Part shown: piece by piece, positions 1 through 64,000 of the stretch | How the letters are laid out: every line of letters starts with the position of its first letter | Position numbering within the stretch: the first letter of the stretch is position 1 | Origin: Pseudarthrobacter sp. W1I19 | GTDB taxonomy: Bacteria > Actinomycetota > Actinomycetes > Actinomycetales > Micrococcaceae | DNA length: 64,000 nt | Assembly (NCBI RefSeq): GCF_030817835.1 | Contig: NZ_JAUSZR010000001.1 | Span: 1,054,001 to 1,118,000, forward strand | Direction: 5' to 3' | Position numbers and translations under genes: made by a program | The notes under the pieces: model-generated | Seen by the model: only the letters and a program-made list of their open reading frames with translations | Told to the model about the DNA's origin: nothing | Databases searched by the model: none

Positions 1-553
1 ACTGGACAGGCCAGTCGCCCTAGTTCGGGACAACCACACAGACAAGCTTCCCTTTGACACAGCCATAGTGAACACCCATACCTATAACTCCGCGCTTCAT
101 CCTTGGACTATCGATGACGATAGGCAGGGTATCGCTCAGCACCTCAAAAACACCAAGGAAAACACCCCTGACAACAACGCCCTATGGGGCCATTTCGGCT
201 TGACCAAGCGGGCAGCAGAACGTTTACCCTCCGAGAGCCCCTTAGAGGCCAAGCTGGATCTTCTTATGGGGCAAGTGTCCAACCTAGGTGCAATTGCCGA
301 ATTTAGTCGTGAGCCTCTTCCCGTAGACACTGACACGATTGTCGATGAGCTGATCCAGGCAACTTACGACTCTGGCACGAGCGTTATCGGAGCCACCACT
401 CACGCCAGAGGTGGCATTGAGCTGCAGGTATCGCACGGGCCTGTTACAGCTACGCTGGCAAAGAGAATCTCACAATTTAGCAAGAAATATGGGCGGTCGG
501 TAAGAGTAGTTGCGGCCGATGGATCTGTCCTTAAGGACTTCCCCCGATTCTAG
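1..553 (+). CDS. C-terminal part of a possible TIR/nucleotide-binding-like protein
   Basis: The reading frame is open from base 2 to the stop at 551-553, so the 5' end is cut by the window edge. A GTG at 68 could be an internal start, but the residues before it read as coding (RPVALVRDNHTDKLPFD). The pattern RPVALV...LPFD followed by a Y and a W-containing segment resembles the end of TIR-like or nucleoside-deoxyribosyltransferase-like domains, where the segment 'kPv.l......PFD' is common. The C-terminal ~100 residues match nothing I recognise. If the TIR-like reading is right this could be a defence gene carried by the element. The functional call is tentative; the coding call is firm. Confidence 0.5.
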   Translation, partial: LDRPVALVRDNHTDKLPFDTAIVNTHTYNSALHPWTIDDDRQGIAQHLKNTKENTPDNNALWGHFGLTKRAAERLPSESPLEAKLDLLMGQVSNLGAIAEFSREPLPVDTDTIVDELIQATYDSGTSVIGATTHARGGIELQVSHGPVTATLAKRISQFSKKYGRSVRVVAADGSVLKDFPRF

Positions 554-574
554 GAGCGCATTCCAGGCTGACGC

Positions 575-913
575 CTATGGCGACTTAGTCACTTCCCGAA
601 CGGACACCCCCAGGCCACGGCAGGTTTGGGCCAACGAGTCCTTTATGGAATAGGCGGGCGTCTCGCTGAGCTTCGAAATCAAAGGCGAATCCTCGACGCC
701 GTTTCTTATACTCTCAGTTTCAGCCTCGACTGCCTTTGCTCCAATGTCGAAAAGGATCATGTTCATAGCTGCTTTGGTGTCCGTGGCTTTATCCCGAGCC
801 TTGTCCAGCATCGTGCAAGCTTCGTAGCCCGCGGGATCGGTGTCCTTGAACGACTGCGAGCAGCCCGTCACTAGCACGGTCAACAGAACCGCGGGCGCTA
901 CAAGTTTGCGCAT
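575..913 (-). CDS. Small secreted lipoprotein, unknown function
   Basis: 112 aa. A typical lipoprotein signal peptide is visible: MRK, a hydrophobic stretch, then lipobox LVTGC with the lipidated Cys at about residue 18. The mature part is mostly helical with three cysteines in total and no recognised domain. The start is supported by a GGGGGA ribosome-binding site just upstream. It lies downstream of the tape measure gene on the same strand but behind a hairpin terminator, so it is probably transcribed separately. Lipoproteins are common lysogenic-conversion or superinfection-exclusion cargo, but that role is only inferred from position. Confidence 0.7.
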   Translation of the reverse strand: MRKLVAPAVLLTVLVTGCSQSFKDTDPAGYEACTMLDKARDKATDTKAAMNMILFDIGAKAVEAETESIRNGVEDSPLISKLSETPAYSIKDSLAQTCRGLGVSVREVTKSP

Positions 914-967
914 ATTTCCCCCAATTTGAATAAGTCTTCTGACATTAACCTACAAAGCAGGGCCGCA

Positions 968-1004
968 GAAGCCCCCGCCGGCGGTAATGACTGACGGGGG
1001 CTTC
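968..1004 (-). terminator. Hairpin terminator after the tape measure gene
   Basis: Inverted repeat GAAGCCCCCG (968-977) and CGGGGGCTTC (995-1004) with a 17-nt loop, 8 nt beyond the tape measure stop codon. There is no strong T-run. Confidence 0.6.
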
Positions 1005-1011
1005 CCAGGTG

Positions 1012-4000
1012 TTAGCGGGCGCGTCCGTTCGCGGTGCGAGTCACTGAGCCTAGCTTCGCATCGGTGACGCCACCGGCTACAACTTCGATGCGTGCGTCTA
1101 TCTGTTCGTTACCGATGAACACGCGAACCTCTGGAGCGCCCACGTTGAAAGCAGGCGCAGCGAACGACTGAGCCCTGTACTCCCGCCCACCATTCGCATA
1201 ACCCGGCAACTTCGGGAACGTGCCCGCGTTGATCGCAGCAAGCTCACGGTTATAGCGGTCTGACGAGCCGCGGTTAACAATCCACTCGCCAGCATCCACA
1301 CGAACTTTCGGCATGCCCATAGGATCGATCCCTAGGAAACCGTCAGTTACAGCGGTACCCGGCCCGGACGTAGGCAACTGCCCGCCGTCCGCATAACCAG
1401 GAACCCGGCCACCAGTAGCAAGGCCACCACGCAGCGAACCGTTCTCCCTACCACCAACACCAGAACCCATACCGCCCGGGTCCTCAATAGTCTTCTTGAG
1501 AGTGGTCTCGTGGGTGGTGGCCCAGACGTCCATGAACACCTGCCTGCCGTCCAGGTTGTCAGCCTTACCCTTGATCTTGTCCAACTCGCTTGACGCTTTG
1601 TCGTTGACCCAAGTGTCGATGGGTACCTCGTTGGGGATACCAAGCGCCTTACGGGCCATAGCGTCGGCCGCGTCGCCCGTGATGCCCAACTGCCCGGCTG
1701 CACGGATCAGGTCGTTATACGAGGTCCACAGGTTCTTCTGCAGTTCGGCCTGCGCGGCGGCGCTGCCCTGCGTGGCCAGCGTCTCAGCAGCAGTAGCCGT
1801 CATCGCAGCCATCGCAGACTGCGCGAGTCCGTTGTAGGCGGACTGGTTGGCGCGACCCTGCTCCGTGTTGATGTCCAGCGTCGTGCCGTTCTTCTTCACA
1901 GACTCAGTCACCGCATCAATAGCAGCCTGATACTGAATCTGAGCATCCGAAGCAGACAACGACAACAGACCAGCATTGAAAAGGACCTGCGTCCACCTCT
2001 CAATATCAGACACCGAACCGTCAGCCGCCAGACCGACCTCATCTAGTGCTTTCTCGATAGCCTCTGCCTGCTCCGCGGCGACCTCCGCAGCCTCCCCCGT
2101 TCCCTTGATGGCCGCCGCAGCCTTATCCCCACCAGCAGCGGCGGCTTCCATCTTGGCCGGCGTCTCCCCAAGAGCCCAGTTCAAAAGCTCCTGATCCGTC
2201 AACGCGACGTTCGAATCACTCGCCATCTTCCGCAACGAATCAAGATACTCCGGGAACCGCTCACCCACAGTCTCCAAACTGATGCCCTGATTCTCCGCAG
2301 AGTCAGCAATGGACTTGAAACCCTTAGCCGCCAAATCCATATTGCCGCTGGAAGCAGCCGATGCCAGAGCCTGATCCGCTTTACTGATCCCATCAGCGAG
2401 CTTAGCCATGCCGTTATTGATCCCAAGGCTTGCACCGAAGGACTCAAGGGCGCTGTTGAAATCCTGGTTGATCAGCTTGTCCAGCGACTCGCCCACAGTG
2501 GAGATACTTCCCTCGAACTCCTTAGCCCCAACCTCCGAGAAGATCGAATCAAGCGAGCTCTTACTCTTATCCAGACCCACCAGCGCCTGCGTAAACTCCT
2601 CCACCGAGGCCGTAGCGGGCTGCATCGAGTTGTGAAGCCCCTTGATCGCCTCGAAACCAATGAACGCCCCAGAAGCCAAACCAGCGGCCTTACCCACCTT
2701 GCCCAAAGCACCGGCCGCCTTACTGCCTTCCGGCGCCAAGGTCTTGAAAGCGTTCATGCTGTCCAGGATCCGCGGCGTCAGCGTAAGGAACGCGCCGGCA
2801 CCAAGAGCAGCAACACCAGCAACCCCACCAAGCACGGACAGTGCGCCCTGGACAGGGGCAGGGAGTGAACCGAACGCCTGAGCAACACCAGCAGCGCCCT
2901 CAGCAACGCCTGAGATGATCGGCAGGAGTACGGCGCCAGCTTCGATAGCTGCGTCTTTGATGTTGTTCCAAGCAATCTGAACTTTCGCCTCGGTCGTTTC
3001 GTACCGCTTAGCGGCCTCCTCAGCGAGCGCGGAGTTAGAAGCCCATGCCTCATCCCCGAGCTTCAGAGAGTCCGCCAGCAGCCCACCAGCGCCCGCCAGG
3101 CGAAGGATAACGCCCGTTTCCTCAGTGCCCTTGATGCCCAGGTTAGCCATGGTGTCGATGACGTTGCCGCCAGATTCCTTGACCTTATTCAGGCCCTGAA
3201 CCATCATGTCAACGGCGCGAACAGGGTCAGTCTCAAAAGCAGCAGCGAAGTCCTTGGACGAAACCCCGGCAACCTTTGCGAGATTATCGAGCCCTTCGCC
3301 CCCAGTCTTCACATCGCCGTACATGCGCTGCATCACGCGGGAGATGACACCGCCGCCAAGCTCAGCCTCAATACCAACCGACGCCATAGCGTTCGCCAGG
3401 GCGAGCACGTCAGATTCAGAAGCACCAACGAGCTTTCCAGCACCAGCAATACGCTTGGCCATGCTAACAATCTCAGCCTCAGTAGAAGCGCCCGCGTTGC
3501 CAAGGGCCACGAGAGTAGCGCCGAAGCGTTCGACACCTCCTGAGCCTTCGCGCTGCATGGTTCCCATGACGTTCGAGATTTGGGCGATCGCGGTTGCTGC
3601 CTCGTCAGCGGAAAGGTTTGTCGTCTCACCGAGGGCAATCATGGTTTCCGTGAAGCCCACGACATCCTGGCGCTTCACACCGAGCTGCCCGGCTGCTTCT
3701 GCGACACCAGCGATTTCCTCGTGCGTCGCAGGCAGGGTTTTAGCCAAGCCCCTCAGCGATGATTCAAGTTCGTCCATCTGCTTAGGCGTGCCGTCAACAG
3801 TCTTGGTAACACCTGCCCAGGCGCTTTCCCAGTCCATCGCCGCCTTGCCAGCGAGCTCCAAACCACCTACAGCCGCGGTGCCGAAGCCAAGCATCGAAGT
3901 GCCGGCAGTGTCCCAAGCCTCGCGGTTCTTGTGCGCAGACTGAACCAGCCTGCCAAGGTGCGTATCGGCGCCGGCGCTTGCCTCCTCCGATACCTTCTTG

Positions 4001-4092
4001 ACCTTCTGCGTCGCGGCCGAGGCCTCCGCCATGGCGGCCTTAAAATTGTGGATCTCAGCGCTGAACTTCACGCTTACACGGCGTTCCGCCAT
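1012..4092 (-). CDS. Phage tail tape measure protein
   Basis: 1026 aa from the ATG at 4092. It is the length ruler and assembly scaffold of a long phage tail. Residues ~70-400 match the core of TP901-type tape measure proteins (alanine-rich helical segment with GQLGV, ATNLSADEAA-like and GNAGAS-like stretches). Hydrophobic Ala/Gly helices follow at ~430-520, and a Gly-rich low-complexity tail near the C-terminus. An upstream in-frame start at 4173 is rejected because it lies inside a terminator hairpin; the ATG at 4092 has GGAAG 11 nt upstream. Neighbouring tail genes (major tail protein, assembly chaperones, distal tail) are absent, which is abnormal for an intact phage. Confidence 0.9.
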   Translation of the reverse strand: MAERRVSVKFSAEIHNFKAAMAEASAATQKVKKVSEEASAGADTHLGRLVQSAHKNREAWDTAGTSMLGFGTAAVGGLELAGKAAMDWESAWAGVTKTVDGTPKQMDELESSLRGLAKTLPATHEEIAGVAEAAGQLGVKRQDVVGFTETMIALGETTNLSADEAATAIAQISNVMGTMQREGSGGVERFGATLVALGNAGASTEAEIVSMAKRIAGAGKLVGASESDVLALANAMASVGIEAELGGGVISRVMQRMYGDVKTGGEGLDNLAKVAGVSSKDFAAAFETDPVRAVDMMVQGLNKVKESGGNVIDTMANLGIKGTEETGVILRLAGAGGLLADSLKLGDEAWASNSALAEEAAKRYETTEAKVQIAWNNIKDAAIEAGAVLLPIISGVAEGAAGVAQAFGSLPAPVQGALSVLGGVAGVAALGAGAFLTLTPRILDSMNAFKTLAPEGSKAAGALGKVGKAAGLASGAFIGFEAIKGLHNSMQPATASVEEFTQALVGLDKSKSSLDSIFSEVGAKEFEGSISTVGESLDKLINQDFNSALESFGASLGINNGMAKLADGISKADQALASAASSGNMDLAAKGFKSIADSAENQGISLETVGERFPEYLDSLRKMASDSNVALTDQELLNWALGETPAKMEAAAAGGDKAAAAIKGTGEAAEVAAEQAEAIEKALDEVGLAADGSVSDIERWTQVLFNAGLLSLSASDAQIQYQAAIDAVTESVKKNGTTLDINTEQGRANQSAYNGLAQSAMAAMTATAAETLATQGSAAAQAELQKNLWTSYNDLIRAAGQLGITGDAADAMARKALGIPNEVPIDTWVNDKASSELDKIKGKADNLDGRQVFMDVWATTHETTLKKTIEDPGGMGSGVGGRENGSLRGGLATGGRVPGYADGGQLPTSGPGTAVTDGFLGIDPMGMPKVRVDAGEWIVNRGSSDRYNRELAAINAGTFPKLPGYANGGREYRAQSFAAPAFNVGAPEVRVFIGNEQIDARIEVVAGGVTDAKLGSVTRTANGRAR

Positions 4093-4159
4093 GATTACCA
4101 TCACTTCCATTACGATTTGCAATAACCAAGGGCAAGGACTGCCGCCTGATTTTTGGTAC

Positions 4160-4184
4160 AAAAAAGCCCGCACGATGGCGGGCT
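4160..4184 (-). terminator. Rho-independent terminator upstream of the tape measure gene
   Basis: On the minus strand the stem AGCCCGC (4184-4178) / GCGGGCT (4171-4165) is followed by a T6 run. It lies 38 nt after the stop of the preceding small gene and ~68 nt before the tape measure start, so tape measure expression needs read-through, antitermination or its own promoter. Confidence 0.75.
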
Positions 4185-4221
4185 AACAGGTGTTGCTATT
4201 CAGTTATGAGTTCGGAGGGCG

Positions 4222-4467
4222 CTAGATGAGGTGCTTGATCTCATCCCAAGGCTGATCCGGCACATCGCCGTCCCACTCGGGCATATCCTCGTACCCGCCC
4301 GGCAGGTTCTCATCCGCCCACGAATAACGCGCCTCAGACCATGCCGCCCAGCGCTGATACTCAGACTTGCCAGGCCAATCAGCAGGGACGAAAGTGGTTA
4401 ATTCAGCAGGGATCCCAAGTACCGCGCCGGCAACTTTCCGCCTACGCCTAACCACGGCGGCCCCCAT
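4222..4467 (-). CDS. Small phage protein overlapping the terminase-like gene
   Basis: 81 aa from an ATG inside the end of the upstream gene (20-nt overlap), which implies translational coupling. The N-terminus is basic (MGAAVVRRRRK). The rest is acidic and aromatic, with motifs PADWPG and several Trp. I do not recognise the family; similar short acidic proteins follow small-terminase genes in actinobacterial prophages. The frame upstream of the ATG gives low-quality Cys/Arg-rich protein, supporting this start. Confidence 0.6.
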   Translation of the reverse strand: MGAAVVRRRRKVAGAVLGIPAELTTFVPADWPGKSEYQRWAAWSEARYSWADENLPGGYEDMPEWDGDVPDQPWDEIKHLI

Positions 4468-4780
4468 ACACGCCGCGGACACCGCGAGCAGCCGGCAAAT
4501 CATCATCAGTAAGGCCAGGGATCTGCAACGTTGCCAACAAACGGGCGAGCGATAGCCGCTGCTGCCTGCTCTCAGCCACCGCTGGGTGCAACCTGGCACC
4601 CTGAGAACTGCCGATCATCAGACCGTCAGAGACAACCGCAGCGTCAAGCTCCACAATCCGGTCACGGACCCGGCAGGCTTCCTCCAGCAGCGCCAGTTCA
4701 TGGTCAGCCAACTCAAATTCATCCGTGGTGACATCCCACAGCCTCTTACCAGCGGATTTCGAACCTCTCGGCGTAGCCAT
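4448..4780 (-). CDS. Terminase small subunit-like protein (P27-type, actinophage)
   Basis: 110 aa from the ATG at 4780 (GAAAGG seven nt upstream). Features seen in actinophage small-terminase proteins are present: an N-terminal basic patch (TPRGSKSAGKRLW), an acidic helical segment LADHELALLEEACR, then S-QGARLHP, the segment ESRQQRLSLARLLATLQIP and an Arg/Gly-rich end (RGVRGVYGGRRG). The small subunit selects phage DNA for packaging. No large terminase follows; the next genes are a small ORF and the tape measure. The family call is by motif recognition; the DNA-recognition role is from the family. Confidence 0.65.
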   Translation of the reverse strand: MATPRGSKSAGKRLWDVTTDEFELADHELALLEEACRVRDRIVELDAAVVSDGLMIGSSQGARLHPAVAESRQQRLSLARLLATLQIPGLTDDDLPAARGVRGVYGGRRG

Positions 4781-4807
4781 AAAACAACCTTTCAATTAAC
4801 CGGAAAT

Positions 4808-4956
4808 GCCCCTAGCGGGGCCTACAAAATAACTAGTTCACGCCGGTTGCTAACCGGGCAAAATAACGCCCCGACAGGGCACACAGCCCCTCAAGGGCCT
4901 ATCGTTTCGGATGCGGGAAGATATGGTGCCTGTCCCCAGCGGGGTTTCTTTTTGAG
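4808..4956. repeat. Array of short GC hairpins in the terminase-gene leader
   Basis: The gap between the terminase-like gene and the zinc-ribbon-like gene contains several short stem-loops in a row: GCCCCTAGCGGGGC at ~4808, CCGGTTGCTAACCGG at ~4842, GCCCCGACAGGGC at ~4868, CCCCTCAAGGGC at ~4888 and CCCCAGCGGGG at ~4936. The last is followed on the plus strand by TTTCTTTTT and can act as a terminator. On the minus strand this is the 5' leader of the terminase-like gene. Confidence 0.6.
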
Positions 4957-5006
4957 GGTCGGGGGGTCCTGCCCCTGGGTCTGATTGTTGGTTGGATACT
5001 GGATGT

Positions 5007-5192
5007 ATGGATGAGCATCGTGATGATGATCAGGAGACATGCAAGGTGTGCGGTAAGCCGATGAGGCGCGAACCCGCGATTACCAGGGCGCACAGGCAAG
5101 GTAGTAGCCGCTTCGCTCGGCTTGCTGGTTCGAGCTGGGTTTGCAGCGATCCTCAGTGCCCAAGCAGACGCACTATTCGTGGTAGTCGCTGA
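5007..5192 (+). CDS. Small zinc-ribbon-like protein
   Basis: 61 aa from the ATG at 5007 (a TTG at 4992 is a weaker alternative). It contains CKVCGKPM near the N-terminus and a second pair in CSDPQCPS near the C-terminus, giving a C-x2-C...C-x4-C pattern likely to bind one Zn. The middle is basic (ITRAHRQGSSRFARL). I do not recognise a family. It lies upstream of the broken excisionase-like gene on the same strand. Confidence 0.55.
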   Translation: MDEHRDDDQETCKVCGKPMRREPAITRAHRQGSSRFARLAGSSWVCSDPQCPSRRTIRGSR

Positions 5193-5231
5193 AGCCCTTT
5201 CACCTCTTCGTTGCTGCGTTAGGGTGATGCA

Positions 5232-5483
5232 GTGACTGATGATGAGAGGCTGAAGCGCCCGATGTTCTTGACGGTCAGCTAGGTAGCTGAGGAGCTAGCC
5301 ATTGGTGTCCCGACTGTTCGGCAGTTGATCAAGTCTGGTGAGTTGCGGGCGTTGCAGATCGGTGGCCGCGGCATCTGGCGTATCGCTTCTAAGGATGTCG
5401 AGGACTACATCGAGCAGGCGTATCGCGTCACGGCTGAACGGATAGCAGCAGGCGACCTAGCTGATGGGGATCCTGTGGGATAG
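5232..5483 (+). pseudogene. Excisionase/BldC-type HTH protein with an in-frame amber stop
   Basis: The frame from GTG 5232 (AGGG just upstream) reads RPMFLTVS, then TAG at 5280-5282, then VAEELAIGVPTVRQLIKSGE and LRALQIGGRGIWRIASKDVE to a TAG at 5481. Family members read FLTV-x-QVAEEL at this place, so the stop is explained by one CAG to TAG change. The fold is a MerR/excisionase winged helix that binds DNA, used as recombination directionality factor or regulator. No start codon follows the stop soon enough to save the HTH. It is inactive unless amber is read through or the base is a sequencing error. Confidence 0.8.
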
Positions 5484-5519
5484 GGGTTACTACCAGCGGG
5501 CGGGACTTGGGTGCAAGGG

Positions 5520-5556
5520 AAAGGCCCCAACAGTTCGAGCGAACTGCGGGACCTTT
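5520..5556. terminator. Bidirectional terminator hairpin
   Basis: Outer arms AAAGG-CCC (5520-5528) and GGG-CCTTT (5548-5556) enclose an inner hairpin CAGTTC-GAGC-GAACTG. It lies between the convergent excisionase remnant and the serine protease gene. Confidence 0.7.
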
Positions 5557-5584
5557 CGGGCTGTGCTTCTACGGCAATGCGTGT

Positions 5585-6451
5585 TTACAGGTACTGATCC
5601 AACCAGTCCTGCACGATAGGGATGTCTACGCGCTGGTACCCGTCAATGTAACGGCAGTTCGCGGTGAAGCCGTAGCTTGAAACTGCTACGAGGTAGCCGT
5701 TAAGGAAGGCGGGTCCGCCGGAGTCTCCGAAGCAGCTTCCACCACCTCCCCGGTTGTCGTTAGGGTTGCCCTGAAACTGGAGTACCTGCGGGGTGAGCTT
5801 CTGACCGGGCGCTGTCGTGTAGCGGCGGATCAGCGGGTAATCCATCGGTTCCGGCTTCTGCGGCCCCGCTTCGGGTTTACGCACCTCCGTGCCGTACCCG
5901 ACGAGCTCGAAAAGCGTTTTGTTTAGAATGGGTGAACGGAACTGCTCTAGGTATCCCTCCGGGACGAGTTCGGCGGGCTCGACGCCAGTCACCGGTTTGT
6001 TGAGACGCACGATTCCAACGTCGTTCCAATTTTTGAGGTCGGTGAAATCCGAGTAGTCGGGGTGAGTTTCCGGCGTTCCCCACAGAAAGCCTGCCGCTTC
6101 GAGTTCTTTCGGGGTGTATCCGACGCTGGGATCCTTGGCCTCCGGCAACAGGGAGGGAGGTTCCTCTGCGATGACGGATGCGAAAGTAACTGCCGTTACC
6201 CCTATGCCCGGATCGGTGCAGTGCCCTGCTGTTATCAGGACGGTTGGCGAGACCAGGGTCGCTGAGCACCTGTACCGTCCAGGCTCCGGGTGCTCAGCGT
6301 CCGTGCCGTAGGAGACTATCAGGGCGACGTTGGGGTGTCGGTTTCCGTCGGGTTCGCCACCGGTGATTGCTGTTGCCGGCAAGGCGCTGGTGATGGTGAG
6401 TGTGAGTGTTGCCGCCAGGAGGAGCGCTAACCGTTTTTGTGAACGTTTCAC
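5585..6451 (-). CDS. Secreted trypsin-fold serine protease (S1 family)
   Basis: 288 aa. GTG start at 6451 with AAAGG 8 nt upstream. A Sec signal peptide occupies residues 1-28 (hydrophobic core, LPATA cleavage). The catalytic triad is complete: H77 in TAGHC, D144 in NDVGIV, S244 in FGDSGGP. The predicted mature N-terminus is ITGGEPDGN, equivalent to the activated IVGG end of trypsins, so signal cleavage alone could give an active enzyme. The residue at the specificity position (six before the Ser) is Gly, arguing against trypsin-like Arg/Lys specificity. No phage role is evident; it sits as cargo in the element. Confidence 0.88.
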   Translation of the reverse strand: MKRSQKRLALLLAATLTLTITSALPATAITGGEPDGNRHPNVALIVSYGTDAEHPEPGRYRCSATLVSPTVLITAGHCTDPGIGVTAVTFASVIAEEPPSLLPEAKDPSVGYTPKELEAAGFLWGTPETHPDYSDFTDLKNWNDVGIVRLNKPVTGVEPAELVPEGYLEQFRSPILNKTLFELVGYGTEVRKPEAGPQKPEPMDYPLIRRYTTAPGQKLTPQVLQFQGNPNDNRGGGGSCFGDSGGPAFLNGYLVAVSSYGFTANCRYIDGYQRVDIPIVQDWLDQYL

Positions 6452-6532
6452 TGGTCTTGCCTTTCATCGGGGCCATCCGGTGGCGTTAATCTAGTACTTT
6501 CGGGGCATTGTCCCCCTACCTAATTTGGCTTG

Positions 6533-6602
6533 TTGTGCCCGTAGCCGTGGTTATGTAGCTACGGGCACAACGTCACGCCCTGCAAGCCTTGTTCAAGCAG
6601 GG
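6533..6602 (-). terminator. Two tandem hairpins after the tail-fibre-like gene
   Basis: A perfect 13-bp stem TTGTGCCCGTAGC (6533-6545) with GCTACGGGCACAA (6558-6570) and a second stem CCCTGC/GCAGGG (6578-6602) fill the gap between the fibre-like gene stop and the protease start. They probably end fibre-gene transcription. Confidence 0.65.
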
Positions 6603-6622
6603 TGCGCGCTCTCCTGCTGTGG

Positions 6623-7213
6623 TTAGTAGGGCCAGTCGGCGCAGAGATGAAAGTAATCTCCGGTGTTGACGGTCACTGACCCCGACGAGGTCTGTAACAG
6701 CAGGTCACCAGTTGCACTGATGGCCGCTGGAAGTGTCGCCTTGTACACGCCTCCTGCGGCGTGCAGGTTGACGCTCGCGAATGCCGGGAGCGGTGGACGC
6801 CACCCAAGCGGGACAAGCGGGCAAATGAGTAGATACGTGGTGCTGAGCGTGAATGACCCGCCAGCCCTGGACAGCCTCACCGACATGGTTACGTGGTTAC
6901 GGTCCGCGCCTACCTGACGGGACAGCCCGCCGTTGAAAGACCAGTTCGCATCAGACGTGACGGGGGAGCCGGTCTGCGCTTGACGGATCCACGCCAACCC
7001 ATCCCACGTCTCCAGAATCCCGCTAAGGTCGGCCCGGGAAACCGTCATCCCCACATACTTACCGCCAGTCGGGGCGAGCGCGTCACGCTCAGCCCCGTTA
7101 GCAACCGGCACGATCGCATTCAAAGACTCAACGGCTTTCTTCGTGTCCGGGATCTCGTTATACGGGTCAGTCCCAGCCGGGACAATACCCTTATTCCATG
7201 TAGTCTGAGGCAC
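6623..7213 (-). CDS. Phage tail-fibre/minor tail-like protein
   Basis: 196 aa from GTG 7213 (AGGA about 8 nt upstream). The first half has features of actinophage tail fibre or appendage proteins: a PQTTWNKGIVPAGTDPYNEI-type start, ERDALAPTGGKYVGMTV and LETWDGLAW, a segment often found at the base of such fibres. The second half is beta-rich with conserved W, Gly and Pro and would form the distal receptor-binding part. At ~200 aa it is short for a fibre. It stands alone, away from the tape measure gene. Confidence 0.65.
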   Translation of the reverse strand: MPQTTWNKGIVPAGTDPYNEIPDTKKAVESLNAIVPVANGAERDALAPTGGKYVGMTVSRADLSGILETWDGLAWIRQAQTGSPVTSDANWSFNGGLSRQVGADRNHVTMSVRLSRAGGSFTLSTTYLLICPLVPLGWRPPLPAFASVNLHAAGGVYKATLPAAISATGDLLLQTSSGSVTVNTGDYFHLCADWPY

Positions 7214-7246
7214 AGTGTTTTCCTATTCGTTTTGAATTTAGGTATG

Positions 7247-7270
7247 AAAAAACCCGCCATAAGCGGGGCT
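7247..7270 (-). terminator. Terminator hairpin in the leader of the tail-fibre-like gene
   Basis: On the minus strand CCCGC (7267-7263) / GCGGG (7257-7253) is followed by T6, only ~34 nt before the GTG start. No minus-strand gene ends just upstream, so it acts as an attenuator or marks a deletion junction. Confidence 0.65.
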
Positions 7271-7322
7271 ACGTTCGTGTTGGTTTCATTCGGTTGAAAG
7301 CTGCTGTCGTACTGTCAGAGCC

Positions 7323-8039
7323 ATGAGGACACCGATACGGCGACCGTTCATCAGGTCAAGGTCAGCCCGTAGTGCGGCAGCTAATGGGCGACCGTCCTGG
7401 CGCCACGATCTGGTCGTGGGCCTGGTGTCCGGTGCCGTCGTAGCAGCCGCCTCAATGGCCGGGTCGGTCTATTTCGATGACCAGCGGTCGGATCGGGAAG
7501 CGAGTCAAGAGGACCTTCGATCTGTTAGGGAGGGCCGGCAAGAAAATCTAAGATTCGTTCGGGATAGATCTTCTGCTGAACTCCTTCCGAGACCATTTGC
7601 AGAAATGGACCTAGCAGGCCAAAACCTTGCAGGACTTCAATTGGTTAGAGCGGACCTTTCCAACAGTGACCTCAGCGAGGTTTTCGCCGAGGGTGTAGAT
7701 CTTTCAGGAAGTGACCTTGCGGGGGCGGAGATGACGAGGGCGAACTTCCGTGGTTCCAGGCTTAGATTCACATATTTCAACAACGCCGATCTGGCAGGGG
7801 CAGATCTTTCAAGTGGGTGGTTCAACTCCGCAACTTTCTCGGACGCCGACGTGGACGGCGTGAATCTTCTTGGCGCCGAATTGTCGGGTGCGGATTTCAG
7901 GGTCAGAAATATCGAGAAGGCGATTGTCGTCAATGATGCAGGTGAAACTGTCTGTTACGACGAGAAAACGAAGTGGCCGGAAGGGTTCCAGCCGCCGCCA
8001 GAAGACCCGATATGCAATAGAAAGTTGGACTTAGGCTAA
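7323..8039 (+). CDS. Membrane-anchored pentapeptide-repeat protein
   Basis: 238 aa. Basic N-terminus, one membrane helix at ~29-47 (VVGLVSGAVVAAASMAGSVY), a charged coiled-coil-like linker (~50-85), then about 15 A(D/N)LXX-type pentapeptides (~92-195) such as ADLSNSDLS, ANFRGSRL and ADLAGADLS, and a short C-terminal tail. Pentapeptide repeats form a right-handed beta-helix. Some members mimic DNA or act as effectors, but anchored forms are mostly uncharacterised. It runs opposite to the flanking phage genes and is less G+C-rich than host genes, consistent with cargo. Confidence 0.8.
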   Translation: MRTPIRRPFIRSRSARSAAANGRPSWRHDLVVGLVSGAVVAAASMAGSVYFDDQRSDREASQEDLRSVREGRQENLRFVRDRSSAELLPRPFAEMDLAGQNLAGLQLVRADLSNSDLSEVFAEGVDLSGSDLAGAEMTRANFRGSRLRFTYFNNADLAGADLSSGWFNSATFSDADVDGVNLLGAELSGADFRVRNIEKAIVVNDAGETVCYDEKTKWPEGFQPPPEDPICNRKLDLG

Positions 8040-8040
8040 A

Positions 8041-8076
8041 GCGGCTCCGTGATCAACGCTTTGGTTACGGAGCCGC
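8041..8076. terminator. Strong bidirectional terminator
   Basis: A perfect 10-bp stem GCGGCTCCGT (8041-8050) / ACGGAGCCGC (8067-8076) lies between the convergent pentapeptide gene and the early-operon gene ending at 8084. Confidence 0.75.
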
Positions 8077-8083
8077 TACATCT

Positions 8084-8653
8084 TTATCCCCAGCCGAGTT
8101 CTTCGGGCTTCTGAAGGTTGAGGGAGACCCCGCGCTCCCACGCGTCCTGGTTTGAGAAGATCCCCTTGGGTGTCTGGAGGGACAGGAGTTCTTTCAGCTT
8201 GTCGCCGTAGAAGGGGTGGTTTTCGGCGTGGCTGTTGGCTACCTCGTTCCAGGAAAGTTCAATGGCCCGCTGCATGAGGGCTTTGACCATTACCGTGTCG
8301 CCGGATATTTCGGCCTGGTCGAGGAGCTTGAGTGCCTTCTCCTGGTCGAACTGTCCGAGGGATCCGACGCGGTCCTGCGCGTCGCGGAAGCTGATGGCGG
8401 TCAGGGCGTCAGCGGTGGTTGTGTTGCCGAACAGGTCGCGTCGCAGGACGTGGGTTCGGAGTGTCTTGGCTGAATTTTCGGAGTCCTTGATCGCACCGAG
8501 GGCCGCGGAAGCACTGTTGTACTCGGCGGCGATCTTCTCCTTCTTGCCCTCGGGGGTGAGGTTGTTGTCAGATCGGATCCGCTTGAGCGCCTCGGCGTAG
8601 TTGTCCTGGATCTGTGCGGCGCGGCGGCCATCGGGGGTTTCGCTGAAACTCAT
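8084..8653 (-). CDS. Last gene of the early phage operon, unknown function
   Basis: 189 aa, largely helical and charged. I recognise no domain. The N-terminal part (TPDGRRAAQIQDNYAEALKR) and middle resemble helical hypothetical proteins of actinobacterial prophages. It overlaps the upstream HTH gene by 86 nt in another frame, so the two are co-transcribed. Confidence 0.6.
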   Translation of the reverse strand: MSFSETPDGRRAAQIQDNYAEALKRIRSDNNLTPEGKKEKIAAEYNSASAALGAIKDSENSAKTLRTHVLRRDLFGNTTTADALTAISFRDAQDRVGSLGQFDQEKALKLLDQAEISGDTVMVKALMQRAIELSWNEVANSHAENHPFYGDKLKELLSLQTPKGIFSNQDAWERGVSLNLQKPEELGWG

Positions 8654-9089
8654 GGTTCGGTTTTTCCTTATGCTGCTTGGGCCGCTTTGGCTGCGCGAAG
8701 TGTTGCACGTCTTCCCGGCGTATCCGGTAGCGTCCGTTAACTTGCGTGGCTGGTAGGCGATTCTCGCTGATTGCGAGGCGTACAGCCCGGTCTGTGATGT
8801 AGAGAATGTCGGCGGCTTGTGTGGTGCTGAGCCATTGATTTAAGTCTGCGGTTGCTTCCGGTTTTACCGCTACAGGGCTTCCGGTTGCGGTAGACCGCCA
8901 GGTAAGGGCAGCCAGCCTGAGTGCCACTAGGACGGCGTCAACCTCTGCGTCAGCTCCACGGTTCTCGATGCGCACCTGGTTAAGCCTGGCGTGCCGTTCA
9001 AGCCACGCACAGACCCTAGCGGGGACCACCACAACCGGAGCCGCAACGCCGTGAACGTAGGCCTCTGGCGGGCGCCTGGGGGCCGTCAC
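8568..9089 (-). CDS. Phage HTH DNA-binding protein (excisionase-like domain)
   Basis: 173 aa. Residues ~85-130 form a winged-helix of the excisionase/MerR-like type: WLSTTQAADILYITDRAVRL, then AISENRLPATQVNGRYRIRR and EDV. The N-terminal ~80 residues are of unknown function. The C-terminal ~30 residues are Pro/Arg-rich and lie in the overlap with the next gene. It may regulate the element or assist excision. ATGA overlap with the upstream gene places it in the early operon. Confidence 0.7.
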   Translation of the reverse strand: MTAPRRPPEAYVHGVAAPVVVVPARVCAWLERHARLNQVRIENRGADAEVDAVLVALRLAALTWRSTATGSPVAVKPEATADLNQWLSTTQAADILYITDRAVRLAISENRLPATQVNGRYRIRREDVQHFAQPKRPKQHKEKPNHEFQRNPRWPPRRTDPGQLRRGAQADPI

Positions 9090-9322
9090 GGAGCCTCCCT
9101 GTCATAGGTCACGAGGGAAGGAATGACGTGTTGGGGCCAGTCCTCGCCGTGCTGCCGCTTGAGGTTTACCAACGCGATGACAGCCAGTGATGCGATGACC
9201 CACTGTGCATTCCTCGGGATGATCCGATTAAGAGCCTTGGTCACTGCACGGGCATCGTAAGCCTCGACACCCTTCAGTAGCTCAACGGCCAGCCGGCCAG
9301 CCCTATCTCCCGAGCCGCTCAC
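9086..9322 (-). CDS. Small early phage protein
   Basis: 78 aa. One hydrophobic stretch (WVIASLAVIALVNL) in an otherwise helical protein. No family recognised. It overlaps both neighbours by 4 nt (ATGA type), showing tight operon organisation. Confidence 0.6.
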   Translation of the reverse strand: MSGSGDRAGRLAVELLKGVEAYDARAVTKALNRIIPRNAQWVIASLAVIALVNLKRQHGEDWPQHVIPSLVTYDREAP

Positions 9323-9540
9323 TGGCTGCCGCCAGTCCGGTGCTCGTCCAGCGAGTCCACGATGGCGTTACAGAATGCAATCGCGTGATCCTCCCGGAGG
9401 ACATAGCGGAGGATGGTGTCGGAGAAGATCGCCACGCCTGGTTCTTTTCCGTCCGGACCGTTGAGGAACGCTGCCCGCGTTGTCAGTGTTTCGCCGTCGA
9501 TGATGTTTCGGTTGTAGTGGGCGCGCTTGCTGTCGAACAT
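9319..9540 (-). CDS. Small early phage protein
   Basis: 73 aa, starting MFDSKRAHYNRNIIDGETL. No domain recognised. It overlaps the next gene by 4 nt, and its start follows directly on the stop codon of the upstream gene (TAA|ATG). Confidence 0.6.
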   Translation of the reverse strand: MFDSKRAHYNRNIIDGETLTTRAAFLNGPDGKEPGVAIFSDTILRYVLREDHAIAFCNAIVDSLDEHRTGGSQ

Positions 9541-9792
9541 TTAGTCCCTTCCCTGGGTCTTGTACGCGGATTCGATGGATTCGAGGATGTTGAGGGCGAC
9601 CTGTGGTCGGTTGCCTCCCATGAGGTTGAGCAGGCCGGCGCAGAACCGCATGAGCGATTTAGTAGTGTCCAAGTGATGCTGCTGTGGATCCTCCGACACC
9701 ATGACAGCCTCGATCAGGACGGTGTCAGTTACAGTGCCGGGCGCCTCAAGAGTGGCCCGGAGCAGGGCAATGGCGGTGTCTTCCGGGGTCAT
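9541..9792 (-). CDS. Small early phage protein
   Basis: 83 aa, mostly alpha-helical (TAIALLRATLEAPGTVTDT near the N-terminus). No recognised domain. Abuts the downstream gene and overlaps the upstream small gene by 4 nt. Confidence 0.6.
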   Translation of the reverse strand: MTPEDTAIALLRATLEAPGTVTDTVLIEAVMVSEDPQQHHLDTTKSLMRFCAGLLNLMGGNRPQVALNILESIESAYKTQGRD

Positions 9793-9962
9793 GCTGCCCG
9801 CTCGCGGGCTTGATACATGGCGAGCTGAGCCTCCGCGGTATTGGCTCTACGCATCCAGTGCGTGGCTTCCTGCTGCGCGTGCTCAAACTTGAGTCGGTAC
9901 GTTTCGGCCTGTGCGGGCCAGTCCCACTGCTGTAGGACTTTGGGGGAGTAGTCGTAGGGCAC
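9789..9962 (-). CDS. 57-aa early phage protein
   Basis: A short reading frame fills the gap between two operon genes exactly: GTG start at 9962 overlapping the upstream TAG, and TGA at 9789-9791 overlapping the downstream ATG. The product is rich in Gln, Trp and charged residues (VLQQWDWPAQAETYRLKFEH, then helical). The overlap at both ends is the main support. Function unknown. Confidence 0.6.
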   Translation of the reverse strand: MPYDYSPKVLQQWDWPAQAETYRLKFEHAQQEATHWMRRANTAEAQLAMYQARERAA

Positions 9963-10165
9963 TAGCTTGCCTTCCTGTTCTTACGTTCTTTTTCAACTGC
10001 ATTGACTGCCGCCGTACCCGTCGGATCGCGGTGCAGTGTCGTCTTGCCGTAGTGCCGTTCAGGAGTGTTCTTCAGCGCTAAAAGCTGCTGTAGATAGGTG
10101 GCGGCAAGGTTCCGGTAGTGGATGGTTTGGTGCTTCCAGTACTCAGCAAGTTCCGCGTCCGTCAT
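9962..10165 (-). CDS. Small early phage protein
   Basis: 67 aa from ATG 10165, chosen because it forms an ATGA overlap with the upstream stop and has GGGAGG close by. Aromatic N-terminal half (LAEYWKHQTIHYRNLAATYL), basic C-terminus (EKERKNRKAS). No family recognised. Confidence 0.6.
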   Translation of the reverse strand: MTDAELAEYWKHQTIHYRNLAATYLQQLLALKNTPERHYGKTTLHRDPTGTAAVNAVEKERKNRKAS

Positions 10166-10374
10166 GCCGCCTCCCAAGCCGTCGGTTCGCCGGTTCCGTC
10201 AGTCACGTCGGTTCGTGCAAGGGGGGTTAGATTCATCCGACGGAACGGGGTTTCGAACTGGTGGCGGAAATACCCACGCTTCGAGTCGCCCTGCCGTGTG
10301 GAGTGAATCTTGAAGGCTTGTACGAGCATCCTGCCGAAGCGTTGAACTGTAAGTACTTTCCCGTAGCTACTCAT
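10162..10374 (-). CDS. First gene of the divergent early operon
   Basis: 70 aa, basic, no recognised domain. First gene of the leftward operon, starting 49 bp from the repressor start. Early leftward genes next to a repressor often encode a Cro-like or replication-related function, but no HTH is visible here. Confidence 0.55.
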   Translation of the reverse strand: MSSYGKVLTVQRFGRMLVQAFKIHSTRQGDSKRGYFRHQFETPFRRMNLTPLARTDVTDGTGEPTAWEAA

Positions 10375-10423
10375 CGGCCAGCAGCAGGTACATCAAGCCG
10401 AAGAGGCTCAGTTTGTAGAGAAC
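10375..10423. promoter_or_regulatory. Divergent promoter/operator region of the element
   Basis: The 49-bp gap between the leftward early operon and the rightward repressor must hold at least the leftward promoter and is the expected operator. The repressor frame is open back to a stop at 10364-10366 with no earlier start codon. I saw no clear palindrome. Confidence 0.45.
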
Positions 10424-10900
10424 GTGCAACGCCTTCGTGAGGCTAAAGGCTGGTCACAAGGGGAGCTTGCGCGGCGCATGGCAGCAGACGGATGGGACGG
10501 ATTCCATCAGACAACGATTAGCCGCATAGAGAAGGGCCAGCGTCCGGTTCGGTTGGCGGAAGCCCGCGCTCTTGCGAAGGTGCTAGAGAGCCAAGTTGGA
10601 CTTATGATGGCGCCTCCGGAATCCGAAATTCTAGAGTCTCTAGCCAACAACATCGGATTGATGCGACTGGCCAGAAGACGTATCTGGGCGCAACTTGAGG
10701 AGATGAACGAGGTCAATTTCATACTCAAGACCCTGATGGACGACGTGGAGAGAATCCCACGGGAACAGTGGGAGCGCCTGGGCTTATGGGAAGACGTGGC
10801 TGCGATGGTTGTCCCGGCTAGCCACATGCAGAACTGGTCGGCGGCTTCCCTGATCGCCGAGGCCTTGGAGGGTCCGCATGGCGTCGATCCAGAAGCGTGA
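10424..10900 (+). CDS. XRE-family HTH repressor of the element
   Basis: 158 aa from GTG 10424, the only usable start after an upstream stop. Residues 1-55 form a Cro/CI-type helix-turn-helix (REAKGWSQGELARRM, then QTTISRIEKGQRPV, then LAEARALAKVL). The rest is helical and probably dimerises. It lies divergent from the early operon and overlaps the integrase start by 23 nt, the usual repressor-integrase arrangement of actinobacterial integrative elements. No LexA-type cleavage motif is seen. Confidence 0.82.
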   Translation: MQRLREAKGWSQGELARRMAADGWDGFHQTTISRIEKGQRPVRLAEARALAKVLESQVGLMMAPPESEILESLANNIGLMRLARRRIWAQLEEMNEVNFILKTLMDDVERIPREQWERLGLWEDVAAMVVPASHMQNWSAASLIAEALEGPHGVDPEA

Positions 10901-11983
10901 CAACGGTTCTTGGCGGGCCCGATACCGTGACGATGCGGGCAAGGAACACGCCAGACACTTCCCGAGAAAAATAGATGCTCAGCGGTGGCTGGATGAAGTC
11001 ACTGCTTCGGTGGTAACTGGCAGGTACGTGGATCCCAAGGCCGGGAAAATCACCTTCAGTGGTTTGAGCAATGGGCGGCTGCCCAGGTTTGGGCCACCGG
11101 TACGAAACTCAAGGCCGAACAAGCTCTAGCCGCTGCGACCTTCCGGGAGTCCCCGATTCGGGCGATCCTGCCGTCCCATGTTCAGGCATGGGTGAAGGGC
11201 CTGTCCGTCAGGTTGGCGCCGGCCACCGTGGCTGTCTATTACAACCTGGTTAGTTCCGCGTTTCGGGCTGCTGTCACGGATAAGGTCATCGCGGAGAACC
11301 CCTGCGCGGGGGCGAAGCTGCCCCGTAAGCGGCGCCGCGAAGCCGCGATGACCATCCCAGCACCCGAACAAGTCAAAGCCGCCCTAGATGTCGCCCCGGA
11401 ATGGTTTGCCCCGTACATCGCCGTTTGCGCCTTCGCTGGCTTACGTTTGGGCGAGGCCGCCGGGTTGCAGTTGGCTGATGTGGACTTCCTTCGGCGCACC
11501 ATCAGCGTCTCGCGGCAGATCCAGGGCAATACAAAAGCAAGCGCCGAAGTCGTTCCACCTAAGCATGGTTCCGAGAGGTGCGTTTATGCCGCGGACGAAC
11601 TCCTTCAGGTCCTCGCCCGTCATGTCGAAACCACGGGCGTCTTCGGTCGGGAGAAATGGCTGTTCGGCGCCGGGGGAACGTACTTCAATCGCAACTCCGC
11701 TGCCGACCGTTGGCGGCAGGTTCGGGAAGCCGCGGGCATAGGAGCGTTCACCCTGCATGATCTCCGTCATTTTTTCGTCTCGGGGCTCATAGCTGAGGGG
11801 TGCGACGTTGTGACAGTGCAACGGGCCGTTGGTCACGCAACGCCTTCAATAACTCTGAATACCTACAGCCACCTCTGGCCCATCGCTGAAGACAAAACGA
11901 GGACCGCAGGATCAATGCTGATCGCTGCGGTCCTCGACAATTCTGCGGACTATCCGCGGACTATCCGGAAAGCATCCCAGTAA
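10878..11983 (+). pseudogene. Tyrosine integrase with a 1-nt frameshift
   Basis: The frame from ATG 10878 gives an AP2-like arm-binding domain (SIQKRDNGSWRARYRDDAGK...) and reads ITFS at 11052-11060. The coding frame then continues in +2 as WFEQWAAAQVWATGTKLKAE, which fits the family; one base is missing between 11059 and 11060. The rest has the core-binding and catalytic domains: R in FAGLRLGEA, K in PPKHGSER, HxxR in LHDLRHFF, H in VGHATPS, and Tyr in LNTYSHLW. All catalytic residues remain. As read, no full-length integrase is made, so the element should be unable to move itself. Confidence 0.85.
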
Positions 11984-12002
11984 GTACGCGGAAAAACGGC
12001 TG

Positions 12003-12494
12003 CTAGCTGCGGAAGTTCACAAACTGCAGGTCGGCCTCGTCGAAGTCCTTCAAGAGTGCCATGGTGGCCTGCAGGTCGTCGCGCGACTTGGACGTAACCC
12101 GCAGTTCGTCGCCCTGGATCTGGGACTTCACTGACTTGGGGGCTTCGTCGCGGATCAGTTTGTTGATCTTCTTGGCCAGGTCCTGCGCGATGCCTTCCTT
12201 AATGGAAGCCTCGAGGCGGAACTCCTTGCCCGAGGCGTAGGGTTCGCCGGTGTCCAGGGACTTCAATGAGATGCCGCGGCGGATCAGCTTGGACTGGAGC
12301 ACGTCCAGTACCGCCAGGACGCGCTCTTCGGAGTTTGCCTTCATGAGGATCTTCTCGCCGCTGAAGTCCACCTCTGCACCGACGCCTTTGAAGTCGTAGC
12401 GCTGGGCCAGTTCCTTCTGTGCCTGGTTGAGCGCGTTGGCCACTTCCTGCTTGTCCACTTTGCTTACGACGTCGAACGTTGACTCGCCTGCCAT
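12003..12494 (-). CDS. yajQ: YajQ-family nucleotide-binding protein
   Basis: 163 aa from ATG 12494 (MAGESTFDVVSKVDKQEV); the upstream in-frame extension is not family-like. Contains typical YajQ stretches QRYDFKGVGAEVDFSGEKI and a C-terminal repeat of the same two-layer fold. Members bind nucleotides, with c-di-GMP binding shown for some proteobacterial homologues; the actinobacterial role is unclear. First host gene to the right of the integrase, with only 19 bp between the stop codons. Confidence 0.9.
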   Translation of the reverse strand: MAGESTFDVVSKVDKQEVANALNQAQKELAQRYDFKGVGAEVDFSGEKILMKANSEERVLAVLDVLQSKLIRRGISLKSLDTGEPYASGKEFRLEASIKEGIAQDLAKKINKLIRDEAPKSVKSQIQGDELRVTSKSRDDLQATMALLKDFDEADLQFVNFRS

Positions 12495-12679
12495 GACTCT
12501 CCTTGTGCTGGTGGGGGCCTTGTCCGCGGACAGGGCCGGGATCGCTGCATTCCAGCCTAATACGGATGTCGCTGATGAGGGGGAGCCGTATTTCACAGTT
12601 CCCTCTCAGCGGACATCCCGGGGGAACGAAGGAGGTCCGGGCAGAGTTGAAGGAGTTGGAACTGCTCGAAAGGAACACC

Positions 12680-12934
12680 ATGCACCGCAAAGCTGTCCAC
12701 TACGTCACACGAACCACATCAGCGGCAGCCGGGGCGGTTGCAACGGCAGCAACCTCGGTTGCGGCAGCGGCGGTGGCAGCGTCCATCATGTTCAGCCCGG
12801 TGGCGGATGCGTCCTCCCGCATGGACGGCGTTCGGGAGGACCTGCTCCGGGCGGTGCAGTTGAACCAGATCACCGAAGAGCAGGCCGTGAAGTTCGAGGC
12901 GAAGCTGGCCGGAAGGATTCTGGGCGAGGCCTGA
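12680..12934 (+). CDS. Small Ala-rich exported or membrane protein
   Basis: 84 aa from ATG 12680 with AAAGGA upstream. Residues ~10-43 are an unusually Ala-rich hydrophobic segment ending in SPVADASS, probably a signal peptide. The mature ~40 residues are helical (VREDLLRAVQLNQITEEQAV). Unknown function. Confidence 0.6.
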   Translation: MHRKAVHYVTRTTSAAAGAVATAATSVAAAAVAASIMFSPVADASSRMDGVREDLLRAVQLNQITEEQAVKFEAKLAGRILGEA

Positions 12935-13114
12935 CAGCAGGCTTAAGGACCGCCTCCGAGGGCGGGAAATCCGCGCTGTTCCGGGCTTCGGAGCGCCGAT
13001 TCGATTCTTCGGCGGAAGTTCTGTAAAGTTGTCTTGCCCGCGGTTACTGGAAGCGGAACGGCTCGGAAACGGACGCTCTGCAGACTGCATCTTCGGGTAC
13101 TTCTTTTGAAGTTC

Positions 13115-13196
13115 GGCAGATTACCCGAGCGGCCAAAGGGGGCTGACTGTAAATCAGCTGGCAACGCCTACGGGGGTTCGAATCCCTCATCTGCCA
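13115..13196 (+). tRNA. tRNA-Tyr (GTA)
   Basis: 82 nt. Acceptor GGCAGAT pairs with ATCTGCC; anticodon stem-loop CTGACTGTAAATCAG gives anticodon GTA. Type II tRNA with a variable arm (TGGCAACGCCTAC) and a T-loop GGTTCGAATCC. The CCA end is not encoded. A terminator follows 12 nt downstream. Confidence 0.95.
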
Positions 13197-13207
13197 CCCA
13201 AGGAAAA

Positions 13208-13239
13208 GCCTCCGGAACCACAGGTTCCGGAGGCTTTTT
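13208..13239 (+). terminator. Rho-independent terminator of tRNA-Tyr
   Basis: A perfect 12-bp stem GCCTCCGGAACC / GGTTCCGGAGGC with a 3-nt loop, followed by TTTTT. Confidence 0.92.
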
Positions 13240-13310
13240 CGTGTCTTCACGCCGGTGCCGGGTGCCAGGCTTAGCGGGCTTAGCGGGGCTAGCGGCGCCC
13301 GGAGAACGCC

Positions 13311-13555
13311 CATCAGCTCCTGCACCCAATCGGGCAACCCTTCATCAGCTCCTGCACCCAATCGGGCAACCCTCCATCACCCCCTGATCAAAATACTGAA
13401 ACCCTCCATCACGCTTGGGAGAACAGGAGTTATCGATGCTCGGGCCGCGGAAGTACGGCCCTCGATATTGATCTGGAAGTGATGGGGCAACGCGCCAGTA
13501 GCGGCAGGAGCTGATGGAGGGTTGCAGGGAAAACGGCAGGTGCTGATGGGGCGTT
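13311..13555. repeat. Phased 32-bp repeat array in inverted arrangement
   Basis: The 590-bp gene-free stretch 13242-13831 contains units that start with CATCA every 32 bp: 13311, 13343, 13375 and 13407 on the plus strand, and on the minus strand with TGATG at 13480, 13512 and 13544. The unit boundary AACCCT(C/T)CATCA is the conserved part (13336, 13368, 13400; TGATGGAGGGTT at 13512). Units 1 and 2 are nearly identical and unit interiors otherwise diverge. The arms converge on a small hairpin (ATCGA...GGGCCG / CGGCCC-TCGAT, 13432-13466). I see no gene in the rest of the gap. Confidence 0.8.
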
Positions 13556-13831
13556 GGGAGGGAGGGCCCGCAAGAGCGCGCAACCTGCAGCTCCGCAAGC
13601 ACCCCAGCCACCTTCAGCGTCAATAGTCTTGCCATCGCCGATTTCCCGCGCCTTTACTGGGAAGCAGGCCCTTTCCATACACACGTTTTGTCCTATAACC
13701 CAGGTGCCGGAGCTGGCCGGCAAAGGCGGCAAAACCGCCGTCGACATGTCAGTGGCACGGGCGTAGTCTGGCACCATCGGCGCAAGTGCCCGATGCCCTG
13801 CGTCGATCAAAGAATCGATAAAGGAGGATCA

Positions 13832-14263
13832 ATGAGTGCCGTACGTGAATTCATGACTACGGACGCGCAGTGTATTAAGGAAAACCAGTCCCTCGCAGAT
13901 GCTGCCCGGATGATGCTGGACCTTGACTGCGGATCGTTGCCGATCTGCGGTGACGACGGCAAGTTGAGGGGCATGATCACCGACCGTGACATCGTGCTCA
14001 AGTGCGTGGCTGCAGGCCGCGATCCGCGCGAAATGATGGCCCGCGACCTCGCCTCGGGCCGGCCCTACTGGATCGACGCCGATGCAAACGTTGATGAGGC
14101 CATCGACATGATGGAAACCCACCAGGTCCGCCGGCTTCCTGTCATCGCCGACCACAAGCTGGTGGGGATCCTGAGCCAGGGAGACATCGCCCGCAATTAC
14201 TCCGAGCAGCGCGTGGGCGAGCTGGTGGAGCACATCTCCGAACGCAAACGGATGAACGCTTAA
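13832..14263 (+). CDS. Two-CBS-domain protein
   Basis: 143 aa from ATG 13832 behind a near-perfect AAGGAGG site. Two CBS domains fill the protein: ~7-60 (ending GMITDRDIVLKCVA) and ~74-128 (ending GILSQGDIARNYSE). CBS pairs bind adenine nucleotides and sense energy or stress state; stand-alone forms are common in actinobacteria and often stress-induced. Single-gene unit with its own terminator. Confidence 0.88.
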   Translation: MSAVREFMTTDAQCIKENQSLADAARMMLDLDCGSLPICGDDGKLRGMITDRDIVLKCVAAGRDPREMMARDLASGRPYWIDADANVDEAIDMMETHQVRRLPVIADHKLVGILSQGDIARNYSEQRVGELVEHISERKRMNA

Positions 14264-14285
14264 CCCGGTAATTCTTTATCAACCA

Positions 14286-14317
14286 ACGCCACGGAGGTCC
14301 CTCCGTGGCGTTTCTTG
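14286..14317 (+). terminator. Terminator after the CBS-domain gene
   Basis: A perfect 13-bp stem AACGCCACGGAGG / CCTCCGTGGCGTT with a 2-nt loop, followed by TCTT. Confidence 0.88.
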
Positions 14318-14404
14318 ATGCCACATCCTGGCCTTGTCCGCAGCTCCCTGCCCTGAAGGTTAGGAGCCGCGGACAAGCTTGGGATGCGCCCGGGCTGGCA
14401 GGTG

Positions 14405-15421
14405 TCAGTTCAGTGCAATCAGGAGCATTTGGCTGGTTCCCGGGATGCAGGTCTGCAGGATGGCCCGGGGGAAGCCGCCAAACACGTTGATGACGTCATT
14501 GGTGGTCCCCGGGTTGGGTACCTGCCCGCGAGCCGTCGCCGTGTAGGTTCCGTAGCCCGGGATGCTCACCGTCTCACCCACGCCGATTCCGGAGAAGCGG
14601 GCCCAGCCGCCGCAGAAATCATGTTCGGTGATGAAGAGCGAGTAGCCGTCGTTGGGGGTGAAGTGGATAGGCCCGATGCAGGCGTCAACCATGGACTGGC
14701 CGCCTGCGCCGGCAACGTAAATGGTCCGGACGGCAGGAGCGGCCGCGACCGGGGCGGGCGCCGGAGCGGCTGCCGGTGCCGGTGCGGGGGCCGAAGCAGG
14801 AACAGGAGCAGCAGCAGGTGCCGGGGCCGGTGCGGCAACGGCCGGACCCGTCAGGACCAGTGTCTGGCCCGGGACGATGATGCTGTACTGGCCCAGCCCG
14901 TTCGCGGCAAGCATGGCGTTCATGTCCACCCCGAACCGCCCGGCAATTGCACCGACGGTATCGCCAGGAACCACGGTGTACTGGTTTCCGTCGGCGGCCG
15001 GTGCGGGCGCCGGTTCAGGAGCGGGCGCGGGCTCGACGGCGGGTGGCGGCGGTGCTGCCTCCGCCGGCGCTTCCGCGGCAGGCGCGGCAGCAGCGGGCGC
15101 CTCGGCTGGTGCCGCTGCCGGCGCCTCTGCGGGCGCCTGGACAGATTCCGCGGCACCGGAACCGGCAGCATCGGCCTGCGGGCCCTGCGCTTGGGAAACC
15201 GCCTCGGCAATGGGAGCCGCCGCCGTCGTACCTGCCGGAGCGAGGGTGACGGGAGCAGCAAGCGCCCCCACTCCCACCGCCGCCACAACGGCGGCGGTGG
15301 CCATCCCCGCCCACAGCTTGTTGCTGATGGTGGGGCGGCCGGCCGTCAGGTCGGAGCGGGGGACGTCGGTGGCGAAACTACGGCTCGGACCGTCGGGAGT
15401 AGAGAAGTATGGCTGGTTCAT
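14405..15421 (-). CDS. LysM envelope protein with a possible sortase-like C-terminal domain
   Basis: 338 aa. Cytoplasmic N-terminus (~1-35), membrane or signal segment (KLWAGMATAAVVAAVGVGAL), a long Ala/Pro/Glu-rich spacer, one LysM domain (~146-192: YTVVPGDTVGAIAGRFGVD ... VPGQTLVL), a second Ala/Pro spacer, then a ~110-residue domain. This last domain has ITEHDFCGGWARFSGIGVGE, GYGTYTAT and finally LQTCIPG. The order H...F..L.vGD...Y...TC is reminiscent of sortases, but the Arg expected after the Cys is not seen. LysM binds peptidoglycan. The sortase comparison is tentative. Confidence 0.8.
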   Translation of the reverse strand: MNQPYFSTPDGPSRSFATDVPRSDLTAGRPTISNKLWAGMATAAVVAAVGVGALAAPVTLAPAGTTAAAPIAEAVSQAQGPQADAAGSGAAESVQAPAEAPAAAPAEAPAAAAPAAEAPAEAAPPPPAVEPAPAPEPAPAPAADGNQYTVVPGDTVGAIAGRFGVDMNAMLAANGLGQYSIIVPGQTLVLTGPAVAAPAPAPAAAPVPASAPAPAPAAAPAPAPVAAAPAVRTIYVAGAGGQSMVDACIGPIHFTPNDGYSLFITEHDFCGGWARFSGIGVGETVSIPGYGTYTATARGQVPNPGTTNDVINVFGGFPRAILQTCIPGTSQMLLIALN

Positions 15422-15778
15422 GGGTAGCCCATCGAGGTGCGGTCCGGCCGGGCTGCTGCGGACGCAGGGAGCGGGGCAGGACGGATCGAGGTGTGACGCA
15501 CCGGCGGCCCAGCCTTAGGCCAGGCCGCCGCCGGCGCATGATGGAGGCGTCCGCATACCCAGAAAATACGGAAGCTCCGCGAGAAGGCACTGCCATCCGG
15601 AAGCCACCCGGTGAACAGGCCAGCACATGTTCGGTCCTAGGAATCCCGAGTCTAGGAAGTCCGGGAGGGCGCAGGCACCAGTAGGGATTACCCGAATATT
15701 TTGGGCCGGTACTTGGGAGTGCGGTCCCGGATACTCAAAATCGTTCCTGCGTACTACCTGCTGCTCCGGGCCGGGATG
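15422..15778. other. 357-bp gene-free leader between LysM gene and K+ channel gene
   Basis: Upstream of the LysM gene on the minus strand. It contains a GC-rich hairpin around 15497-15538 (CCGGCGGCC / GGCCGCCGCCGG type). I looked for the c-di-AMP (ydaO) riboswitch pattern known before actinobacterial cell-wall genes and could not make it fit. No reading frame of coding quality seen. Confidence 0.4.
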
Positions 15779-16510
15779 CTACCGGCTTTGCCGGCCTTTC
15801 AGCTCCGCGATCTCCCGGCGCAGCAAAGCGATTTCCGTGACTAGTTCCGCCATTTCGGCCCGCACCGGCTCCTCGGCTTCGGCCGCCGCTTCGGCGGTGT
15901 CCTCCACCCGCTGGACCAGCCAGGATGCAATGGAGGCCGTCACCACACCAAGAACAGCGATGCCGCTCATCATGAGGGCTGCAGCTACCATCCGGCCGAG
16001 AGGCGTTACCGGGTACATATCCCCGTAGCCCACGGTGGTGATGGTGGTAATGGCCCACCACAGGGCATCGCCGAACGTCAGGATCTTCGCGTCCGGCGCA
16101 GACTGCTCCACGTCCAGGACAGCGAGGGCGCCCACAAACACGAGCATGGTGGCCGATCCAACTACGTACGTGACCACGCGTCCCCGGAGGGTGTCGCCCA
16201 GCGTCCGGTGGAGGACGGACAACAGCGTCACCAGCCGGAGCAGGCGAAGGGGGCGGAAGAATGGCAGGGCCACAATCAGCAGCTCATGCAGGTTCCGGAC
16301 GAACCAGCTGCCCCGGTCGGCGGCGAGCCAGAGGTTGGCCACGTAGTCCACGGCGAAGATACCCCACGTGGCCCACATAATGGCCTCCAGCCAGAAGGCC
16401 GCGCTGCCCTCAATGCGCCCGATGACCTGCGACGCATACGCTGCCAGGAAGACCAGCGCCGTCATGGTGAGCGGCCAGTCCGCCAGGTCCCGGTAGCGTT
16501 GTTGCGTCAT
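15779..16510 (-). CDS. Voltage-gated-type potassium channel
   Basis: 243 aa from ATG 16510; upstream in-frame sequence overlaps a divergent gene and is not coding. Membrane helices S1-S4 occupy ~12-110, with an Arg-spaced S4-like segment (FFRPLRLLRLVTLLSVLHR). The pore loop with the K+ filter TTVGYGD is at ~155-161, followed by the inner helix and a C-terminal coiled coil (~200-243, EMAELVTEIALLRREIAELK) likely to tetramerise. It would conduct K+ across the cytoplasmic membrane. Divergent from the thioesterase gene. Confidence 0.9.
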   Translation of the reverse strand: MTQQRYRDLADWPLTMTALVFLAAYASQVIGRIEGSAAFWLEAIMWATWGIFAVDYVANLWLAADRGSWFVRNLHELLIVALPFFRPLRLLRLVTLLSVLHRTLGDTLRGRVVTYVVGSATMLVFVGALAVLDVEQSAPDAKILTFGDALWWAITTITTVGYGDMYPVTPLGRMVAAALMMSGIAVLGVVTASIASWLVQRVEDTAEAAAEAEEPVRAEMAELVTEIALLRREIAELKGRQSR

Positions 16511-16588
16511 GCAGGAAATCCTACGTGGACGCCGATGAGCTTCACCGGCACCGGTAGACCGGATGTTACTCGCAGGTAACATGGAGGC

Positions 16589-17074
16589 ATGCACCTGTTG
16601 TTGAGAACCCTCCTGCTGCTCATAACCTCGTCCCGCCGGCCGCCGCTGACCGTCTGGGACCACTCGTCGCTGCCGCTGCGGGTGCTGCCCACGGACATCG
16701 ACATCGCCATGCACGTCAACAACGGGATGTACTTGTCCCTGATGGACCTTGGCCGGTTCGACCTCATGGTCCGTTCCGGCGTCTGGAAGCGGATGCGGCG
16801 CCGGGGATGGGGCCCTGTGGTGTCCGCGGAAACCATCTCGTTCCGCAAGTCCCTGCAACTGTGGCAGCACTACACCATCGAAACCAGGATCATCGGGCTG
16901 GACGCGAAGGCCATCTACTTTGAGCAGCGTATGGTGGCCGACGGCGAGATTTATGGCCGCGCCTACATCACCACCCGCCTGGTCCACCAGGGCCGGCCCG
17001 TTAGCCAGGACGACATCCTGCGCGAGTTCGGCGAGCCCCCCCGCAGACCTGGTTCTCCCCGAATGGGTCCATGA
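16589..17074 (+). CDS. Hotdog-fold thioesterase, C-terminus shifted by a C7 run
   Basis: 161 aa as read. A hotdog domain of the acyl-CoA thioesterase/THEM6 type: TDIDIAMHVNNGMYLSLMDL at ~38-57 carries the catalytic-type Asp/His/Asn region, followed by VVSAETISFRKSLQLWQHY. The family usually ends in a P-D-L-P-x-W-V-x-E-W segment. Here that segment (DLVLPEWVHEW) lies in the next frame after a run of seven C at 17035-17041; with six C the protein would continue to the stop at 17133-17135. The core domain is intact, so activity is likely kept. GGAGG lies unusually close to the ATG. Confidence 0.75.
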   Translation: MHLLLRTLLLLITSSRRPPLTVWDHSSLPLRVLPTDIDIAMHVNNGMYLSLMDLGRFDLMVRSGVWKRMRRRGWGPVVSAETISFRKSLQLWQHYTIETRIIGLDAKAIYFEQRMVADGEIYGRAYITTRLVHQGRPVSQDDILREFGEPPRRPGSPRMGP

Positions 17075-17280
17075 GTGGCGGGCCTCCAGCGCGTTGCCCG
17101 GGAGCCGGACCCCGGCGCCGCACGCCTGGGCCTAGAGCTCCGGTCCAAGAAATAAGCCCGCGCCAGCAACCCACGGCGCGGCTCGATTTGGGGAATGGCA
17201 AAGGTTATTCCCGATGACGCGGGGAGCGAACAAACTGCCCCGGCCAAGACATCCCGGCCGCGCACGCGTACGGTTAAAAG

Positions 17281-17697
17281 ATGGCTACCGTTGACATCAC
17301 TGGTGAACAGTTCGCATCGACCATCGAAGGCAATGACATTGTCCTGGTGGATTTCTGGGCAGAATGGTGCGGCCCCTGCAAACAGTTCGGCCCCACGTAC
17401 TCCGCCGTCTCCGAGAAGCACCCGGATGTCCTCTTCACCAAGGTGGACACAGAGGCCGAGCAGCAGCTTGCCGCCGAGGCAGGCATCTCGTCCATTCCCA
17501 CCCTGATGGCATTCCGCGAAAAGGTGCTGGTGTTCTCACAGCCCGGCGCGCTGAACTCCCAGCAGCTGGAACAGGTTGTGGACGCCGTCAAGGCCCTGGA
17601 CATGGACGAGGTCCACGCCCACGTGGCACGCCAGCGCGAAGAAGCAGCCGCCGCTGCTCCCGGCCGGCAGGACGGCACACAGATCCCCGAGGCCTGA
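17281..17697 (+). CDS. trxA: Thioredoxin
   Basis: 138 aa. Thioredoxin fold over residues 1-105 with the active site WCGPC (C30, C33) and cis-Pro in SIPT (~75). The C-terminal extension (~110-138) is a charged Ala-rich helix, longer than the ~108-aa standard form. Cytosolic disulfide reductase. Own terminator downstream. Confidence 0.92.
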   Translation: MATVDITGEQFASTIEGNDIVLVDFWAEWCGPCKQFGPTYSAVSEKHPDVLFTKVDTEAEQQLAAEAGISSIPTLMAFREKVLVFSQPGALNSQQLEQVVDAVKALDMDEVHAHVARQREEAAAAAPGRQDGTQIPEA

Positions 17698-17716
17698 CTC
17701 TTTCTTAAACTTCGAA

Positions 17717-17747
17717 GCGGCGCCCTCCATCAGGAGGGCGCCGCTTT
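17717..17747. terminator. Terminator after thioredoxin gene
   Basis: A perfect 12-bp stem GCGGCGCCCTCC / GGAGGGCGCCGC with loop ATCA and TTT, between convergent genes. Confidence 0.9.
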
Positions 17748-17764
17748 CGGTTAACCGGTGGGTC

Positions 17765-18043
17765 TTAGAGGCGTTCCAGCTTGACGGGCTCGGCCAGCAG
17801 CGCGCTCAGGGACTCGTTCAGGTCCTGGACGGCGACGCCCTTGGAGTGCTTGGCCAGATCCTCCTCGGACGCCCACTGTTCAGTCAGGACCAGCTTGTCC
17901 TCGGTGGCTTCGGTCAGCTCGTAACGGATGCAGCCGGGTTCGTTCACCACCTCGTCAATGGCGATTTCCAGGGCCAGCTTTACACGGTAAAACTCGCCGT
18001 CGTTGGGGATGAACGTTGCCTGCAGGTCAATGGGAGAACTCAT
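17765..18043 (-). CDS. Antibiotic biosynthesis monooxygenase (ABM)-domain protein
   Basis: 92 aa from ATG 18043 (MSSPIDLQATF). Small dimeric ferredoxin-like fold: KLALEIAIDEVVNEPGCIRY and LVLTEQWASEEDLAKHSKG are typical ABM signatures. Members act as monooxygenases or heme/quinol-modifying enzymes, and many have no assigned substrate. Confidence 0.85.
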   Translation of the reverse strand: MSSPIDLQATFIPNDGEFYRVKLALEIAIDEVVNEPGCIRYELTEATEDKLVLTEQWASEEDLAKHSKGVAVQDLNESLSALLAEPVKLERL

Positions 18044-18157
18044 GGATTTCACAATACCGGCCACTGGCTGCAGCCCCGCTCCTGTTTACGCGAGCCATCC
18101 GACTGTTGCACCGCTTCAATCCTTTGATTGCCCGGGGCCGCTTGGTAGCGTGCCCTC

Positions 18158-19864
18158 ATGCGCGCTTACACAGCCGGGGACACTGACGTCCCGTTGCTCG
18201 AGGAGACCATCGGCGGAAACTTCGAAAAGATGGTGGCCAGGTTCCCGCTCCACGACGCACTGATCGAGGCGGCTCCGGTGCCCGGTGCGGACGCGAGGCG
18301 GTGGAGCTATACCAAGATGAACGACGACGTCGACCGGCTGGCGCGCGCATTGCTCGCCCTGGGCGTCGCCAAAGGGGAGCGGGTGGGGATCTGGAGTCCG
18401 AACTGCGCCGAGTGGACGCTGCTGCAGTATGCAACGGCCAAGGTGGGTGCCATCCTGGTGAACGTCAATCCCGCCTACCGGAGCCACGAGCTGGAGTTCG
18501 TGCTGAAGCAGAACGGGATGCGGATGCTGGTCGCCGCGCCCTCGGACCGGAACAGCGACTATGTGGGGATGGCCCGCCATGCGCTCGCAGAGTGCCCGGA
18601 CCTGCGTGAACTCGTCTTCCTTCCCGTGCCCGGCGGGAAAGGGTCCAGCTGGGAGGAGACCGGCGGGGACGGGTCCGACGGCGCCGTCCCGCTCAGTGCC
18701 GCGGAGCTGACGTACGCTGAGCTGCTTCGGCGGGCGGACGACGTCGGGCATGCCGCACTGAAGGCGCGCATGGCTGAACTAAGCCCGCACGATCCGATCA
18801 ACCTGCAGTACACCTCGGGGACCACGGGCTTTCCCAAGGGCGCCACGCTGACGCACCACAACATCCTGAACAACGGCTACTCGATCGGGGAGCTGCTGGG
18901 CTACACGGAGCACGACCGGGTGGTCATTCCGGTGCCGTTTTATCACTGCTTCGGTATGGTGATCGGCAACCTGAACGCCCTGAGCCATGGTGCTGCCACC
19001 ATCATCCCGGGCAGGGGCTTCAACCCGGCCGCGGCGCTGGAAGCGGTGCAGGACTTCGGCGGCACCTCGCTGTACGGGGTGCCCACCATGTTCATCGCCG
19101 AACTCGCCCTGCCGGACTTCGCCTCCTATGACCTTTCCACGCTTCGGACCGGCGTGATGGCCGGTTCGCTGTGCCCCATCGAGGTGATGAACCGGGTGAT
19201 TTCGGAGATGAACATGCTGGACGTGGCCATCTGTTACGGGATGACGGAGACCTCCCCGGTGTCCACGATGACCCGGAAGGGGGACACCCTGCAGCACCGG
19301 ACGGAAACCGTGGGCCGGACCATGCCGCACCTGGAAAGCAAGATCGTTGATCCGGGTTCGGGTGAGGTCCTGGAACGCGGAGAGATCGGCGAACTGTGCA
19401 CCCGGGGCTACGCCGTGATGGAGGGCTACTGGAACCAGCCGGACAAGACCGCCGAGGCCATCGACGCCGACGGCTGGATACACACCGGTGACCTGGCCCG
19501 CATGGACGACGACGGCTACGTGGTGGTGGAAGGCCGCATCAAGGACATGGTGATCCGGGGCGGCGAGAACATCTATCCGCGCGAAATCGAGGAGTTCCTT
19601 TACACCCACCCGTCCATCCAGGACGTGCAGGTCATCGGGGTTCCGGATGCCAAGTACGGGGAGGAACTGATGGCGTGCATCATCCTCAAGCCCGGTGCTG
19701 AACCGCTGGACGCCTCCGCCCTTGCCGAGTTCTGCCACGGGAAGCTGGCGCACTTCAAGATTCCCCGCTACGTCGATGTTCGGGAAAGTTTCCCGATGAC
19801 GGTTTCCGGCAAGATCCGCAAGGTGGAGATGCGCGAGGAAGCCGTGGCCCGGCTGGGCCTCTAA
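18158..19864 (+). CDS. Fatty-acyl-CoA synthetase (AMP-binding, FadD type)
   Basis: 568 aa. ANL superfamily. P-loop motif YTSGTTGFPKG at ~217, A5-type motif YGMTETSPVS at ~362, DGWIHTGDLA at ~443, hinge GRIKDMVIRGGENIYP at ~460, and the C-terminal SGKIRK with the adenylation Lys near 556. Activates a carboxylic acid with ATP and CoA; length and motifs fit the medium/long-chain fatty acid group. Transcribed alone; the convergent glycosylase gene begins its 3' end 14 bp after the stop. Confidence 0.92.
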   Translation: MRAYTAGDTDVPLLEETIGGNFEKMVARFPLHDALIEAAPVPGADARRWSYTKMNDDVDRLARALLALGVAKGERVGIWSPNCAEWTLLQYATAKVGAILVNVNPAYRSHELEFVLKQNGMRMLVAAPSDRNSDYVGMARHALAECPDLRELVFLPVPGGKGSSWEETGGDGSDGAVPLSAAELTYAELLRRADDVGHAALKARMAELSPHDPINLQYTSGTTGFPKGATLTHHNILNNGYSIGELLGYTEHDRVVIPVPFYHCFGMVIGNLNALSHGAATIIPGRGFNPAAALEAVQDFGGTSLYGVPTMFIAELALPDFASYDLSTLRTGVMAGSLCPIEVMNRVISEMNMLDVAICYGMTETSPVSTMTRKGDTLQHRTETVGRTMPHLESKIVDPGSGEVLERGEIGELCTRGYAVMEGYWNQPDKTAEAIDADGWIHTGDLARMDDDGYVVVEGRIKDMVIRGGENIYPREIEEFLYTHPSIQDVQVIGVPDAKYGEELMACIILKPGAEPLDASALAEFCHGKLAHFKIPRYVDVRESFPMTVSGKIRKVEMREEAVARLGL

Positions 19865-19877
19865 CTCCAAGGCGGGG

Positions 19878-20861
19878 TCAGTGCCGGCGGTGGTCCTGGA
19901 TGGTCATCCGCGGGCCGAAGGTGGGTTTCCGGAAGCCTGTGCTTTGGATCATCCGCACCACCCGCTGCCGGTGCCCCTGCCAGGGGGCCAGCAGCCGGAG
20001 CATGCCGGCGTCGTCCGTCCGCCGGCCCGTCAGCGCTGCGCCGACGTACGCCGCCAGGTGGTAGTCGCCCACTGAGATGGAGTCCGGGCAGCCATGCGTC
20101 CGCTGCACCACCTCCGCCGCCGTCCAGATGCCGATGCCCGGAATGGTCTGCATCTTCGCTGCCGCCTCCAGCGCCGGCAGTGCTGCCAGCCGTTCAAGCG
20201 CGACGGCGGAACGCAGCGCCCGCATGACCGTCGCTGAACGCTGTGGTCCCACACCCGCCTTGTGCCACTCCCAGCTGGGGATCTGAGCCCATTGTGCGGC
20301 GGTGGGCGGCAGCATCAGTCCCGGGGGAGCCAGCAAGCCTGCCTGCGGTGCGGGGGAGCCGTAGCGGTGCACCAGGTAACGGTAGGCCCGCCGGGCCTCG
20401 ATCACGGTCACTTTCTGCTCCAGGATGATCGGCACGAGCTGGTCGACCATCCGCCCGGTGGAGGGAAGCCGGAGGGCCAGGCTCCGCCGCCGCGCCTCCC
20501 GGACCATGCGGGGGAGCGTGGCGTGGAACGCCGGCTCGTCAAACTCCTGCCAGTCATCATCCACGCCCAGGAGCCGGGGCGCCGCGCTGATCGCCGCGCC
20601 TGCGCCCGGGCCCCATGCCTGGACGTCCACCCGGAACTCCAGATCCACGCTGCCGGCGGGGCTGAGGCGCACGGTGGCCGGCCCGTCCGGCGTCGTAAAG
20701 GCATGCCAGATGACGCCGCCCTGGGCACTGAAGGACGGATCACTGTTGCCGCGCAGGAGCGGGCCCAGGGTCCGGGCAAGGTCATACGGACCACCCGGAT
20801 ACCAGCGGAGAGACGCATCCGCGGCGGCTGCCAGCCGCGCGGGTGCCTCTGCAATGGTCAT
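19878..20861 (-). CDS. DNA-3-methyladenine glycosylase II-like protein (AlkA type)
   Basis: 327 aa. The C-terminal ~170 residues have the helix-hairpin-helix-GPD fold: KMQTIPGIGIWTAAEVVQR is the HhH, followed by the conserved Asp in SVGDYHLA. The N-terminal ~130 residues are a beta-rich domain as in AlkA. The enzyme removes alkylated purines in base excision repair. ATG at 20861. Confidence 0.85.
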   Translation of the reverse strand: MTIAEAPARLAAAADASLRWYPGGPYDLARTLGPLLRGNSDPSFSAQGGVIWHAFTTPDGPATVRLSPAGSVDLEFRVDVQAWGPGAGAAISAAPRLLGVDDDWQEFDEPAFHATLPRMVREARRRSLALRLPSTGRMVDQLVPIILEQKVTVIEARRAYRYLVHRYGSPAPQAGLLAPPGLMLPPTAAQWAQIPSWEWHKAGVGPQRSATVMRALRSAVALERLAALPALEAAAKMQTIPGIGIWTAAEVVQRTHGCPDSISVGDYHLAAYVGAALTGRRTDDAGMLRLLAPWQGHRQRVVRMIQSTGFRKPTFGPRMTIQDHRRH

Positions 20862-21001
20862 ACATTCATCGTCCCATGGCAGGCGGACAATGCGCCCGCC
20901 GGGGTTCCATCCGGGCCTTAATCTGCGGAGTGCTAAGGACTAGACTCCCAGGTGTGGCGCGGGGCGTCCGCGCCTTCACTTCGCATCCAAAGGAGCATGC
21001 A

Positions 21002-21394
21002 GTGGCTGGAGTTGTGCATTTCGAGATCCCCGCCGACGACAAGGAACGCGCCAACGGCTTTTACCAAAGCGCATTTGGTTGGAACCTGAGCCCCATGCAG
21101 GGAATGGACTACACCATCGCCATCACCACGCCATCGGATGAACAAACAGGGATGCCCAGCGCGCCCGGTGCCATCAACGGTGCCCTGTTCCCGCGCACGG
21201 ACAACCTCAGGACGCCCATCATCACTATCGATGTGGAGGACATGGACGCTGCCCTGGCGCAGGTGGAATCTGCCGGCGGTTCGGTGGCCCAGGCCAAGGA
21301 CGCCGTTCCCGGCATGGGTTACTACGCCTACTTCAAGGACACCGAAGGCAACATCATGGGCCTCTGGCAGACAGATTCCTCGGCAGGAAGCTGA
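21002..21394 (+). CDS. VOC (glyoxalase/dioxygenase fold) protein
   Basis: 130 aa from GTG 21002 with AAAGGAG 7 nt upstream. Two beta-alpha-beta-beta-beta units: VHFEIPADDKERANGFYQSA and the C-terminal GYYAYFKDTEGNIMGLWQ. Resembles proteins annotated as hydroxylases of the VOC family with unknown substrate. Precedes the cystathionine beta-synthase gene by 41 bp on the same strand. Confidence 0.85.
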   Translation: MAGVVHFEIPADDKERANGFYQSAFGWNLSPMQGMDYTIAITTPSDEQTGMPSAPGAINGALFPRTDNLRTPIITIDVEDMDAALAQVESAGGSVAQAKDAVPGMGYYAYFKDTEGNIMGLWQTDSSAGS

Positions 21395-21435
21395 CTGACG
21401 GGGCAGGCGCCAGCGAAAGCGGTAGCTTTGTACTC

Positions 21436-22821
21436 ATGAAGTACGCCCAGTCCGTCCTGGACCTCATCGGCAATACCCCGCTCATCAAGCTCAACCATGT
21501 GACGGAGGGCATCAAAGCCACCGTCCTGGTCAAACTGGAGTACGTGAACCCGGGCGGATCCATCAAGGACCGCATCGCGGCCAAAATGATCGAGGACGCC
21601 GAGCGGGACGGCAAGCTGCAGCCCGGCGGCACCATCATCGAACCCACCTCCGGCAATACGGGCGTGGGCCTGGCTCTCGTTGCCCAGCAGAAGGGCTACA
21701 AGTGCATCTTTGTGGTTCCGGACAAGGTGGGCGAGGACAAACGGGCCGTCCTGCAGGCCTACGGCGCGGAAGTAGTGGTGACGCCTACAGCCGTTCCGCC
21801 GGACAGCCCGCAGAGCTACTACGGCGTCTCGGACCGGCTGGTGCGCGAAACGCCCGGCGCGTACAAGCCGGACCAGTTCTCCAACCCGGCTGCGCCGGGC
21901 AGCCACTATGAGACCACGGGCCCGGAAATCTGGCGCGATACTGACGGCAAGGTCACCCATTGCGTGATCGGTGCCGGCACCGGCGGCACCATCACCGGCA
22001 CCGGCCGGTACCTCAAGGAGGTTTCGGCCGGCAGGCTGGAGTCCGACGGCGGACTGGTCCGGATCATCGGCGCCGACCCCGAAGGTTCGGTCTACTCAGG
22101 AGGCACCGGACGCCCCTACTTCGTCGAAGGCGTGGGGGAGGACATGTGGCCGGCGAACTACGACAAGTCCGTCCCGGACCAGGTGATCGCCGTCAGCGAC
22201 GCTGACTCGTTTGCGATGACCCGCCGCCTCGCCCGCGAGGAAGGCCTGCTGGTGGGTGGCTCCTCGGGCATGGCTGTAGTAGCCGCGCTGCAGGCGGCGC
22301 GGGACCTGCCGGAGAGCGCCGTCGTCGTCGTGATCCTTCCCGACTCCGGACGCGGCTACCTGGCCAAAATCTTCAACGACCAGTGGATGCGCTCCTACGG
22401 TTTCCTCTCCGGCGGTGAAGAAACCTCGGTAGGTGAGGTGATCAAGTCCAAGAACGGCGAACTGCCGGACCTGGTGCACATCCACCCCAACGAATCCGTC
22501 CGCGATGTCATCAACATCATGAACGAGTTCGGTGTCAGCCACATCCCGGTCCTGTCCCAGGAGCCACCCGTGGTCATGGGCGAGGTGCTGGGCGCGGTGG
22601 ATGAGCGCAGCCTCACGGCCAAGCTGTTCCGCGGCGAGGCGAAGCTGACGGACAAGATCGCCGAGCACATGGGCCCCAAACTGCCCGTCATCGGTTCACT
22701 GGAGACCATCTCGGCGGCCAGGGAACTGCTCTCGGACGTGGATACGGTGATGGTCACGTTCGTTGGTGCACCGGTGGGCATCCTCACCCGGCACGACCTT
22801 CTGGCCTACCTCAGCAACTGA
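21436..22821 (+). CDS. cbs: Cystathionine beta-synthase
   Basis: 461 aa. PLP fold-type II catalytic domain (1-~320) with the Schiff-base Lys K44 in GGSIKDR, PTSGNTG substrate loop, and GTGGTITGTG phosphate-binding loop. The C-terminal ~130 residues form two CBS domains. Condenses serine and homocysteine to cystathionine. Immediately followed by the gamma-synthase/lyase gene, 37 bp apart, giving a transsulfuration operon. The presence of CBS domains separates it from cysteine synthase. Confidence 0.93.
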   Translation: MKYAQSVLDLIGNTPLIKLNHVTEGIKATVLVKLEYVNPGGSIKDRIAAKMIEDAERDGKLQPGGTIIEPTSGNTGVGLALVAQQKGYKCIFVVPDKVGEDKRAVLQAYGAEVVVTPTAVPPDSPQSYYGVSDRLVRETPGAYKPDQFSNPAAPGSHYETTGPEIWRDTDGKVTHCVIGAGTGGTITGTGRYLKEVSAGRLESDGGLVRIIGADPEGSVYSGGTGRPYFVEGVGEDMWPANYDKSVPDQVIAVSDADSFAMTRRLAREEGLLVGGSSGMAVVAALQAARDLPESAVVVVILPDSGRGYLAKIFNDQWMRSYGFLSGGEETSVGEVIKSKNGELPDLVHIHPNESVRDVINIMNEFGVSHIPVLSQEPPVVMGEVLGAVDERSLTAKLFRGEAKLTDKIAEHMGPKLPVIGSLETISAARELLSDVDTVMVTFVGAPVGILTRHDLLAYLSN

Positions 22822-22858
22822 CCTGCACCTCCGACCTGCTCGCCCAATAAGGAGCACC

Positions 22859-24022
22859 ATGTCCCTCCCGGAAAACCAAGGTTTCAACACCCGCGCCGTC
22901 CACGCCGGCCAGCCCTTCGAGCCGCGCACCGGCGCCGTGGTTCCGCCGCTGCACTTCAGCTCGACCTACGCCCAGGACGGCATCGGTGGGCTCCGCGACG
23001 GCTACGAGTACGGCCGCGGCGGCAACCCCACCAGGGACGCGTTGCAGGAACAGCTCGCGGCTTTGGAGGGTGGCACGCACGCCTACAGCTTCAGTTCAGG
23101 GTTGGCGGCCGAGGATTCACTCATCCGCGCCCTGACCCGGCCGGGTGACCACATCGTGCTGGGCAACGACGCCTACGGCGGGACCTACCGGCTCATCAGC
23201 CGTGTGCTGGGCGGCTGGGGGATCGGCAACACTCCGGTGGACATGGCCAACCTCGACGCCGTCCGGCAGGCCGTTGCCGCCAACAAAACCCGCTTCGTGT
23301 GGGTGGAGACGCCGTCCAACCCGCTGATGAAGATCACGGACATCGCCGCGCTCGCAGAGATAGCGCACGACGCCGGCGCCCTCCTCGTCGTCGACAACAC
23401 CTTCGCGTCGCCCTACCTGCAGACTCCGCTCGCCCTGGGTGCCGATGTGGTGGTCCACTCCACTACTAAATACATTGGCGGGCATTCGGACGTAGTGGGC
23501 GGCGCCGTGGTGGTCAAGGACGCCGAACTCGCCGAGAAGATCGGCTTTGTGCAGTTCGCCGTGGGTGCTGTTTCAGGTCCCATGGACGCATTTCTCACCA
23601 CCCGCGGTCTGAAGACGCTGGGCGTGCGGATGGACCGGCACAGCCTCAACGGCCAAGCCGTGGCGGAGTGGCTGCTGGAGCGACCCGAAGTGGAGGCTGT
23701 CCTGTATCCGGGGCTGCCGTCCCACCCCGGCCACGAGCTCGCGAAGAAGCAGATGCGCAGCTTCGGCGGCATGGTGTCGGTGCAGTTCAAGGGCGGCGAA
23801 GCGGCTGCCCGGAAGGTGGCCGAATCAACCAGGGTGTTCACCCTGGCCGAGTCGCTGGGCGGCATCGAGTCGCTGATGAACTACCCGTCGGAAATGACCC
23901 ACGCCTCGGTCAAGGGCACCGAGCTCGCTGTCCCGGTGAACCTGCTCCGGCTGTCCTGCGGCATCGAGGACGTGGAGGACCTGGTGGCGGACCTGGAGCA
24001 GGCGTTCTCCTCCATCCCCTAG
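22859..24022 (+). CDS. metB: Cystathionine gamma-synthase / gamma-lyase
   Basis: 387 aa from ATG 22859 (AAGGAG upstream). PLP fold-type I, Cys/Met metabolism family: FNTRAVHAGQPFEPRTGAV, YEYGRGGNPTRD, VDNTFASPYLQ, and the PLP Lys in HSTTKYIGGHSD at ~203. Sequence alone does not separate gamma-synthase (methionine direction) from gamma-lyase (cysteine direction). Pairing with cystathionine beta-synthase favours reverse transsulfuration. Confidence 0.9.
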   Translation: MSLPENQGFNTRAVHAGQPFEPRTGAVVPPLHFSSTYAQDGIGGLRDGYEYGRGGNPTRDALQEQLAALEGGTHAYSFSSGLAAEDSLIRALTRPGDHIVLGNDAYGGTYRLISRVLGGWGIGNTPVDMANLDAVRQAVAANKTRFVWVETPSNPLMKITDIAALAEIAHDAGALLVVDNTFASPYLQTPLALGADVVVHSTTKYIGGHSDVVGGAVVVKDAELAEKIGFVQFAVGAVSGPMDAFLTTRGLKTLGVRMDRHSLNGQAVAEWLLERPEVEAVLYPGLPSHPGHELAKKQMRSFGGMVSVQFKGGEAAARKVAESTRVFTLAESLGGIESLMNYPSEMTHASVKGTELAVPVNLLRLSCGIEDVEDLVADLEQAFSSIP

Positions 24023-24036
24023 TTCGGGTCCTACCC

Positions 24037-24098
24037 CGCGAGATTTCACTTCGCGGCAATGTTTCCGGCAGAGATTGCTGCGAAGTGCCATCTCGGCG
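24037..24098. repeat. Long imperfect palindrome downstream of metB
   Basis: CGAGATTTCACTTCGCGGCAAT (near 24038-24060) is matched by ATTGCTGCGAAGTG.CATCTCG (24074-24095) around a 13-nt loop. Likely RNA hairpin and terminator; one of several such structures in the window. Confidence 0.7.
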
Positions 24099-24139
24099 CC
24101 GGTCTGGCTTTCTTCAAGAAAGTCAGCTAGTGTGCCCGT

Positions 24140-24649
24140 ATGGCACTTCGATCTGACTGGTCCCGGCGCACCTGCAGCATGGCCCGCGGCCTGGATATCC
24201 TTGGCGATCCCTGGACCATCCTGGTCCTCCGGGAAGTGTTTTTCGGGAACGGCCGTTTCGATGCGATGAAATCCCGGCTGGAGGTGGCCGACTCCGTGCT
24301 CACCAAACGCCTGGCCGGCCTCGTGGAGTCCGGGCTGCTGACCAAGCGGCCGTACGACGACGGCGGCCGCACCAGGAGCGAGTACGTCCTCACGGAGAAG
24401 GGTGAAGACGCCCTCCCGGTGCTGAATGCCGTCACCATCTGGTCGGAGAAGCACTTGCCCGCCCCCTCCGAACAGGCCCACCTGTACGTCATTCACCGCG
24501 ACTGCGGCCAGCGCACCAGTTCCGCCGATACCTGCATCCACTGCGGTGACCGCCTGACGGCGACCAACACCAGCTGGCACAGCCAGGCCAGGACACCATC
24601 GCCGGTGGAACTTGCCACCGCCGCATCCCCGAAGGAAACAGCCGCGTGA
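24140..24649 (+). CDS. HxlR-family transcriptional regulator
   Basis: 169 aa. Winged HTH (~8-105) with the family start CSMARGLDILGDPWTILVLR and LTKRLAGLVESGLL, GGRTRSEYVLTEKG. A C-terminal extension carries a zinc-ribbon-like cluster CGQ...TCIHCG (~127-144). Overlaps the downstream MFS gene by 4 nt, so the pair is one transcript and it probably controls the transporter. Confidence 0.88.
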   Translation: MALRSDWSRRTCSMARGLDILGDPWTILVLREVFFGNGRFDAMKSRLEVADSVLTKRLAGLVESGLLTKRPYDDGGRTRSEYVLTEKGEDALPVLNAVTIWSEKHLPAPSEQAHLYVIHRDCGQRTSSADTCIHCGDRLTATNTSWHSQARTPSPVELATAASPKETAA

Positions 24650-26049
24650 GCGACGACAAACCCACCCACGGAAGCACCACAGCACCGGCAGCCAACCCGC
24701 TCCTTGGCGACGGAACTGACGGTGCGGCTTCCGCCGTCGTCCGTCCGCCGGAAAGTCCGCAGCGGCGCCGGCGCCTGCACCCCGCATGGATCGTTGCCGC
24801 CGTCGCCTTCCTCGCGCTGGTGGGAGCGGCCGGTTTCCGGGCTGCTCCGGGGGTGCTGATGGTGCCCCTGCAGCAGGAGTTCGGCTGGTCCACCACGGTG
24901 CTTTCTGCTGCCGTCAGCATCAACCTGGTCCTTTTCGGGCTCACTGCGCCGTTCGCCGCAGCGCTCATGGAGCGCTTAGGCATCCGGGCCGTGACGGCAA
25001 CGGCGCTGGTGCTGGTCGGTGCCGGCAGCGCACTGACCGTGCTGGTGAACCAGTCGTGGCAGATCCTGCTGACGTGGGGCCTGCTGATCGGGCTGGGGAC
25101 CGGGTCCATGGCGCTGGTGTTCGCCGCCACGATCGCCAACACCTGGTTCGTCAAAAACCGGGGGCTGGTGATCGGCATCCTCACCGCAGGAAGCGCCGCC
25201 GGCCAGCTGGTCTTCCTCCCGTTTATCGCCGCGCTGGCGCAGGATCCTGGCTGGCGGCAGGCGTCGCTGCTCATCGCGGCAGGGGCCCTGGCGGTGGTTC
25301 CGCTGGTGCTGAAGTTCCTCAAGAACTCGCCGGCCGACGCCGGGGCGCTGCCGTACGGTGCGGAACAGCCGGATGCCGGCACCCTCCAGGCAGTTCCCGT
25401 GGACAGCGGTCCCCGCGTCAACGCCGCCGTGCGCACCCTGCAGGTGCTGAAGCGGGCCAGCAAGGTCCGCACCTTCTGGGCCCTGGTGGCGGGCTTCGCG
25501 ATTTGCGGTGCCACTACCAACGGGCTGATCGGCACCCACTTCATCCCCTCCGCCCATGATCATGGCATGCCTGAAACCACCGCTGCTGGGCTGCTCGCCG
25601 TCGTCGGGATCTTCGATATTGTGGGCACCATCGCCTCGGGCTGGCTGACCGACCGGTTCAACCCCCGCATCCTGCTGGCTGTCTACTACCAGTTCCGGGG
25701 CATCGGCCTGCTGGTGCTGCCCCTGCTCCTGAGCGCCGAAGTGCAGCCCAGCATGATCGTGTTCGTGGTGATCTACGGCCTGGACTGGGTGGCCACCGTG
25801 CCGCCCACCGCGGCCATCTGCCGGGAAACGTTCGGCGCAGACGGCAGCGTGGTGTTCGGCTGGGTGTTTGCGGCCCATCAGCTCGGGGCTGCTGCCGCTG
25901 CCCTGGCCGCCGGCGTGATCCGGGACTCCACCGGCCAGTACACCTACGCCTGGTTCGGCGCGGCGGCGATGTGCACCATCGCCGCGGTCATCAGCGCCAC
26001 GATCCGCAAGCATGCCGCCCCGCGGGAAGAGCCGGTCCCCGTGGCTTAA
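24646..26049 (+). CDS. MFS transporter
   Basis: 467 aa from GTG 24646 (GTGA overlap with the regulator stop). Cytosolic N-terminus to ~48, then 12 predicted membrane helices in two halves split by a cytosolic loop at ~240-270. Motifs such as GSASLGQLVFLP-like and GLLAVVGIFDIVGTIASGWL resemble the oxalate/monocarboxylate-type MFS branch. Substrate unknown. Confidence 0.85.
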   Translation: MSDDKPTHGSTTAPAANPLLGDGTDGAASAVVRPPESPQRRRRLHPAWIVAAVAFLALVGAAGFRAAPGVLMVPLQQEFGWSTTVLSAAVSINLVLFGLTAPFAAALMERLGIRAVTATALVLVGAGSALTVLVNQSWQILLTWGLLIGLGTGSMALVFAATIANTWFVKNRGLVIGILTAGSAAGQLVFLPFIAALAQDPGWRQASLLIAAGALAVVPLVLKFLKNSPADAGALPYGAEQPDAGTLQAVPVDSGPRVNAAVRTLQVLKRASKVRTFWALVAGFAICGATTNGLIGTHFIPSAHDHGMPETTAAGLLAVVGIFDIVGTIASGWLTDRFNPRILLAVYYQFRGIGLLVLPLLLSAEVQPSMIVFVVIYGLDWVATVPPTAAICRETFGADGSVVFGWVFAAHQLGAAAAALAAGVIRDSTGQYTYAWFGAAAMCTIAAVISATIRKHAAPREEPVPVA

Positions 26050-26072
26050 CACCACGCCATTAGGCTGGTGCC

Positions 26073-26843
26073 ATGGAACCCCTTTTGCCAGGCGCCGTCC
26101 GCAACACTGCCTTGATCACGGGTGCTGGCCGCCTTGCCTCCATTGGTGCCGGGATCGCCCGGCAGCTGGCGGCCGAAGGCTGGGACCTGGTTCTGGCTTA
26201 CTGGCAGGAGTACGATGCCCGGATGCCGTGGGGGAGCGAGCCGGACGACGTCGTACGCCTGACCGCCGAGCTGGAGGCGATCGGTGCCCAGGTGCATACC
26301 CTGCCGGCGGATCTGGAGGACCCGGCCGCCGCGGAGCAGTTGCTGGGAGAAGCCGTCCGCCTGGCCGGCCCGCTGCAGGGCCTGGTGCTCAGCCACGCCG
26401 AGTCCGTTGATTCGGGAATCCTGGACACCAGCCTGGAATCCTTCGAGCGCCACTTTGCCGTTAATACGCGTGCGAGCTGGCAGCTGATTGCCGCCTTCGC
26501 CCGGCACGTGACGGACGACGGCGGCGCGATCGTTGCGCTGACCAGTGACCACACAGCGTTCAACCTTCCCTACGGCGCGTCGAAAGGGGCCCTGGACAGG
26601 ATCGTGATTGCCGCCGCGCGGGAGCTGGGCCCACTGGGCATCTCCGCCAACGTCCTGAACCCAGGGCCCGTGGACACAGGCTGGATGGACGACGAGGTCC
26701 GTACAGCAGTGACGGCTCAGCAGCCCACCGGCCGGCTGGGCACCCCCGCGGACGTGGCCGGTACTGTGGCATTCCTGCTCTCACCGGCCGGCCGCTGGGT
26801 ATCTGGCCAACTGATCAAAGCCGACGGTGGCTTCTCGGCCTGA
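26073..26843 (+). CDS. Short-chain dehydrogenase/reductase
   Basis: 256 aa. Rossmann fold with TGAGRLASIGAGIAR in place of the standard TGxxxGIG and the Y-x3-K pair in YGASKGALDR; the catalytic Ser region reads VALTSDHTAF. Ends with the classic ISANVLNPGPVDTGWM and VSGQLIKADGG. Substrate unknown. It may be co-transcribed with the MFS gene 23 bp upstream. Confidence 0.85.
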   Translation: MEPLLPGAVRNTALITGAGRLASIGAGIARQLAAEGWDLVLAYWQEYDARMPWGSEPDDVVRLTAELEAIGAQVHTLPADLEDPAAAEQLLGEAVRLAGPLQGLVLSHAESVDSGILDTSLESFERHFAVNTRASWQLIAAFARHVTDDGGAIVALTSDHTAFNLPYGASKGALDRIVIAAARELGPLGISANVLNPGPVDTGWMDDEVRTAVTAQQPTGRLGTPADVAGTVAFLLSPAGRWVSGQLIKADGGFSA

Positions 26844-26889
26844 CATCTTTGCGTAGGCAACAGGCCTCCGCAGTCCTACAATCGCGCAT

Positions 26890-27687
26890 ATGGACGCCGT
26901 TGAGGTAGCCGGACTCAGGATTGCCTACCAGCGGGTGGGCAGCGGGCCGCCGCTGGTCCTCTTCCATGGCGCGGGCGAGGACAGCAGGATTTGGCGTCAG
27001 CAGCTGGAGGACCTCTCCCGGGACTTCACGGTAATCGCCTGGGACGCTCCCGGATGCGGCCAGTCCGATGATCCTGCACCGGATCTTTCGGCCCGGGACC
27101 TGGGCCTGCTCGCTGCCGGCTTCGTGGAGCAGGCCGTCCGCGGCAATGGAAAGCCGCATATCCTGGGCCTGTCCTGGGGCTCAATGGTGGCGCTGGAGTT
27201 ATACAAGGGGTACCCGGACGTCCCTGCATCGTTGCTGCTGGTGTCGGCGTATGCCGGCTGGGCAGGGTCGCTGCCGCCGGAGGAAGTGGAACGGCGGATT
27301 GCCATGGTGGAGGCAGAAATCGGCGAGCCGCCGGGAAAGTTCGTGCACGAGTGGCTGCCCACACTGTTCACGCCCGGCGCCGACCCTGCAGTAGTGGCCG
27401 AAATTGCAGCCATTATGCTCGATGTCCGCCCGGCAAGCCTGCAGGCATTGCTCAGCGCGAGCGGACGGGCGGACTACCGCCACGTCCTGCCCACGATTAC
27501 TGTTCCCACGCTCCTGATCTACGGCGAGGAAGACCAGCGCTCACCGCTGCCGGTGGCGCATGAGCTGCACCGGCAGATTCCTGGGGCAGTGCTGACGGTG
27601 ATTCCCGGCGCCGGGCATCTGGTGTTTGCCGAAGCCCCGGATCCGTTTAATGCCGAGGTCCGGCGCTTCCTGCATGGTCTCGCCTGA
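26890..27687 (+). CDS. Alpha/beta hydrolase
   Basis: 265 aa. Oxyanion region FHGAGEDSRIW, nucleophile Ser in GLSWGSMVAL (~98), acid Asp in YGEEDQRSP (~217), and His in GAGHLVFAE (~245). Resembles pimeloyl-ester or 3-oxoadipate-enol-lactonase-like hydrolases. Substrate not predictable. Confidence 0.88.
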   Translation: MDAVEVAGLRIAYQRVGSGPPLVLFHGAGEDSRIWRQQLEDLSRDFTVIAWDAPGCGQSDDPAPDLSARDLGLLAAGFVEQAVRGNGKPHILGLSWGSMVALELYKGYPDVPASLLLVSAYAGWAGSLPPEEVERRIAMVEAEIGEPPGKFVHEWLPTLFTPGADPAVVAEIAAIMLDVRPASLQALLSASGRADYRHVLPTITVPTLLIYGEEDQRSPLPVAHELHRQIPGAVLTVIPGAGHLVFAEAPDPFNAEVRRFLHGLA

Positions 27688-27694
27688 AACCCCA

Positions 27695-27760
27695 CCCAAC
27701 TAAGTAGCGCTAAGTGTCGGTTTGGCGCTCCAGAGCGACAGTTAGCGCTACCTAGTTGGG
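27695..27760. repeat. 66-bp palindrome between convergent genes
   Basis: Arms CCCAACTA.GTAGCGCTAA.TGTCG and CGACAGTTAGCGCTACCTAGTTGGG around a ~16-nt centre. Works as a bidirectional terminator between the hydrolase and acyl-CoA dehydrogenase genes; REP-like in appearance. Confidence 0.8.
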
Positions 27761-27769
27761 ATGCATGGG

Positions 27770-28948
27770 TCAGCGGAAGGCGCCGAGGCCGGTGATGTGC
27801 TGGCCGAGGATCAGGGTGTGGACTTCGTCGGTGCCCTCATAGGTGCGCACCGATTCCAGATTGGCCGCATGCCGCAGGGGCGGGTAGTCCAGGGTTATCC
27901 CGTTGCCGCCCAGGATGGACCGGGCCTCGCGAGCTACTTTAATGGCCTCGCGGACGTTGTTCAGCTTGCCCAGCGAGATCTGCTCCGGCCGCAGCACACC
28001 GGCGTCCTTGAGCCGGCCCAGGTGCAGCGCCAGCAGCGTGCCCTTCTGGATCTCCACCAGCATGTTCACCAGCTTTTCCTGTGTCAGCTGGTAGCCGGCC
28101 AGCGGCTTGCCGAACTGGAGCCGCTCCTGCGAGTACGCCAGTGCTGCAGTGTAGGAATCGCGGGCAGCACCCATGGCGCCCCAGGCGATGCCGTACCGCG
28201 CTTCGTTGAGGCAGGTGAACGGCCCTCGCAGGCCGCGCGCCGCCGGGAGCAGGGCCTCCGGACCCAGCCGGACGTCGTCGAACACCACATCGCACTGGAT
28301 GGACGCACGCATGGACAGCTTCTGCGCGATAGGCGTGGCCGTCACGCCGGGCGTTCCGGCCGGCACCAGGAAGCCGTGCACGCCGTCGTCCGTCATGGCC
28401 CACACCACCATGACCCCCGCTATCGAAGCGAGCCCGATCCAGCGCTTGGCGCCATTGAGCACCCAGCCGGCGTCGTCACCTGAGCCGTCGCGTCGGGCGA
28501 AGGTGGTCATGGAGGACGGATCGGAACCGGCGGTGGGCTCGGTCAGCGCAAAGCAGCCGATGACCTCCCCGGCGGCCATCCGGGGGAGCCACTCCTGCTT
28601 CTGGTCCTCCGAGCCCCACGTGTGGATGGCGGTCATGGCCAGCGAACCCTGCACCGAAACGAATGTCCGGATTCCGGAGTCTCCGGCTTCCAGTTCCATC
28701 GCCGCCAGGCCGTATTCGACCGCGGTACGGCCAGGGCAGCCGTAGCCCTGCAGGTGCATCCCCAGCACCCCGAGCTCACCAAGTTCCGGTGCGAGCTCCA
28801 GGGGAAAGACAGCATTCTCATACCAGCGGGCGATGTCCGGCCTGATCCGCTGGGCGGTGAAGTCCCGGACCTTCTGCCGGAGGGCCAGTTCGTCCGCGCT
28901 CAGCAGGGAATCGAGGGCGAGGACATCAGACGACGGGTCAGGTGTCAC
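27770..28948 (-). CDS. Acyl-CoA dehydrogenase (glutaryl-CoA dehydrogenase-like)
   Basis: 392 aa from GTG 28948, which overlaps the permease stop by 4 nt. Three-domain FAD enzyme: helical N-domain, FAD-binding beta domain with CFALTEPTAGSDPSSM at ~150, and C-terminal helical domain with RSILGGNGIT and RTYEGTDEVHTLILG, where the catalytic Glu (YEGT) is present. Closest in style to glutaryl-CoA dehydrogenases. Last gene of the four-gene operon starting at 32349. Confidence 0.9.
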   Translation of the reverse strand: MTPDPSSDVLALDSLLSADELALRQKVRDFTAQRIRPDIARWYENAVFPLELAPELGELGVLGMHLQGYGCPGRTAVEYGLAAMELEAGDSGIRTFVSVQGSLAMTAIHTWGSEDQKQEWLPRMAAGEVIGCFALTEPTAGSDPSSMTTFARRDGSGDDAGWVLNGAKRWIGLASIAGVMVVWAMTDDGVHGFLVPAGTPGVTATPIAQKLSMRASIQCDVVFDDVRLGPEALLPAARGLRGPFTCLNEARYGIAWGAMGAARDSYTAALAYSQERLQFGKPLAGYQLTQEKLVNMLVEIQKGTLLALHLGRLKDAGVLRPEQISLGKLNNVREAIKVAREARSILGGNGITLDYPPLRHAANLESVRTYEGTDEVHTLILGQHITGLGAFR

Positions 28949-30450
28949 GGTTTCCCCACAAAGTAGGTGCGCGTAGCGGGCAGGAACCGGCAGACGATCG
29001 CCAGGACCACGCCCAGAGCCAGGAGCACCACGCCGCTGACAAAGGCACCGCCGACGCCGAAGATCCGGGTATCGCCGTAGGCCGGGTCCCACATCTGCAC
29101 GGCTGAGACGAAGAAGGCAGCGGTCAGCAGCAGCGCCCCCGCGAGCGGCAGGATGCCCCGGAACCACAGGTTCCGCGCCGACTGCCGGAGCGTATTCCGG
29201 AAGAACCAGAAGCAGGCGAAGCCGGTGAGGGCGTAGTAGAAGGCGATAAAGAGGCTGATGGCGCTGATGGAGTCCGAGAGCAGGTTTTCGCTGAGGAAGC
29301 TCATGGCCACGTAGTAGGCAATGGCGGCGCCGCCCATCACCTGGGTGGAGAAGCCGGGTGTCTGGTTCTTTGGATGCACTTCACCGAACTTTGCCGGCAG
29401 GGCGCCGTGGACGCCCATGGACAGGGTGCCGCGGGCGGTGGGCAGGATGGTGGTCTGGGTGGAGGACAGGACCGAGGCCAGGACTGCGACGACGATCAGC
29501 CAGCCCCACGGGCCCAGCACCACGTCCTTCATGGCCAGGAAGACATCGTCCTGGTTCGCCTCGTTGCCGAGCCCGATCCCTTCCGTGCCCACCGTGGCGT
29601 ACATCATCACCAGGAGCCCAACCGAGACATAGATGGCCACCAGGACGAAGGCCGAGATGACGGCGCCGCGGCCGGGCGTGGTGGAGGGGTTTTCGGTTTC
29701 CTCGTTGACCGCCAGGCACGTGTCCCAGCCCCAGTAAATAAAGAGGGCCAGCAGGGCGCCGTGCACCACGGCGCCGGGATCGGCGAAGGCGCCTACTGGG
29801 TTGAACCAGTCAAAATCGAAGGGCTGGATGGTGGTGTCGCCGCTGGCTGAGCCCCTGATGATTCCCACCACGATGGCCAGGGCAAAAATGCCCAGCGAAA
29901 TGTACTGCACGTACGTGAGGACACGCTGCACGTGCTCGCCCAGGCGGATGCCGCGGTAATTCACCAGCGTCATCACGGCAATGAACAGCACGCCCGTGGC
30001 AGTCACCAGTACCTTGTTTTCCGCCAGCGAACCGTCACCCACCAGTAGCCACAGGTACTGGCCTGCCACCTGCGCAAGGTTGGCCAGGACGATGGTGCCT
30101 GCGAGCGCAACACCCCAGCCGCCCAGCCAGCCTGCCCATGGCCCGAAGGCACGCCGGGACCAGGTGAACGTGGTGCCGCAATCCGGGATGGCGCTGTTCA
30201 GTTCCCGGAAGGCGTAGGCGATGAACAGGACCGGGATAAAACCGATGAGCAGGATCAGGGGAGTGTAGTCCCCATTTACCGCCACGATCAGTCCAAGGGT
30301 TGCGGCGAGGGAGTAGACCGGGGCGGTTGAGGCCAGGCCCAGCATGACGGAGTCGCCGAGGTCCAGGATCCCGGCGCGGAGTCCCTTGGCCGGGACGCCG
30401 GCACCGTGCGCTCCGCCCGGGCCTCCCGTCGTCGTAATCTCTGTGCTCAT
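28945..30450 (-). CDS. APC-superfamily amino acid permease
   Basis: 501 aa. About 12 membrane helices. The APC signature is near the N-terminus (GDSVMLGLASTAPVYSLAAT) with FRELNSAIPDCGTTFTWSRR in helix 2-3. Likely proton-coupled uptake of an amino acid or polyamine. In an operon after a glutathionylspermidine-synthase-like ligase, which makes a polyamine or amino-acid substrate plausible but unproven. Confidence 0.88.
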   Translation of the reverse strand: MSTEITTTGGPGGAHGAGVPAKGLRAGILDLGDSVMLGLASTAPVYSLAATLGLIVAVNGDYTPLILLIGFIPVLFIAYAFRELNSAIPDCGTTFTWSRRAFGPWAGWLGGWGVALAGTIVLANLAQVAGQYLWLLVGDGSLAENKVLVTATGVLFIAVMTLVNYRGIRLGEHVQRVLTYVQYISLGIFALAIVVGIIRGSASGDTTIQPFDFDWFNPVGAFADPGAVVHGALLALFIYWGWDTCLAVNEETENPSTTPGRGAVISAFVLVAIYVSVGLLVMMYATVGTEGIGLGNEANQDDVFLAMKDVVLGPWGWLIVVAVLASVLSSTQTTILPTARGTLSMGVHGALPAKFGEVHPKNQTPGFSTQVMGGAAIAYYVAMSFLSENLLSDSISAISLFIAFYYALTGFACFWFFRNTLRQSARNLWFRGILPLAGALLLTAAFFVSAVQMWDPAYGDTRIFGVGGAFVSGVVLLALGVVLAIVCRFLPATRTYFVGKP

Positions 30451-30481
30451 GCCGTCACCGGGCTCGAAAATGTCAGGGGGC

Positions 30482-31693
30482 TCATAGTGCTATACCTGCC
30501 TTGCTGGAATTGGCCGCGGCTGAGAGCGGGGCCGGAGCGTCAATGGTGTTGGGCACGAACCTGCAGAAGTAGTCCGTGACCGGGCCGTCCGATTCGCGGA
30601 TGCCGCAGCCCACGGATTCGCCGTCCACCACCCACAGGCCAAGGACGGGATGGTTGCCGTCGAAGTCCGGCAGGGGGTGGTACTGCTGGTAGCACCAGCC
30701 TTCGCGGCCGTAGCCGCCGGGCTGCTCAAGGTTGATGCCCTGGGCGTGGATCCGGATGTTGTCGCCTTCGCGGCCGTGCAGGGGCTTGGCCACCCACTCC
30801 TTCAAGGGACCGGGCTCGTTCAGGTACGCCGGGAGCAGGTTGGGATGCTCCGGGTAGAGGTGCCACAGGGCGGCCAGGAGTGCTTTGTTGGAGAGCAGCA
30901 TCTTCCAGGCCGGCTCCACCCAGCGCGGGTTGTGGGCGCGTTCGAGCAGGCGGTGGCCGAACGGTTCCTTCATCATCAGCTCCCACGGATACAGCTTGAA
31001 GATGGTGCTGATCATGAAGTTGTCCAGGTCCACAAAACGGTTCAGGTTGGGGTCCCAGCCGATATCGGACATGTTGATGCCGATGGTGGTCCAACCGGCC
31101 TGGCTGGCGACGTCCCGCATGTAGGCGGCGGTCATCCAGTCCTCCCCGGATTCCTCGACTTCCGAATGCGCCACGTGCAGGGTGCTCATGCCGGTGCGGA
31201 ATTGGAACTTCTTCCACTGCCGGATCAACGCTTCGTGGATGCCGTTCCACTGGTCCTTTTCCGGGAAGACGTCCTGCAGCCAGAACCATTGGGCGACGGC
31301 GGCCTCAATCAGTCCGGTGGGAGTGTCGGCGTTGTACTCGAGCATCTTGGCCGGGCCGCCCTGCCCGTTGTAGATGAAATCGAACCGGCCGTAGACGTCC
31401 ACATCCGCCGCCTGCAGGGAAGCCGCGGCCAGTTCCAGGGCCTGCGGGCCGATCCCAATGTCCCCCATGGCCCCGGTGGCCAGGAACCGCGCAGCCTCCA
31501 GGCACATTTTGTGCATCTCTTCGGCGGTTAGCTCGAGGGCTTCCACCTCGTCCATGGTGAACTCGTAGTACGCGGACTCGTTCCAGTACTCGATCTTCCG
31601 CCCGTCGTCCATGGTGGTGGTGGAGAACACCAGGCCCTGTTCCTCGATCCTTTGCTTCCACCCGGGCCTGGGCTCGGACAACTTCCGCTTCAC
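30482..31693 (-). CDS. Glutathionylspermidine synthase-like ATP-grasp ligase (YgiC type)
   Basis: 403 aa, GTG start at 31693, 2 nt after the stop of the YgiB-like gene. Conserved blocks of the family: GRFDFIYNGQGGPAKMLEYN, ADTPTGLIEAAVAQW, then the late FVDLDNFMISTIFKLYPWE and CYQQYHPLPDF. The family has the ATP-grasp amide-ligase domain of E. coli Gsp synthetase but not the amidase half. Glutathione is not expected in a mycothiol-using actinobacterium, so the true substrates are open. Confidence 0.87.
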   Translation of the reverse strand: MKRKLSEPRPGWKQRIEEQGLVFSTTTMDDGRKIEYWNESAYYEFTMDEVEALELTAEEMHKMCLEAARFLATGAMGDIGIGPQALELAAASLQAADVDVYGRFDFIYNGQGGPAKMLEYNADTPTGLIEAAVAQWFWLQDVFPEKDQWNGIHEALIRQWKKFQFRTGMSTLHVAHSEVEESGEDWMTAAYMRDVASQAGWTTIGINMSDIGWDPNLNRFVDLDNFMISTIFKLYPWELMMKEPFGHRLLERAHNPRWVEPAWKMLLSNKALLAALWHLYPEHPNLLPAYLNEPGPLKEWVAKPLHGREGDNIRIHAQGINLEQPGGYGREGWCYQQYHPLPDFDGNHPVLGLWVVDGESVGCGIRESDGPVTDYFCRFVPNTIDAPAPLSAAANSSKAGIAL

Positions 31694-31695
31694 GC

Positions 31696-32349
31696 CTAAC
31701 CCCCCGAGACTTTGCCGCCGCCGCCACTGGTTCCGCTTTTCGCGGTAGTGCCGAATCCGCCCCGGCTCACAGTGCCGCCCTGGGTGCTGTACCCCGTGGA
31801 CGCCTTCGCGCCGCTGGGCACCGTCCTGGTGTAGTTGGGCGAGGTGGAGCGGTTCTGCCCCAGGGACGGGACATAGGCGCCGCGGGAGAAGAAGTACCAG
31901 GCGTAGATCCCGCCGCCCCTCCCTGCGGAGCTGTTGCAGTTGGTGTCCTCAACGCGCTCGCCGGTTTCGTCGTTGAAGCAGACCTGCGCGTATTCGGGGT
32001 CGTCCTGGTTGCTGGCCACGACGGCCGTGAGGGTTCCGGCGAGCAGTGCCGTGACGCCGAGTCCCACCACCACGGTCCGCCGCTGGGAGCGCTTCTTCCG
32101 TGCGGCGGTCTCGTTGAGCTGCTTTTCGCGGTCCCGGGCGAACGGGTCCACCGGGGTGACGGGCTGGTTCAGGAGGTCGGGACGCAGTTCAGGCTTGGGA
32201 ACCTGCCAGGGGGGAGGCTTGGGCGCGCCCTCGCCGGGAGCATCGCTCGGCTGGCCCGCCGCTTTGCCCGGACCTGCACCGCCGCCGCCGTCCGCGCCTT
32301 TGCCGGCGTGGCGTTGCGGCTCGTGCTCCGGATCTTTGTTCGGGTCCAT
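31696..32349 (-). CDS. YgiB-like (DUF1190-type) membrane-anchored protein
   Basis: 217 aa from ATG 32349. Cytosolic Pro-rich N-terminus (~1-95), basic stop (RKKRSQRR), one membrane helix (TVVVGLGVTALLAGTLTAVV), then an extracytoplasmic domain with CFNDETGERVEDTNCN and a Gly/Ser-rich tail (GGIYAWYFFSRGAYVPSLGQ onward). This order and its position directly before a YgiC-like ligase match the E. coli ygiB-ygiC pair. Function unknown. Confidence 0.7.
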   Translation of the reverse strand: MDPNKDPEHEPQRHAGKGADGGGGAGPGKAAGQPSDAPGEGAPKPPPWQVPKPELRPDLLNQPVTPVDPFARDREKQLNETAARKKRSQRRTVVVGLGVTALLAGTLTAVVASNQDDPEYAQVCFNDETGERVEDTNCNSSAGRGGGIYAWYFFSRGAYVPSLGQNRSTSPNYTRTVPSGAKASTGYSTQGGTVSRGGFGTTAKSGTSGGGGKVSGG

Positions 32350-32544
32350 GGCGTCCCCCTCAGTAGTCCACGTGAATTGGGCACAGCGCTGCACCCCCAA
32401 TTGCAATCCTCGAATCAGCGTAATCCCTGGCGGCCCCGGCTGACCCAACCGGCTCGCAATTAACGTCGCAACGCCCGTTTCGCAGCGTTAAATGCGGGTC
32501 ACTTGGGTGGAGGGACCCGGCGTCTGCACCCCTACACTGGTGCC

Positions 32545-33201
32545 ATGGAAACCGCCTCAGTACTTGCCGTCTGCCGTGTCCACCAGCTTGTCCCGGACTC
32601 TTCGAACGTGGGAGTCACGGCTATCGACAAGCGTGCGGTGGACGGGCCGGTGAAGGTGCACAGGCTGGGCCTCCAGGGCGACATCCAGGCCAACCGCGTC
32701 CATCACGGCGGACCAGACCAGGCAATCTACGCCTACTCCCAGGCCGACGCCGACTACTGGGCCGCGGAACTGCAGCGCGAGCTCCCGCCCGGGATCTTCG
32801 GCGAGAACCTCCGTGTGGACGGGATCAATCCCACCCACGCTGTCATAGGGGAACTCTGGAAGATCGGTCTGGACGTGGAGGTTGAGGTCACCTCGCCGCG
32901 CACGCCCTGCGCGACGTTCCAGCGGCGGATGGCGGAGCCGCAGTTCGTCAAGCGGTTCACTGGCGAAGGACGCGTGGGCGCCTACCTTCGCGTTATCAAG
33001 GTGGGCACCATTAGGGCGGGCGACCACATCCACAAGCTGTACGTTCCGAAGCACGGGGTTACGGTGGGCAAGTGGTTCAGCGAGCCGGACCTTGAGTCCA
33101 TGGAGGCGTTGAAGGACGCCGACGCCGACGGCGAGATCCGCCTTCAGCAGCCCGAGTTCAGGAAGAAATTCGAAGCATTGGAGCGGCAGCTGGCGCGGTA
33201 G
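32545..33201 (+). CDS. MOSC-domain protein (YiiM type)
   Basis: 218 aa from ATG 32545. MOSC domain with GLQGDIQANRVHHGGPDQAI, GENLRVDGI and the conserved Cys in TSPRTPCATFQ. MOSC domains handle sulfur carried by the molybdenum cofactor or related sulfur-transfer reactions; YiiM-type proteins act on N-hydroxylated or Moco-linked substrates. Confidence 0.88.
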   Translation: METASVLAVCRVHQLVPDSSNVGVTAIDKRAVDGPVKVHRLGLQGDIQANRVHHGGPDQAIYAYSQADADYWAAELQRELPPGIFGENLRVDGINPTHAVIGELWKIGLDVEVEVTSPRTPCATFQRRMAEPQFVKRFTGEGRVGAYLRVIKVGTIRAGDHIHKLYVPKHGVTVGKWFSEPDLESMEALKDADADGEIRLQQPEFRKKFEALERQLAR

Positions 33202-33607
33202 GCGCCCGTCGCCGCGGCCGGACGGTGAGGCATGTGCGCAAGCTCACCGCCCGCCGTCGTACACTCAATTTCCGCTGCGGCACCTGCGTACCTTACACTT
33301 GAAACATCCCCCACTCCGGAAATCCCTTATTCCTGCCCAATTTTTGAGGCAGGACTGGCAAGTGTTGGGGCCCGCAACTGTGATGCGGGCATTTTCATAG
33401 GGAGAGCCGGCTAAAGAAAACGCTGTACAGACTGCTGGGATAGCAGCCAAGAGATGCAGCGCGAAGTCCTGCCACGGGATTGCGAAAGCGCCGGACTTCT
33501 GTGACCGGCCGGTCAACGTTTGCCCGGCATCCACGGCACACGTACTGCGGCTCCGCTCACCTCGGGTAGTGCCGCCTGGCCCCCTATGGATGAGGAATAT
33601 CTTCCCT
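33202..33607 (+). promoter_or_regulatory. Long leader of the DEAD-box helicase gene with a terminator-like hairpin
   Basis: 406 bp between MOSC stop and helicase start without a convincing gene. At 33370-33390 the stem GCCCGCA / TGCGGGC is followed by ATTTTC, ~215 nt before the start codon. Such a placement is consistent with transcription attenuation, and long structured leaders are known for cold-shock DEAD-box genes. Other hairpins are present (e.g. CCGGCCGG near 33503). Confidence 0.5.
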
Positions 33608-35749
33608 ATGCCCGAAAATCAAAACGAAACCATCGACGCCCGGAACACCGGCGTCGAGACCGCAGCCGTCGAATTCACCGAGGCCGCTATCCCCGCTGCA
33701 GAGCCTGTTGAGCCCGCAGCCGAGGCTCCGGCAGCTGAAACTTCCGCAGTGGAAACTCCGGCAGCCGAGGCTCCCGCCGCTAAGGCGGAGGAATCCGAAG
33801 AGGACGGCGTACGCTTCGCCGATCTCGGCATCGACGGCCGCGTCCTGGCAGCCCTGCAGGATGTTGGCTACGAGAAGCCCTCGCCCATCCAGGCGGCCAC
33901 CATCCCGCTGCTGCTCGAAGGCCGCGACGTGGTGGGCCTGGCCCAGACCGGCACCGGTAAGACTGCAGCATTCGCAGTACCGGCACTGTCCCGCCTGGCC
34001 GAACTCCACGATCTCAATGGCCCGTCCCGCAAGACGCAGGCCCTGGTGCTGGCCCCCACCCGTGAGCTCGCGCTCCAGGTGGCCGAGGCCTTCACCTCCT
34101 ACGCCAAGCACATCGATGACTTCACCGTCCTGCCCGTGTACGGCGGCTCCGCTTACGGCCCGCAGCTGGCCGGCCTGCGACGCGGCGCCCAGGTGGTTGT
34201 TGGTACCCCCGGCCGCGTGATCGACCACATCTCCAAGGGTTCGCTGGACCTGTCCGAGCTCCAGTACCTGGTGCTGGACGAGGCCGACGAGATGCTGCGC
34301 ATGGGCTTCGCTGAAGACGTGGAGCAGATCTTCCAGCAGACCCCGTCTGATCGCCAGGTTGCGCTGTTCTCGGCCACCATGCCGAGCCAGATCCGCCGGA
34401 TGTCCAAGCAGTACCTGAACAACCCGGCCGAGATCTCGGTGAAGTCCAAGACCACCACCGGTGCCAACACCCGCCAGCGGTACCTGCAGGTCATGGGCCC
34501 GCACAAGCTGGACGCGATGACCCGCATCCTCGAGGTGGAAGAGTTCGACGGCGTTATCGCCTTCGTGCGCACCAAGATGGCCACCGAGGACCTGGCTGAC
34601 AAGCTGAAGTCCCGCGGTTTCCAGGCTGCAGCGATCAACGGTGACATTCCGCAGCAGCAGCGTGAACGCACTGTGGACGCGCTGAAGGAAGGCCGCATCG
34701 ACATCCTCGTGGCCACCGACGTCGCCGCCCGTGGCCTGGACGTGGAGCGCATCAGCCACGTGATCAACTACGACATCCCGCACGACACGGAGTCCTACGT
34801 CCACCGCATTGGCCGCACCGGCCGTGCAGGCCGTTCGGGTGACGCCATCCTCTTTATGACGCCGCGGGAGAAGTACCTGCTGCGTTCCATTGAGAAGGCC
34901 ACCCGCCAGCCGGTGGAGCAGATGCACCTGCCGACGGCCGAGACCGTGAACACGCTGCGCCTGGGCAAGTTCGCCGAGCGCATCACGGAGACCCTGGCTT
35001 CCGAGGACGTCGCCCCGTTCCGCGACCTCATCGCCTCCTACGAGGAAGAGCACAACGTTCCCGCTGCGGAGATTGCTGCTGCCCTGGCGGTTATGGCGCA
35101 GGGCGGCCAGCCGCTCCTGGTCAAGGAACTGCCGGCAGCTCCCGAGTTCCAGAAGCGCGAGCGCTCCAAGGACGGCTTCGGTTCCCGTGGGCCTACCCGT
35201 ACGCTCACCGAGGGCAATGCCACCTACCGGATCGCCGTGGGGCGCCGCCAGCGCGTTATGCCCGGTTCCATCGTGGGCGCCATCGCCAACGAGGGCGGCA
35301 TCTCCTCCGCGCAGATCGGCGGCATCGACATCCGCTCGGACCACTCCCTGGTGGAGTTGCCGGCGGACCTCAGCCCAGAGCAGCTGCGTGCCCTGTCCCG
35401 CACCCGGATTGGCGGCGAGCTGATCCACCTCGAGCTGGACAACGGCCGCAAGCCTTCCGGTGACCGCAGTGCCTACCAGGGCAACCGCGGCGGTGACCGG
35501 GGCGGCAACTTCAAGGGCAGCGGCGGGTTCAAGAAGGAATTCCGGAAGAACGACGGCGAGCGCGGCTCCGCGGACCGCGGCGGCCGCTCGTACAGCGAGC
35601 GTTCGGAGCGCAGCTTTGGTGCCGACAGCGGTGCCAGCCGCGGCCAGGCCAGCGACTCCCGTTTCGGCGGCCATGGAGACGGCTCCCGCAAGCCCCGCCA
35701 CGGCAACGAGGGCGGCCAGCGCGACTTCAACCGCAAGGGCAAGTGGTAA
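33608..35749 (+). CDS. deaD: DEAD-box ATP-dependent RNA helicase (DeaD/CsdA type)
   Basis: 713 aa from ATG 33608 (MPENQNET). N-terminal ~60 residues are an Ala/Glu/Pro-rich low-complexity repeat (AAEAPAAETSAVETPAAEA-like). Then come the helicase core with Walker A AQTGTGKT (~112), DEAD in VLDEADEM (~221), SAT (~255) and HRIGRTGRAG (~399), a DbpA-type RNA-binding domain (~531-608), and an Arg/Gly-rich basic tail (~610-713). Unwinds RNA in ribosome assembly or mRNA decay, often cold-induced. Confidence 0.93.
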   Translation: MPENQNETIDARNTGVETAAVEFTEAAIPAAEPVEPAAEAPAAETSAVETPAAEAPAAKAEESEEDGVRFADLGIDGRVLAALQDVGYEKPSPIQAATIPLLLEGRDVVGLAQTGTGKTAAFAVPALSRLAELHDLNGPSRKTQALVLAPTRELALQVAEAFTSYAKHIDDFTVLPVYGGSAYGPQLAGLRRGAQVVVGTPGRVIDHISKGSLDLSELQYLVLDEADEMLRMGFAEDVEQIFQQTPSDRQVALFSATMPSQIRRMSKQYLNNPAEISVKSKTTTGANTRQRYLQVMGPHKLDAMTRILEVEEFDGVIAFVRTKMATEDLADKLKSRGFQAAAINGDIPQQQRERTVDALKEGRIDILVATDVAARGLDVERISHVINYDIPHDTESYVHRIGRTGRAGRSGDAILFMTPREKYLLRSIEKATRQPVEQMHLPTAETVNTLRLGKFAERITETLASEDVAPFRDLIASYEEEHNVPAAEIAAALAVMAQGGQPLLVKELPAAPEFQKRERSKDGFGSRGPTRTLTEGNATYRIAVGRRQRVMPGSIVGAIANEGGISSAQIGGIDIRSDHSLVELPADLSPEQLRALSRTRIGGELIHLELDNGRKPSGDRSAYQGNRGGDRGGNFKGSGGFKKEFRKNDGERGSADRGGRSYSERSERSFGADSGASRGQASDSRFGGHGDGSRKPRHGNEGGQRDFNRKGKW

Positions 35750-35783
35750 ACCCGTCAGCCTCTGACTGACGCGTTCCCCTGGT

Positions 35784-35805
35784 GGGCCGGCTTTCGAGCC
35801 GGCCC
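35784..35805 (+). terminator. Terminator after the helicase gene
   Basis: Perfect 9-bp stem GGGCCGGCT / AGCCGGCCC with tetraloop TTCG. Confidence 0.8.
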
Positions 35806-35824
35806 ATCGGCGTTTAACGGGCTT

Positions 35825-35889
35825 GGAGTTTTTGTCCAGATATGGAGACTTCCGCGCGACGGAAACCTGCATATCTGGACAAAAACTCC
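35825..35889. repeat. 65-bp element with perfect 20-bp inverted repeats
   Basis: GGAGTTTTTGTCCAGATATG (35825-35844) is exactly matched in inverse by 35870-35889. The 25-nt centre has its own TTCCG/CGGAA pairing. Too short for a transposon with a gene; may be a REP/MITE-like palindrome or a regulatory hairpin. It lies just beyond the helicase terminator. Confidence 0.85.
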
Positions 35890-36065
35890 GGGCGGGTGTG
35901 GGACTGGACACATCGGGGCCTTCGAACGGCGCCACAACCTGCCGCAGCCCTGGTCCCCGCGCCTCCCAGCCCGCCCGTGGATCCCAGCAACGGCGCGGAA
36001 AATGAAGGACATCGCGTGGCGAAAAGCAAGTGTTGCACCCCTCCGGAACCGCGCCGGAGCCCGAT

Positions 36066-36094
36066 TTGTTGGTGGTGAAATCTTCCGGTAGAGT
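36066..36094 (+). promoter_or_regulatory. Candidate promoter for the tRNA genes
   Basis: TTGTTG (36066-36071), 17-bp spacer, TAGAGT (36089-36094), ending 11 nt before the tRNA-Thr 5' end. Confidence 0.5.
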
Positions 36095-36105
36095 ATTTAC
36101 TCGTT

Positions 36106-36177
36106 GCCCCCCTAGCTCAGTGGTAGAGCGCGTTCTTGGTAAGAACGAGGTCACCGGATCGATTCCGGTGGGGGGCT
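36106..36177 (+). tRNA. tRNA-Thr (GGT)
   Basis: 72 nt. Acceptor GCCCCCC pairs with GGGGGGC; anticodon arm CGTTCTTGGTAAGAACG gives anticodon GGT; T-arm CCGGATCGATTCCGG. Confidence 0.95.
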
Positions 36178-36238
36178 CTGGATGAGGGCCTGTGTCAAGG
36201 CGGTTTTGACCGGCTTGATGCAGGTTTTTCTCATTCGT

Positions 36239-36312
36239 GGCGGTGTAGCTCAGTTGGTTAGAGCGCACGACTCATAATCGTGAGGTCGGGAGATCGAGCC
36301 TCCCCACCGCTA
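36239..36312 (+). tRNA. tRNA-Met (CAT)
   Basis: 74 nt. Acceptor GGCGGTG pairs with CACCGCT (first pair G-U); anticodon arm CACGACTCATAATCGTG gives CAT. D-arm and TAGCTCAGTTGG start fit an elongator tRNA-Met; the initiator would have three G-C pairs below the anticodon loop, which are absent. Confidence 0.93.
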
Positions 36313-36321
36313 CAGGCTAAG

Positions 36322-36353
36322 CCCCCGGAATCCCCCGAGATTCCGGGGGTTTT
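36322..36353 (+). terminator. Terminator of the tRNA operon
   Basis: Stem CCCCCGGAATC / GATTCCGGGGG followed by TTTT. Confidence 0.9.
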
Positions 36354-36632
36354 CCTGTTTGTAGGCAAGCCCCCTCCCACACACTCGTTTTGCCCTAATG
36401 CCCGTATTGTGCGCTTTGCCATGCCCCCTAAATCAAGTGAGGACCTTACCCTTGGCTTGCCCGGGTACTAGCATTCGAACTGTCGCCCCGCCAGTCGTTA
36501 GTTAGAGGGGCGTACGACACTGCCAACAGACCTCGAGGCCCGTTCATCAGCACAGCAATGGTCGCTGTGCCTCCCGCCCGGCAAGTTCCCGGCGCACCTG
36601 GCTCATTTGAGATTTCTAGACATCGGAACGCG
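36354..36632. other. Gap before the phytase gene
   Basis: 279 bp without a coding-quality frame on either strand. I see no strong hairpin, repeat or promoter. It must contain the phytase promoter. Confidence 0.4.
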
Positions 36633-39002
36633 ATGAATCCGCTGAAAACAACGACGAAGCAACAGAATTCCCCAACGGACCGGCGCCGCGGCCGAATGTT
36701 CGGCGGCCGGCCATGGCAACTCCCAGGCTTGATGCTCACGTCGAAGTTTGCTGCCGTGCTGGCGGTGGCCGGGCTGATCGTCGGGCTCACCGCTCCGATC
36801 GCGAATGCGGCCGTAGTCCAGGTGGCTGCAACGGTCGAAACGGCCCCGATACCCGGAACGCCGGACGCCGCGGACGACCCGGCCATCTGGATCCATCCCA
36901 CCGACCCGTCGAAGAGCACCATCATCGGCACGGACAAGAGCAGGGACGGGCACGGTCTCGTCGTCTATGACCTGTCCGGACGGCAGTTGTTCTACTATCC
37001 CGACGGGCGGATGAACAACGTTGATGTCCGCTACAACTTCCCTCTCGGCAGCAGCCGCGTAGGCCTGGTCGGTGTCTCGAACCGGGAACGGAGCCTTGAC
37101 TTTTACAAAGTCAACGATTCGGACGGCTCGCTGACCAAGGCCGGCAGCTTCTTGCCCACCGCCAGCATTGCGACACCCCGTGGGTTCTCCTTCTACCACT
37201 CCCCGGACACCGGCAAGTACTTCGCCTTTGTCACGGATGTCGGCAAGGTGGAGCAGTGGGAACTTGACGGGTCCACGGGATCAGTCAAAGGCCGGCTCGT
37301 GCGCAGCTGGACGGTGAGCGGTCCTGCCCACACCGAGGGCCTGGTGGCCGATGACGAGATGAAGCGGATCTACATTGCGCAGGAGGACATCGGCGGAATC
37401 TGGCGCTACGGAGCAGAACCCGGGGACCCGACCGCCGGAACGAGAGTTGTCAGCACCACCGAGAACGGCGGCGACATCATCCAGGACATTAAGGGCATCA
37501 GCATTTACTACGGAGGCGGGGGCGCCGGCTACCTGCTGGCGGCCAGCCAGGGCTCCAACCGATTCCACATCTATAGCCGCGATGACAACCGACCGCTAGG
37601 GGCGTTCGCCATCCCCGCCGGGAACGGGATCGATGCTGTCACCGGTATGGACGGGATAGACGTCACCAACTTCGGCGTCGGCGGTCCCTTCCCTCAGGGC
37701 TTCTTCGTCACCCAGGACACTGCCAACGAACAACGCCAGAACTTCAAAGCGGTGCCGTGGCAGTCCATCGCGGCCGCCTACTCACCTGCTCTGCTCGTTG
37801 ATGCGGCTTACGATCCGCGCAAAATTGGAGCCGGAACCGCAACGCCCACTCCGCCTGACACCACCATCACGAGCAAGCCGGCCAACCCGACGACCTCAAC
37901 ATCGGCCCAATTCAGCTTCACCTCGACATCGGCCAGCGCGACCTTCGCCTGCGCGCTCGACACCACATCGTTCACAAATTGCGTAACTCCGGTCTCCTAC
38001 TCCGGGTTGGCGAGTGGCACGCATACCTTCCAGGTTCGTGCCTCTGACCAGAACGGCGTTGACGCGACCCCCGCGGCCTATACATGGACCGTGGGCACCA
38101 CGCCTCCGCCTACAGACACCACGCCCCCTGAGACGGCGATTAGTTCAGGACCACCTGCAACAACGACATCGACCAGCGCCTCCTTCGCCTTCACCTCGAG
38201 TGAAGCCAATTCGACCTTCCAGTGCAGCCTCGACGGTGCTCCGAGCGCGGCATGCACCTCGCCCCAGACCTACACTGGCTTGTCCACCGCATCCCACACA
38301 TTCGCTGTCGCGGCTACCGATGCAGCCGGTAACGCCGATGCCACACCGGCGATTCAGACCTGGACCGTCGCACCCAGTGACCCCGGCGGCAGTAGCGGCA
38401 TCGTCCGGGAGTCGGTGAGTCAGTCGGTGAACACCACGGCAACCACCACACTCACGGTTCCCAAGCCGGCCAATGTCGCCCAAGGTGATCTGCTCGTCAG
38501 CTGTCTCGCACTGAATGGCGGCACAGTCGCAGCGACCGGTGTGCCTGCCGGCTGGACACGGATAGCAGCCGTGACCGCCATCGCAAACCCGAAAGTCTAC
38601 GGCTACTTCAAGGTGGCCACGGCGTCCGAGCCTGCGAGCTATTCCTGGATGACAACTTCGACGACGAGCGGCGCGGGTATCGCGAGATACTCCGGCGCCT
38701 CAGGGCTCGACGGGGTCGCCACGTCGGCGTCAGGCGCTGCAGCATCCTCGGGAACCGTCCCAGCGGTAACAACCACGGCCGCCAACGCGATGCTCGTCGG
38801 ATGCGTAAGTGTCAACTCCAGCTCCGTGACCCTCACTTCACCAGCCGGGATGTCCCAGGCAGTCGAGGCCGGTGCCCGCCGCTTCGAAGTTGCCGACGGC
38901 ATCCAGGCTACTGCCGGACCAAGCGGGGCGAAGACGTGGGCCTTCAGTGCCGCCCGGGAGTGGGCCGGCTGGATGGTGGCGCTTCGACCCAAGACGCCGT
39001 AA
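36633..39002 (+). CDS. Secreted beta-propeller phytase with Ig-like and C-terminal domains
   Basis: 789 aa from ATG 36633; ATG 36696 is an alternative since neither has a strong ribosome site. Signal peptide ends LTAPIANA. The catalytic propeller (~65-395) has the typical DAADDPAIWIHPTDPSKSTI, RDGHGLVVYDLSG and EGLVADDE blocks that bind Ca and phytate. Two ~90-residue Ig-like repeats follow (PDTTITSKPANPTTST... and PETAISSGPPATTTST..., each ending TWTV), then a ~200-residue beta-rich C-terminal domain. Releases phosphate from phytate outside the cell. Codon and base use look less GC-biased than neighbours. Confidence 0.87.
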   Translation: MNPLKTTTKQQNSPTDRRRGRMFGGRPWQLPGLMLTSKFAAVLAVAGLIVGLTAPIANAAVVQVAATVETAPIPGTPDAADDPAIWIHPTDPSKSTIIGTDKSRDGHGLVVYDLSGRQLFYYPDGRMNNVDVRYNFPLGSSRVGLVGVSNRERSLDFYKVNDSDGSLTKAGSFLPTASIATPRGFSFYHSPDTGKYFAFVTDVGKVEQWELDGSTGSVKGRLVRSWTVSGPAHTEGLVADDEMKRIYIAQEDIGGIWRYGAEPGDPTAGTRVVSTTENGGDIIQDIKGISIYYGGGGAGYLLAASQGSNRFHIYSRDDNRPLGAFAIPAGNGIDAVTGMDGIDVTNFGVGGPFPQGFFVTQDTANEQRQNFKAVPWQSIAAAYSPALLVDAAYDPRKIGAGTATPTPPDTTITSKPANPTTSTSAQFSFTSTSASATFACALDTTSFTNCVTPVSYSGLASGTHTFQVRASDQNGVDATPAAYTWTVGTTPPPTDTTPPETAISSGPPATTTSTSASFAFTSSEANSTFQCSLDGAPSAACTSPQTYTGLSTASHTFAVAATDAAGNADATPAIQTWTVAPSDPGGSSGIVRESVSQSVNTTATTTLTVPKPANVAQGDLLVSCLALNGGTVAATGVPAGWTRIAAVTAIANPKVYGYFKVATASEPASYSWMTTSTTSGAGIARYSGASGLDGVATSASGAAASSGTVPAVTTTAANAMLVGCVSVNSSSVTLTSPAGMSQAVEAGARRFEVADGIQATAGPSGAKTWAFSAAREWAGWMVALRPKTP

Positions 39003-39011
39003 CTGCAGTTG

Positions 39012-39046
39012 GCCCCCTGGAATTCACTAAATTCCAGGGGGCTTTC
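39012..39046 (+). terminator. Terminator after the phytase gene
   Basis: Perfect 13-bp stem GCCCCCTGGAATT / AATTCCAGGGGGC with loop CACTA, then TTTC. Confidence 0.9.
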
Positions 39047-39184
39047 TGTTTCTACGCATGCTCAAAGCAGCAACCAATAGACTTCCGGGACAGCCGGGGC
39101 GGAAAATTCTGCCCGGGCCAGCACCTGCGTGACAAGCTCCCCGTTTCGCCGTAGCTTTGCGGCATCTGAGGGATGGGGAAACGT

Positions 39185-40006
39185 ATGGGCTTTCTTGACG
39201 AAATCATGGTTCCGTTCCGGTGGCTGGTGTCCGCCATCATGGTTGGGTTCCATGACGGGCTGGGCGCCTTGGGCATGCCGGCGGCCAGCGGCTGGACGTG
39301 GACCCTGTCCATCATCGGGCTGGTACTGGTGATCCGCGCCGCCTTGATTCCGATTTTCCTGCAGCAGGTGAAAGCCCAGCGCCGGATGCGGCTGCTGCAG
39401 CCGGACCTGATGAAGCTGCAGGAAAAGTACCAGGGCAAAACAGACGCGGTCTCCCGCCAGGCACTGGCCCAGGAACAGATGGCACTGTACAAGAAGCACG
39501 GGACCAACCCCTTCTCGGCGTGCCTGCCCCTGCTGATCCAGCTGCCCTTCTTCCTCGCGCTGTTCCAGGTCCTGTCCGGCATCAGCACACTTGCCCGCCA
39601 GGGCCAGGGGATTGGTGCCATGAGCCGGGACCTGGTGGTGCAGTTCGACCAGTCCGGCATCTTCGGCGCCCCGCTCACTGCATCGGTACTGCACGGCGGC
39701 GGGGACCAGGCCGCCGTCGTGATCCTGACCGTCCTGATGATCCTTGCCATGACCGCGGCGCAGTTCCTCACCCAGAGGCTGATCCTCGCCCGGAATGCGT
39801 CCACGGGCACCCCGGAACCGCCCTTTATGCGGCAGCAGAAGATCCTGCTCTACAGCCTGCCGCTGGTGTTCGGCCTGGGCGGCATCCTCTTCCCCATCGG
39901 CGTCCTGATCTACTGGACCGTTACAAATATCTGGACCCTGGCCCAGCAGTTCTTAGTCCGCGAGCGGCAGCCCGCCGCCGGTGACGGCCGGCCGGACGCA
40001 TCCTAG
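39185..40006 (+). CDS. YidC/Oxa1-type membrane protein insertase (paralogue)
   Basis: 273 aa; ATG 39185 chosen over 39173 because GAGGGATGGGG lies at proper distance from it. Core helices present: VIRAALIPIFLQQVKAQRRM with the hydrophilic-groove Arg, the cytosolic pair QEKYQGKTDAVSRQALAQEQ, NPFSACLPLLIQLPFFLALF, and FPIGVLIYWTVTNIWTLAQQ at the end. Inserts proteins into the cytoplasmic membrane. No rpmH-rnpA genes nearby, so this is probably a second copy besides the housekeeping one. Confidence 0.88.
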   Translation: MGFLDEIMVPFRWLVSAIMVGFHDGLGALGMPAASGWTWTLSIIGLVLVIRAALIPIFLQQVKAQRRMRLLQPDLMKLQEKYQGKTDAVSRQALAQEQMALYKKHGTNPFSACLPLLIQLPFFLALFQVLSGISTLARQGQGIGAMSRDLVVQFDQSGIFGAPLTASVLHGGGDQAAVVILTVLMILAMTAAQFLTQRLILARNASTGTPEPPFMRQQKILLYSLPLVFGLGGILFPIGVLIYWTVTNIWTLAQQFLVRERQPAAGDGRPDAS

Positions 40007-40053
40007 GGAGCCCGGCCCTTACGCAAAGCCACCCGCACCGGCAGAATGGGCGG

Positions 40054-40611
40054 ATGGGCCAGCTCATCTACTCCGGCATCACCTCTTTGGACGGCTACCT
40101 CGCGGACAGCCAGGGCAACTTTGACTGGAGCGCGCCGGACGAGGAAGTCCACGCCTTCGTGAACGACCTGGAGCGCGGCGCCGGCACGTACCTGTTCGGG
40201 CGGCGCATGTACGAGGTCATGTCCGTATGGGACACGATGGGCGTGCCCGAGGATCCGCCGGTCATCCAGGATTTCGCCCGGATCTGGCGCGGGGCAGACA
40301 AGGTTGTCTACTCCTCTTCGCTCGCCGATGCCACCACCGCCCGTACCCGGGTGGAGCGCAGCTTCAACCCTGATGCCGTTAGGGAGATGAAGGCCGGCAC
40401 GGACCGCAATATCGGCATTGGCGGTGCCACCCTCGCAGCCGCCGCGCTCCGTGCCGGGCTGGTGGACGAATGCCAGATCTTCGTCAACCCGGTGGCGGTG
40501 GGAGGCGGGTTGCGGTACCTGCCCGACGGAGTCAACCTGCGGCTCGACCTCCTCGACGAGCACCGGTTCGGCAACGGCGTGGTGTACCTCCGCTACCGCT
40601 GCCTGGGCTAA
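40054..40611 (+). CDS. Dihydrofolate-reductase-like (RibD C-terminal family) protein
   Basis: 185 aa. YSGITSLDGYLADSQGNFDW and YLFGRRMYEVM near the N-terminus and GGATLAAAALRAGLVDECQI with NPVAVGGGLRYL near the C-terminus are hallmarks of the RibD_C/YwjB-like reductases. Probably an NADPH-dependent reductase of unknown substrate. Separate from the true folA at 56002. Confidence 0.85.
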   Translation: MGQLIYSGITSLDGYLADSQGNFDWSAPDEEVHAFVNDLERGAGTYLFGRRMYEVMSVWDTMGVPEDPPVIQDFARIWRGADKVVYSSSLADATTARTRVERSFNPDAVREMKAGTDRNIGIGGATLAAAALRAGLVDECQIFVNPVAVGGGLRYLPDGVNLRLDLLDEHRFGNGVVYLRYRCLG

Positions 40612-40619
40612 AGGGCAGA

Positions 40620-41285
40620 ATGGGGGACATGACACGCATCGCAATCATCGGCGGCCACGGCAAAGTGGCCCTCCATCTGTCCACCCTGCTGGCGGAAGAA
40701 GGCCACGCCGTCACCTCATTCATCCGCAACCCGGACCATGCCACCGACGTTACGGAAACGGGCGCCACGCCGGCGGTCCTTGACGTGGAGAATTCGACGA
40801 CGACGGCCCTCGCCGACGCGCTGCAGGGCCACGACGCCGTGGTCTGGTCCGCCGGTGCAGGCGGCGGGAACCCGGAAAGGACGTACGCCGTGGACCGGGA
40901 TGCGGCCATCCGCTCCATGGACGCGGCAGGGCAGGCCGGCGTCAACCGCTACGTGATGGTGTCCTACCTGGGCGCCCGCAAGGACCACGGCGTGCCGGCG
41001 GACCACGGCTTTTTCGCCTACGCCGAGGCCAAGGCAGCGGCGGACGAATACCTCCGCGGCACCGGCCTTGCCTGGACCATCCTGGGTCCGGGTGCACTCA
41101 CGGACAAGCCGGGCACAGGCATGATCACTGTAGACCCTGATCCTGCGGGGGAGCGGGCAACGTCGCGCAGCAACACTGCCATCGTGGCGGCAGCGGTGCT
41201 GGACCTGCCGCAGACGGCAGGGAAGACCATTGAGTTCTGCGACGGTTCGCTGCCTGTGGCCGCGGCGCTGGAGTCGCTTAGCTGA
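40620..41285 (+). CDS. NAD(P)-binding SDR-like protein
   Basis: 221 aa from ATG 40620 (AAGGG upstream; ATG 40629 also possible). Atypical SDR with RIAIIGGHGKVALHLSTLL, AVVWSAGAGGGNPERTYAVD and YAEAKAAADEYLRGTGLAWT. Related to NmrA/YwnB-like NAD(P)H-binding proteins, often stress-related. Its 3' end overlaps the convergent ROK gene by 8 nt. Confidence 0.85.
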   Translation: MGDMTRIAIIGGHGKVALHLSTLLAEEGHAVTSFIRNPDHATDVTETGATPAVLDVENSTTTALADALQGHDAVVWSAGAGGGNPERTYAVDRDAAIRSMDAAGQAGVNRYVMVSYLGARKDHGVPADHGFFAYAEAKAAADEYLRGTGLAWTILGPGALTDKPGTGMITVDPDPAGERATSRSNTAIVAAAVLDLPQTAGKTIEFCDGSLPVAAALESLS

Positions 41286-42483
41286 GCGGTGCCGCCAGTG
41301 CCAGGTCCAGGGAGTGCTTCTCCACGTAGTCGAGGGCGGCGCGGACAGCACCCACGGTGACAATCGAGTCGCCCAGCGGTGAGACCGCCACCCTCGGGGG
41401 TGTGGCTGTGAGCTCAGTCAGCCGCCGGCCGATCGGTTCCAGCAGCACGCCGGCGGAGTTGGCCACTGCGCCGCCGATCACCACCAGCTCCGGGTTCAGC
41501 AACGTGGATACCGCACCAATGATGCGGGCCATCCTGTCCGCCAGGCGGTCCAGGATGCCCAGTGCCACTCCATCGCCGGCAGCGGCGGCAGCGAACACCT
41601 GCTCTGCCTCGGCCCCGCCGGGGGCAAACGAGCGAAGGGACGTCCTGGCGTTGCCGGCCAGCGCCTCGGCGGCCCAGGTTCTGGCAAGGCTCGCGATCCC
41701 GAAGGTGTCGCCCACGCCTTGGACGTGCTCGAGGAACGCGAGTTCGCCGGCGCCGCCGCGGCTGCCGTGCAGCAGCCGCCCGCCGTCGACCACTCCCGCA
41801 CCGAATCGTTCGCTGGCAAGGATTACCACGACGTCGTCGATTCCCGCGGCCGCGCCCTGCCACCGCTCGCCCAGGGCGGCAAGGTTGGCGTCGTTTTCCA
41901 GCAGCACCGTCCAGCCGTGGCGGTCCCGCAGCGCCGACTTCAGCCCGACGTCGAACAATCCCCAGAAGTGCTGGGCGGCCAGCACGTCCCCGTTGCGGTC
42001 CACCGGCGCGGCGATGCCGGCGCAGGCGGCGAGCACGGCTTCGGGGGAGGCGCCCACCTGGTCCAAGGCCGCAAGGGCGGCCCGATCTATGACTGAGATG
42101 CGCTCTTCGGCGGAGATTTCCGCTTCCGCAAACGGCTGGCTTGACCGGCCGAGCGTTTTCCCCCGAAGGTCGGATACCACCACTGTTGCCTTGGACACGC
42201 CCACGTCCATCCCGAGGACGTAGCCGGCGCGCTCGTTGAGCTCGAACCGCCTGGCCGGGCGCCCCTTCTGGTATTCGCCGAAGGCGCGCTGGTTCTCCAG
42301 TTCCCGGATCCAGCCCCGATCCTTAAGGTCTTCGCAGACGGCGATAGCGGTGGCCCGCGTCAGACCGGTTGCTTCCATGACCTCGGTGACCGTGACCACG
42401 GTGGCGGAGCGCATGAATTCCAGGACTGCCCCGGCGCTCACCCGGCGCAACAACTGCGGGGTGGCAGTGGTGGTTTCAGCCAT
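41278..42483 (-). CDS. ROK-family transcriptional regulator
   Basis: 401 aa from ATG 42483. N-terminal winged HTH (~1-75: VVTVTEVMEATGLTRATAIA) and a sugar-kinase-like ROK domain (GMDVGVSKATVVVSD, LLENDANLAALGE, GAGVVDGGRLLHGSRGGAGE). The CxCGxxGC zinc motif normally following GGAGE is absent; the region reads LAFLEHVQGVGDTFG instead. Probably senses a sugar or sugar phosphate and represses the divergent alpha-glucosidase gene. Confidence 0.88.
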   Translation of the reverse strand: MAETTTATPQLLRRVSAGAVLEFMRSATVVTVTEVMEATGLTRATAIAVCEDLKDRGWIRELENQRAFGEYQKGRPARRFELNERAGYVLGMDVGVSKATVVVSDLRGKTLGRSSQPFAEAEISAEERISVIDRAALAALDQVGASPEAVLAACAGIAAPVDRNGDVLAAQHFWGLFDVGLKSALRDRHGWTVLLENDANLAALGERWQGAAAGIDDVVVILASERFGAGVVDGGRLLHGSRGGAGELAFLEHVQGVGDTFGIASLARTWAAEALAGNARTSLRSFAPGGAEAEQVFAAAAAGDGVALGILDRLADRMARIIGAVSTLLNPELVVIGGAVANSAGVLLEPIGRRLTELTATPPRVAVSPLGDSIVTVGAVRAALDYVEKHSLDLALAAPLS

Positions 42484-42579
42484 GCTGTTGACCTTTCTGC
42501 GGATTGCGCCAGATAATACTTGGGCAACTAAATTTAGATTCAAAATAAATATAGTCGACAAGAAGCAAAGGATCACCCC
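42484..42579. promoter_or_regulatory. Divergent ROK/alpha-glucosidase control region
   Basis: 96 bp, strikingly AT-rich in its right half. Contains the perfect palindrome CTAAATTTAG (42528-42537) and an inverted pair ATTTA/TAAAT (42532-42536, 42546-42550), both good operator candidates for a ROK repressor. AAAGGA lies before the TTG start. Confidence 0.6.
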
Positions 42580-44292
42580 TTGTCCACCACCGCCACCCTG
42601 GCAACCCTGTCCGATTCCGACCGCCTGGCCGATCCGAACTGGTGGCGCCAGGCTTCCGTCTACCAGATCTATCCGCGCAGCTTCGCCGACTCCAACGGTG
42701 ACGGCATCGGCGACCTCAAGGGCATCACCTCCAAGGTGCCCTACCTGAAATCGCTCGGGATCGACGCCGTCTGGCTGAGCCCGTTCTACCCCTCGGCATT
42801 GGCTGATGGCGGCTACGACGTGGACGACTACCGCGACGTGGACCCCAAGCTGGGAACCCTGGCGGACTTTGACGAGATGGCCAAGGCGCTGCACGACGCC
42901 GGCATCAAGCTGATCGCGGACATCGTGCCCAACCACTCCTCGAACAGGCACCAGTGGTTCCAGGAGGCCCTCGCCTCACCCAAGGGTTCGCCCGCCCGCG
43001 ACCGCTACATCTTCCGCGACGGGAAGGGCCCCAACGGCGAGTTCCCGCCGTCGGACTGGGACTCAGTGTTCGGCGGACCGGCCTGGGAACGGATTACCGA
43101 ACCCGACGGCACCCCAGGGCAGTGGTACATGCACATCTTCGCCAAGGAGCAGCCGGACCTGAACTGGTCCAACCGGGAAATCCGTGCGGACTTCCTCAAG
43201 ACCCTGCGCTTCTGGTCCGACCGCGGCGTGGACGGCTTCCGCGTGGACGTGGCGCACGCCCTCACCAAGGACCTCACCGAACCGCTGCTCTCCAAGCTGG
43301 AACTGAGCGCCGCGAACACCGGCGTGGACGGGTTCGACGACGGCACGCACCCCTTCTGGGACCGGGACGAAGTCCATGAAATCTACGCCGAGTGGCGCGA
43401 GGTGTTCAACGAGTACAACCCGCCGCGCACCGCCGTCGCTGAAGCATGGGTCCACGCCACCCGCCGGGCCCGCTACGCCAGCCCGCAGGGACTCGGCCAG
43501 GCCTTCAATTTCGACCTCCTGCAGGCCGACTTCGACGCCGCCGAGTACAAGGAAATCATCACCCGCAACCTCGCCGAGGCCGCCGCCACCGGAGCCTCCT
43601 CCACCTGGGTGTTCTCCAACCACGACGTGGTCCGCCACGCCACTCGCTACGGCCTGCCCCAGGTCTCCAAAGGCAAGGCCGGCAGCAAAGGCCAGGACGG
43701 CAAGGACTGGCTGCTCGCCGGCGGGCCCAAGGAGGAGCTGGATGTGGAGCTCGGTGAACGCCGTGCCCGCGCAGCCACACTGCTGATGCTCGCCGTGCCG
43801 GGCTCGGCCTACCTGTACCAGGGCGAGGAACTGGGCCTGCAGGAAGTCGCCGAGATCCCCGAGTCCGAGCGGCAGGACCCTTCCTTCTTCCGCAACAAGG
43901 GCGTGGAGATCGGCCGCGACGGCTGCCGCGTCCCGCTGCCCTGGAAGGTTGAGGGAACCTCCTTCGGCTTCGGCGACGGCGGTGCGCACCTGCCCCAGCC
44001 CGACTGGTTCAGCAAGTATGCCGTGGAAGCGCAGGACGGGACCCAAGGCTCCACGCTGGAGCTCTACCGCAAGGCCCTGAAGCTCCGCCGCGAACTGCTG
44101 ACCGGCGAGGAGCTGGAATGGGTGGAGACCGGCAGCCCTGACGTCCTGCACTTCCGCCGCTCCAATGGCTGGCAGTCCGTCACCAACTTCGGGAACACCG
44201 CCGTCGGCCTGCCTGCCGGCCAGGTCCTGATCACCAGCGCGCCGCTTGAAGACGGCAAGCTGCCCGCCAACACCACTGCATGGCTGCGCTGA
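42580..44292 (+). CDS. GH13 alpha-glucosidase
   Basis: 570 aa from TTG 42580 with AAAGGA 7 nt upstream. GH13 regions: VYQIYPRSFADSNGDGIGDL, region I ADIVPNHSSNRHQW, region II with the nucleophile Asp in DGFRVDVAH, region III Glu in AVAEAWVH, region IV FSNHDVVRH. The QIYPRSFxDSNGDG motif and length fit oligo-1,6-glucosidase/maltase (GH13 subfamily 23 or 30 type). No signal peptide, so it acts on imported oligosaccharides. Confidence 0.92.
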   Translation: MSTTATLATLSDSDRLADPNWWRQASVYQIYPRSFADSNGDGIGDLKGITSKVPYLKSLGIDAVWLSPFYPSALADGGYDVDDYRDVDPKLGTLADFDEMAKALHDAGIKLIADIVPNHSSNRHQWFQEALASPKGSPARDRYIFRDGKGPNGEFPPSDWDSVFGGPAWERITEPDGTPGQWYMHIFAKEQPDLNWSNREIRADFLKTLRFWSDRGVDGFRVDVAHALTKDLTEPLLSKLELSAANTGVDGFDDGTHPFWDRDEVHEIYAEWREVFNEYNPPRTAVAEAWVHATRRARYASPQGLGQAFNFDLLQADFDAAEYKEIITRNLAEAAATGASSTWVFSNHDVVRHATRYGLPQVSKGKAGSKGQDGKDWLLAGGPKEELDVELGERRARAATLLMLAVPGSAYLYQGEELGLQEVAEIPESERQDPSFFRNKGVEIGRDGCRVPLPWKVEGTSFGFGDGGAHLPQPDWFSKYAVEAQDGTQGSTLELYRKALKLRRELLTGEELEWVETGSPDVLHFRRSNGWQSVTNFGNTAVGLPAGQVLITSAPLEDGKLPANTTAWLR

Positions 44293-44323
44293 TGTCCGGC
44301 AGGCGCAAGGGGCGGCCCGCCTG

Positions 44324-45265
44324 ATGCAGGAACTCATCTATGGCTGCATGGGCCTGGGCGGCAGCTGGTCCAACGAGCCGCATGCCGGTGAGCACGTGGA
44401 CGAGGCCGCTGCCGCCATCGAGGCGGCCCTGGACGCCGGGATCACGCTGTTCGACCACGCGGACATCTACCGCAGCGGCAAGTCCGAGGCCGTCTTCGGC
44501 GAGGTGCTGTCCGCCACGTCCGGGCTCCGGGACAGGATCCGGCTGCAGACCAAGTGTGGAATCAGGCTGAACGAACGCGGCCTGCAAACGCACTACGACC
44601 TCAGCCGCGAATCCATCCTGGAGCGGGTAAACGAAAGCCTGAAGCGGCTGCGGACGGACTACGTGGACATCCTCCTGCTGCACCGCCCGGACCCCCTGGC
44701 GGACCCCGCGGAGGTTGCCGCCGCCGTCGGACAACTGATGGTCGAAGGCAAGGTCCGGCAGCTGGGCGTATCCAACATGTCCGGGGCGCAGATTGAGGCG
44801 CTGCAGGACCGGCTGGAAACCCCGGTGGTGGCGAACCAGCTGGAAATGAGCCTGCTCAAGCGGGCCTGGCTGGAAAGCCAGGTGCTGGTAAACCATGCCG
44901 AGCACCTGGACTACAGCTTCCCGCACGGCACGCTGGAGTACTGCGTCCGCAACTCAATAACCCTGCAGGCCTACGGCTCCCTGGCGAGGGGCCTCTACAC
45001 GGGCGCGGATCCTGACAGCCAGACGTCCGACGAGGCGGCCACGGCCGGGCTGGTGGCCGAACTGGCGGGGGAGTACGGCAGCTCCGGGGAGTCGGTGCTG
45101 CTGGGGTGGCTGATGAAGCACCCTGCCGGCATTGCGCCGGTGATCGGAACGGTCAACCCTGGGCGCATCCGTGCTTGTGCCGATGCGGCCCGCGTGGCTC
45201 AGGCCATGAGCCGGGCGGACTGGTACAGACTCTGGGTCACTGCGCGGGGCAGCAACATCCCCTGA
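44324..45265 (+). CDS. Aldo/keto reductase
   Basis: 313 aa from ATG 44324. TIM-barrel AKR: GCMGLGGSWSNEP, DAGITLFDHADIYRSGKSEA with the catalytic Asp and Tyr, and QTKCGIRL with the Lys. Resembles YdhF-type oxidoreductases. Starts 31 bp after the alpha-glucosidase stop, so probably in the same transcript. Confidence 0.88.
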   Translation: MQELIYGCMGLGGSWSNEPHAGEHVDEAAAAIEAALDAGITLFDHADIYRSGKSEAVFGEVLSATSGLRDRIRLQTKCGIRLNERGLQTHYDLSRESILERVNESLKRLRTDYVDILLLHRPDPLADPAEVAAAVGQLMVEGKVRQLGVSNMSGAQIEALQDRLETPVVANQLEMSLLKRAWLESQVLVNHAEHLDYSFPHGTLEYCVRNSITLQAYGSLARGLYTGADPDSQTSDEAATAGLVAELAGEYGSSGESVLLGWLMKHPAGIAPVIGTVNPGRIRACADAARVAQAMSRADWYRLWVTARGSNIP

Positions 45266-45282
45266 CCACCCCCAATTGAGTA

Positions 45283-45324
45283 GCAGCAGGTGCCGTTATG
45301 CAGCCTCATAACGGCACCTGCTGC
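45283..45324. repeat. Perfect 18-bp hairpin downstream of the aldo/keto reductase
   Basis: GCAGCAGGTGCCGTTATG (45283-45300) and its exact inverse 45307-45324 with a 6-nt loop. Strong RNA hairpin; no T-run, so terminator or REP-like element. Confidence 0.8.
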
Positions 45325-45431
45325 CAGCGGCATCCGCAGAGGCACTGTCATATCCCGTTTAGTTCGTATTGATCCTCACAAGCGGGCCATTTTCAGGGGC
45401 ATCACCGTTGCGGGCCGGATACGGTAGATAC

Positions 45432-46295
45432 ATGACGTCTACCATCGCCACCGAGACCGTAAGGCCGGAACGCAATATCCCAGCAGAGATCGCCCGCTCC
45501 TGGCTCCTCGTGAATGCCATGAAGACCGAGCTGTTTGACCAGTCGGCCGTTTCCCGCGCTGACTCCATCATCCTGGATATTGAAGATGCCGTGGACCCCT
45601 CGCAGAAGGACCACGCCCGCAACAACGTCATCGATTGGCTGACCTCCGGAGGCAAAGCCTGGGTCCGCATCAATGACGCCACCAGCCCCTTCTGGGCTGA
45701 CGACCTCGCGGGCCTCCGCGGCACCCCGGGCCTGCTCGGCGTGATGCTCGCCAAGACCGAATCCGCGGACCAGGTCACCGAGTCCTACCACCGCATGGAT
45801 GGCAAAACCCCCGTCATTCCGCTGGTGGAGTCCGCCGTAGGCATTGAGGAAGCCAACAACATCGCCAAGGCCCAGGGTGCTTTCCGCCTCGCCTTCGGCT
45901 CCGGTGACTTCCGCCGCGACACGGGCATGGCCGCCACCGCCGAGGCCATGGCCTACCCCCGCGCCAAGCTCGTCGTGGCCAGCCGGGTGGGCAACCTCCC
46001 GGGCCCCATCGACGGCCCCACCGTCGGTACCAACCACCCCATCCTGCGCGAGCAGACCGGCATCACCGTGATGATGGGCATGACCGGCAAGCTGTGCCTG
46101 GCCATCGACCAGACCCCGGTCATCAACGAGGTCATCAGCCCCACGCCGTCCGACGTCGCCTGGGCCACCGACTTCATGGCCGATTTCGAGGCCAACGGAC
46201 GGGTCATCCGTGACGGCTCAGACCTGCCCCGCCTGGGCCGCGCCGAGAAGATCATGAAGCTCGCGGTAGCCTTTGGGGTGCAGCCCGCGCTCTAG
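45432..46295 (+). CDS. CitE-like HpcH/HpaI aldolase/lyase
   Basis: 287 aa from ATG 45432. TIM barrel with SIILDIEDAVDPSQK, MLAKTESADQV and IPLVESAVGIEEA, which hold the metal-binding Glu/Asp and the CoA-ester site. Typical of stand-alone CitE-like or malyl/citramalyl-CoA lyases rather than the citrate lyase complex, as no citD or citF is near. Confidence 0.87.
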   Translation: MTSTIATETVRPERNIPAEIARSWLLVNAMKTELFDQSAVSRADSIILDIEDAVDPSQKDHARNNVIDWLTSGGKAWVRINDATSPFWADDLAGLRGTPGLLGVMLAKTESADQVTESYHRMDGKTPVIPLVESAVGIEEANNIAKAQGAFRLAFGSGDFRRDTGMAATAEAMAYPRAKLVVASRVGNLPGPIDGPTVGTNHPILREQTGITVMMGMTGKLCLAIDQTPVINEVISPTPSDVAWATDFMADFEANGRVIRDGSDLPRLGRAEKIMKLAVAFGVQPAL

Positions 46296-46325
46296 CACCC
46301 GCAGATTTTGTTTTCAGGAGACCCC

Positions 46326-47258
46326 GTGACCGATACGCCCTATCTGGTCCACGGGGTCTTTTGGCCTGCGGCCGAAGATTCCGCCAGGGGCGCGCCTCCT
46401 GTCCTGCGGCTGCAAACCCAGGACGGCACCTTCCGTGAAACAGCGCTCGACGACGGCACCCGGCTGGGTTTCCGGCTCGCCGCGGAGGGGAAGTCCTGCC
46501 TCGGGCACCACCGCGTGCACGGACCCGGCCTCCGAGACCACGTGCTGTGCAGGAACCAGTCGCCGTCTGCCCGCGGTCACCAGTGCGAGCGGTGCTTTGT
46601 AGCGGACGACTTCCGGCTGATGCACGACTTTCACCGTGGCGGCGGCGTTCCGCCCGGGCTGCGAAGCTACCTCATGCAGCCACATTGGCTGTATGTGGCC
46701 ACTTTCGCGAACGGGGCCAGCAAGGTGGGGACAGCGTCGGACCTGCGCAAGTGGCAGCGGCTCGCCGAGCAGGGCGCCGTGGCCGCCAGTTACATTGCCC
46801 GCGCTGCCGACGGGCGGGTGGTGCGGATCCTGGAGGACCTGGTCACGCGCGACGGCGGCCTGCCGCAGCAGGTGCGCTCAGCCGCCAAGGCTGCCGCCCT
46901 GGCCGCACCGGCGCCCCCAGAACAGCTCACCGCCCACAACACGGCATTGGCGGACGAAGCCCGCCGGCTGCTGTCCCGGGCGGATGAAGACGGCTTTGAG
47001 GTGGTCGCAGAAACCTGGAACAGGCCGCAGCTGGCGGGAAGGTTGTGTTCCGAATCCGCCCGCCACACGTACCCTCACGCACTGAATGCCGGCGCGCATG
47101 GCTTCACGGTCCGGTCCGTCTGCGGCAGTTTTGTGCTTGCCGCCCTTGATGACAGCGGCCTCGAGTTCGTGCTGGACCTGGGACAGCTGAAGGGCCGCAC
47201 CATCGAACCGGGTGAGCACACCTCCGAGGTCCCGGCGGTCCAGGAAGCGCTGTTCTGA
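46326..47258 (+). CDS. DUF2797 protein
   Basis: 310 aa from GTG 46326, with GGAG 5 nt upstream. The central part has Cys/His pairs (SCLGHH, HVLCRNQ, GHQCERCF) that look like a metal site, then QPHWLYVATFANGASKVGTA, reminiscent of a GIY-YIG-like core. Function unknown; conserved across actinobacteria. Confidence 0.75.
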   Translation: MTDTPYLVHGVFWPAAEDSARGAPPVLRLQTQDGTFRETALDDGTRLGFRLAAEGKSCLGHHRVHGPGLRDHVLCRNQSPSARGHQCERCFVADDFRLMHDFHRGGGVPPGLRSYLMQPHWLYVATFANGASKVGTASDLRKWQRLAEQGAVAASYIARAADGRVVRILEDLVTRDGGLPQQVRSAAKAAALAAPAPPEQLTAHNTALADEARRLLSRADEDGFEVVAETWNRPQLAGRLCSESARHTYPHALNAGAHGFTVRSVCGSFVLAALDDSGLEFVLDLGQLKGRTIEPGEHTSEVPAVQEALF

Positions 47259-47278
47259 GGCCCCGGTAGACTGGCAAC

Positions 47279-47503
47279 GTGCTGAACGAATTCTGGGCCA
47301 CCGCGCCAACCCGCTACAAAGTCCTGGTTTTCAGCGCCATGGGACTGATCGCCGTCGGCATCATTTTGAACCTCATTGGCAACACCAGCGGCAACCAGGC
47401 GCTGGCCATGGCCTCGCTCCCGCTGATCGGGCTGGGACTTGTCCTGCACATCGCCGGCATCGTGGTCCGCGGCCAGGCCATCCGGAAGAATCTCCGCCGG
47501 TAA
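47279..47503 (+). CDS. Small two-helix membrane protein
   Basis: 74 aa from GTG 47279. Two hydrophobic helices (VLVFSAMGLIAVGIILNLIG and MASLPLIGLGLVLHIAGIVV) with a basic C-terminus. Similar in pattern to DUF3188-type proteins. Same strand as and close to DUF2797 and the dehydratase genes. Confidence 0.65.
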   Translation: MLNEFWATAPTRYKVLVFSAMGLIAVGIILNLIGNTSGNQALAMASLPLIGLGLVLHIAGIVVRGQAIRKNLRR

Positions 47504-47560
47504 CCATTCGGGCCGGACCCCTTTTCTGCCGCCCAACAGCCGGACGATAGGCTTGAGCCC

Positions 47561-48022
47561 ATGACTATCAATCCGGACCTGCAGGGCAGAAGCTACCCTG
47601 CCGCAGAGGTGTACGACGTCGGCCGCGAGAAGATCCGCGAGTTTGCCCGCGCCGTAAAAGCAACCCACGCTGCACACTTCGATGTGGACGCCGCCAAGGC
47701 ACTGGGCCACGCCGACCTTGTTGCCCCGCCGACGTTCGCCATCATCATTGCCCAGCGCGCCGACGCCCAGCTCATCGAGGACCCGGAAGCCGGGATCGAC
47801 TTCTCGCGCGTCGTCCATGCCGACCAGCGCTTCACCCACCACCGCCCCATCTTCGCCGGCGACCGGCTGGTCGCCGAACTGCACGTGGACGGTGTCCGGG
47901 CCATGGGCGGGGGAGCGATGATCACCACCCGCTCCGAAATCTTCACCCTCGGCGCGGACGAATCCCGCGAGCCGGTCACCACCACCACGTCATCCATCCT
48001 GGTCCGCGGAGAGGGACAGTAA
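47561..48022 (+). CDS. hadA: MaoC-type dehydratase subunit A (HadA-like)
   Basis: 153 aa. FAS1-like hotdog domain: YDVGREKIREFARAVKATHA, LVAPPTFAIII and VVHADQRFTHHRPIFAGDRL. Works with the following gene as a two-subunit (3R)-hydroxyacyl-thioester dehydratase, the arrangement of mycobacterial HadA-HadB. This subunit lacks the catalytic DxxxxH motif, as expected. Two nt separate it from the next gene. Confidence 0.87.
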   Translation: MTINPDLQGRSYPAAEVYDVGREKIREFARAVKATHAAHFDVDAAKALGHADLVAPPTFAIIIAQRADAQLIEDPEAGIDFSRVVHADQRFTHHRPIFAGDRLVAELHVDGVRAMGGGAMITTRSEIFTLGADESREPVTTTTSSILVRGEGQ

Positions 48023-48024
48023 CC

Positions 48025-48462
48025 ATGAGCCTCAGCATCCACGAACTCAGCCCCGGTCAGGAGATCGGCAGCCGCACTGTCGAGGTCACCCGCACCGACC
48101 TGGTCAAGTACGCCGGCGCTTCCGGTGACTTCAACCCGATCCACTGGAACGAATCCTTCGCCACCGGGGTTGAATTGCCCGGCGTCATCGCCCACGGCAT
48201 GTTCACCATGGGCTCCGCCGTGCAGCTGGTCACCGACTGGGCGGGTGACCCGGCCGCCGTCGTGGATTTCCAGACCCGCTTCACCAAGCCCGTCCTGGTC
48301 ACCGACACCACGGGCACCGACCAGCCCGGCGCCACCATCGAGGTCAGCGGCCTGATCGGAAAGCTCGACGCCGAGGCGAACACGGCCCGTATCGACCTCA
48401 CAGTTGTTTCGGCAGGCCAGAAGGTCCTGATGAAGGCCCAGGCCGTCGTCAAGCTCAGCTGA
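48025..48462 (+). CDS. hadB: MaoC-type dehydratase subunit B (HadB-like)
   Basis: 145 aa. Hotdog fold with the hydratase motif in YAGASGDFNPIHWNESFA (catalytic Asp and His) and LPGVIAHGMFTMG. Catalytic partner of the preceding subunit in fatty acyl dehydration. The order A-B-murB is common in actinobacteria. Confidence 0.9.
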   Translation: MSLSIHELSPGQEIGSRTVEVTRTDLVKYAGASGDFNPIHWNESFATGVELPGVIAHGMFTMGSAVQLVTDWAGDPAAVVDFQTRFTKPVLVTDTTGTDQPGATIEVSGLIGKLDAEANTARIDLTVVSAGQKVLMKAQAVVKLS

Positions 48463-48502
48463 GCCGGAAAGCGGGGCACACTTTCGGCGATAGGGTTGTC
48501 TG

Positions 48503-49570
48503 GTGACTTCCACCCTGCTTTCCCAGCTCACCACGGCCGCTGTCGGAGGCCCCGCCGGCACCTTCATCGAGGCCCGGACCGAGGCTGACATCATCGATGC
48601 CGTCCGTACAGCGGACGCGGCGGGGGAGCCGCTGCTCATTATCAGCGGCGGCTCCAACCTGCTGATTTCCGACGACGGATTCCTTGGCACCGTCGTCAGG
48701 ATCGCCTCAGAGGGATTCACCGTCAACGCCGAGGACTCCTGTGGCGGGGTGGCCGTGGTGGTGCAGGCGGGCCACAACTGGGACAAGCTCGTGGAGCACG
48801 CCGTCCTTCACGCCTGGTCCGGCATCGAGGCGCTGGCGGGCATCCCGGGCTCCACCGGGGCGACTCCCGTGCAGAACGTGGGCGCCTATGGTTCGGACGT
48901 TTCGCGGACCATTGCCGCCGTGCGGACCTGGGACCGCGAGCGGAATGCCGTCAAAACCTTCACTAACTCGGAGTTGAAGTTCGGCTACCGGGACTCCATC
49001 CTGAAGCAGACCACCATCAACGGCTCACCCCGCTACGTGGTGCTGACGGTGGAGTTCCAGCTGCCGATCGGGCGCATGAGTGCTCCCATCCGGTACGCGG
49101 AGCTTGCCCGCTCGCTGGGGGTGGAACAGGGAAAGCGTGCCTACGCCACCGACGTCCGCCGGGAAGTGCTGCGGCTGCGTGCTTCCAAAGGCATGGTGCT
49201 GGATCCGGCAGACCGCGACACCTATTCCACCGGTTCGTTCTTCACCAACCCAATTGTCCCGGCGGAGGTGGCCGAGGCTCTGCCGGAGGGCGCGCCGCGT
49301 TATCCTGCCGGCCAGGACGGGCTGGTGAAGCTTTCCGCCGCCTGGCTGATAGACCAGGCCGGCTTTGGCAAAGGCTTTGGGCTGGAGCCTGGCAGCGTCA
49401 GCGGCGGCCGGGCGTCCCTGTCCACCAAGCACACCCTGGCCATCACCAACCGCGGCTCAGCCAAGGCAGCTGATGTGGTGGCGGTGGCCCGCGAGGTGCG
49501 TGCCGGCGTCGAACGTCGTTTTGGCATTGAACTCCACCCGGAACCGCTGCTGATCGGGCTGGAGCTGTAG
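48503..49570 (+). CDS. murB: UDP-N-acetylmuramate dehydrogenase
   Basis: 355 aa from GTG 48503. FAD-binding ISGGSNLLISDDGFLGTVV and GIPGSTGATPVQNVGAYG, the proton-donor Ser in STGSFFTNPIVP, and the C-terminal Glu in LHPEPLLIG. Reduces the enolpyruvyl group to make UDP-MurNAc for peptidoglycan. The order fits the type I enzyme with extra loop residues. Confidence 0.93.
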   Translation: MTSTLLSQLTTAAVGGPAGTFIEARTEADIIDAVRTADAAGEPLLIISGGSNLLISDDGFLGTVVRIASEGFTVNAEDSCGGVAVVVQAGHNWDKLVEHAVLHAWSGIEALAGIPGSTGATPVQNVGAYGSDVSRTIAAVRTWDRERNAVKTFTNSELKFGYRDSILKQTTINGSPRYVVLTVEFQLPIGRMSAPIRYAELARSLGVEQGKRAYATDVRREVLRLRASKGMVLDPADRDTYSTGSFFTNPIVPAEVAEALPEGAPRYPAGQDGLVKLSAAWLIDQAGFGKGFGLEPGSVSGGRASLSTKHTLAITNRGSAKAADVVAVAREVRAGVERRFGIELHPEPLLIGLEL

Positions 49571-49596
49571 CCCGGGCCTGGCCATAGGATGGGGCC

Positions 49597-50727
49597 ATGG
49601 CTGCGAAGGTGGGGTTCCGTCTTGACGATCGAACGCTGGGCAGGCTTCGGCTGGTGTCCCAACGGCTGCTCCCGCTCCCGGGTGTTCCCCGGCAACCGCA
49701 TAACCCTGATTCAATAGCTGACACGGTCCGCTGGATGACAGCCATGCAGGCCCAGGACCTGCAGGCGGCACTCTGGGCTGTGGGCGCCAGGGTTCCCGGG
49801 GCGGGTGTGGCCGATGTCCGTTCCGCCCTTGATTCCGGTGCTGTGGTCCGCTCGTGGCCCATGCGCGGAACACTGCACCTGGTGGCGCCGGAGGACCTGC
49901 ACTGGATGCTGGACCTTACGGCGGAGCGGCTCACCAAAGGCATTGCGGGCCGGCATCGCGAATTGGGCATTTCCTGGGCTGACGTCGAAAAGTGCCGCGA
50001 CCTGGCGCTGGAGTACATCGCTGCAGGTGGTCCTGCCGGCCGGGCTGCCCTTTTCGAGGTTTTCGACGCCGCCGGGCAGCCTACCCAGGGCCAGCGTGGC
50101 ATCCACATCCTGGGGACACTGTGCCGGCATGCCTGGCTGGTGCTCGGGCCGCTGGCGGGAAACCAGCAGTTGTTTGCCTCCTTCGATCAATGGATCCCGG
50201 ACTCGCGCCGGATGGAACGGCTTGAGGCCATCGCCGAGTTCGCGCTGCGGTATTTCCAAAGCCATGGCCCCGCCACCATCCGGGACTTCGCCTGGTGGAC
50301 GCAAATCCCGCTGACCGAGGTCCGGGCGGCTTTTGAGGGCATTAAGGACAAGCTGGTCAATTTGGAGTTCGGGGGCACCAGCTACTGGCTGTCCCCGGAG
50401 ACAGCGTCATTGCTCGACGGCGGCGTGCCCGGACAGCGGTCCGTCCTCCTGCTTCCGGGCTTCGACGAGTTTGTGCTGGGTTACCAGGACCGCAGCCTTG
50501 TCCTGGCCCCCGAGCACGCCGACAAAATCGTCCCCGGCGGCAACGGCGTCTTCAAGAAAACGCTGGTGGCCGGGGGAGAGGTGATAGGCACGTGGGCGCG
50601 GGCAGGCACGGGCGCGGGAGCCGCCGTCGTGCCTGAACTCTTTGATGACGGCAAGCCTCTGGGGCCTTCTGCCCAGGCCGCCTTCGCCCGTGCAGCCCAA
50701 CGCTACCTCGCGTTCCTGGGGACCTAA
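49597..50727 (+). CDS. Winged-helix HTH_42 (AlkZ/YcaQ-like) protein
   Basis: 376 aa. MTAMQAQDLQAALWAVGAR holds a Q-x-Q pair like that used by AlkZ DNA glycosylases. SWPMRGTLHLVAPEDLHWML and LLPGFDEFVLGYQDRS are hallmarks of the HTH_42 family. AlkZ-type enzymes unhook interstrand crosslinks or remove alkylated bases; many actinobacterial paralogues are uncharacterised, so the activity is an inference. Confidence 0.8.
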   Translation: MAAKVGFRLDDRTLGRLRLVSQRLLPLPGVPRQPHNPDSIADTVRWMTAMQAQDLQAALWAVGARVPGAGVADVRSALDSGAVVRSWPMRGTLHLVAPEDLHWMLDLTAERLTKGIAGRHRELGISWADVEKCRDLALEYIAAGGPAGRAALFEVFDAAGQPTQGQRGIHILGTLCRHAWLVLGPLAGNQQLFASFDQWIPDSRRMERLEAIAEFALRYFQSHGPATIRDFAWWTQIPLTEVRAAFEGIKDKLVNLEFGGTSYWLSPETASLLDGGVPGQRSVLLLPGFDEFVLGYQDRSLVLAPEHADKIVPGGNGVFKKTLVAGGEVIGTWARAGTGAGAAVVPELFDDGKPLGPSAQAAFARAAQRYLAFLGT

Positions 50728-50762
50728 GTCAAAAGAGGCGCCAACCCGCGCGCGGCCCTGGG

Positions 50763-50802
50763 CCGCATAAACGGTGCTGGGCAGGACCGCTTGAGCGGGG
50801 CA
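50763..50802. repeat. Left copy of imperfect 40-bp repeat flanking the AbiEi-like gene
   Basis: CCGCATAA-CGGTGC-GGGCAG core; 33 of 40 bases match the copy at 51876-51915 in the same orientation. Confidence 0.7.
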
Positions 50803-50894
50803 CCGCCGCTGCTGCACATTTACGGGTACAAAAGTTGTCCACACCCGGCAGCCCGCGGGTTCCTTACGGGCGGACCACATCGAAGTATTGGTCC

Positions 50895-51857
50895 ATGAAG
50901 CCCGAGCAAACCCGGCAATTGATAGAGGACCGCTGGCCGTCAAAGCCCCTGGCGTCCACCACGCAGCTCAAGGAAGCCGGCATCGGGGACCGGCTCCTGA
51001 CTGCAGCGGTGCGGCACGGAGTGGTAATTCGAGTGCGTCGTGGCGCCTACGCCCGGAGCTTGTACTGGAATGGGCTGAAGCCGTGGGCACGGGACGGACT
51101 GCTCGTCCATGCCCACCACCTCTCCACCGGCGGGACTGCGCTGTATAGCCACGTGAGTGCAGCGCGGCTGCATGAGTGTCAGGTGTGGAATGCGGGACCA
51201 CTGATCCACGTCACCACCAGCTACGCGAATTCCCGGGCAAGCGCAGGAACGGACGTCAGGACGCACCGGGCGGGGCCCCGCGAGAGCGACACCACCACAT
51301 TCTTGGCTCCCTACGGAAGAATAATCAGGGCAACCAGCCTGGAAAGGACTGTGCTGGACTGCGCGCGGATCCTGCCGCTCGAACAGGCGGCCGTGATCGG
51401 TGATCATGCACTGCGAAAGGGGGCCAAACTCGCTGAAATCCAGCGGCTTCTCAACATCGGTCCGGAAAAGCGAGGGAGCCGGAAGGCCCGTATCCTGCTG
51501 GACGCGCTGGACGGACGGTCCGAATCTGCAGGGGAGACCCGGACGAGGCTTCTGCTTCATGCCTTAGCTATTCGCAGCTTCATGCCCCAATGTGAAATTC
51601 GAACTGCTTCCGGGCTGTTCCGAGCAGACTTCGCTGATCCTAAGGCGAGGACCATCATCGAGTTTGACGGCGCCGGAAAGTATACGGAGTACCGGCCCAC
51701 GGAAGAAGTCCTCCCTGCCGAACGCCGGCGGGAGAACGCGCTGATTGAAGACGGCTGGCTGGTACTTCGGCTGCAGTGGCATCACCTTGACCGGCCTGCG
51801 GAGTTGAAGCTCCGCCTGCAGGCTATAACGGAGCGCTCCCGCCGGATGTCCGCCTGA
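50895..51857 (+). CDS. AbiEi-like HTH plus DUF559 endonuclease-fold protein
   Basis: 320 aa from ATG 50895. The N-terminal ~90 residues have an AbiEi-type winged helix (STTQLKEAGIGDRLLTAAVR, VRRGAYARS). The C-terminal ~110 residues fit the DUF559/Vsr-like PD-(D/E)XK fold: GETRTRLLLHAL, FRADFADPKARTIIEFDGAG, LRLQWHHL. AbiEi is the antitoxin half of AbiE systems but no AbiEii toxin gene is adjacent. Bracketed by imperfect direct repeats, suggesting separate insertion. Confidence 0.82.
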   Translation: MKPEQTRQLIEDRWPSKPLASTTQLKEAGIGDRLLTAAVRHGVVIRVRRGAYARSLYWNGLKPWARDGLLVHAHHLSTGGTALYSHVSAARLHECQVWNAGPLIHVTTSYANSRASAGTDVRTHRAGPRESDTTTFLAPYGRIIRATSLERTVLDCARILPLEQAAVIGDHALRKGAKLAEIQRLLNIGPEKRGSRKARILLDALDGRSESAGETRTRLLLHALAIRSFMPQCEIRTASGLFRADFADPKARTIIEFDGAGKYTEYRPTEEVLPAERRRENALIEDGWLVLRLQWHHLDRPAELKLRLQAITERSRRMSA

Positions 51858-51862
51858 CACAA

Positions 51863-51924
51863 GAGCGGCCCCGCCCCGCATAACCGGTGCCGGGCAGCAA
51901 CGGTTGTGCGGGTCAGGGCCGCTC
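51863..51924. repeat. Palindrome containing the right copy of the 40-bp repeat
   Basis: GAGCGGCCC (51863-51871) pairs with GGGCCGCTC (51916-51924); inside, CCGCA.AACCG pairs with CGGTTGTGCGG. Likely bidirectional terminator between the AbiEi-like gene and asd; also holds the second direct-repeat copy (51876-51915). Confidence 0.75.
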
Positions 51925-51941
51925 GTAGGGAACCTTGAGGA

Positions 51942-53072
51942 CTACAGGTTCCCCGTGGCGATGTTGAGCATGCGGCGCAGCGGCTCGGCGGCGCCCCAAA
52001 GAAGCTGGTCGCCCACGGTAAAGGCGCTGATGTACTGCGGGCCCATCTCCATCTTGCGGATGCGGCCCACGGGGATATCCAGGGTGCCGGAGGCGGCGAC
52101 GGGGGTGAGGCCGGCCATGGAGGCTTCCTTGGTGTTGGGAACCACCTTGGCCCACTGGTTGTCCTCGTCCAGCAGCTTTTCGATCTCAGCGACGGACAGG
52201 TCCTCGCGCAGCTTGAGGGTCAGTGCCTGGGAGTGGGAGCGCATGGCGCCGATGCGGACGCAGAGGCCGTCCATGATGACGTGGTTCTCGTCTGAGGTGC
52301 CCAGGATCTTGTTGGTCTCAACCCCGGCCTTCCACTCTTCCTTGGACTGCCCGTTGCCCAGGTCAGCGTCGATCCAGGGGATCAGGGAGCCGGCCAGTGG
52401 GACACCGAACTGGGTGGCATCGATGTCTGTGCGCTGGTGGGCCAGGACCTTGCGGTCGATGTCCAGGATGGCCGACGCCGGGTCGTCCAGTTCCGTGCTG
52501 ACTTCGGCGTTGAGCGTGCCGAACTGGCTGAGCAGCTCGCGCATGTGCCGGGCGCCGCCGCCGGAAGCAGCCTGGTAGGTCATGGAGGTGCCCCACTCCA
52601 CGAGGTTGTTCTTGAACAGGCCGCCAAGGCCCATCAGCATGCAGGAGACAGTGCAGTTGCCGCCGATGAAGTCCTTGGTGCCGTTGACCAGGCCCTTGTC
52701 GATGACGTCGCGGTTGATCGGGTCCAGGACGATGATCGAGTCGCCGTTCATGCGCAGGGTGGAGGCGGCATCAATCCAGAGGCCGTCCCAGCCCCGGCTG
52801 CGCAGCTCGCCGTGGACCTGCTTGGTGTAATCGCCGCCCTGTGCGGTGACGATAATAGGCAGCTTGGCCAGCGTTTCGACGTCGAACGCGTTTTCGAGCT
52901 TGCCGGCGCCATCGGCAAAGGAGGGCGCGGCACCTCCCGCGTTGGAGGTGGAGAAGAACACCGGGTTGATGTTGGCGAAGTCGCCCTCGTCCTGCATGCG
53001 CTGCATAAGGACGGAACCGACCATGCCGCGCCATCCGACCAGGCCGACGGAAGGGGTAGCTGCTGTAGTCAT
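51942..53072 (-). CDS. asd: Aspartate-semialdehyde dehydrogenase, E. coli-like type
   Basis: 376 aa. N-terminal [18 protein letters not shown], active-site Cys C140 in [26 protein letters not shown] and [18 protein letters not shown]. These blocks and the length match the gammaproteobacterial-type Asd more than the shorter type of many Gram-positives. Makes aspartate semialdehyde for lysine, threonine, methionine and diaminopimelate. No lysC gene adjacent. Confidence 0.93.
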
Positions 53073-53179
53073 TCGTACAGTTTAGACTTCGGAACCGGCA
53101 CGGCGCAGTCGGTTACGTCACGCCTGGATGGAACTGACGACCCGGGCGGCCATGACTGCTTGCCCGTGCCCGGCCGGCG

Positions 53180-53512
53180 TCACTGTGAAACGTGCCCCGC
53201 CCCTGGCTCGGGTGCACCCCGTTCTCGCCGCAGCTTCTTGGCCCGGTATTCGTACCTTGCCATGCCAAAGGTGTACCAGGCGCCGAATCCACCCAGCGCG
53301 ATAGGAAACAACGCACCCCATTCGAGACCGTCATCGTGCGCCAACGGCATAAAGAGCATCACCGCAGAGCCCAGGAATACCAGCGCCATAAAAGCAGAAA
53401 CGATCCCCATGCCCCACCATGTTCTGACTTGGGCTTGGCCCCGGCCCGGTGAGAACCCGATCTCATCAGGAGGATAGCTGTGGAGTTCACCGGTGTCGGT
53501 CCTGCGGAGCAC
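53180..53512 (-). CDS. Two-helix membrane protein
   Basis: 110 aa with helices at ~33-55 (GIVSAFMALVFLGSAVMLFM) and ~66-84 (ALFPIALGGFGAWYTFGMAR). No family recognised. Probably belongs to the WXG100 module upstream on the same strand. Confidence 0.6.
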   Translation of the reverse strand: MLRRTDTGELHSYPPDEIGFSPGRGQAQVRTWWGMGIVSAFMALVFLGSAVMLFMPLAHDDGLEWGALFPIALGGFGAWYTFGMARYEYRAKKLRRERGAPEPGAGHVSQ

Positions 53513-53656
53513 CCGCTTTTCGCCCCGGGCGGGCGCTTCCTTGTTCGGCGTATACGGCGTCGTTGTGACGCTCCCGCTGGAGGTCGTGGCTCAGTCTCGA
53601 CTCCTATCAAATTTCCCTAGTTCTGGTACTGCTAAAAGTCCGGCCTCGAAGCGTGA

Positions 53657-54037
53657 TCAGGACTTTTTCGTATGGACCTGACCTCGGGCTTTTTCTGCCC
53701 GTTCGCGCAGCCAGCGCCGGCGACGGCCGGCAATAATGAACGCCCAGATGGCGCCCCCCAGAACAAGTACCGCCATGATGCCGGAATAAACGGACGCGTC
53801 GGGCTCTGATTCTGCGGCCGCCACGGCCAGGAAGACCATAAGTCCTGACAGGATTACCAAGACCACTCCAACGGCGGTGATAGCCCCCGGACTTTGCAGC
53901 GGCGTTACGGCAGCCATCGAGTACCCTTCAGGCACACCCCCCGGCCCGTACTCTTCCTCGTACTGGCGCACATTGAAGCGGCTGGGATCATATGGAGTTC
54001 CGTCAGGCCGGCGGAACGGGGGGCGGTCAGGGTTCAT
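53657..54037 (-). CDS. Two-helix membrane protein with Pro/Tyr-rich N-terminus
   Basis: 126 aa. N-terminal ~40 residues are cytosolic and Pro/Arg/Tyr-rich (DRPPFRRPDGTPYDPSRF), followed by two helices and a very basic C-terminus. It overlaps the upstream gene by 4 nt, so it is part of its operon. Confidence 0.65.
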   Translation of the reverse strand: MNPDRPPFRRPDGTPYDPSRFNVRQYEEEYGPGGVPEGYSMAAVTPLQSPGAITAVGVVLVILSGLMVFLAVAAAESEPDASVYSGIMAVLVLGGAIWAFIIAGRRRRWLRERAEKARGQVHTKKS

Positions 54038-54684
54038 CGGTTTTCCTCTCCCAGGAGTTTTTCGGCCAGCAGAGTTTCCACCTCGGGCATGCTCAGGGTC
54101 CCAGGCAAGGGGACAGCGCGTTCGTCGCCACTACTTAAAGCGGCCTCCCATCTTTCCCCGGAGGCCCGGAGAACAACATTCCGTGCAACGACGTGGTCTG
54201 TAACGGACGAGATCACAACTTTTGCGTTTTTGGAGCGGGAGCAGTGTTCGGCAGCGGCCAGGGCCAAGGTTGCTGCAGCGCTGTGATTCGCCATCTGAAC
54301 CTGCGCGAACCAGCCGCCGAGTCCGCGCGGCTGGAGGAACGCCCCCAAGTCTGGCGCATGCACGAAGACTGCGGCCTGGGGTGCCTCGTCAGAAAGGAAT
54401 GACATGTTGGTCCATCGGTAGGCGTGGCCAAATGCGTAAGACACAGCAAGCGCCAGCCCGGTAGGTACCAGTTCGTCATCCCTAAGCTTCAGCTGCTGGC
54501 GCGCCAGCAGCGACGATGTGCCCGCCAGCCGCATGTCGTCGCTCGTAGAGGGCCATGGCAGCATCAGTGCGTCGGCAGATTTTTGGGTGCTGCTGGTGTC
54601 ATAGCAGCCCAACAGGTACAACAACTCGGCAATCCCGTAGCCTGCCGGCAAAAGGCTGGCGTCCTCTATCGTCCCAGTGCTCAT
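54034..54684 (-). CDS. Cytosolic protein of the WXG100 module, unknown
   Basis: 216 aa, no membrane segment. N-terminus YGIAELLYLLGCYD; central LARQQLKLRDDELVPTGLAL. By position between a WXG100-type secreted protein and membrane proteins it could be a dedicated chaperone or immunity protein, as in other type VII cargo modules. I recognise no domain. Confidence 0.55.
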   Translation of the reverse strand: MSTGTIEDASLLPAGYGIAELLYLLGCYDTSSTQKSADALMLPWPSTSDDMRLAGTSSLLARQQLKLRDDELVPTGLALAVSYAFGHAYRWTNMSFLSDEAPQAAVFVHAPDLGAFLQPRGLGGWFAQVQMANHSAAATLALAAAEHCSRSKNAKVVISSVTDHVVARNVVLRASGERWEAALSSGDERAVPLPGTLSMPEVETLLAEKLLGEENR

Positions 54685-54716
54685 GTATCACTTTCCCCTA
54701 ACGCCGCTAGTTGTAC

Positions 54717-55667
54717 TCACCAATTCCACGGAAGGATTTTGGCCGGATCCTTTATGACAGCGCTGGCACCTTCACCGACCTTGTCAGCGACCCACCCCAC
54801 GCCGTCAGCTATTTTTTCCCTGTTTTCCCAAACCGCAACTCCCACGTTGGCAGCGATCAGGAATGGCTGCTGAGGGCCAGGGAACATAGCAGCTACCCCC
54901 AGTGCAGCCTTCGTGGTGCTCCATGCCGCATCGCCGTAGTCGCCTTTGACCGCACTATTGATGGCGCTGCCGGCATCAATAGCTGCGCCCACTCCGCCTA
55001 AAACGTTTCCGAAAGTCTTGAGGCCCTTGAGAGCCGCAAATACCTTATCGCCGCCTTCGGCAAGGTCCGCGGCTTTATCAAGCGCCGTAGCTGCCTTCGT
55101 GAACAATGGAGAATTGAGCGCGTCCCAGTACTTGTTGCTGGTGCCGGCGAAATTGAAGGCGTTATGCCAACTTGCAAGCTCGGTACCGCCCTGAAACGGC
55201 AGGCTCACCGTTCGAAGCGTATCCGGCACGACCTTGTAAACGTCCCACGGCTTCGACACGTACGAATCCCACCAGGTGTCATCTTCCTCGTGCTCCCAGA
55301 AATACGGGTCCCGTTCGGAGCTGACGGTCGATGGTGAAACTGCTGGTGCTGCAACGAGGTGTGGCCCAACAGGAGCGCTTACAGACACGCTTCCGGCGTC
55401 GCTCGCCGTCTCCTGCTGGCTGGCGTTCTCCAGGAGCTTTTTCGACTCCTGCTTCAGCGCGAAGGCAGCCTGCTGGAGCATCGCCCGGTGGCTGCCGTTC
55501 CAGTCGGACCGGAACGCAACGGCGTCCTGGCCCTTCCACGACGTGGTGCTGTTGATGTGGCTTGTCAGCTGCGTGGATTGTTGCAGCAGCAGATCCGCCG
55601 TCCTGCCGAACTGCTGCGCCAGCGTCCGCAACTCGGTAACGTCCGCGCCCCACAAATTTCCTGCCAC
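54717..55667 (-). CDS. WXG100-domain protein with C-terminal region (type VII secretion substrate-like)
   Basis: 316 aa. N-terminal ~95 residues form the helical hairpin with W44-x-G46 in STTSWKGQDAVAFRSDW. The remainder (~100-316) has Trp-rich WEHEEDDTWWDSYV and a Gly/Ala-rich helical region ending in INSAVKGDYGDAAWSTTKAA. Likely exported by an ESX-type system and possibly toxic, but no known toxin domain is seen. No EccC or EccD gene in the window. Confidence 0.75.
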   Translation of the reverse strand: MAGNLWGADVTELRTLAQQFGRTADLLLQQSTQLTSHINSTTSWKGQDAVAFRSDWNGSHRAMLQQAAFALKQESKKLLENASQQETASDAGSVSVSAPVGPHLVAAPAVSPSTVSSERDPYFWEHEEDDTWWDSYVSKPWDVYKVVPDTLRTVSLPFQGGTELASWHNAFNFAGTSNKYWDALNSPLFTKAATALDKAADLAEGGDKVFAALKGLKTFGNVLGGVGAAIDAGSAINSAVKGDYGDAAWSTTKAALGVAAMFPGPQQPFLIAANVGVAVWENREKIADGVGWVADKVGEGASAVIKDPAKILPWNW

Positions 55668-55780
55668 CCGGCAATCCCCCCGATATTCGACCAGCGTCTT
55701 TCAAGCCGGAACCCAGCCCAGCCTAGTAGCAACACGCTGCGGCTGCGATGGGGTGTCCTCCCCATGTGCAGCACCAGGTG

Positions 55781-55999
55781 CTAGCCGCGCTCGGAATCCT
55801 CCAGCACGGCTGCCTTGCGGGCCCGCAGCGCGAAGAAGGCGCCGAAGGCGAACACCTGTGTCACCACCACCAGCACGATGGCCCCGGCGATTTTGTTGCC
55901 GCCCAGGATCATGGTGAATCCTACGATGGCGGACAGCAGCGCCAGCAGGGGCAGCAGCATGTAGCCCAGCACAAAGAGGGTTTCGGGTTTCTTTAACAT
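55781..55999 (-). CDS. Small two-helix membrane protein
   Basis: 72 aa with helices LFVLGYMLLPLLALLSAIVG and AGAIVLVVVTQVFAFGAFFA and a basic end. Conserved-looking actinobacterial protein. Directly downstream of folA (2-nt gap), probably co-transcribed. Confidence 0.65.
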   Translation of the reverse strand: MLKKPETLFVLGYMLLPLLALLSAIVGFTMILGGNKIAGAIVLVVVTQVFAFGAFFALRARKAAVLEDSERG

Positions 56000-56001
56000 T
56001 C

Positions 56002-56586
56002 CTAGCCCTCAGTCCGTGACCATTTGGTGAATCGGTAGCGGGTGCCGTTGGCGGCGGTCAGCCAGCCGTCCGGCGGGACGGATGCGGAAGCCTCCCACCC
56101 AGTGCCAAGCTCGGGGGCGAAAGTGTCGCCGTCGGCATTGACGTCGATGGTGGTGACCACCGCGACGTTCGCAAGTTCGGTGGATTGGCGGAAAATTTCT
56201 CCGCCGCCCAGGATCCAGACGGTCCCGCCGCCGTCCACAAACTGGGACTCAAGCAGCGCGTCATCAAGGGAAGGAACCACGACGGCGCCCTCCGCCTCAG
56301 GGGTCCCGGCCCAGCTTTTTTGCCGGGTGATCACGATGTTGGTGCGGCCGGGCAGCGGACGGAACTTGTCCGGGAAGGAAAGCCACGTCTTGCGGCCCAT
56401 CACCACCGGGTGGCCCATGGTGAGCCGGTTGAAGTGCTTCAGGTCCTCGGGCAGGTGCCAGGGCATGTCGCCGTCCTTGCCGATGACGCCGTCGGGCGTC
56501 TGCGCCCAGACCAGGCCCACGCCGGTCACCGAGGCGGCCAGCTCTTCCGTGAAGGACTGCGGATCAGTGGCTTTCTCCGCGCTCAT
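56002..56586 (-). CDS. folA: Dihydrofolate reductase
   Basis: 194 aa from ATG 56586. [40 protein letters not shown] and [11 protein letters not shown] are the folate and NADPH sites. Overlaps the thyA stop by 4 nt. Regenerates tetrahydrofolate used up by thymidylate synthase; the pairing is the standard one. Confidence 0.94.
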
Positions 56587-57386
56587 ACGGCGATCGGAGC
56601 CTTGATCGTGGGGTGGTGCTGGTAGCCCACCACTTCGAAGTCCTCCAGCGTGTAGTCGAAGATCGAAGCCGGCTTGCGCGTGATCTTGAGCTGCGGGTAC
56701 TCGTACGGCTCCCGTTCCAGCTGCTTGAGGACCTGGTCCATGTGGTTCTCGTAGATGTGCACGTCGCCGCCGGTCCAGACGAATTCGCCGGGCTCCAGTC
56801 CCACCTGCTGGGCCACCATGCAGGTGAGCAGCGCGTAGGAGGCGATGTTGAACGGGACGCCCAGGAACATGTCCGCGGAGCGCTGGTACAGCTGGCAGGA
56901 CAGTTTGCCGTCCGCCACGTAGAACTGGAAGAACGCGTGGCACGGGGGCAGCGCCATGTCGTGGAGTTCGGAGACGTTCCACGCGGACACGATGTGCCGC
57001 CGCGAGTCCGGGTTGGATTTCAGGTTCTCCACCAGTTCGGCGATCTGGTCGATGTGGCCGCCATCGGGTGTGGGCCAGCTGCGCCACTGCACGCCATAGA
57101 CAGGGCCGAGATCGCCGTCGGCGTCTGCCCATTCATTCCAGATGGTGACGCCCTGGTCCTGCATCCACTTGATGTTGGTTTCGCCGCGCAGGAACCACAA
57201 AAGCTCCACCGCCACGGACTTGAAGTGGACCCGCTTGGTGGTGATCAGCGGGAAGCTTTTTGAGAGGTCAAAACGCATTTGGCGCCCGAAAACGCTGGTG
57301 GTTCCGGTCCCGGTACGGTCCGATTTGTGCGTGCCGGAAGCCAGGACTTCGCGCAGGAGGTCTTCATAAGGCGTTGGGATGCTCAC
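56583..57386 (-). CDS. thyA: Thymidylate synthase
   Basis: 267 aa. Catalytic Cys C149 in [39 protein letters not shown]-like [14 protein letters not shown], and dUMP-binding SAWNVSE. Methylates dUMP to dTMP. Classic ThyA, not ThyX. Confidence 0.95.
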
Positions 57387-57601
57387 GCCACAAGTCTACT
57401 TTGGATGATGCGAAGAGCAGCCCAGGCAGCACGGCGCCGCTCAGCTGCCCTGCCCGGCCCGCCCTCAACGTGACGCTCGACGACGTCCGTTGCCGCACGA
57501 GGGGACGTCGGCCCGGTCCGGGCTCACGGGCGGGGGCGAGATCACGTCGCCTTCCCGCCGTCGTCCCCCAACCAGGCGCACAGGGACTGGGACCGCCGCG
57601 C

Positions 57602-59260
57602 TCATGTGACCGGTTCCCGGACCGCTTGCCTACCTGCGGCAGGGGTGCGGGCAAAGCTGCGGACGGGGATGACGGCGATCACCACGCCTGTTGCTGTGAG
57701 CAGGGCGCCCACTGCCCCGGATGCCTCCCAGAACCAGCTCCACGGGACCGGCTCCAGGCTGACTGCCCTTCGAACAGCCGGTCCAGCGAACAGCAGCAGC
57801 ACGCCTGCCTGCACTGTGAAGCAGGCCGCAAGCGCGCGGACCATCCGGTGTATGGTGATGGCGCGGAGGGCAGCATCGAGCCCCGGAACCACGGCCGGAA
57901 TTCCCCGGCGCAGCCGCGCAGCCGCCAGGGGCAGCAGGGACACCGCGCACACCGCTGCCCCTGCCCAGGCGGTCCCGGGCCACGCGGGCGCCACGTCTGC
58001 TGCTGCCTCGGCGGTGGCGGTCAACACAACCGCCACAACGAGCACCGCGAATGCCCCGACTGCGGTGCTGAGCAGTGCCGGGCTGACTGATTGCAGCGGC
58101 CACGTGCGGGGCGCATCAGGCGCTCCATGATTGCGCTGAAGGAGCAGTTCTCCTGCTGCTGTGGCAACCAGGACTGACGACGCCGATACCGCCACAGCGA
58201 GGGCGGGGTGCCCTGTGGCGATTCCCGGGATCATCAGCACGAGCGCCGCCGGAACCAGGGCCGCCAGTCCCAGCGCTGCTCCAAGCGATACCAAGAGCCG
58301 GGTGGCGGGATGGGTTGCCGCTTCCGGGGCACCCCGCGGGTCCAGGCCATTGCCGGCCCGGGCAGCGGGAAGCTTGGGTGGTGCCCACCACCACATGGCC
58401 AGCAGGATGCCCAGCCCGACCACGCCGGCGGCGTTCGTCCAGCTCCCGGAAACGCTGGAAGGATCCGGCCGGGCGGCGTGGTTGCCTGCAATGGCCGCCA
58501 GGCCCGCCGCCACGGTGGCGACAGTGCGAAGAAGCCGGTTCATGGCTATGGTGCGCAGGAGGTCATTGTCTTCGGAGGGCAGCGACTCAAGCTGCCGTCG
58601 TCGCGAGATCAGCGTCAGGACGGCCAGGGTTCCCATAGCAAGGATGATCAACGCAACGCCCAGACAGGCCGCGAGTTCGAAACCGGGAATGCGGCCATCT
58701 CCGCCATAGGGGATACATCCATTGGGGCCATCGGGGCGTGACCCCCACTGGACCGGTGCGAACCCTGGCAGTGCGGCCGTCCAGCTAATCTGTGCTGCCG
58801 CCAAGGCGAAGACCACCAGAACAGTCCAGGCGAGCCGCCGTGGGAGGAAATCCCGCATCTTCCGCACCTCCAGCGTCACCGGCTGCTGCGGCAGCCTTGG
58901 CCGTGGGTAACTCAGTTGGCCGATGGCGTGAACAGCCAGGCAGCCCAGGACGGGCCACGCCAATGCCTGGATGATGTCGGCCGGGCCGGTGAGCGGCCGG
59001 GCTGCAGAACCTACGGGAAGGATTCCGGCGTTTCCCGCCGGCTGCAGCGAGCTGGCCAGCCAGCCCAGGACCCCTACCCATAAGGCATGCCGGGAAGCTG
59101 TAGCAGCAGAGACTTGATTGCCGTGTTCGCGGACCACCCAGCGAAGCAGAAAATAAACCCCGGTTGCCAGAAGGAGCGGCCAGAGGAGGGCCAGGGGCGG
59201 GACGTTGCTGAAGACGGCAACCACCTCTGAACCAGGCACATTTCCCCCAAAATCGTGCAT
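57602..59260 (-). CDS. Large polytopic membrane protein, unknown
   Basis: About 552 aa from ATG 59260; a TTG at 59299 and a GTG at 59242 (GGGGGA upstream) are alternatives. Predicted ~13 membrane helices with Ala/Trp/Pro-rich loops (e.g. LWPLLLATGVYFLLRWVVRE, WWWAPPKLPAARAG). No conserved motif found; the pattern looks like a two-fold internal repeat (two segments with RT(I/V)xxxR(L/M)(L/V)R). Function unknown. Confidence 0.65.
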   Translation of the reverse strand: MHDFGGNVPGSEVVAVFSNVPPLALLWPLLLATGVYFLLRWVVREHGNQVSAATASRHALWVGVLGWLASSLQPAGNAGILPVGSAARPLTGPADIIQALAWPVLGCLAVHAIGQLSYPRPRLPQQPVTLEVRKMRDFLPRRLAWTVLVVFALAAAQISWTAALPGFAPVQWGSRPDGPNGCIPYGGDGRIPGFELAACLGVALIILAMGTLAVLTLISRRRQLESLPSEDNDLLRTIAMNRLLRTVATVAAGLAAIAGNHAARPDPSSVSGSWTNAAGVVGLGILLAMWWWAPPKLPAARAGNGLDPRGAPEAATHPATRLLVSLGAALGLAALVPAALVLMIPGIATGHPALAVAVSASSVLVATAAGELLLQRNHGAPDAPRTWPLQSVSPALLSTAVGAFAVLVVAVVLTATAEAAADVAPAWPGTAWAGAAVCAVSLLPLAAARLRRGIPAVVPGLDAALRAITIHRMVRALAACFTVQAGVLLLFAGPAVRRAVSLEPVPWSWFWEASGAVGALLTATGVVIAVIPVRSFARTPAAGRQAVREPVT

Positions 59261-59321
59261 CAATCTACTGAGTGTTTGATACAAACCGTCCGGGGTCAAG
59301 CGCGGCTCTCAGCGCCGCCGG

Positions 59322-60290
59322 TCAGTCGTCGAAAGGCCTGAACTGCTCGACGGCGACAATCCGGTTTGTGGCGCCCGGCGCCACATGGCACACCACCAGT
59401 TCGCCGGGGGACAGGTATGGTTCGCTGGCCGGCAGGAGTGCGGCCAGTTGCTGCGGCATGTGTTGGGCCAGCTGCCCGAACACGGTGGGCAGCGCCGGGC
59501 GGTGGGTGCAGACAACCACCGGCCGCTGCTTATCAAACAGGGCCTCGACCACGGCAGCGGTTTTCTTCGGGTTCCGCTGATGCCGCTGTTCCGTCAGGGC
59601 TTCCGACAGCTTCACTTTGGGACTGGCCACCTTGGCGTAGGGCGCTATGGTTGCCACACAGCGGAGCCACGGGCTGGTGACCACCCGCGGTGGCTTCCAC
59701 GCCTGGAGAAGCCGGCCCACGGCCTGCGCCTGACGGGTTCCGGTGGCGGCCAACGGGCGCTCACCTTCCGCCTTGGACCAGGACGAGCGGGGTTTCGCCT
59801 TGGCGTGGCGGAGCACCAGGAGCGGCCAGGTGTTCAGCTCGCCGCGCCCATGGGCGTCCTGCAAGTATTCGAGCGGTGCGACGTCGGAGGGGTTGGACAA
59901 CAGCCGGGCCGCCTTCTCCGGGGCGCACCACATCACACTGTCCACCTCCTTGCCGTCGGGAACCAGTTTGTCGCCGTTGACCCTGACGGCCCAGTAGTGG
60001 ACCACCTTCAGGCCGGACGCCACGTGGTAGTGGATCGGGGGCAGCGGTATGCCCAGTGAGGCGGACAGGCCAATCTCTTCCCACACCTCACGGATGGCGC
60101 ACTCAGGGATGGTCTCGCCGTCGTCTATCTTGCCTTTGGGCCAGGACCAGTCGTCATAGCGCGGGCGGTGGATGAGGAGGACCTCAAGCTGGTCTTTGTT
60201 CAGCCGCCAAGGCAGCGCACCGGCAGCCGTGACGGCTACCGGTTCGCCTGGGTGGTCTGTCTGGTCTGCTACGAGTGCGTCGCTCGACAA
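59322..60290 (-). CDS. mutT1: MutT1-type Nudix hydrolase with histidine-phosphatase domain
   Basis: 322 aa. N-terminal Nudix domain with box GETIPECAIREVWEEIG (~57-73) and PKGKIDDGE. The C-terminal ~150 residues have the histidine phosphatase domain starting LLVLRHAKAK and the second His in VVCTHRPALP. Two-domain layout of mycobacterial MutT1, which hydrolyses 8-oxo-dGTP/8-oxo-GTP. Lies directly next to ppk1, a conserved arrangement. Confidence 0.92.
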   Translation of the reverse strand: MSSDALVADQTDHPGEPVAVTAAGALPWRLNKDQLEVLLIHRPRYDDWSWPKGKIDDGETIPECAIREVWEEIGLSASLGIPLPPIHYHVASGLKVVHYWAVRVNGDKLVPDGKEVDSVMWCAPEKAARLLSNPSDVAPLEYLQDAHGRGELNTWPLLVLRHAKAKPRSSWSKAEGERPLAATGTRQAQAVGRLLQAWKPPRVVTSPWLRCVATIAPYAKVASPKVKLSEALTEQRHQRNPKKTAAVVEALFDKQRPVVVCTHRPALPTVFGQLAQHMPQQLAALLPASEPYLSPGELVVCHVAPGATNRIVAVEQFRPFDD

Positions 60291-60300
60291 AACCGCGCCC

Positions 60301-62550
60301 TTACCGTCGGCTCAGGCTGCGTTGCCGTGGCCGCGATGCCAGCAGGAAGGACTGGACGTCCTCAAGGGGCCTGCCATCGTCGCCCAGATGGTGGCGCGTC
60401 CACCTGCCCTCGTTGTCCAGATGCCAGCTGGCGGTTTCGGGCGCCATATAGCGCTTCATCAGGTCCAGGACATACTGGATGTCATCAGCGCTGGCCAGCT
60501 GGACCAGGGCCTCCACCCGGCGGTCCAGGTTGCGGTGCATCATGTCCGCCGAACCGATGTACACCACCGGATCCCCGCCGTTCACGAAGGCAAACACACG
60601 GGAGTGCTCGAGGAACCTGCCCAGGATGGAGCGGACCGTGATGTTATCGCTGAGCCCCGGCACGCCCGGGCGCAGCGAACAGATGCCGCGCACCACAACA
60701 TCCACCTTCACCCCGGCCTGCGAGGCCCGGTACAGCGAGTCGATAATAGCCTCGTCCACCATGGAGTTGACCTTGATCTGGACGCGGCCCGGCAGCCCGG
60801 CACGGGCGTTGCGGATCTCGGTCTCAATCCTGTCGATCAGCCCGGAGCGAACCGAACGCGGGGCGACCAGAAGGCGCTTGAAGGTCGACTTGGGCGCATA
60901 GCCGGAGAGCTGGTTGAACAGCTTGGACAGGTCCTCGCCCACCTGGTCATTGGCCGTCAGAAGGCCGAGGTCCTCGTAATAGCGGGCCGTCCGCGGGTGG
61001 TAGTTGCCGGTTCCGATGTGGCAGTAGCGGCGCAGCCCGTCCACTTCCTGGCGCACCACCAGGGAGAGCTTGCAGTGCGTTTTCAGGCCCACGATGCCGT
61101 ACACCACGTGCACGCCTGCCTGCTCCAGCTTGCGGGCCCAGGAGATGTTCGCCTGCTCGTCAAACCGGGCCTTGATCTCAACCAGCGCGAGGACCTGCTT
61201 GCCGGCCTCGGCCGCATCAATCAGGGCGTCCACGATGGGGGAATCGCCAGAGGTGCGGTACAGGGTCTGCTTGATGGCCTGCACCTTGGGATCCGCTGCC
61301 GCCTGCTCCAGGAACGCCTGCACAGAGGTGGAAAACGAGTCGTAGGGGTGGTGGAGCAGGATGTCCCGGCGGCGCATGGCCGCGAAAACGTTGGCCGCCT
61401 TGGACGTCTCGGACTCGTTGAGGTACCGGGAGGTATGCGGGACGTGCTTGGGGTAATGCAGGTCCGCGCGGTCAATGCCGGCAATGACGGACAGGCCGCG
61501 AAGGTCCAGCGGGGCGGGGACCGAGTAGACCTCGGACTCTTCAACGCCCAGCTCACGGATCAGCAGCGCCCGGATGTTGGGGTTGATGTCGTTGGTGACC
61601 TCAAGACGGACAGGAGGGCCGAAGCGCCGGCGCAGGAGCTCCTTTTCCAGTGCCTGCAGGAGGTTCTCGGCGTCGTCCTCTTCGACCTCCACGTCCTCGT
61701 TCCGGGTCACCCGGAAGGTGTGGTGCTCCAGGACCTCCATCCCGGCAAACAGCTTGTCCAGGTGGACGGCAATAACTTCTTCAAGCGCGATGAAGCGGGC
61801 CACCCGGCCAGCCACGGCCCCGGCCCGCGGGCCGTCAATGGAGATCAACCGCGGCAGCTGGTCCGGGACCTTCACGCGGGCGAAGAGCTCTTTGTCGCTC
61901 ACAGGGTTCCGGACCACCACGGCGAGGTTCAGTGAAAGGCCGGAAATGTAGGGGAACGGGTGCGCCGGGTCCACGGCCAGGGGCGTGAGGATGGGGAACA
62001 CTTTTTCGGCGAACATCTGGCTGAGCTGCTGCTTGGCGGCATCGTCGAGTTCATCCCAGTGCATGAGGTGGATGTGCTCATAGGCCAGGGCCGGGCGGAT
62101 CTGCTCCGCGAAGACCTGGGCGTGGCGCTGCTGGAGCCGGTGTGCTTCCTCACCGATCTTTTCCAGCACCTCCACCGGGCTCAGGCCAGCGGGGGAGGGG
62201 ACGGCCAGTCCCGTGGCGATGCGACGTTTCAGTCCCGCCACACGGACCATAAAGAACTCGTCCAGGTTGGAGGCGAAGATGGAGAGGAAGCTGACGCGTT
62301 CCAGCAGGTGCAGCGTAGGGTCCTCGGCCAGTTCCAGGACGCGGGAGTTGAAGCTGAGCCAGCTCAGTTCACGGTCCAGGAAACGGTCCGGCCGGATATC
62401 CCCGTCGGGCTCCAGGTTGGGTGCAAAGTCGGGGATGTCTATCCGGTCCTGCGTGGCCCGCGCTGCAGGAACCTCCGAGGAGCCGAAGCGCGCGCGCACC
62501 GGAACTGGAGTCTCTTGGGACGTGGCTGCTCCGGAAGGTTCCGGGTTCAT
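60301..62550 (-). CDS. ppk1: Polyphosphate kinase 1
   Basis: 749 aa from ATG 62550 (AAAGGAG upstream). N domain [18 protein letters not shown], head and two phospholipase-D-like C domains with [15 protein letters not shown] (autophosphorylated His) and [16 protein letters not shown]. Makes polyphosphate from ATP. Downstream mutT1 starts 10 nt after the stop, so they are co-transcribed. Confidence 0.95.
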
Positions 62551-62679
62551 GGCATCTCCTTTACCTGGCGCTTGATGCTGCCGTTTCCGGCCGGCGCGGT
62601 TCTGTTTCAACCTTACAAGCATTCAATGCGGGAAGGCCCTTGATTTAGCGTCCCAGGACCCCGGGGTCAGGCGATTGGA

Positions 62680-63648
62680 CTAACCGGCCGCCGGGCCGTA
62701 CATCACGTCCATGTCCCAGCGGGTAAAGCCCAGCCGCCGGTACAGGGCAACCGCCGGCGCGTTATCGGCGTCGACGTACAGCATGACGGCGTGCAGCCCC
62801 AAGGACTGCAGGTGCTTGATGCCCGCCACCGTGAGGGCCTTGCCCAAACCCGATCCCTGGGCTTCCGGGGTCACGCCCACCACGTAGATCTCGCCCACGG
62901 CGGGGTGGGTTCCGTGCCGGGGATGGACCTTGGTCCAGTGGTAACCCAGCAGCCGGCCGTCCCGGCCAACCGCCAGGAGGAAGCCCGCCGGATCGAACCA
63001 GGATTCGGCCATGCGGGCATCAAGGTCCGCCCGGGTGAGGCTGCCCTGCTCCGGGTGGTGCGCGAAGGCGGCGCGGTTGGCCGCCAGCCAGGCCTCCTCA
63101 TCCTGCCCCGGCACAAACGCGCGGATGCGCACCCCGTCCGGGAGGACGACGTCGGGAAGGTCCGCCGCCGTCGTCGTCATCCGCATCTTCCACAGTTCAC
63201 GCACGGGCACGTAGCCGTAGCGGGCGGCAAGATCCGCGGCCGCCTCGTGGTTGCCGTGGGACCAGGCCCTCAACCCGGCGAACCCCCGCCGGTCGCGCAG
63301 CACGCCTACCAGGCGGTCCGCCACGCCCTGGTTGCGGTAACTGGGATGTACCGCGATCTCCACCACCCCGGTTCCATCCGGCTCTTCCACCACAGCGGCG
63401 AACCCGGCCAGGTCCTGGCCGGAGGAGGGATCCGAGTCTTCATCCGGGGCGTACAGGGCCAGGGTCAGCACGTTGTGTTCGTTGGAATCCGCGGCGCGCA
63501 TGCTGATCAGGGTCTGTTCGGAAATGGACGGGTTACCGTCCGACTCTTCCGCCGCTGCCAGGAGGTTGCGGCAGTCTTTGAGCAGCTGCTGGTCAACCCC
63601 GCCTTGGACTGCATGGACGGGCCACTTCTCAGGGTGTGCTGGAGTCAT
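62680..63648 (-). CDS. mshD: Mycothiol synthase
   Basis: 322 aa with two GNAT domains: N-terminal (VVEIAVHPSYRNQGVADRLV) and C-terminal (YVVGVTPEAQGSGLGKALTV, MLYVDADNAPAVALYRRLGF). Last step of mycothiol synthesis: acetylation of the cysteinyl amine by acetyl-CoA. Its order with glnR matches other actinobacteria and supports the actinobacterial origin. Confidence 0.93.
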   Translation of the reverse strand: MTPAHPEKWPVHAVQGGVDQQLLKDCRNLLAAAEESDGNPSISEQTLISMRAADSNEHNVLTLALYAPDEDSDPSSGQDLAGFAAVVEEPDGTGVVEIAVHPSYRNQGVADRLVGVLRDRRGFAGLRAWSHGNHEAAADLAARYGYVPVRELWKMRMTTTAADLPDVVLPDGVRIRAFVPGQDEEAWLAANRAAFAHHPEQGSLTRADLDARMAESWFDPAGFLLAVGRDGRLLGYHWTKVHPRHGTHPAVGEIYVVGVTPEAQGSGLGKALTVAGIKHLQSLGLHAVMLYVDADNAPAVALYRRLGFTRWDMDVMYGPAAG

Positions 63649-63698
63649 GAAGCAAGGCTATACGCCGATGGCCGCAGACGGACTGCCGTGGAGCCGGT

Positions 63699-64000
63699 TC
63701 AGGCTTCCGTCAGCTCGTCTTCCTGCTGCCGTACCAGGGTGAGCCGGTAGCCGACGTTGCGGACAGTGCTGATGAGGTTTTCGTGGTCGGCGCCCAGCTT
63801 GGCCCGCAGGCGCCGGACATGGACGTCCACCGTGCGGGTACCGCCATAGTAGTCGTAGCCCCACACCTCGGTGAGGAGCTGCTGGCGCGTGAACACGCGG
63901 CCCGGGTGCTGCGCCAAGTACTTCAGGAGCTCGAACTCCTTGAACGTCAGGTTCAGCGGCGCGCCGTTCACCCGGGCGGTGTAGCTCGCTTCGTCGATGA
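63699..64000 (-). CDS. glnR: OmpR-type response regulator, GlnR-like (partial)
   Basis: 3' part only; the start lies beyond the right edge. The visible ~100 residues are the winged-helix output domain: [39 protein letters not shown] and [10 protein letters not shown]. This wording and the mshD neighbour match GlnR, the nitrogen-response regulator of actinobacteria, but the receiver domain cannot be seen. mshD starts 50 bp downstream. Confidence 0.82.

Follow-up and report, generated by a model that had tools for sequence, protein, structure and literature searches.

The window, by which we mean the whole 64-kb stretch of the Pseudarthrobacter sp. W1I19 genome that was analysed, carries a tRNA-Tyr gene closed by an ordinary intrinsic terminator, and between that terminator and the gene of a CBS-domain protein lies an array of 32-bp units in two opposed arms, followed by one end of an IS1249-type insertion sequence (Table 1). 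Four CATCA starts point inward (13311, 13343, 13375 and 13407), their reverse complement, TGATG, begins at 13480, 13512 and 13544, and a small hairpin occupies the centre, which bears out at every position the original prediction of CATCA units at 32-bp steps on opposite arms around such a hairpin. That prediction also held that interiors vary and only a box of about 12 bp is kept; this stands in part, the first two units of the plus arm being 97% identical. The 12-mer AACCCTYCATCA matches exactly at 13336, 13368 and 13400 on the plus strand and at 13512 on the minus strand, and with at most one mismatch it has five matches in the window against 0.34 expected, a number reached in none of 100 shuffles. 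The arms (61 nt) are 74% complementary and are separated by 70 nt.

Table 1. Features of the tRNA-Tyr/CBS interval, in window coordinates
Feature	Position	Strand	Basis or remark
tRNA-Tyr (gta)	13115..13198	+	ARAGORN; Rfam tRNA, 56.4 bits
Ordinary intrinsic terminator of tRNA-Tyr, ahead of the array	13204..13238	+	16 pairs, loop of 3, then T-run
CGGTGCCG, left copy of flanking direct repeat (7 of 8 bp; possible target duplication)	13253..13260
Plus arm, unit 1	13311..13342	+	Repeat-family comparison
Plus arm, unit 2	13343..13374	+	97% identity with unit 1
Plus arm, unit 3	13375..13406	+	66% identity with unit 1
Plus box nearest the centre, CCCTCCATCA	13402..13411	+
Dyad hairpin GGGCCG/CGGCCC	13442..13461		Sequence and fold; centre longer than the usual 7- or 15-nt gap
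Minus box nearest the centre	13480..13489	-
Minus box, second	13512..13521	-
Minus box, outermost	13544..13553	-
IS1249-type insertion sequence, right end	13595..13701		Tip is the terminal repeat
AGGTGCCG, right copy of flanking direct repeat	13702..13709
CBS-domain protein gene, next downstream	13832..14263	+	Pfam PF00571

The array is one copy of a genus-restricted set of REP/BIME-like extragenic palindrome arrays, named here Arthrobacter 32-mer arrays, and is a worn, CATCA-type member adjoining an IS1249-type end behind an intact tRNA-Tyr terminator. Because a canonical terminator precedes it and an insertion sequence end adjoins, it is probably a spare or worn copy at this locus. The terminator is also present in the 16 relatives inspected by eye, displaced in one of them (G006). 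Across the tRNA-Tyr/CBS interval of 16 relatives there is one full array (G035, 8 + 2 boxes), one remnant (G007) and no array in 14, at least three of which (G004, G025 and G015) show unrelated palindromes by eye; in G001 the flanks of the inserted block meet directly and the block is absent. The IS1249-type end is 78-83% identical to ends at eight loci of other genus genomes and 76% identical to one at a second W1I19 locus (L171), and an IS1249-type transposase (NF033544) is found at a relative's locus (L159). At L171 (~2862-3284) a second array lies behind tRNA-Ser, between IS1249-type ends. The window copy resembles an IS1249-type MITE in having such an end with its right terminal repeat intact and a possible 8-bp target duplication (7 of 8 bp); its left terminal repeat is unrecognisable and, unlike in such MITEs, the exact terminal motif occurs only at L171 among the 80 named loci described below and 24 own loci scanned. 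Carriage of the window copy by a plasmid or phage was rejected, as distant blastn found no match in either collection. About 1-3 kb before tRNA-Tyr, an XRE-type regulator frame and broken-looking tyrosine-recombinase-like frames (10424-11983, by eye) are possibly the remains of an integrated element.

Checked genome-wide and in relatives, the 32-bp step proves to be a property of a genomic family. Phased pairs of degenerate boxes, with at most one mismatch, match 85 times in W1I19 (reversed-pattern control 0), a genome with about 34 array clusters (36 entries, minus one duplicate and one pair inside aceB). The same search gives 1 to 231 matches in each of 36 other genomes of the genus (controls 0 to 7), some of which carry just 1-4, and 0 to 5 (controls 0 to 2) in 22 genomes of other families of the order. 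A stricter pattern matches two of 396 actinobacterial genomes, both of this genus, and none of the other 394. In a scan of GTDB contigs, the matches listed (80 loci) belong to Arthrobacter, Pseudarthrobacter, Paenarthrobacter or an unnamed Micrococcaceae bacterium. These 80 named loci (626 kb) were selected because they carry an array; the pattern that retrieved them was of the CTCTCA/GCTCA type, and CATCA-type arrays are under-represented among them. Boxes do not occur at random spacing elsewhere, and on this point too the original prediction survives: in the named loci 363 of 374 boxes lie within 140 nt of another, leaving 11 single boxes against four matches of the reversed-pattern control, and six 20-kb stretches from four genomes, chosen regardless of arrays (120 kb), hold none. 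The motif GGCNGCACCGCCGTCGNACTT, a CATCA-type centre, has scattered matches in all 61 genomes searched, from which we conclude nothing. In Arthrobacter sp. B2a2-09 (L225, 6365-6888) three whole palindromic elements stand 184 bp apart, so whole elements also duplicate in tandem.

Dispersed, extragenic and palindromic, with many copies per genome, the arrays fall under the broad description of REP and BIME sequences, which the accessible part of PMC3733652 gives as dispersed extragenic palindromes, in opposite orientation, located behind genes in tandem or convergent arrangement and frequently clustered. Dispersal, palindromy, opposite orientation, place behind genes and clustering are shared by the arrays; they differ in the direct, phased 32-bp half-sites of each arm and in being seen just in Arthrobacter and close kin, and from GTAG/RAYT REPs also in that no RAYT was found and the GTAG tag is missing. 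The main text of PMC3733652 contains neither the word Arthrobacter nor the word Actinobacteria, the accessible part of PMC5217627 lacks the word Arthrobacter, and RepRanger (PMC12306157, in its accessible part) has a table of predicted counts for Arthrobacter livingstonensis and no description of a family there. Among the papers listed in literature searches that covered few subscription journals, none describes these arrays. We class Arthrobacter 32-mer arrays as a new family of the REP/BIME-like kind.

A typical copy has a dyad with one to several inward-pointing boxes on each side, each 32 bp from the next. The logo of 196 distinct units reads (G/A)ACGCTC(T/G)CTCAC.T, followed by a weak GCG and, at positions 22-25, an AT tract that lies about midway between the GC-rich boxes. 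In a two-box scan of four genomes, with 7-37 nt allowed between boxes, 141 of the 150 pairs listed (323 counted) stand at 32 bp and the other nine at 30, 31 or 33. Spacings in the named loci are 32 bp in 206 cases, 31 in six and 33 in two, with further peaks at 64, 96 and 128. Measured start to start, inward pairs peak at 17 bp, at 25 bp and at these values plus multiples of 32, where outward pairs have no comparable peak; some of all these pairs are fixed by the fetch pattern. Outside that pattern, where any spacing from 20 to 44 was admitted, neighbouring boxes keep exactly 32 bp in 131 of 144 cases and come within 1 bp of it in 143. Unit interiors of different loci average 40% identity, and box pairs with a measured interior identity below 0.5 are still at 32 bp in 62 of 71 cases. 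Some last units were compared with the centre in that measurement; of the 74 pairs that a further unit follows, 70 keep the 32-bp step. Diverged units (less than 0.8 identity to the neighbour) that have no partner in the opposite arm keep the step in 66 of 75 cases (73 within 1 bp), those with a partner in 36 of 40, again with spacings of 20-44 allowed; in an earlier run, which allowed two mismatches, just spacings of 31-33 were visible and the 58 one-plus-one arm pairs include chance matches. Expansion by near-identical units is also evident, since 62 of 177 units in arms of at least three boxes share 80% identity or more with a neighbour.

Each genome moreover writes its boxes in its own dialect. 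In 17 genomes and 49 of the 80 named loci, different loci of a genome agree at box position 6 in 0.97 of comparisons and different genomes in 0.44, a result equalled in 0 of 500 label permutations. Within one element the agreement is 0.91 for inner, 0.95 for outer and 0.90 for crossed boxes (permuted 0.42), and this near equality means that pairing alone is not its cause. Genome relatedness may explain part of the agreement; the permutations here and for the arm covariation below treat genomes as unrelated. Together, the 32-bp register of partnerless diverged units and the box dialects speak for a DNA-binding partner and for the phased multi-site binding region that the original prediction had offered as one possibility.

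The arrays stand behind genes. In the named loci, 82 of 98 elements could be classified (13 at locus edges and three inside called genes were dropped), of which 39 are in convergent, 40 in tandem and three in divergent regions, against 62, 131 and 46 when every intergenic region of 60 nt or more in the same loci is counted, element-bearing ones included; the gene calls here and below, from a home-made finder with codon usage trained on long high-GC3 ORFs, are approximate. An element lies within 200 nt of 96 gene 3' ends, at a median distance of 19 nt and in 61 cases at 30 nt or less. This position behind genes, rarely between divergent ones, is that of REP and BIME sequences broadly. The original prediction had placed its array beside a tRNA, an arrangement that recurs in W1I19, where nine of the ~34 clusters, mostly of the CATCA type, lie ~77-144 nt behind tRNA or 5S rRNA, and that fails in the named loci, where no element is near a tRNA (five tRNA genes in four loci). 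At three W1I19 rRNA operons the arrays (L107, 1926; L174, 2876; L176, 2441) lie 127-129 nt behind 5S rRNA. Boxes in tandem regions show no sense-strand bias (83 versus 86), and single-direction arrays there run five with and eight against transcription. In detected ordinary terminators, gene ends that have an element show no difference from those that lack one (18 of 112 versus 17 of 140). Other hairpins are fewer beside elements than elsewhere (9 of 52 versus 32 of 87, p=0.02), a difference that loses significance when at least 60 nt (9 of 32 versus 32 of 87, p=0.51) or at least 100 nt (8 of 25 versus 28 of 63, p=0.34) of free sequence is required.

As RNA the elements fold exceptionally well, three 2+2 elements reaching between -73.5 and -81.4 kcal/mol over 117 nt, with z from -11.5 to -14.6. 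The whole window array has a z of -6.9; its halves (z 0.6 and -1.1) are not unusual. In L119 the fold consists of a 21-bp helix, an open internal loop of 10 x 10 nt, an 18-bp helix and a 5-nt loop. The arms of 39 elements with a gap of 15 agree above permuted pairs both immediately beyond the inner box (positions 29-32) and within it (box positions 38 and 39); in 26 elements with a gap of 7 they covary just at 30, 38, 39 and box position 6, and the interiors of both arms are less alike than permuted. This inner-stem covariation implies that the folded single strand matters too. The AT tracts of paired arms are mostly unable to pair (39 elements of opposite sign, 16 of the same, p=0.003), so that the internal loop is kept open. 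A strand polarity of the tract with transcription was rejected, the sense strand of tandem elements carrying T in 16 and A in 10, with four ties. C exceeds G on the box strand of the arms, with a skew of 0.35 (142 arms) versus 0.06 in 199 element-free 3' regions. By eye, no T-run directly follows the stem of the inner hairpins, which in this respect are not canonical intrinsic terminators. In the L117 and L119 folds CGTC pairs with GACG, and this separates the arrays from the CGTC-tagged REPs, for which the accessible part of PMC3733652 gives an unpaired CGTC, stems of 8-9 bp, loops of 4-5 nt and no dedicated transposase. The likeness extends to the lack of a dedicated transposase, CGTC at the hairpin foot and loops mostly of 3-5 nt; in our arrays GACG/CGTC lies inside a stem of 11-15 bp or more.

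At two orthologous sites the arrays alternate with other hairpins. Between genes for an ABC protein and an oxidoreductase (element L121), scored by eye in 26 genomes after four incomplete ones were dropped and with the left border of G024 extrapolated, nine carry just the array, 13 just an ordinary GC hairpin and four both, and none lacks both; orthologous copies of the array keep boxes and spacing although their interiors have diverged. A tree of 29 genomes, 26 of them with both traits, implies at least four changes of array presence at this site. In independent pairs the hairpin changes opposite to the array in 2.4 of four, otherwise shows no difference and never goes the same way; with just four such pairs (median p 0.5) significance is out of reach. 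Behind aceB an inverted repeat of 13-29 pairs occupies one spot in 26 of 30 genomes, belonging to the Arthrobacter 32-mer family in 10, to an unrelated kind (GCGAACNGGCAGTTAA-like or near) in 14 and to others in two; of the four genomes without it, G015 is cut by a contig end and boxes are visible there by eye. A second kind, a GCGAACNGGCAGTTAAGGCCC-like long hairpin of 16-29 pairs (G016, G002, G005, G020, G024, G014, G018, G010 and others), stands where W1I19 has its 32-mer array. Exact motifs of the other hairpin kinds are absent from the 626 kb of named loci and from 137 kb of own loci. The aceB 3' region of W1I19 (L368, ~2074-2162) and of relatives (L369-L397) also holds a conserved palindromic segment of ~90 nt, TTCCGTCYGCCGGGCCGGCACGCCC...GACGGA, which follows aceB in most of the genus genomes read; at L368 Rfam has no family at gathering score, its matches lying far below.

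Position, alternation and fold make an exchangeable, bidirectional 3'-end hairpin, serving as terminator or insulator, the best reading of Arthrobacter 32-mer arrays, one that we hold tentatively and place a little short of probable. The function we infer at gene 3' ends would work as follows. RNA polymerase arriving from either flanking gene would first transcribe the C-rich boxes, which point inward, and next the dyad, the RNA made would fold into a very stable hairpin, and this hairpin would end the RNA or protect its 3' end and would limit readthrough into a convergent gene. Several observations count against this: the missing T-run, boxes and single-direction arrays that favour neither strand in tandem regions, the location of some arrays behind tRNA or rRNA genes, the canonical terminator already ahead of the window array and, after length matching, no significant shortage of terminators or other hairpins beside elements. 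The small number of independent pairs in the alternation test, the narrower covariation and less alike interiors of gap-7 elements and the unremarkable folds of the window's half-arrays weigh on the same side. The 32-bp spacing of units without a partner arm also counts against a hairpin, because a hairpin does not demand such spacing.

The arrays could instead be selfish or neutral REP-like repeats without host function, spread by slippage, whole-element duplication and an unknown or borrowed transposase, a possibility that we take seriously but consider doubtful. On this account, and with equal doubt, they would survive behind genes as the places of least harm. It would suit the swing from 1 to 231 phased-pair matches across one genus, growth by near-identical units and by whole copies as at L225, the absence of the array from 14 of 16 relatives at the tRNA-Tyr site, the two W1I19 copies (window and L171) beside or between IS1249-type ends, and the tests in which no significant terminator shortage appeared. 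Such repeats would not, however, be expected to keep boxes and spacing in orthologous copies with diverged interiors, to covary between the arms of gap-15 elements, to hold their spacing in diverged units or to leave an array or a terminator-like hairpin in 26 of 26 genomes at the L121 site.

Somewhat less likely still is a DNA topology site, where gyrase or another DNA-wrapping protein would bind and remove positive supercoils behind strongly transcribed genes or between convergent ones. The BIMEs of E. coli are known for supercoil removal through gyrase-type binding, and placement rich in convergent and poor in divergent regions, the nine W1I19 arrays behind tRNA or 5S rRNA, the 32-bp register held without pairing partners and the AT tract midway between GC-rich boxes are all consistent with such a site. 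Yet the tRNA link is absent from the named loci, the usual dyad gaps of 7 and 15 differ by 8 bp, which is no helical turn, and genome-wide one-letter dialects would be odd for gyrase.

We regard as decidedly unlikely that the boxes are double-strand sites of a candidate Arthrobacter-specific DNA-binding protein, which would stack every three turns along the same face of the helix and block RNA polymerase from either side. Eukaryotes terminate transcription at roadblocks of the TTF-I/Reb1 kind, to which such arrays would, by analogy and with the same small likelihood, be a bacterial counterpart. The specificity of the protein would have to drift between species with the boxes of each genome following, an improbable addition to the same degree, and one that would account for one-letter dialects shared by unlinked loci as well as for the 32-bp register of partnerless arms.

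A REP or REPIN family mobilised by a RAYT, suggested by inverted short palindromes behind genes, is hardly credible, since the Pfam family Y1_Tnp is found in none of 25 genus genomes and in one of 39 overall (from another family of the order), five of 14 control genomes gave it where the genus genomes did not, and the logo of 196 distinct units shows no GTAG tag and direct 32-bp repeats. The REP-type element of the original prediction is accordingly upheld as dispersed, extragenic, palindromic, located 3' of genes and genus-wide; as an element driven by a RAYT transposase, the check it had proposed, it is not. Uptake signals of Pasteurellaceae and Neisseria have genome dialects. The arrays share these with them, and also the placing of a short core in inverted copies at the ends of genes, described for uptake-signal terminators in the accessible part of PMC1852404, but a DNA uptake signal of the Haemophilus or Neisseria kind that partly serves as a terminator is extremely improbable, because single boxes lie close to background level (11 of 374, control 4) and are absent from the 120 kb chosen regardless of arrays, copies are far fewer than the 1,000 or more per genome generally given there, and the direct repeats are phased. 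Gene cassettes of the attC-like kind were rejected, the genes between paired arrays looking ordinary and differing by place (DUF559 by Pfam, others by eye), as was a CRISPR array, since at many sites the units run toward a shared dyad.

The REP families known best are linked to a transposase, and the role of REPs in the cell is unsettled. Arthrobacter 32-mer arrays are a REP-like family for which the search for that transposase found none; they keep to a strict 32-bp ruler and have genome-wide box dialects, and related species swap a terminator-like hairpin, a 32-mer array or an unrelated long hairpin at the same 3' site. These natural swaps and family traits open the role of extragenic palindromes behind genes to direct tests in soil bacteria that are easy to grow.

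The window holds four other long inverted repeats of 18-27 pairs (27695-27760, 35825-35889, 45283-45324 and 51863-51924), unlike in sequence, each at most 80 nt from a called gene border.
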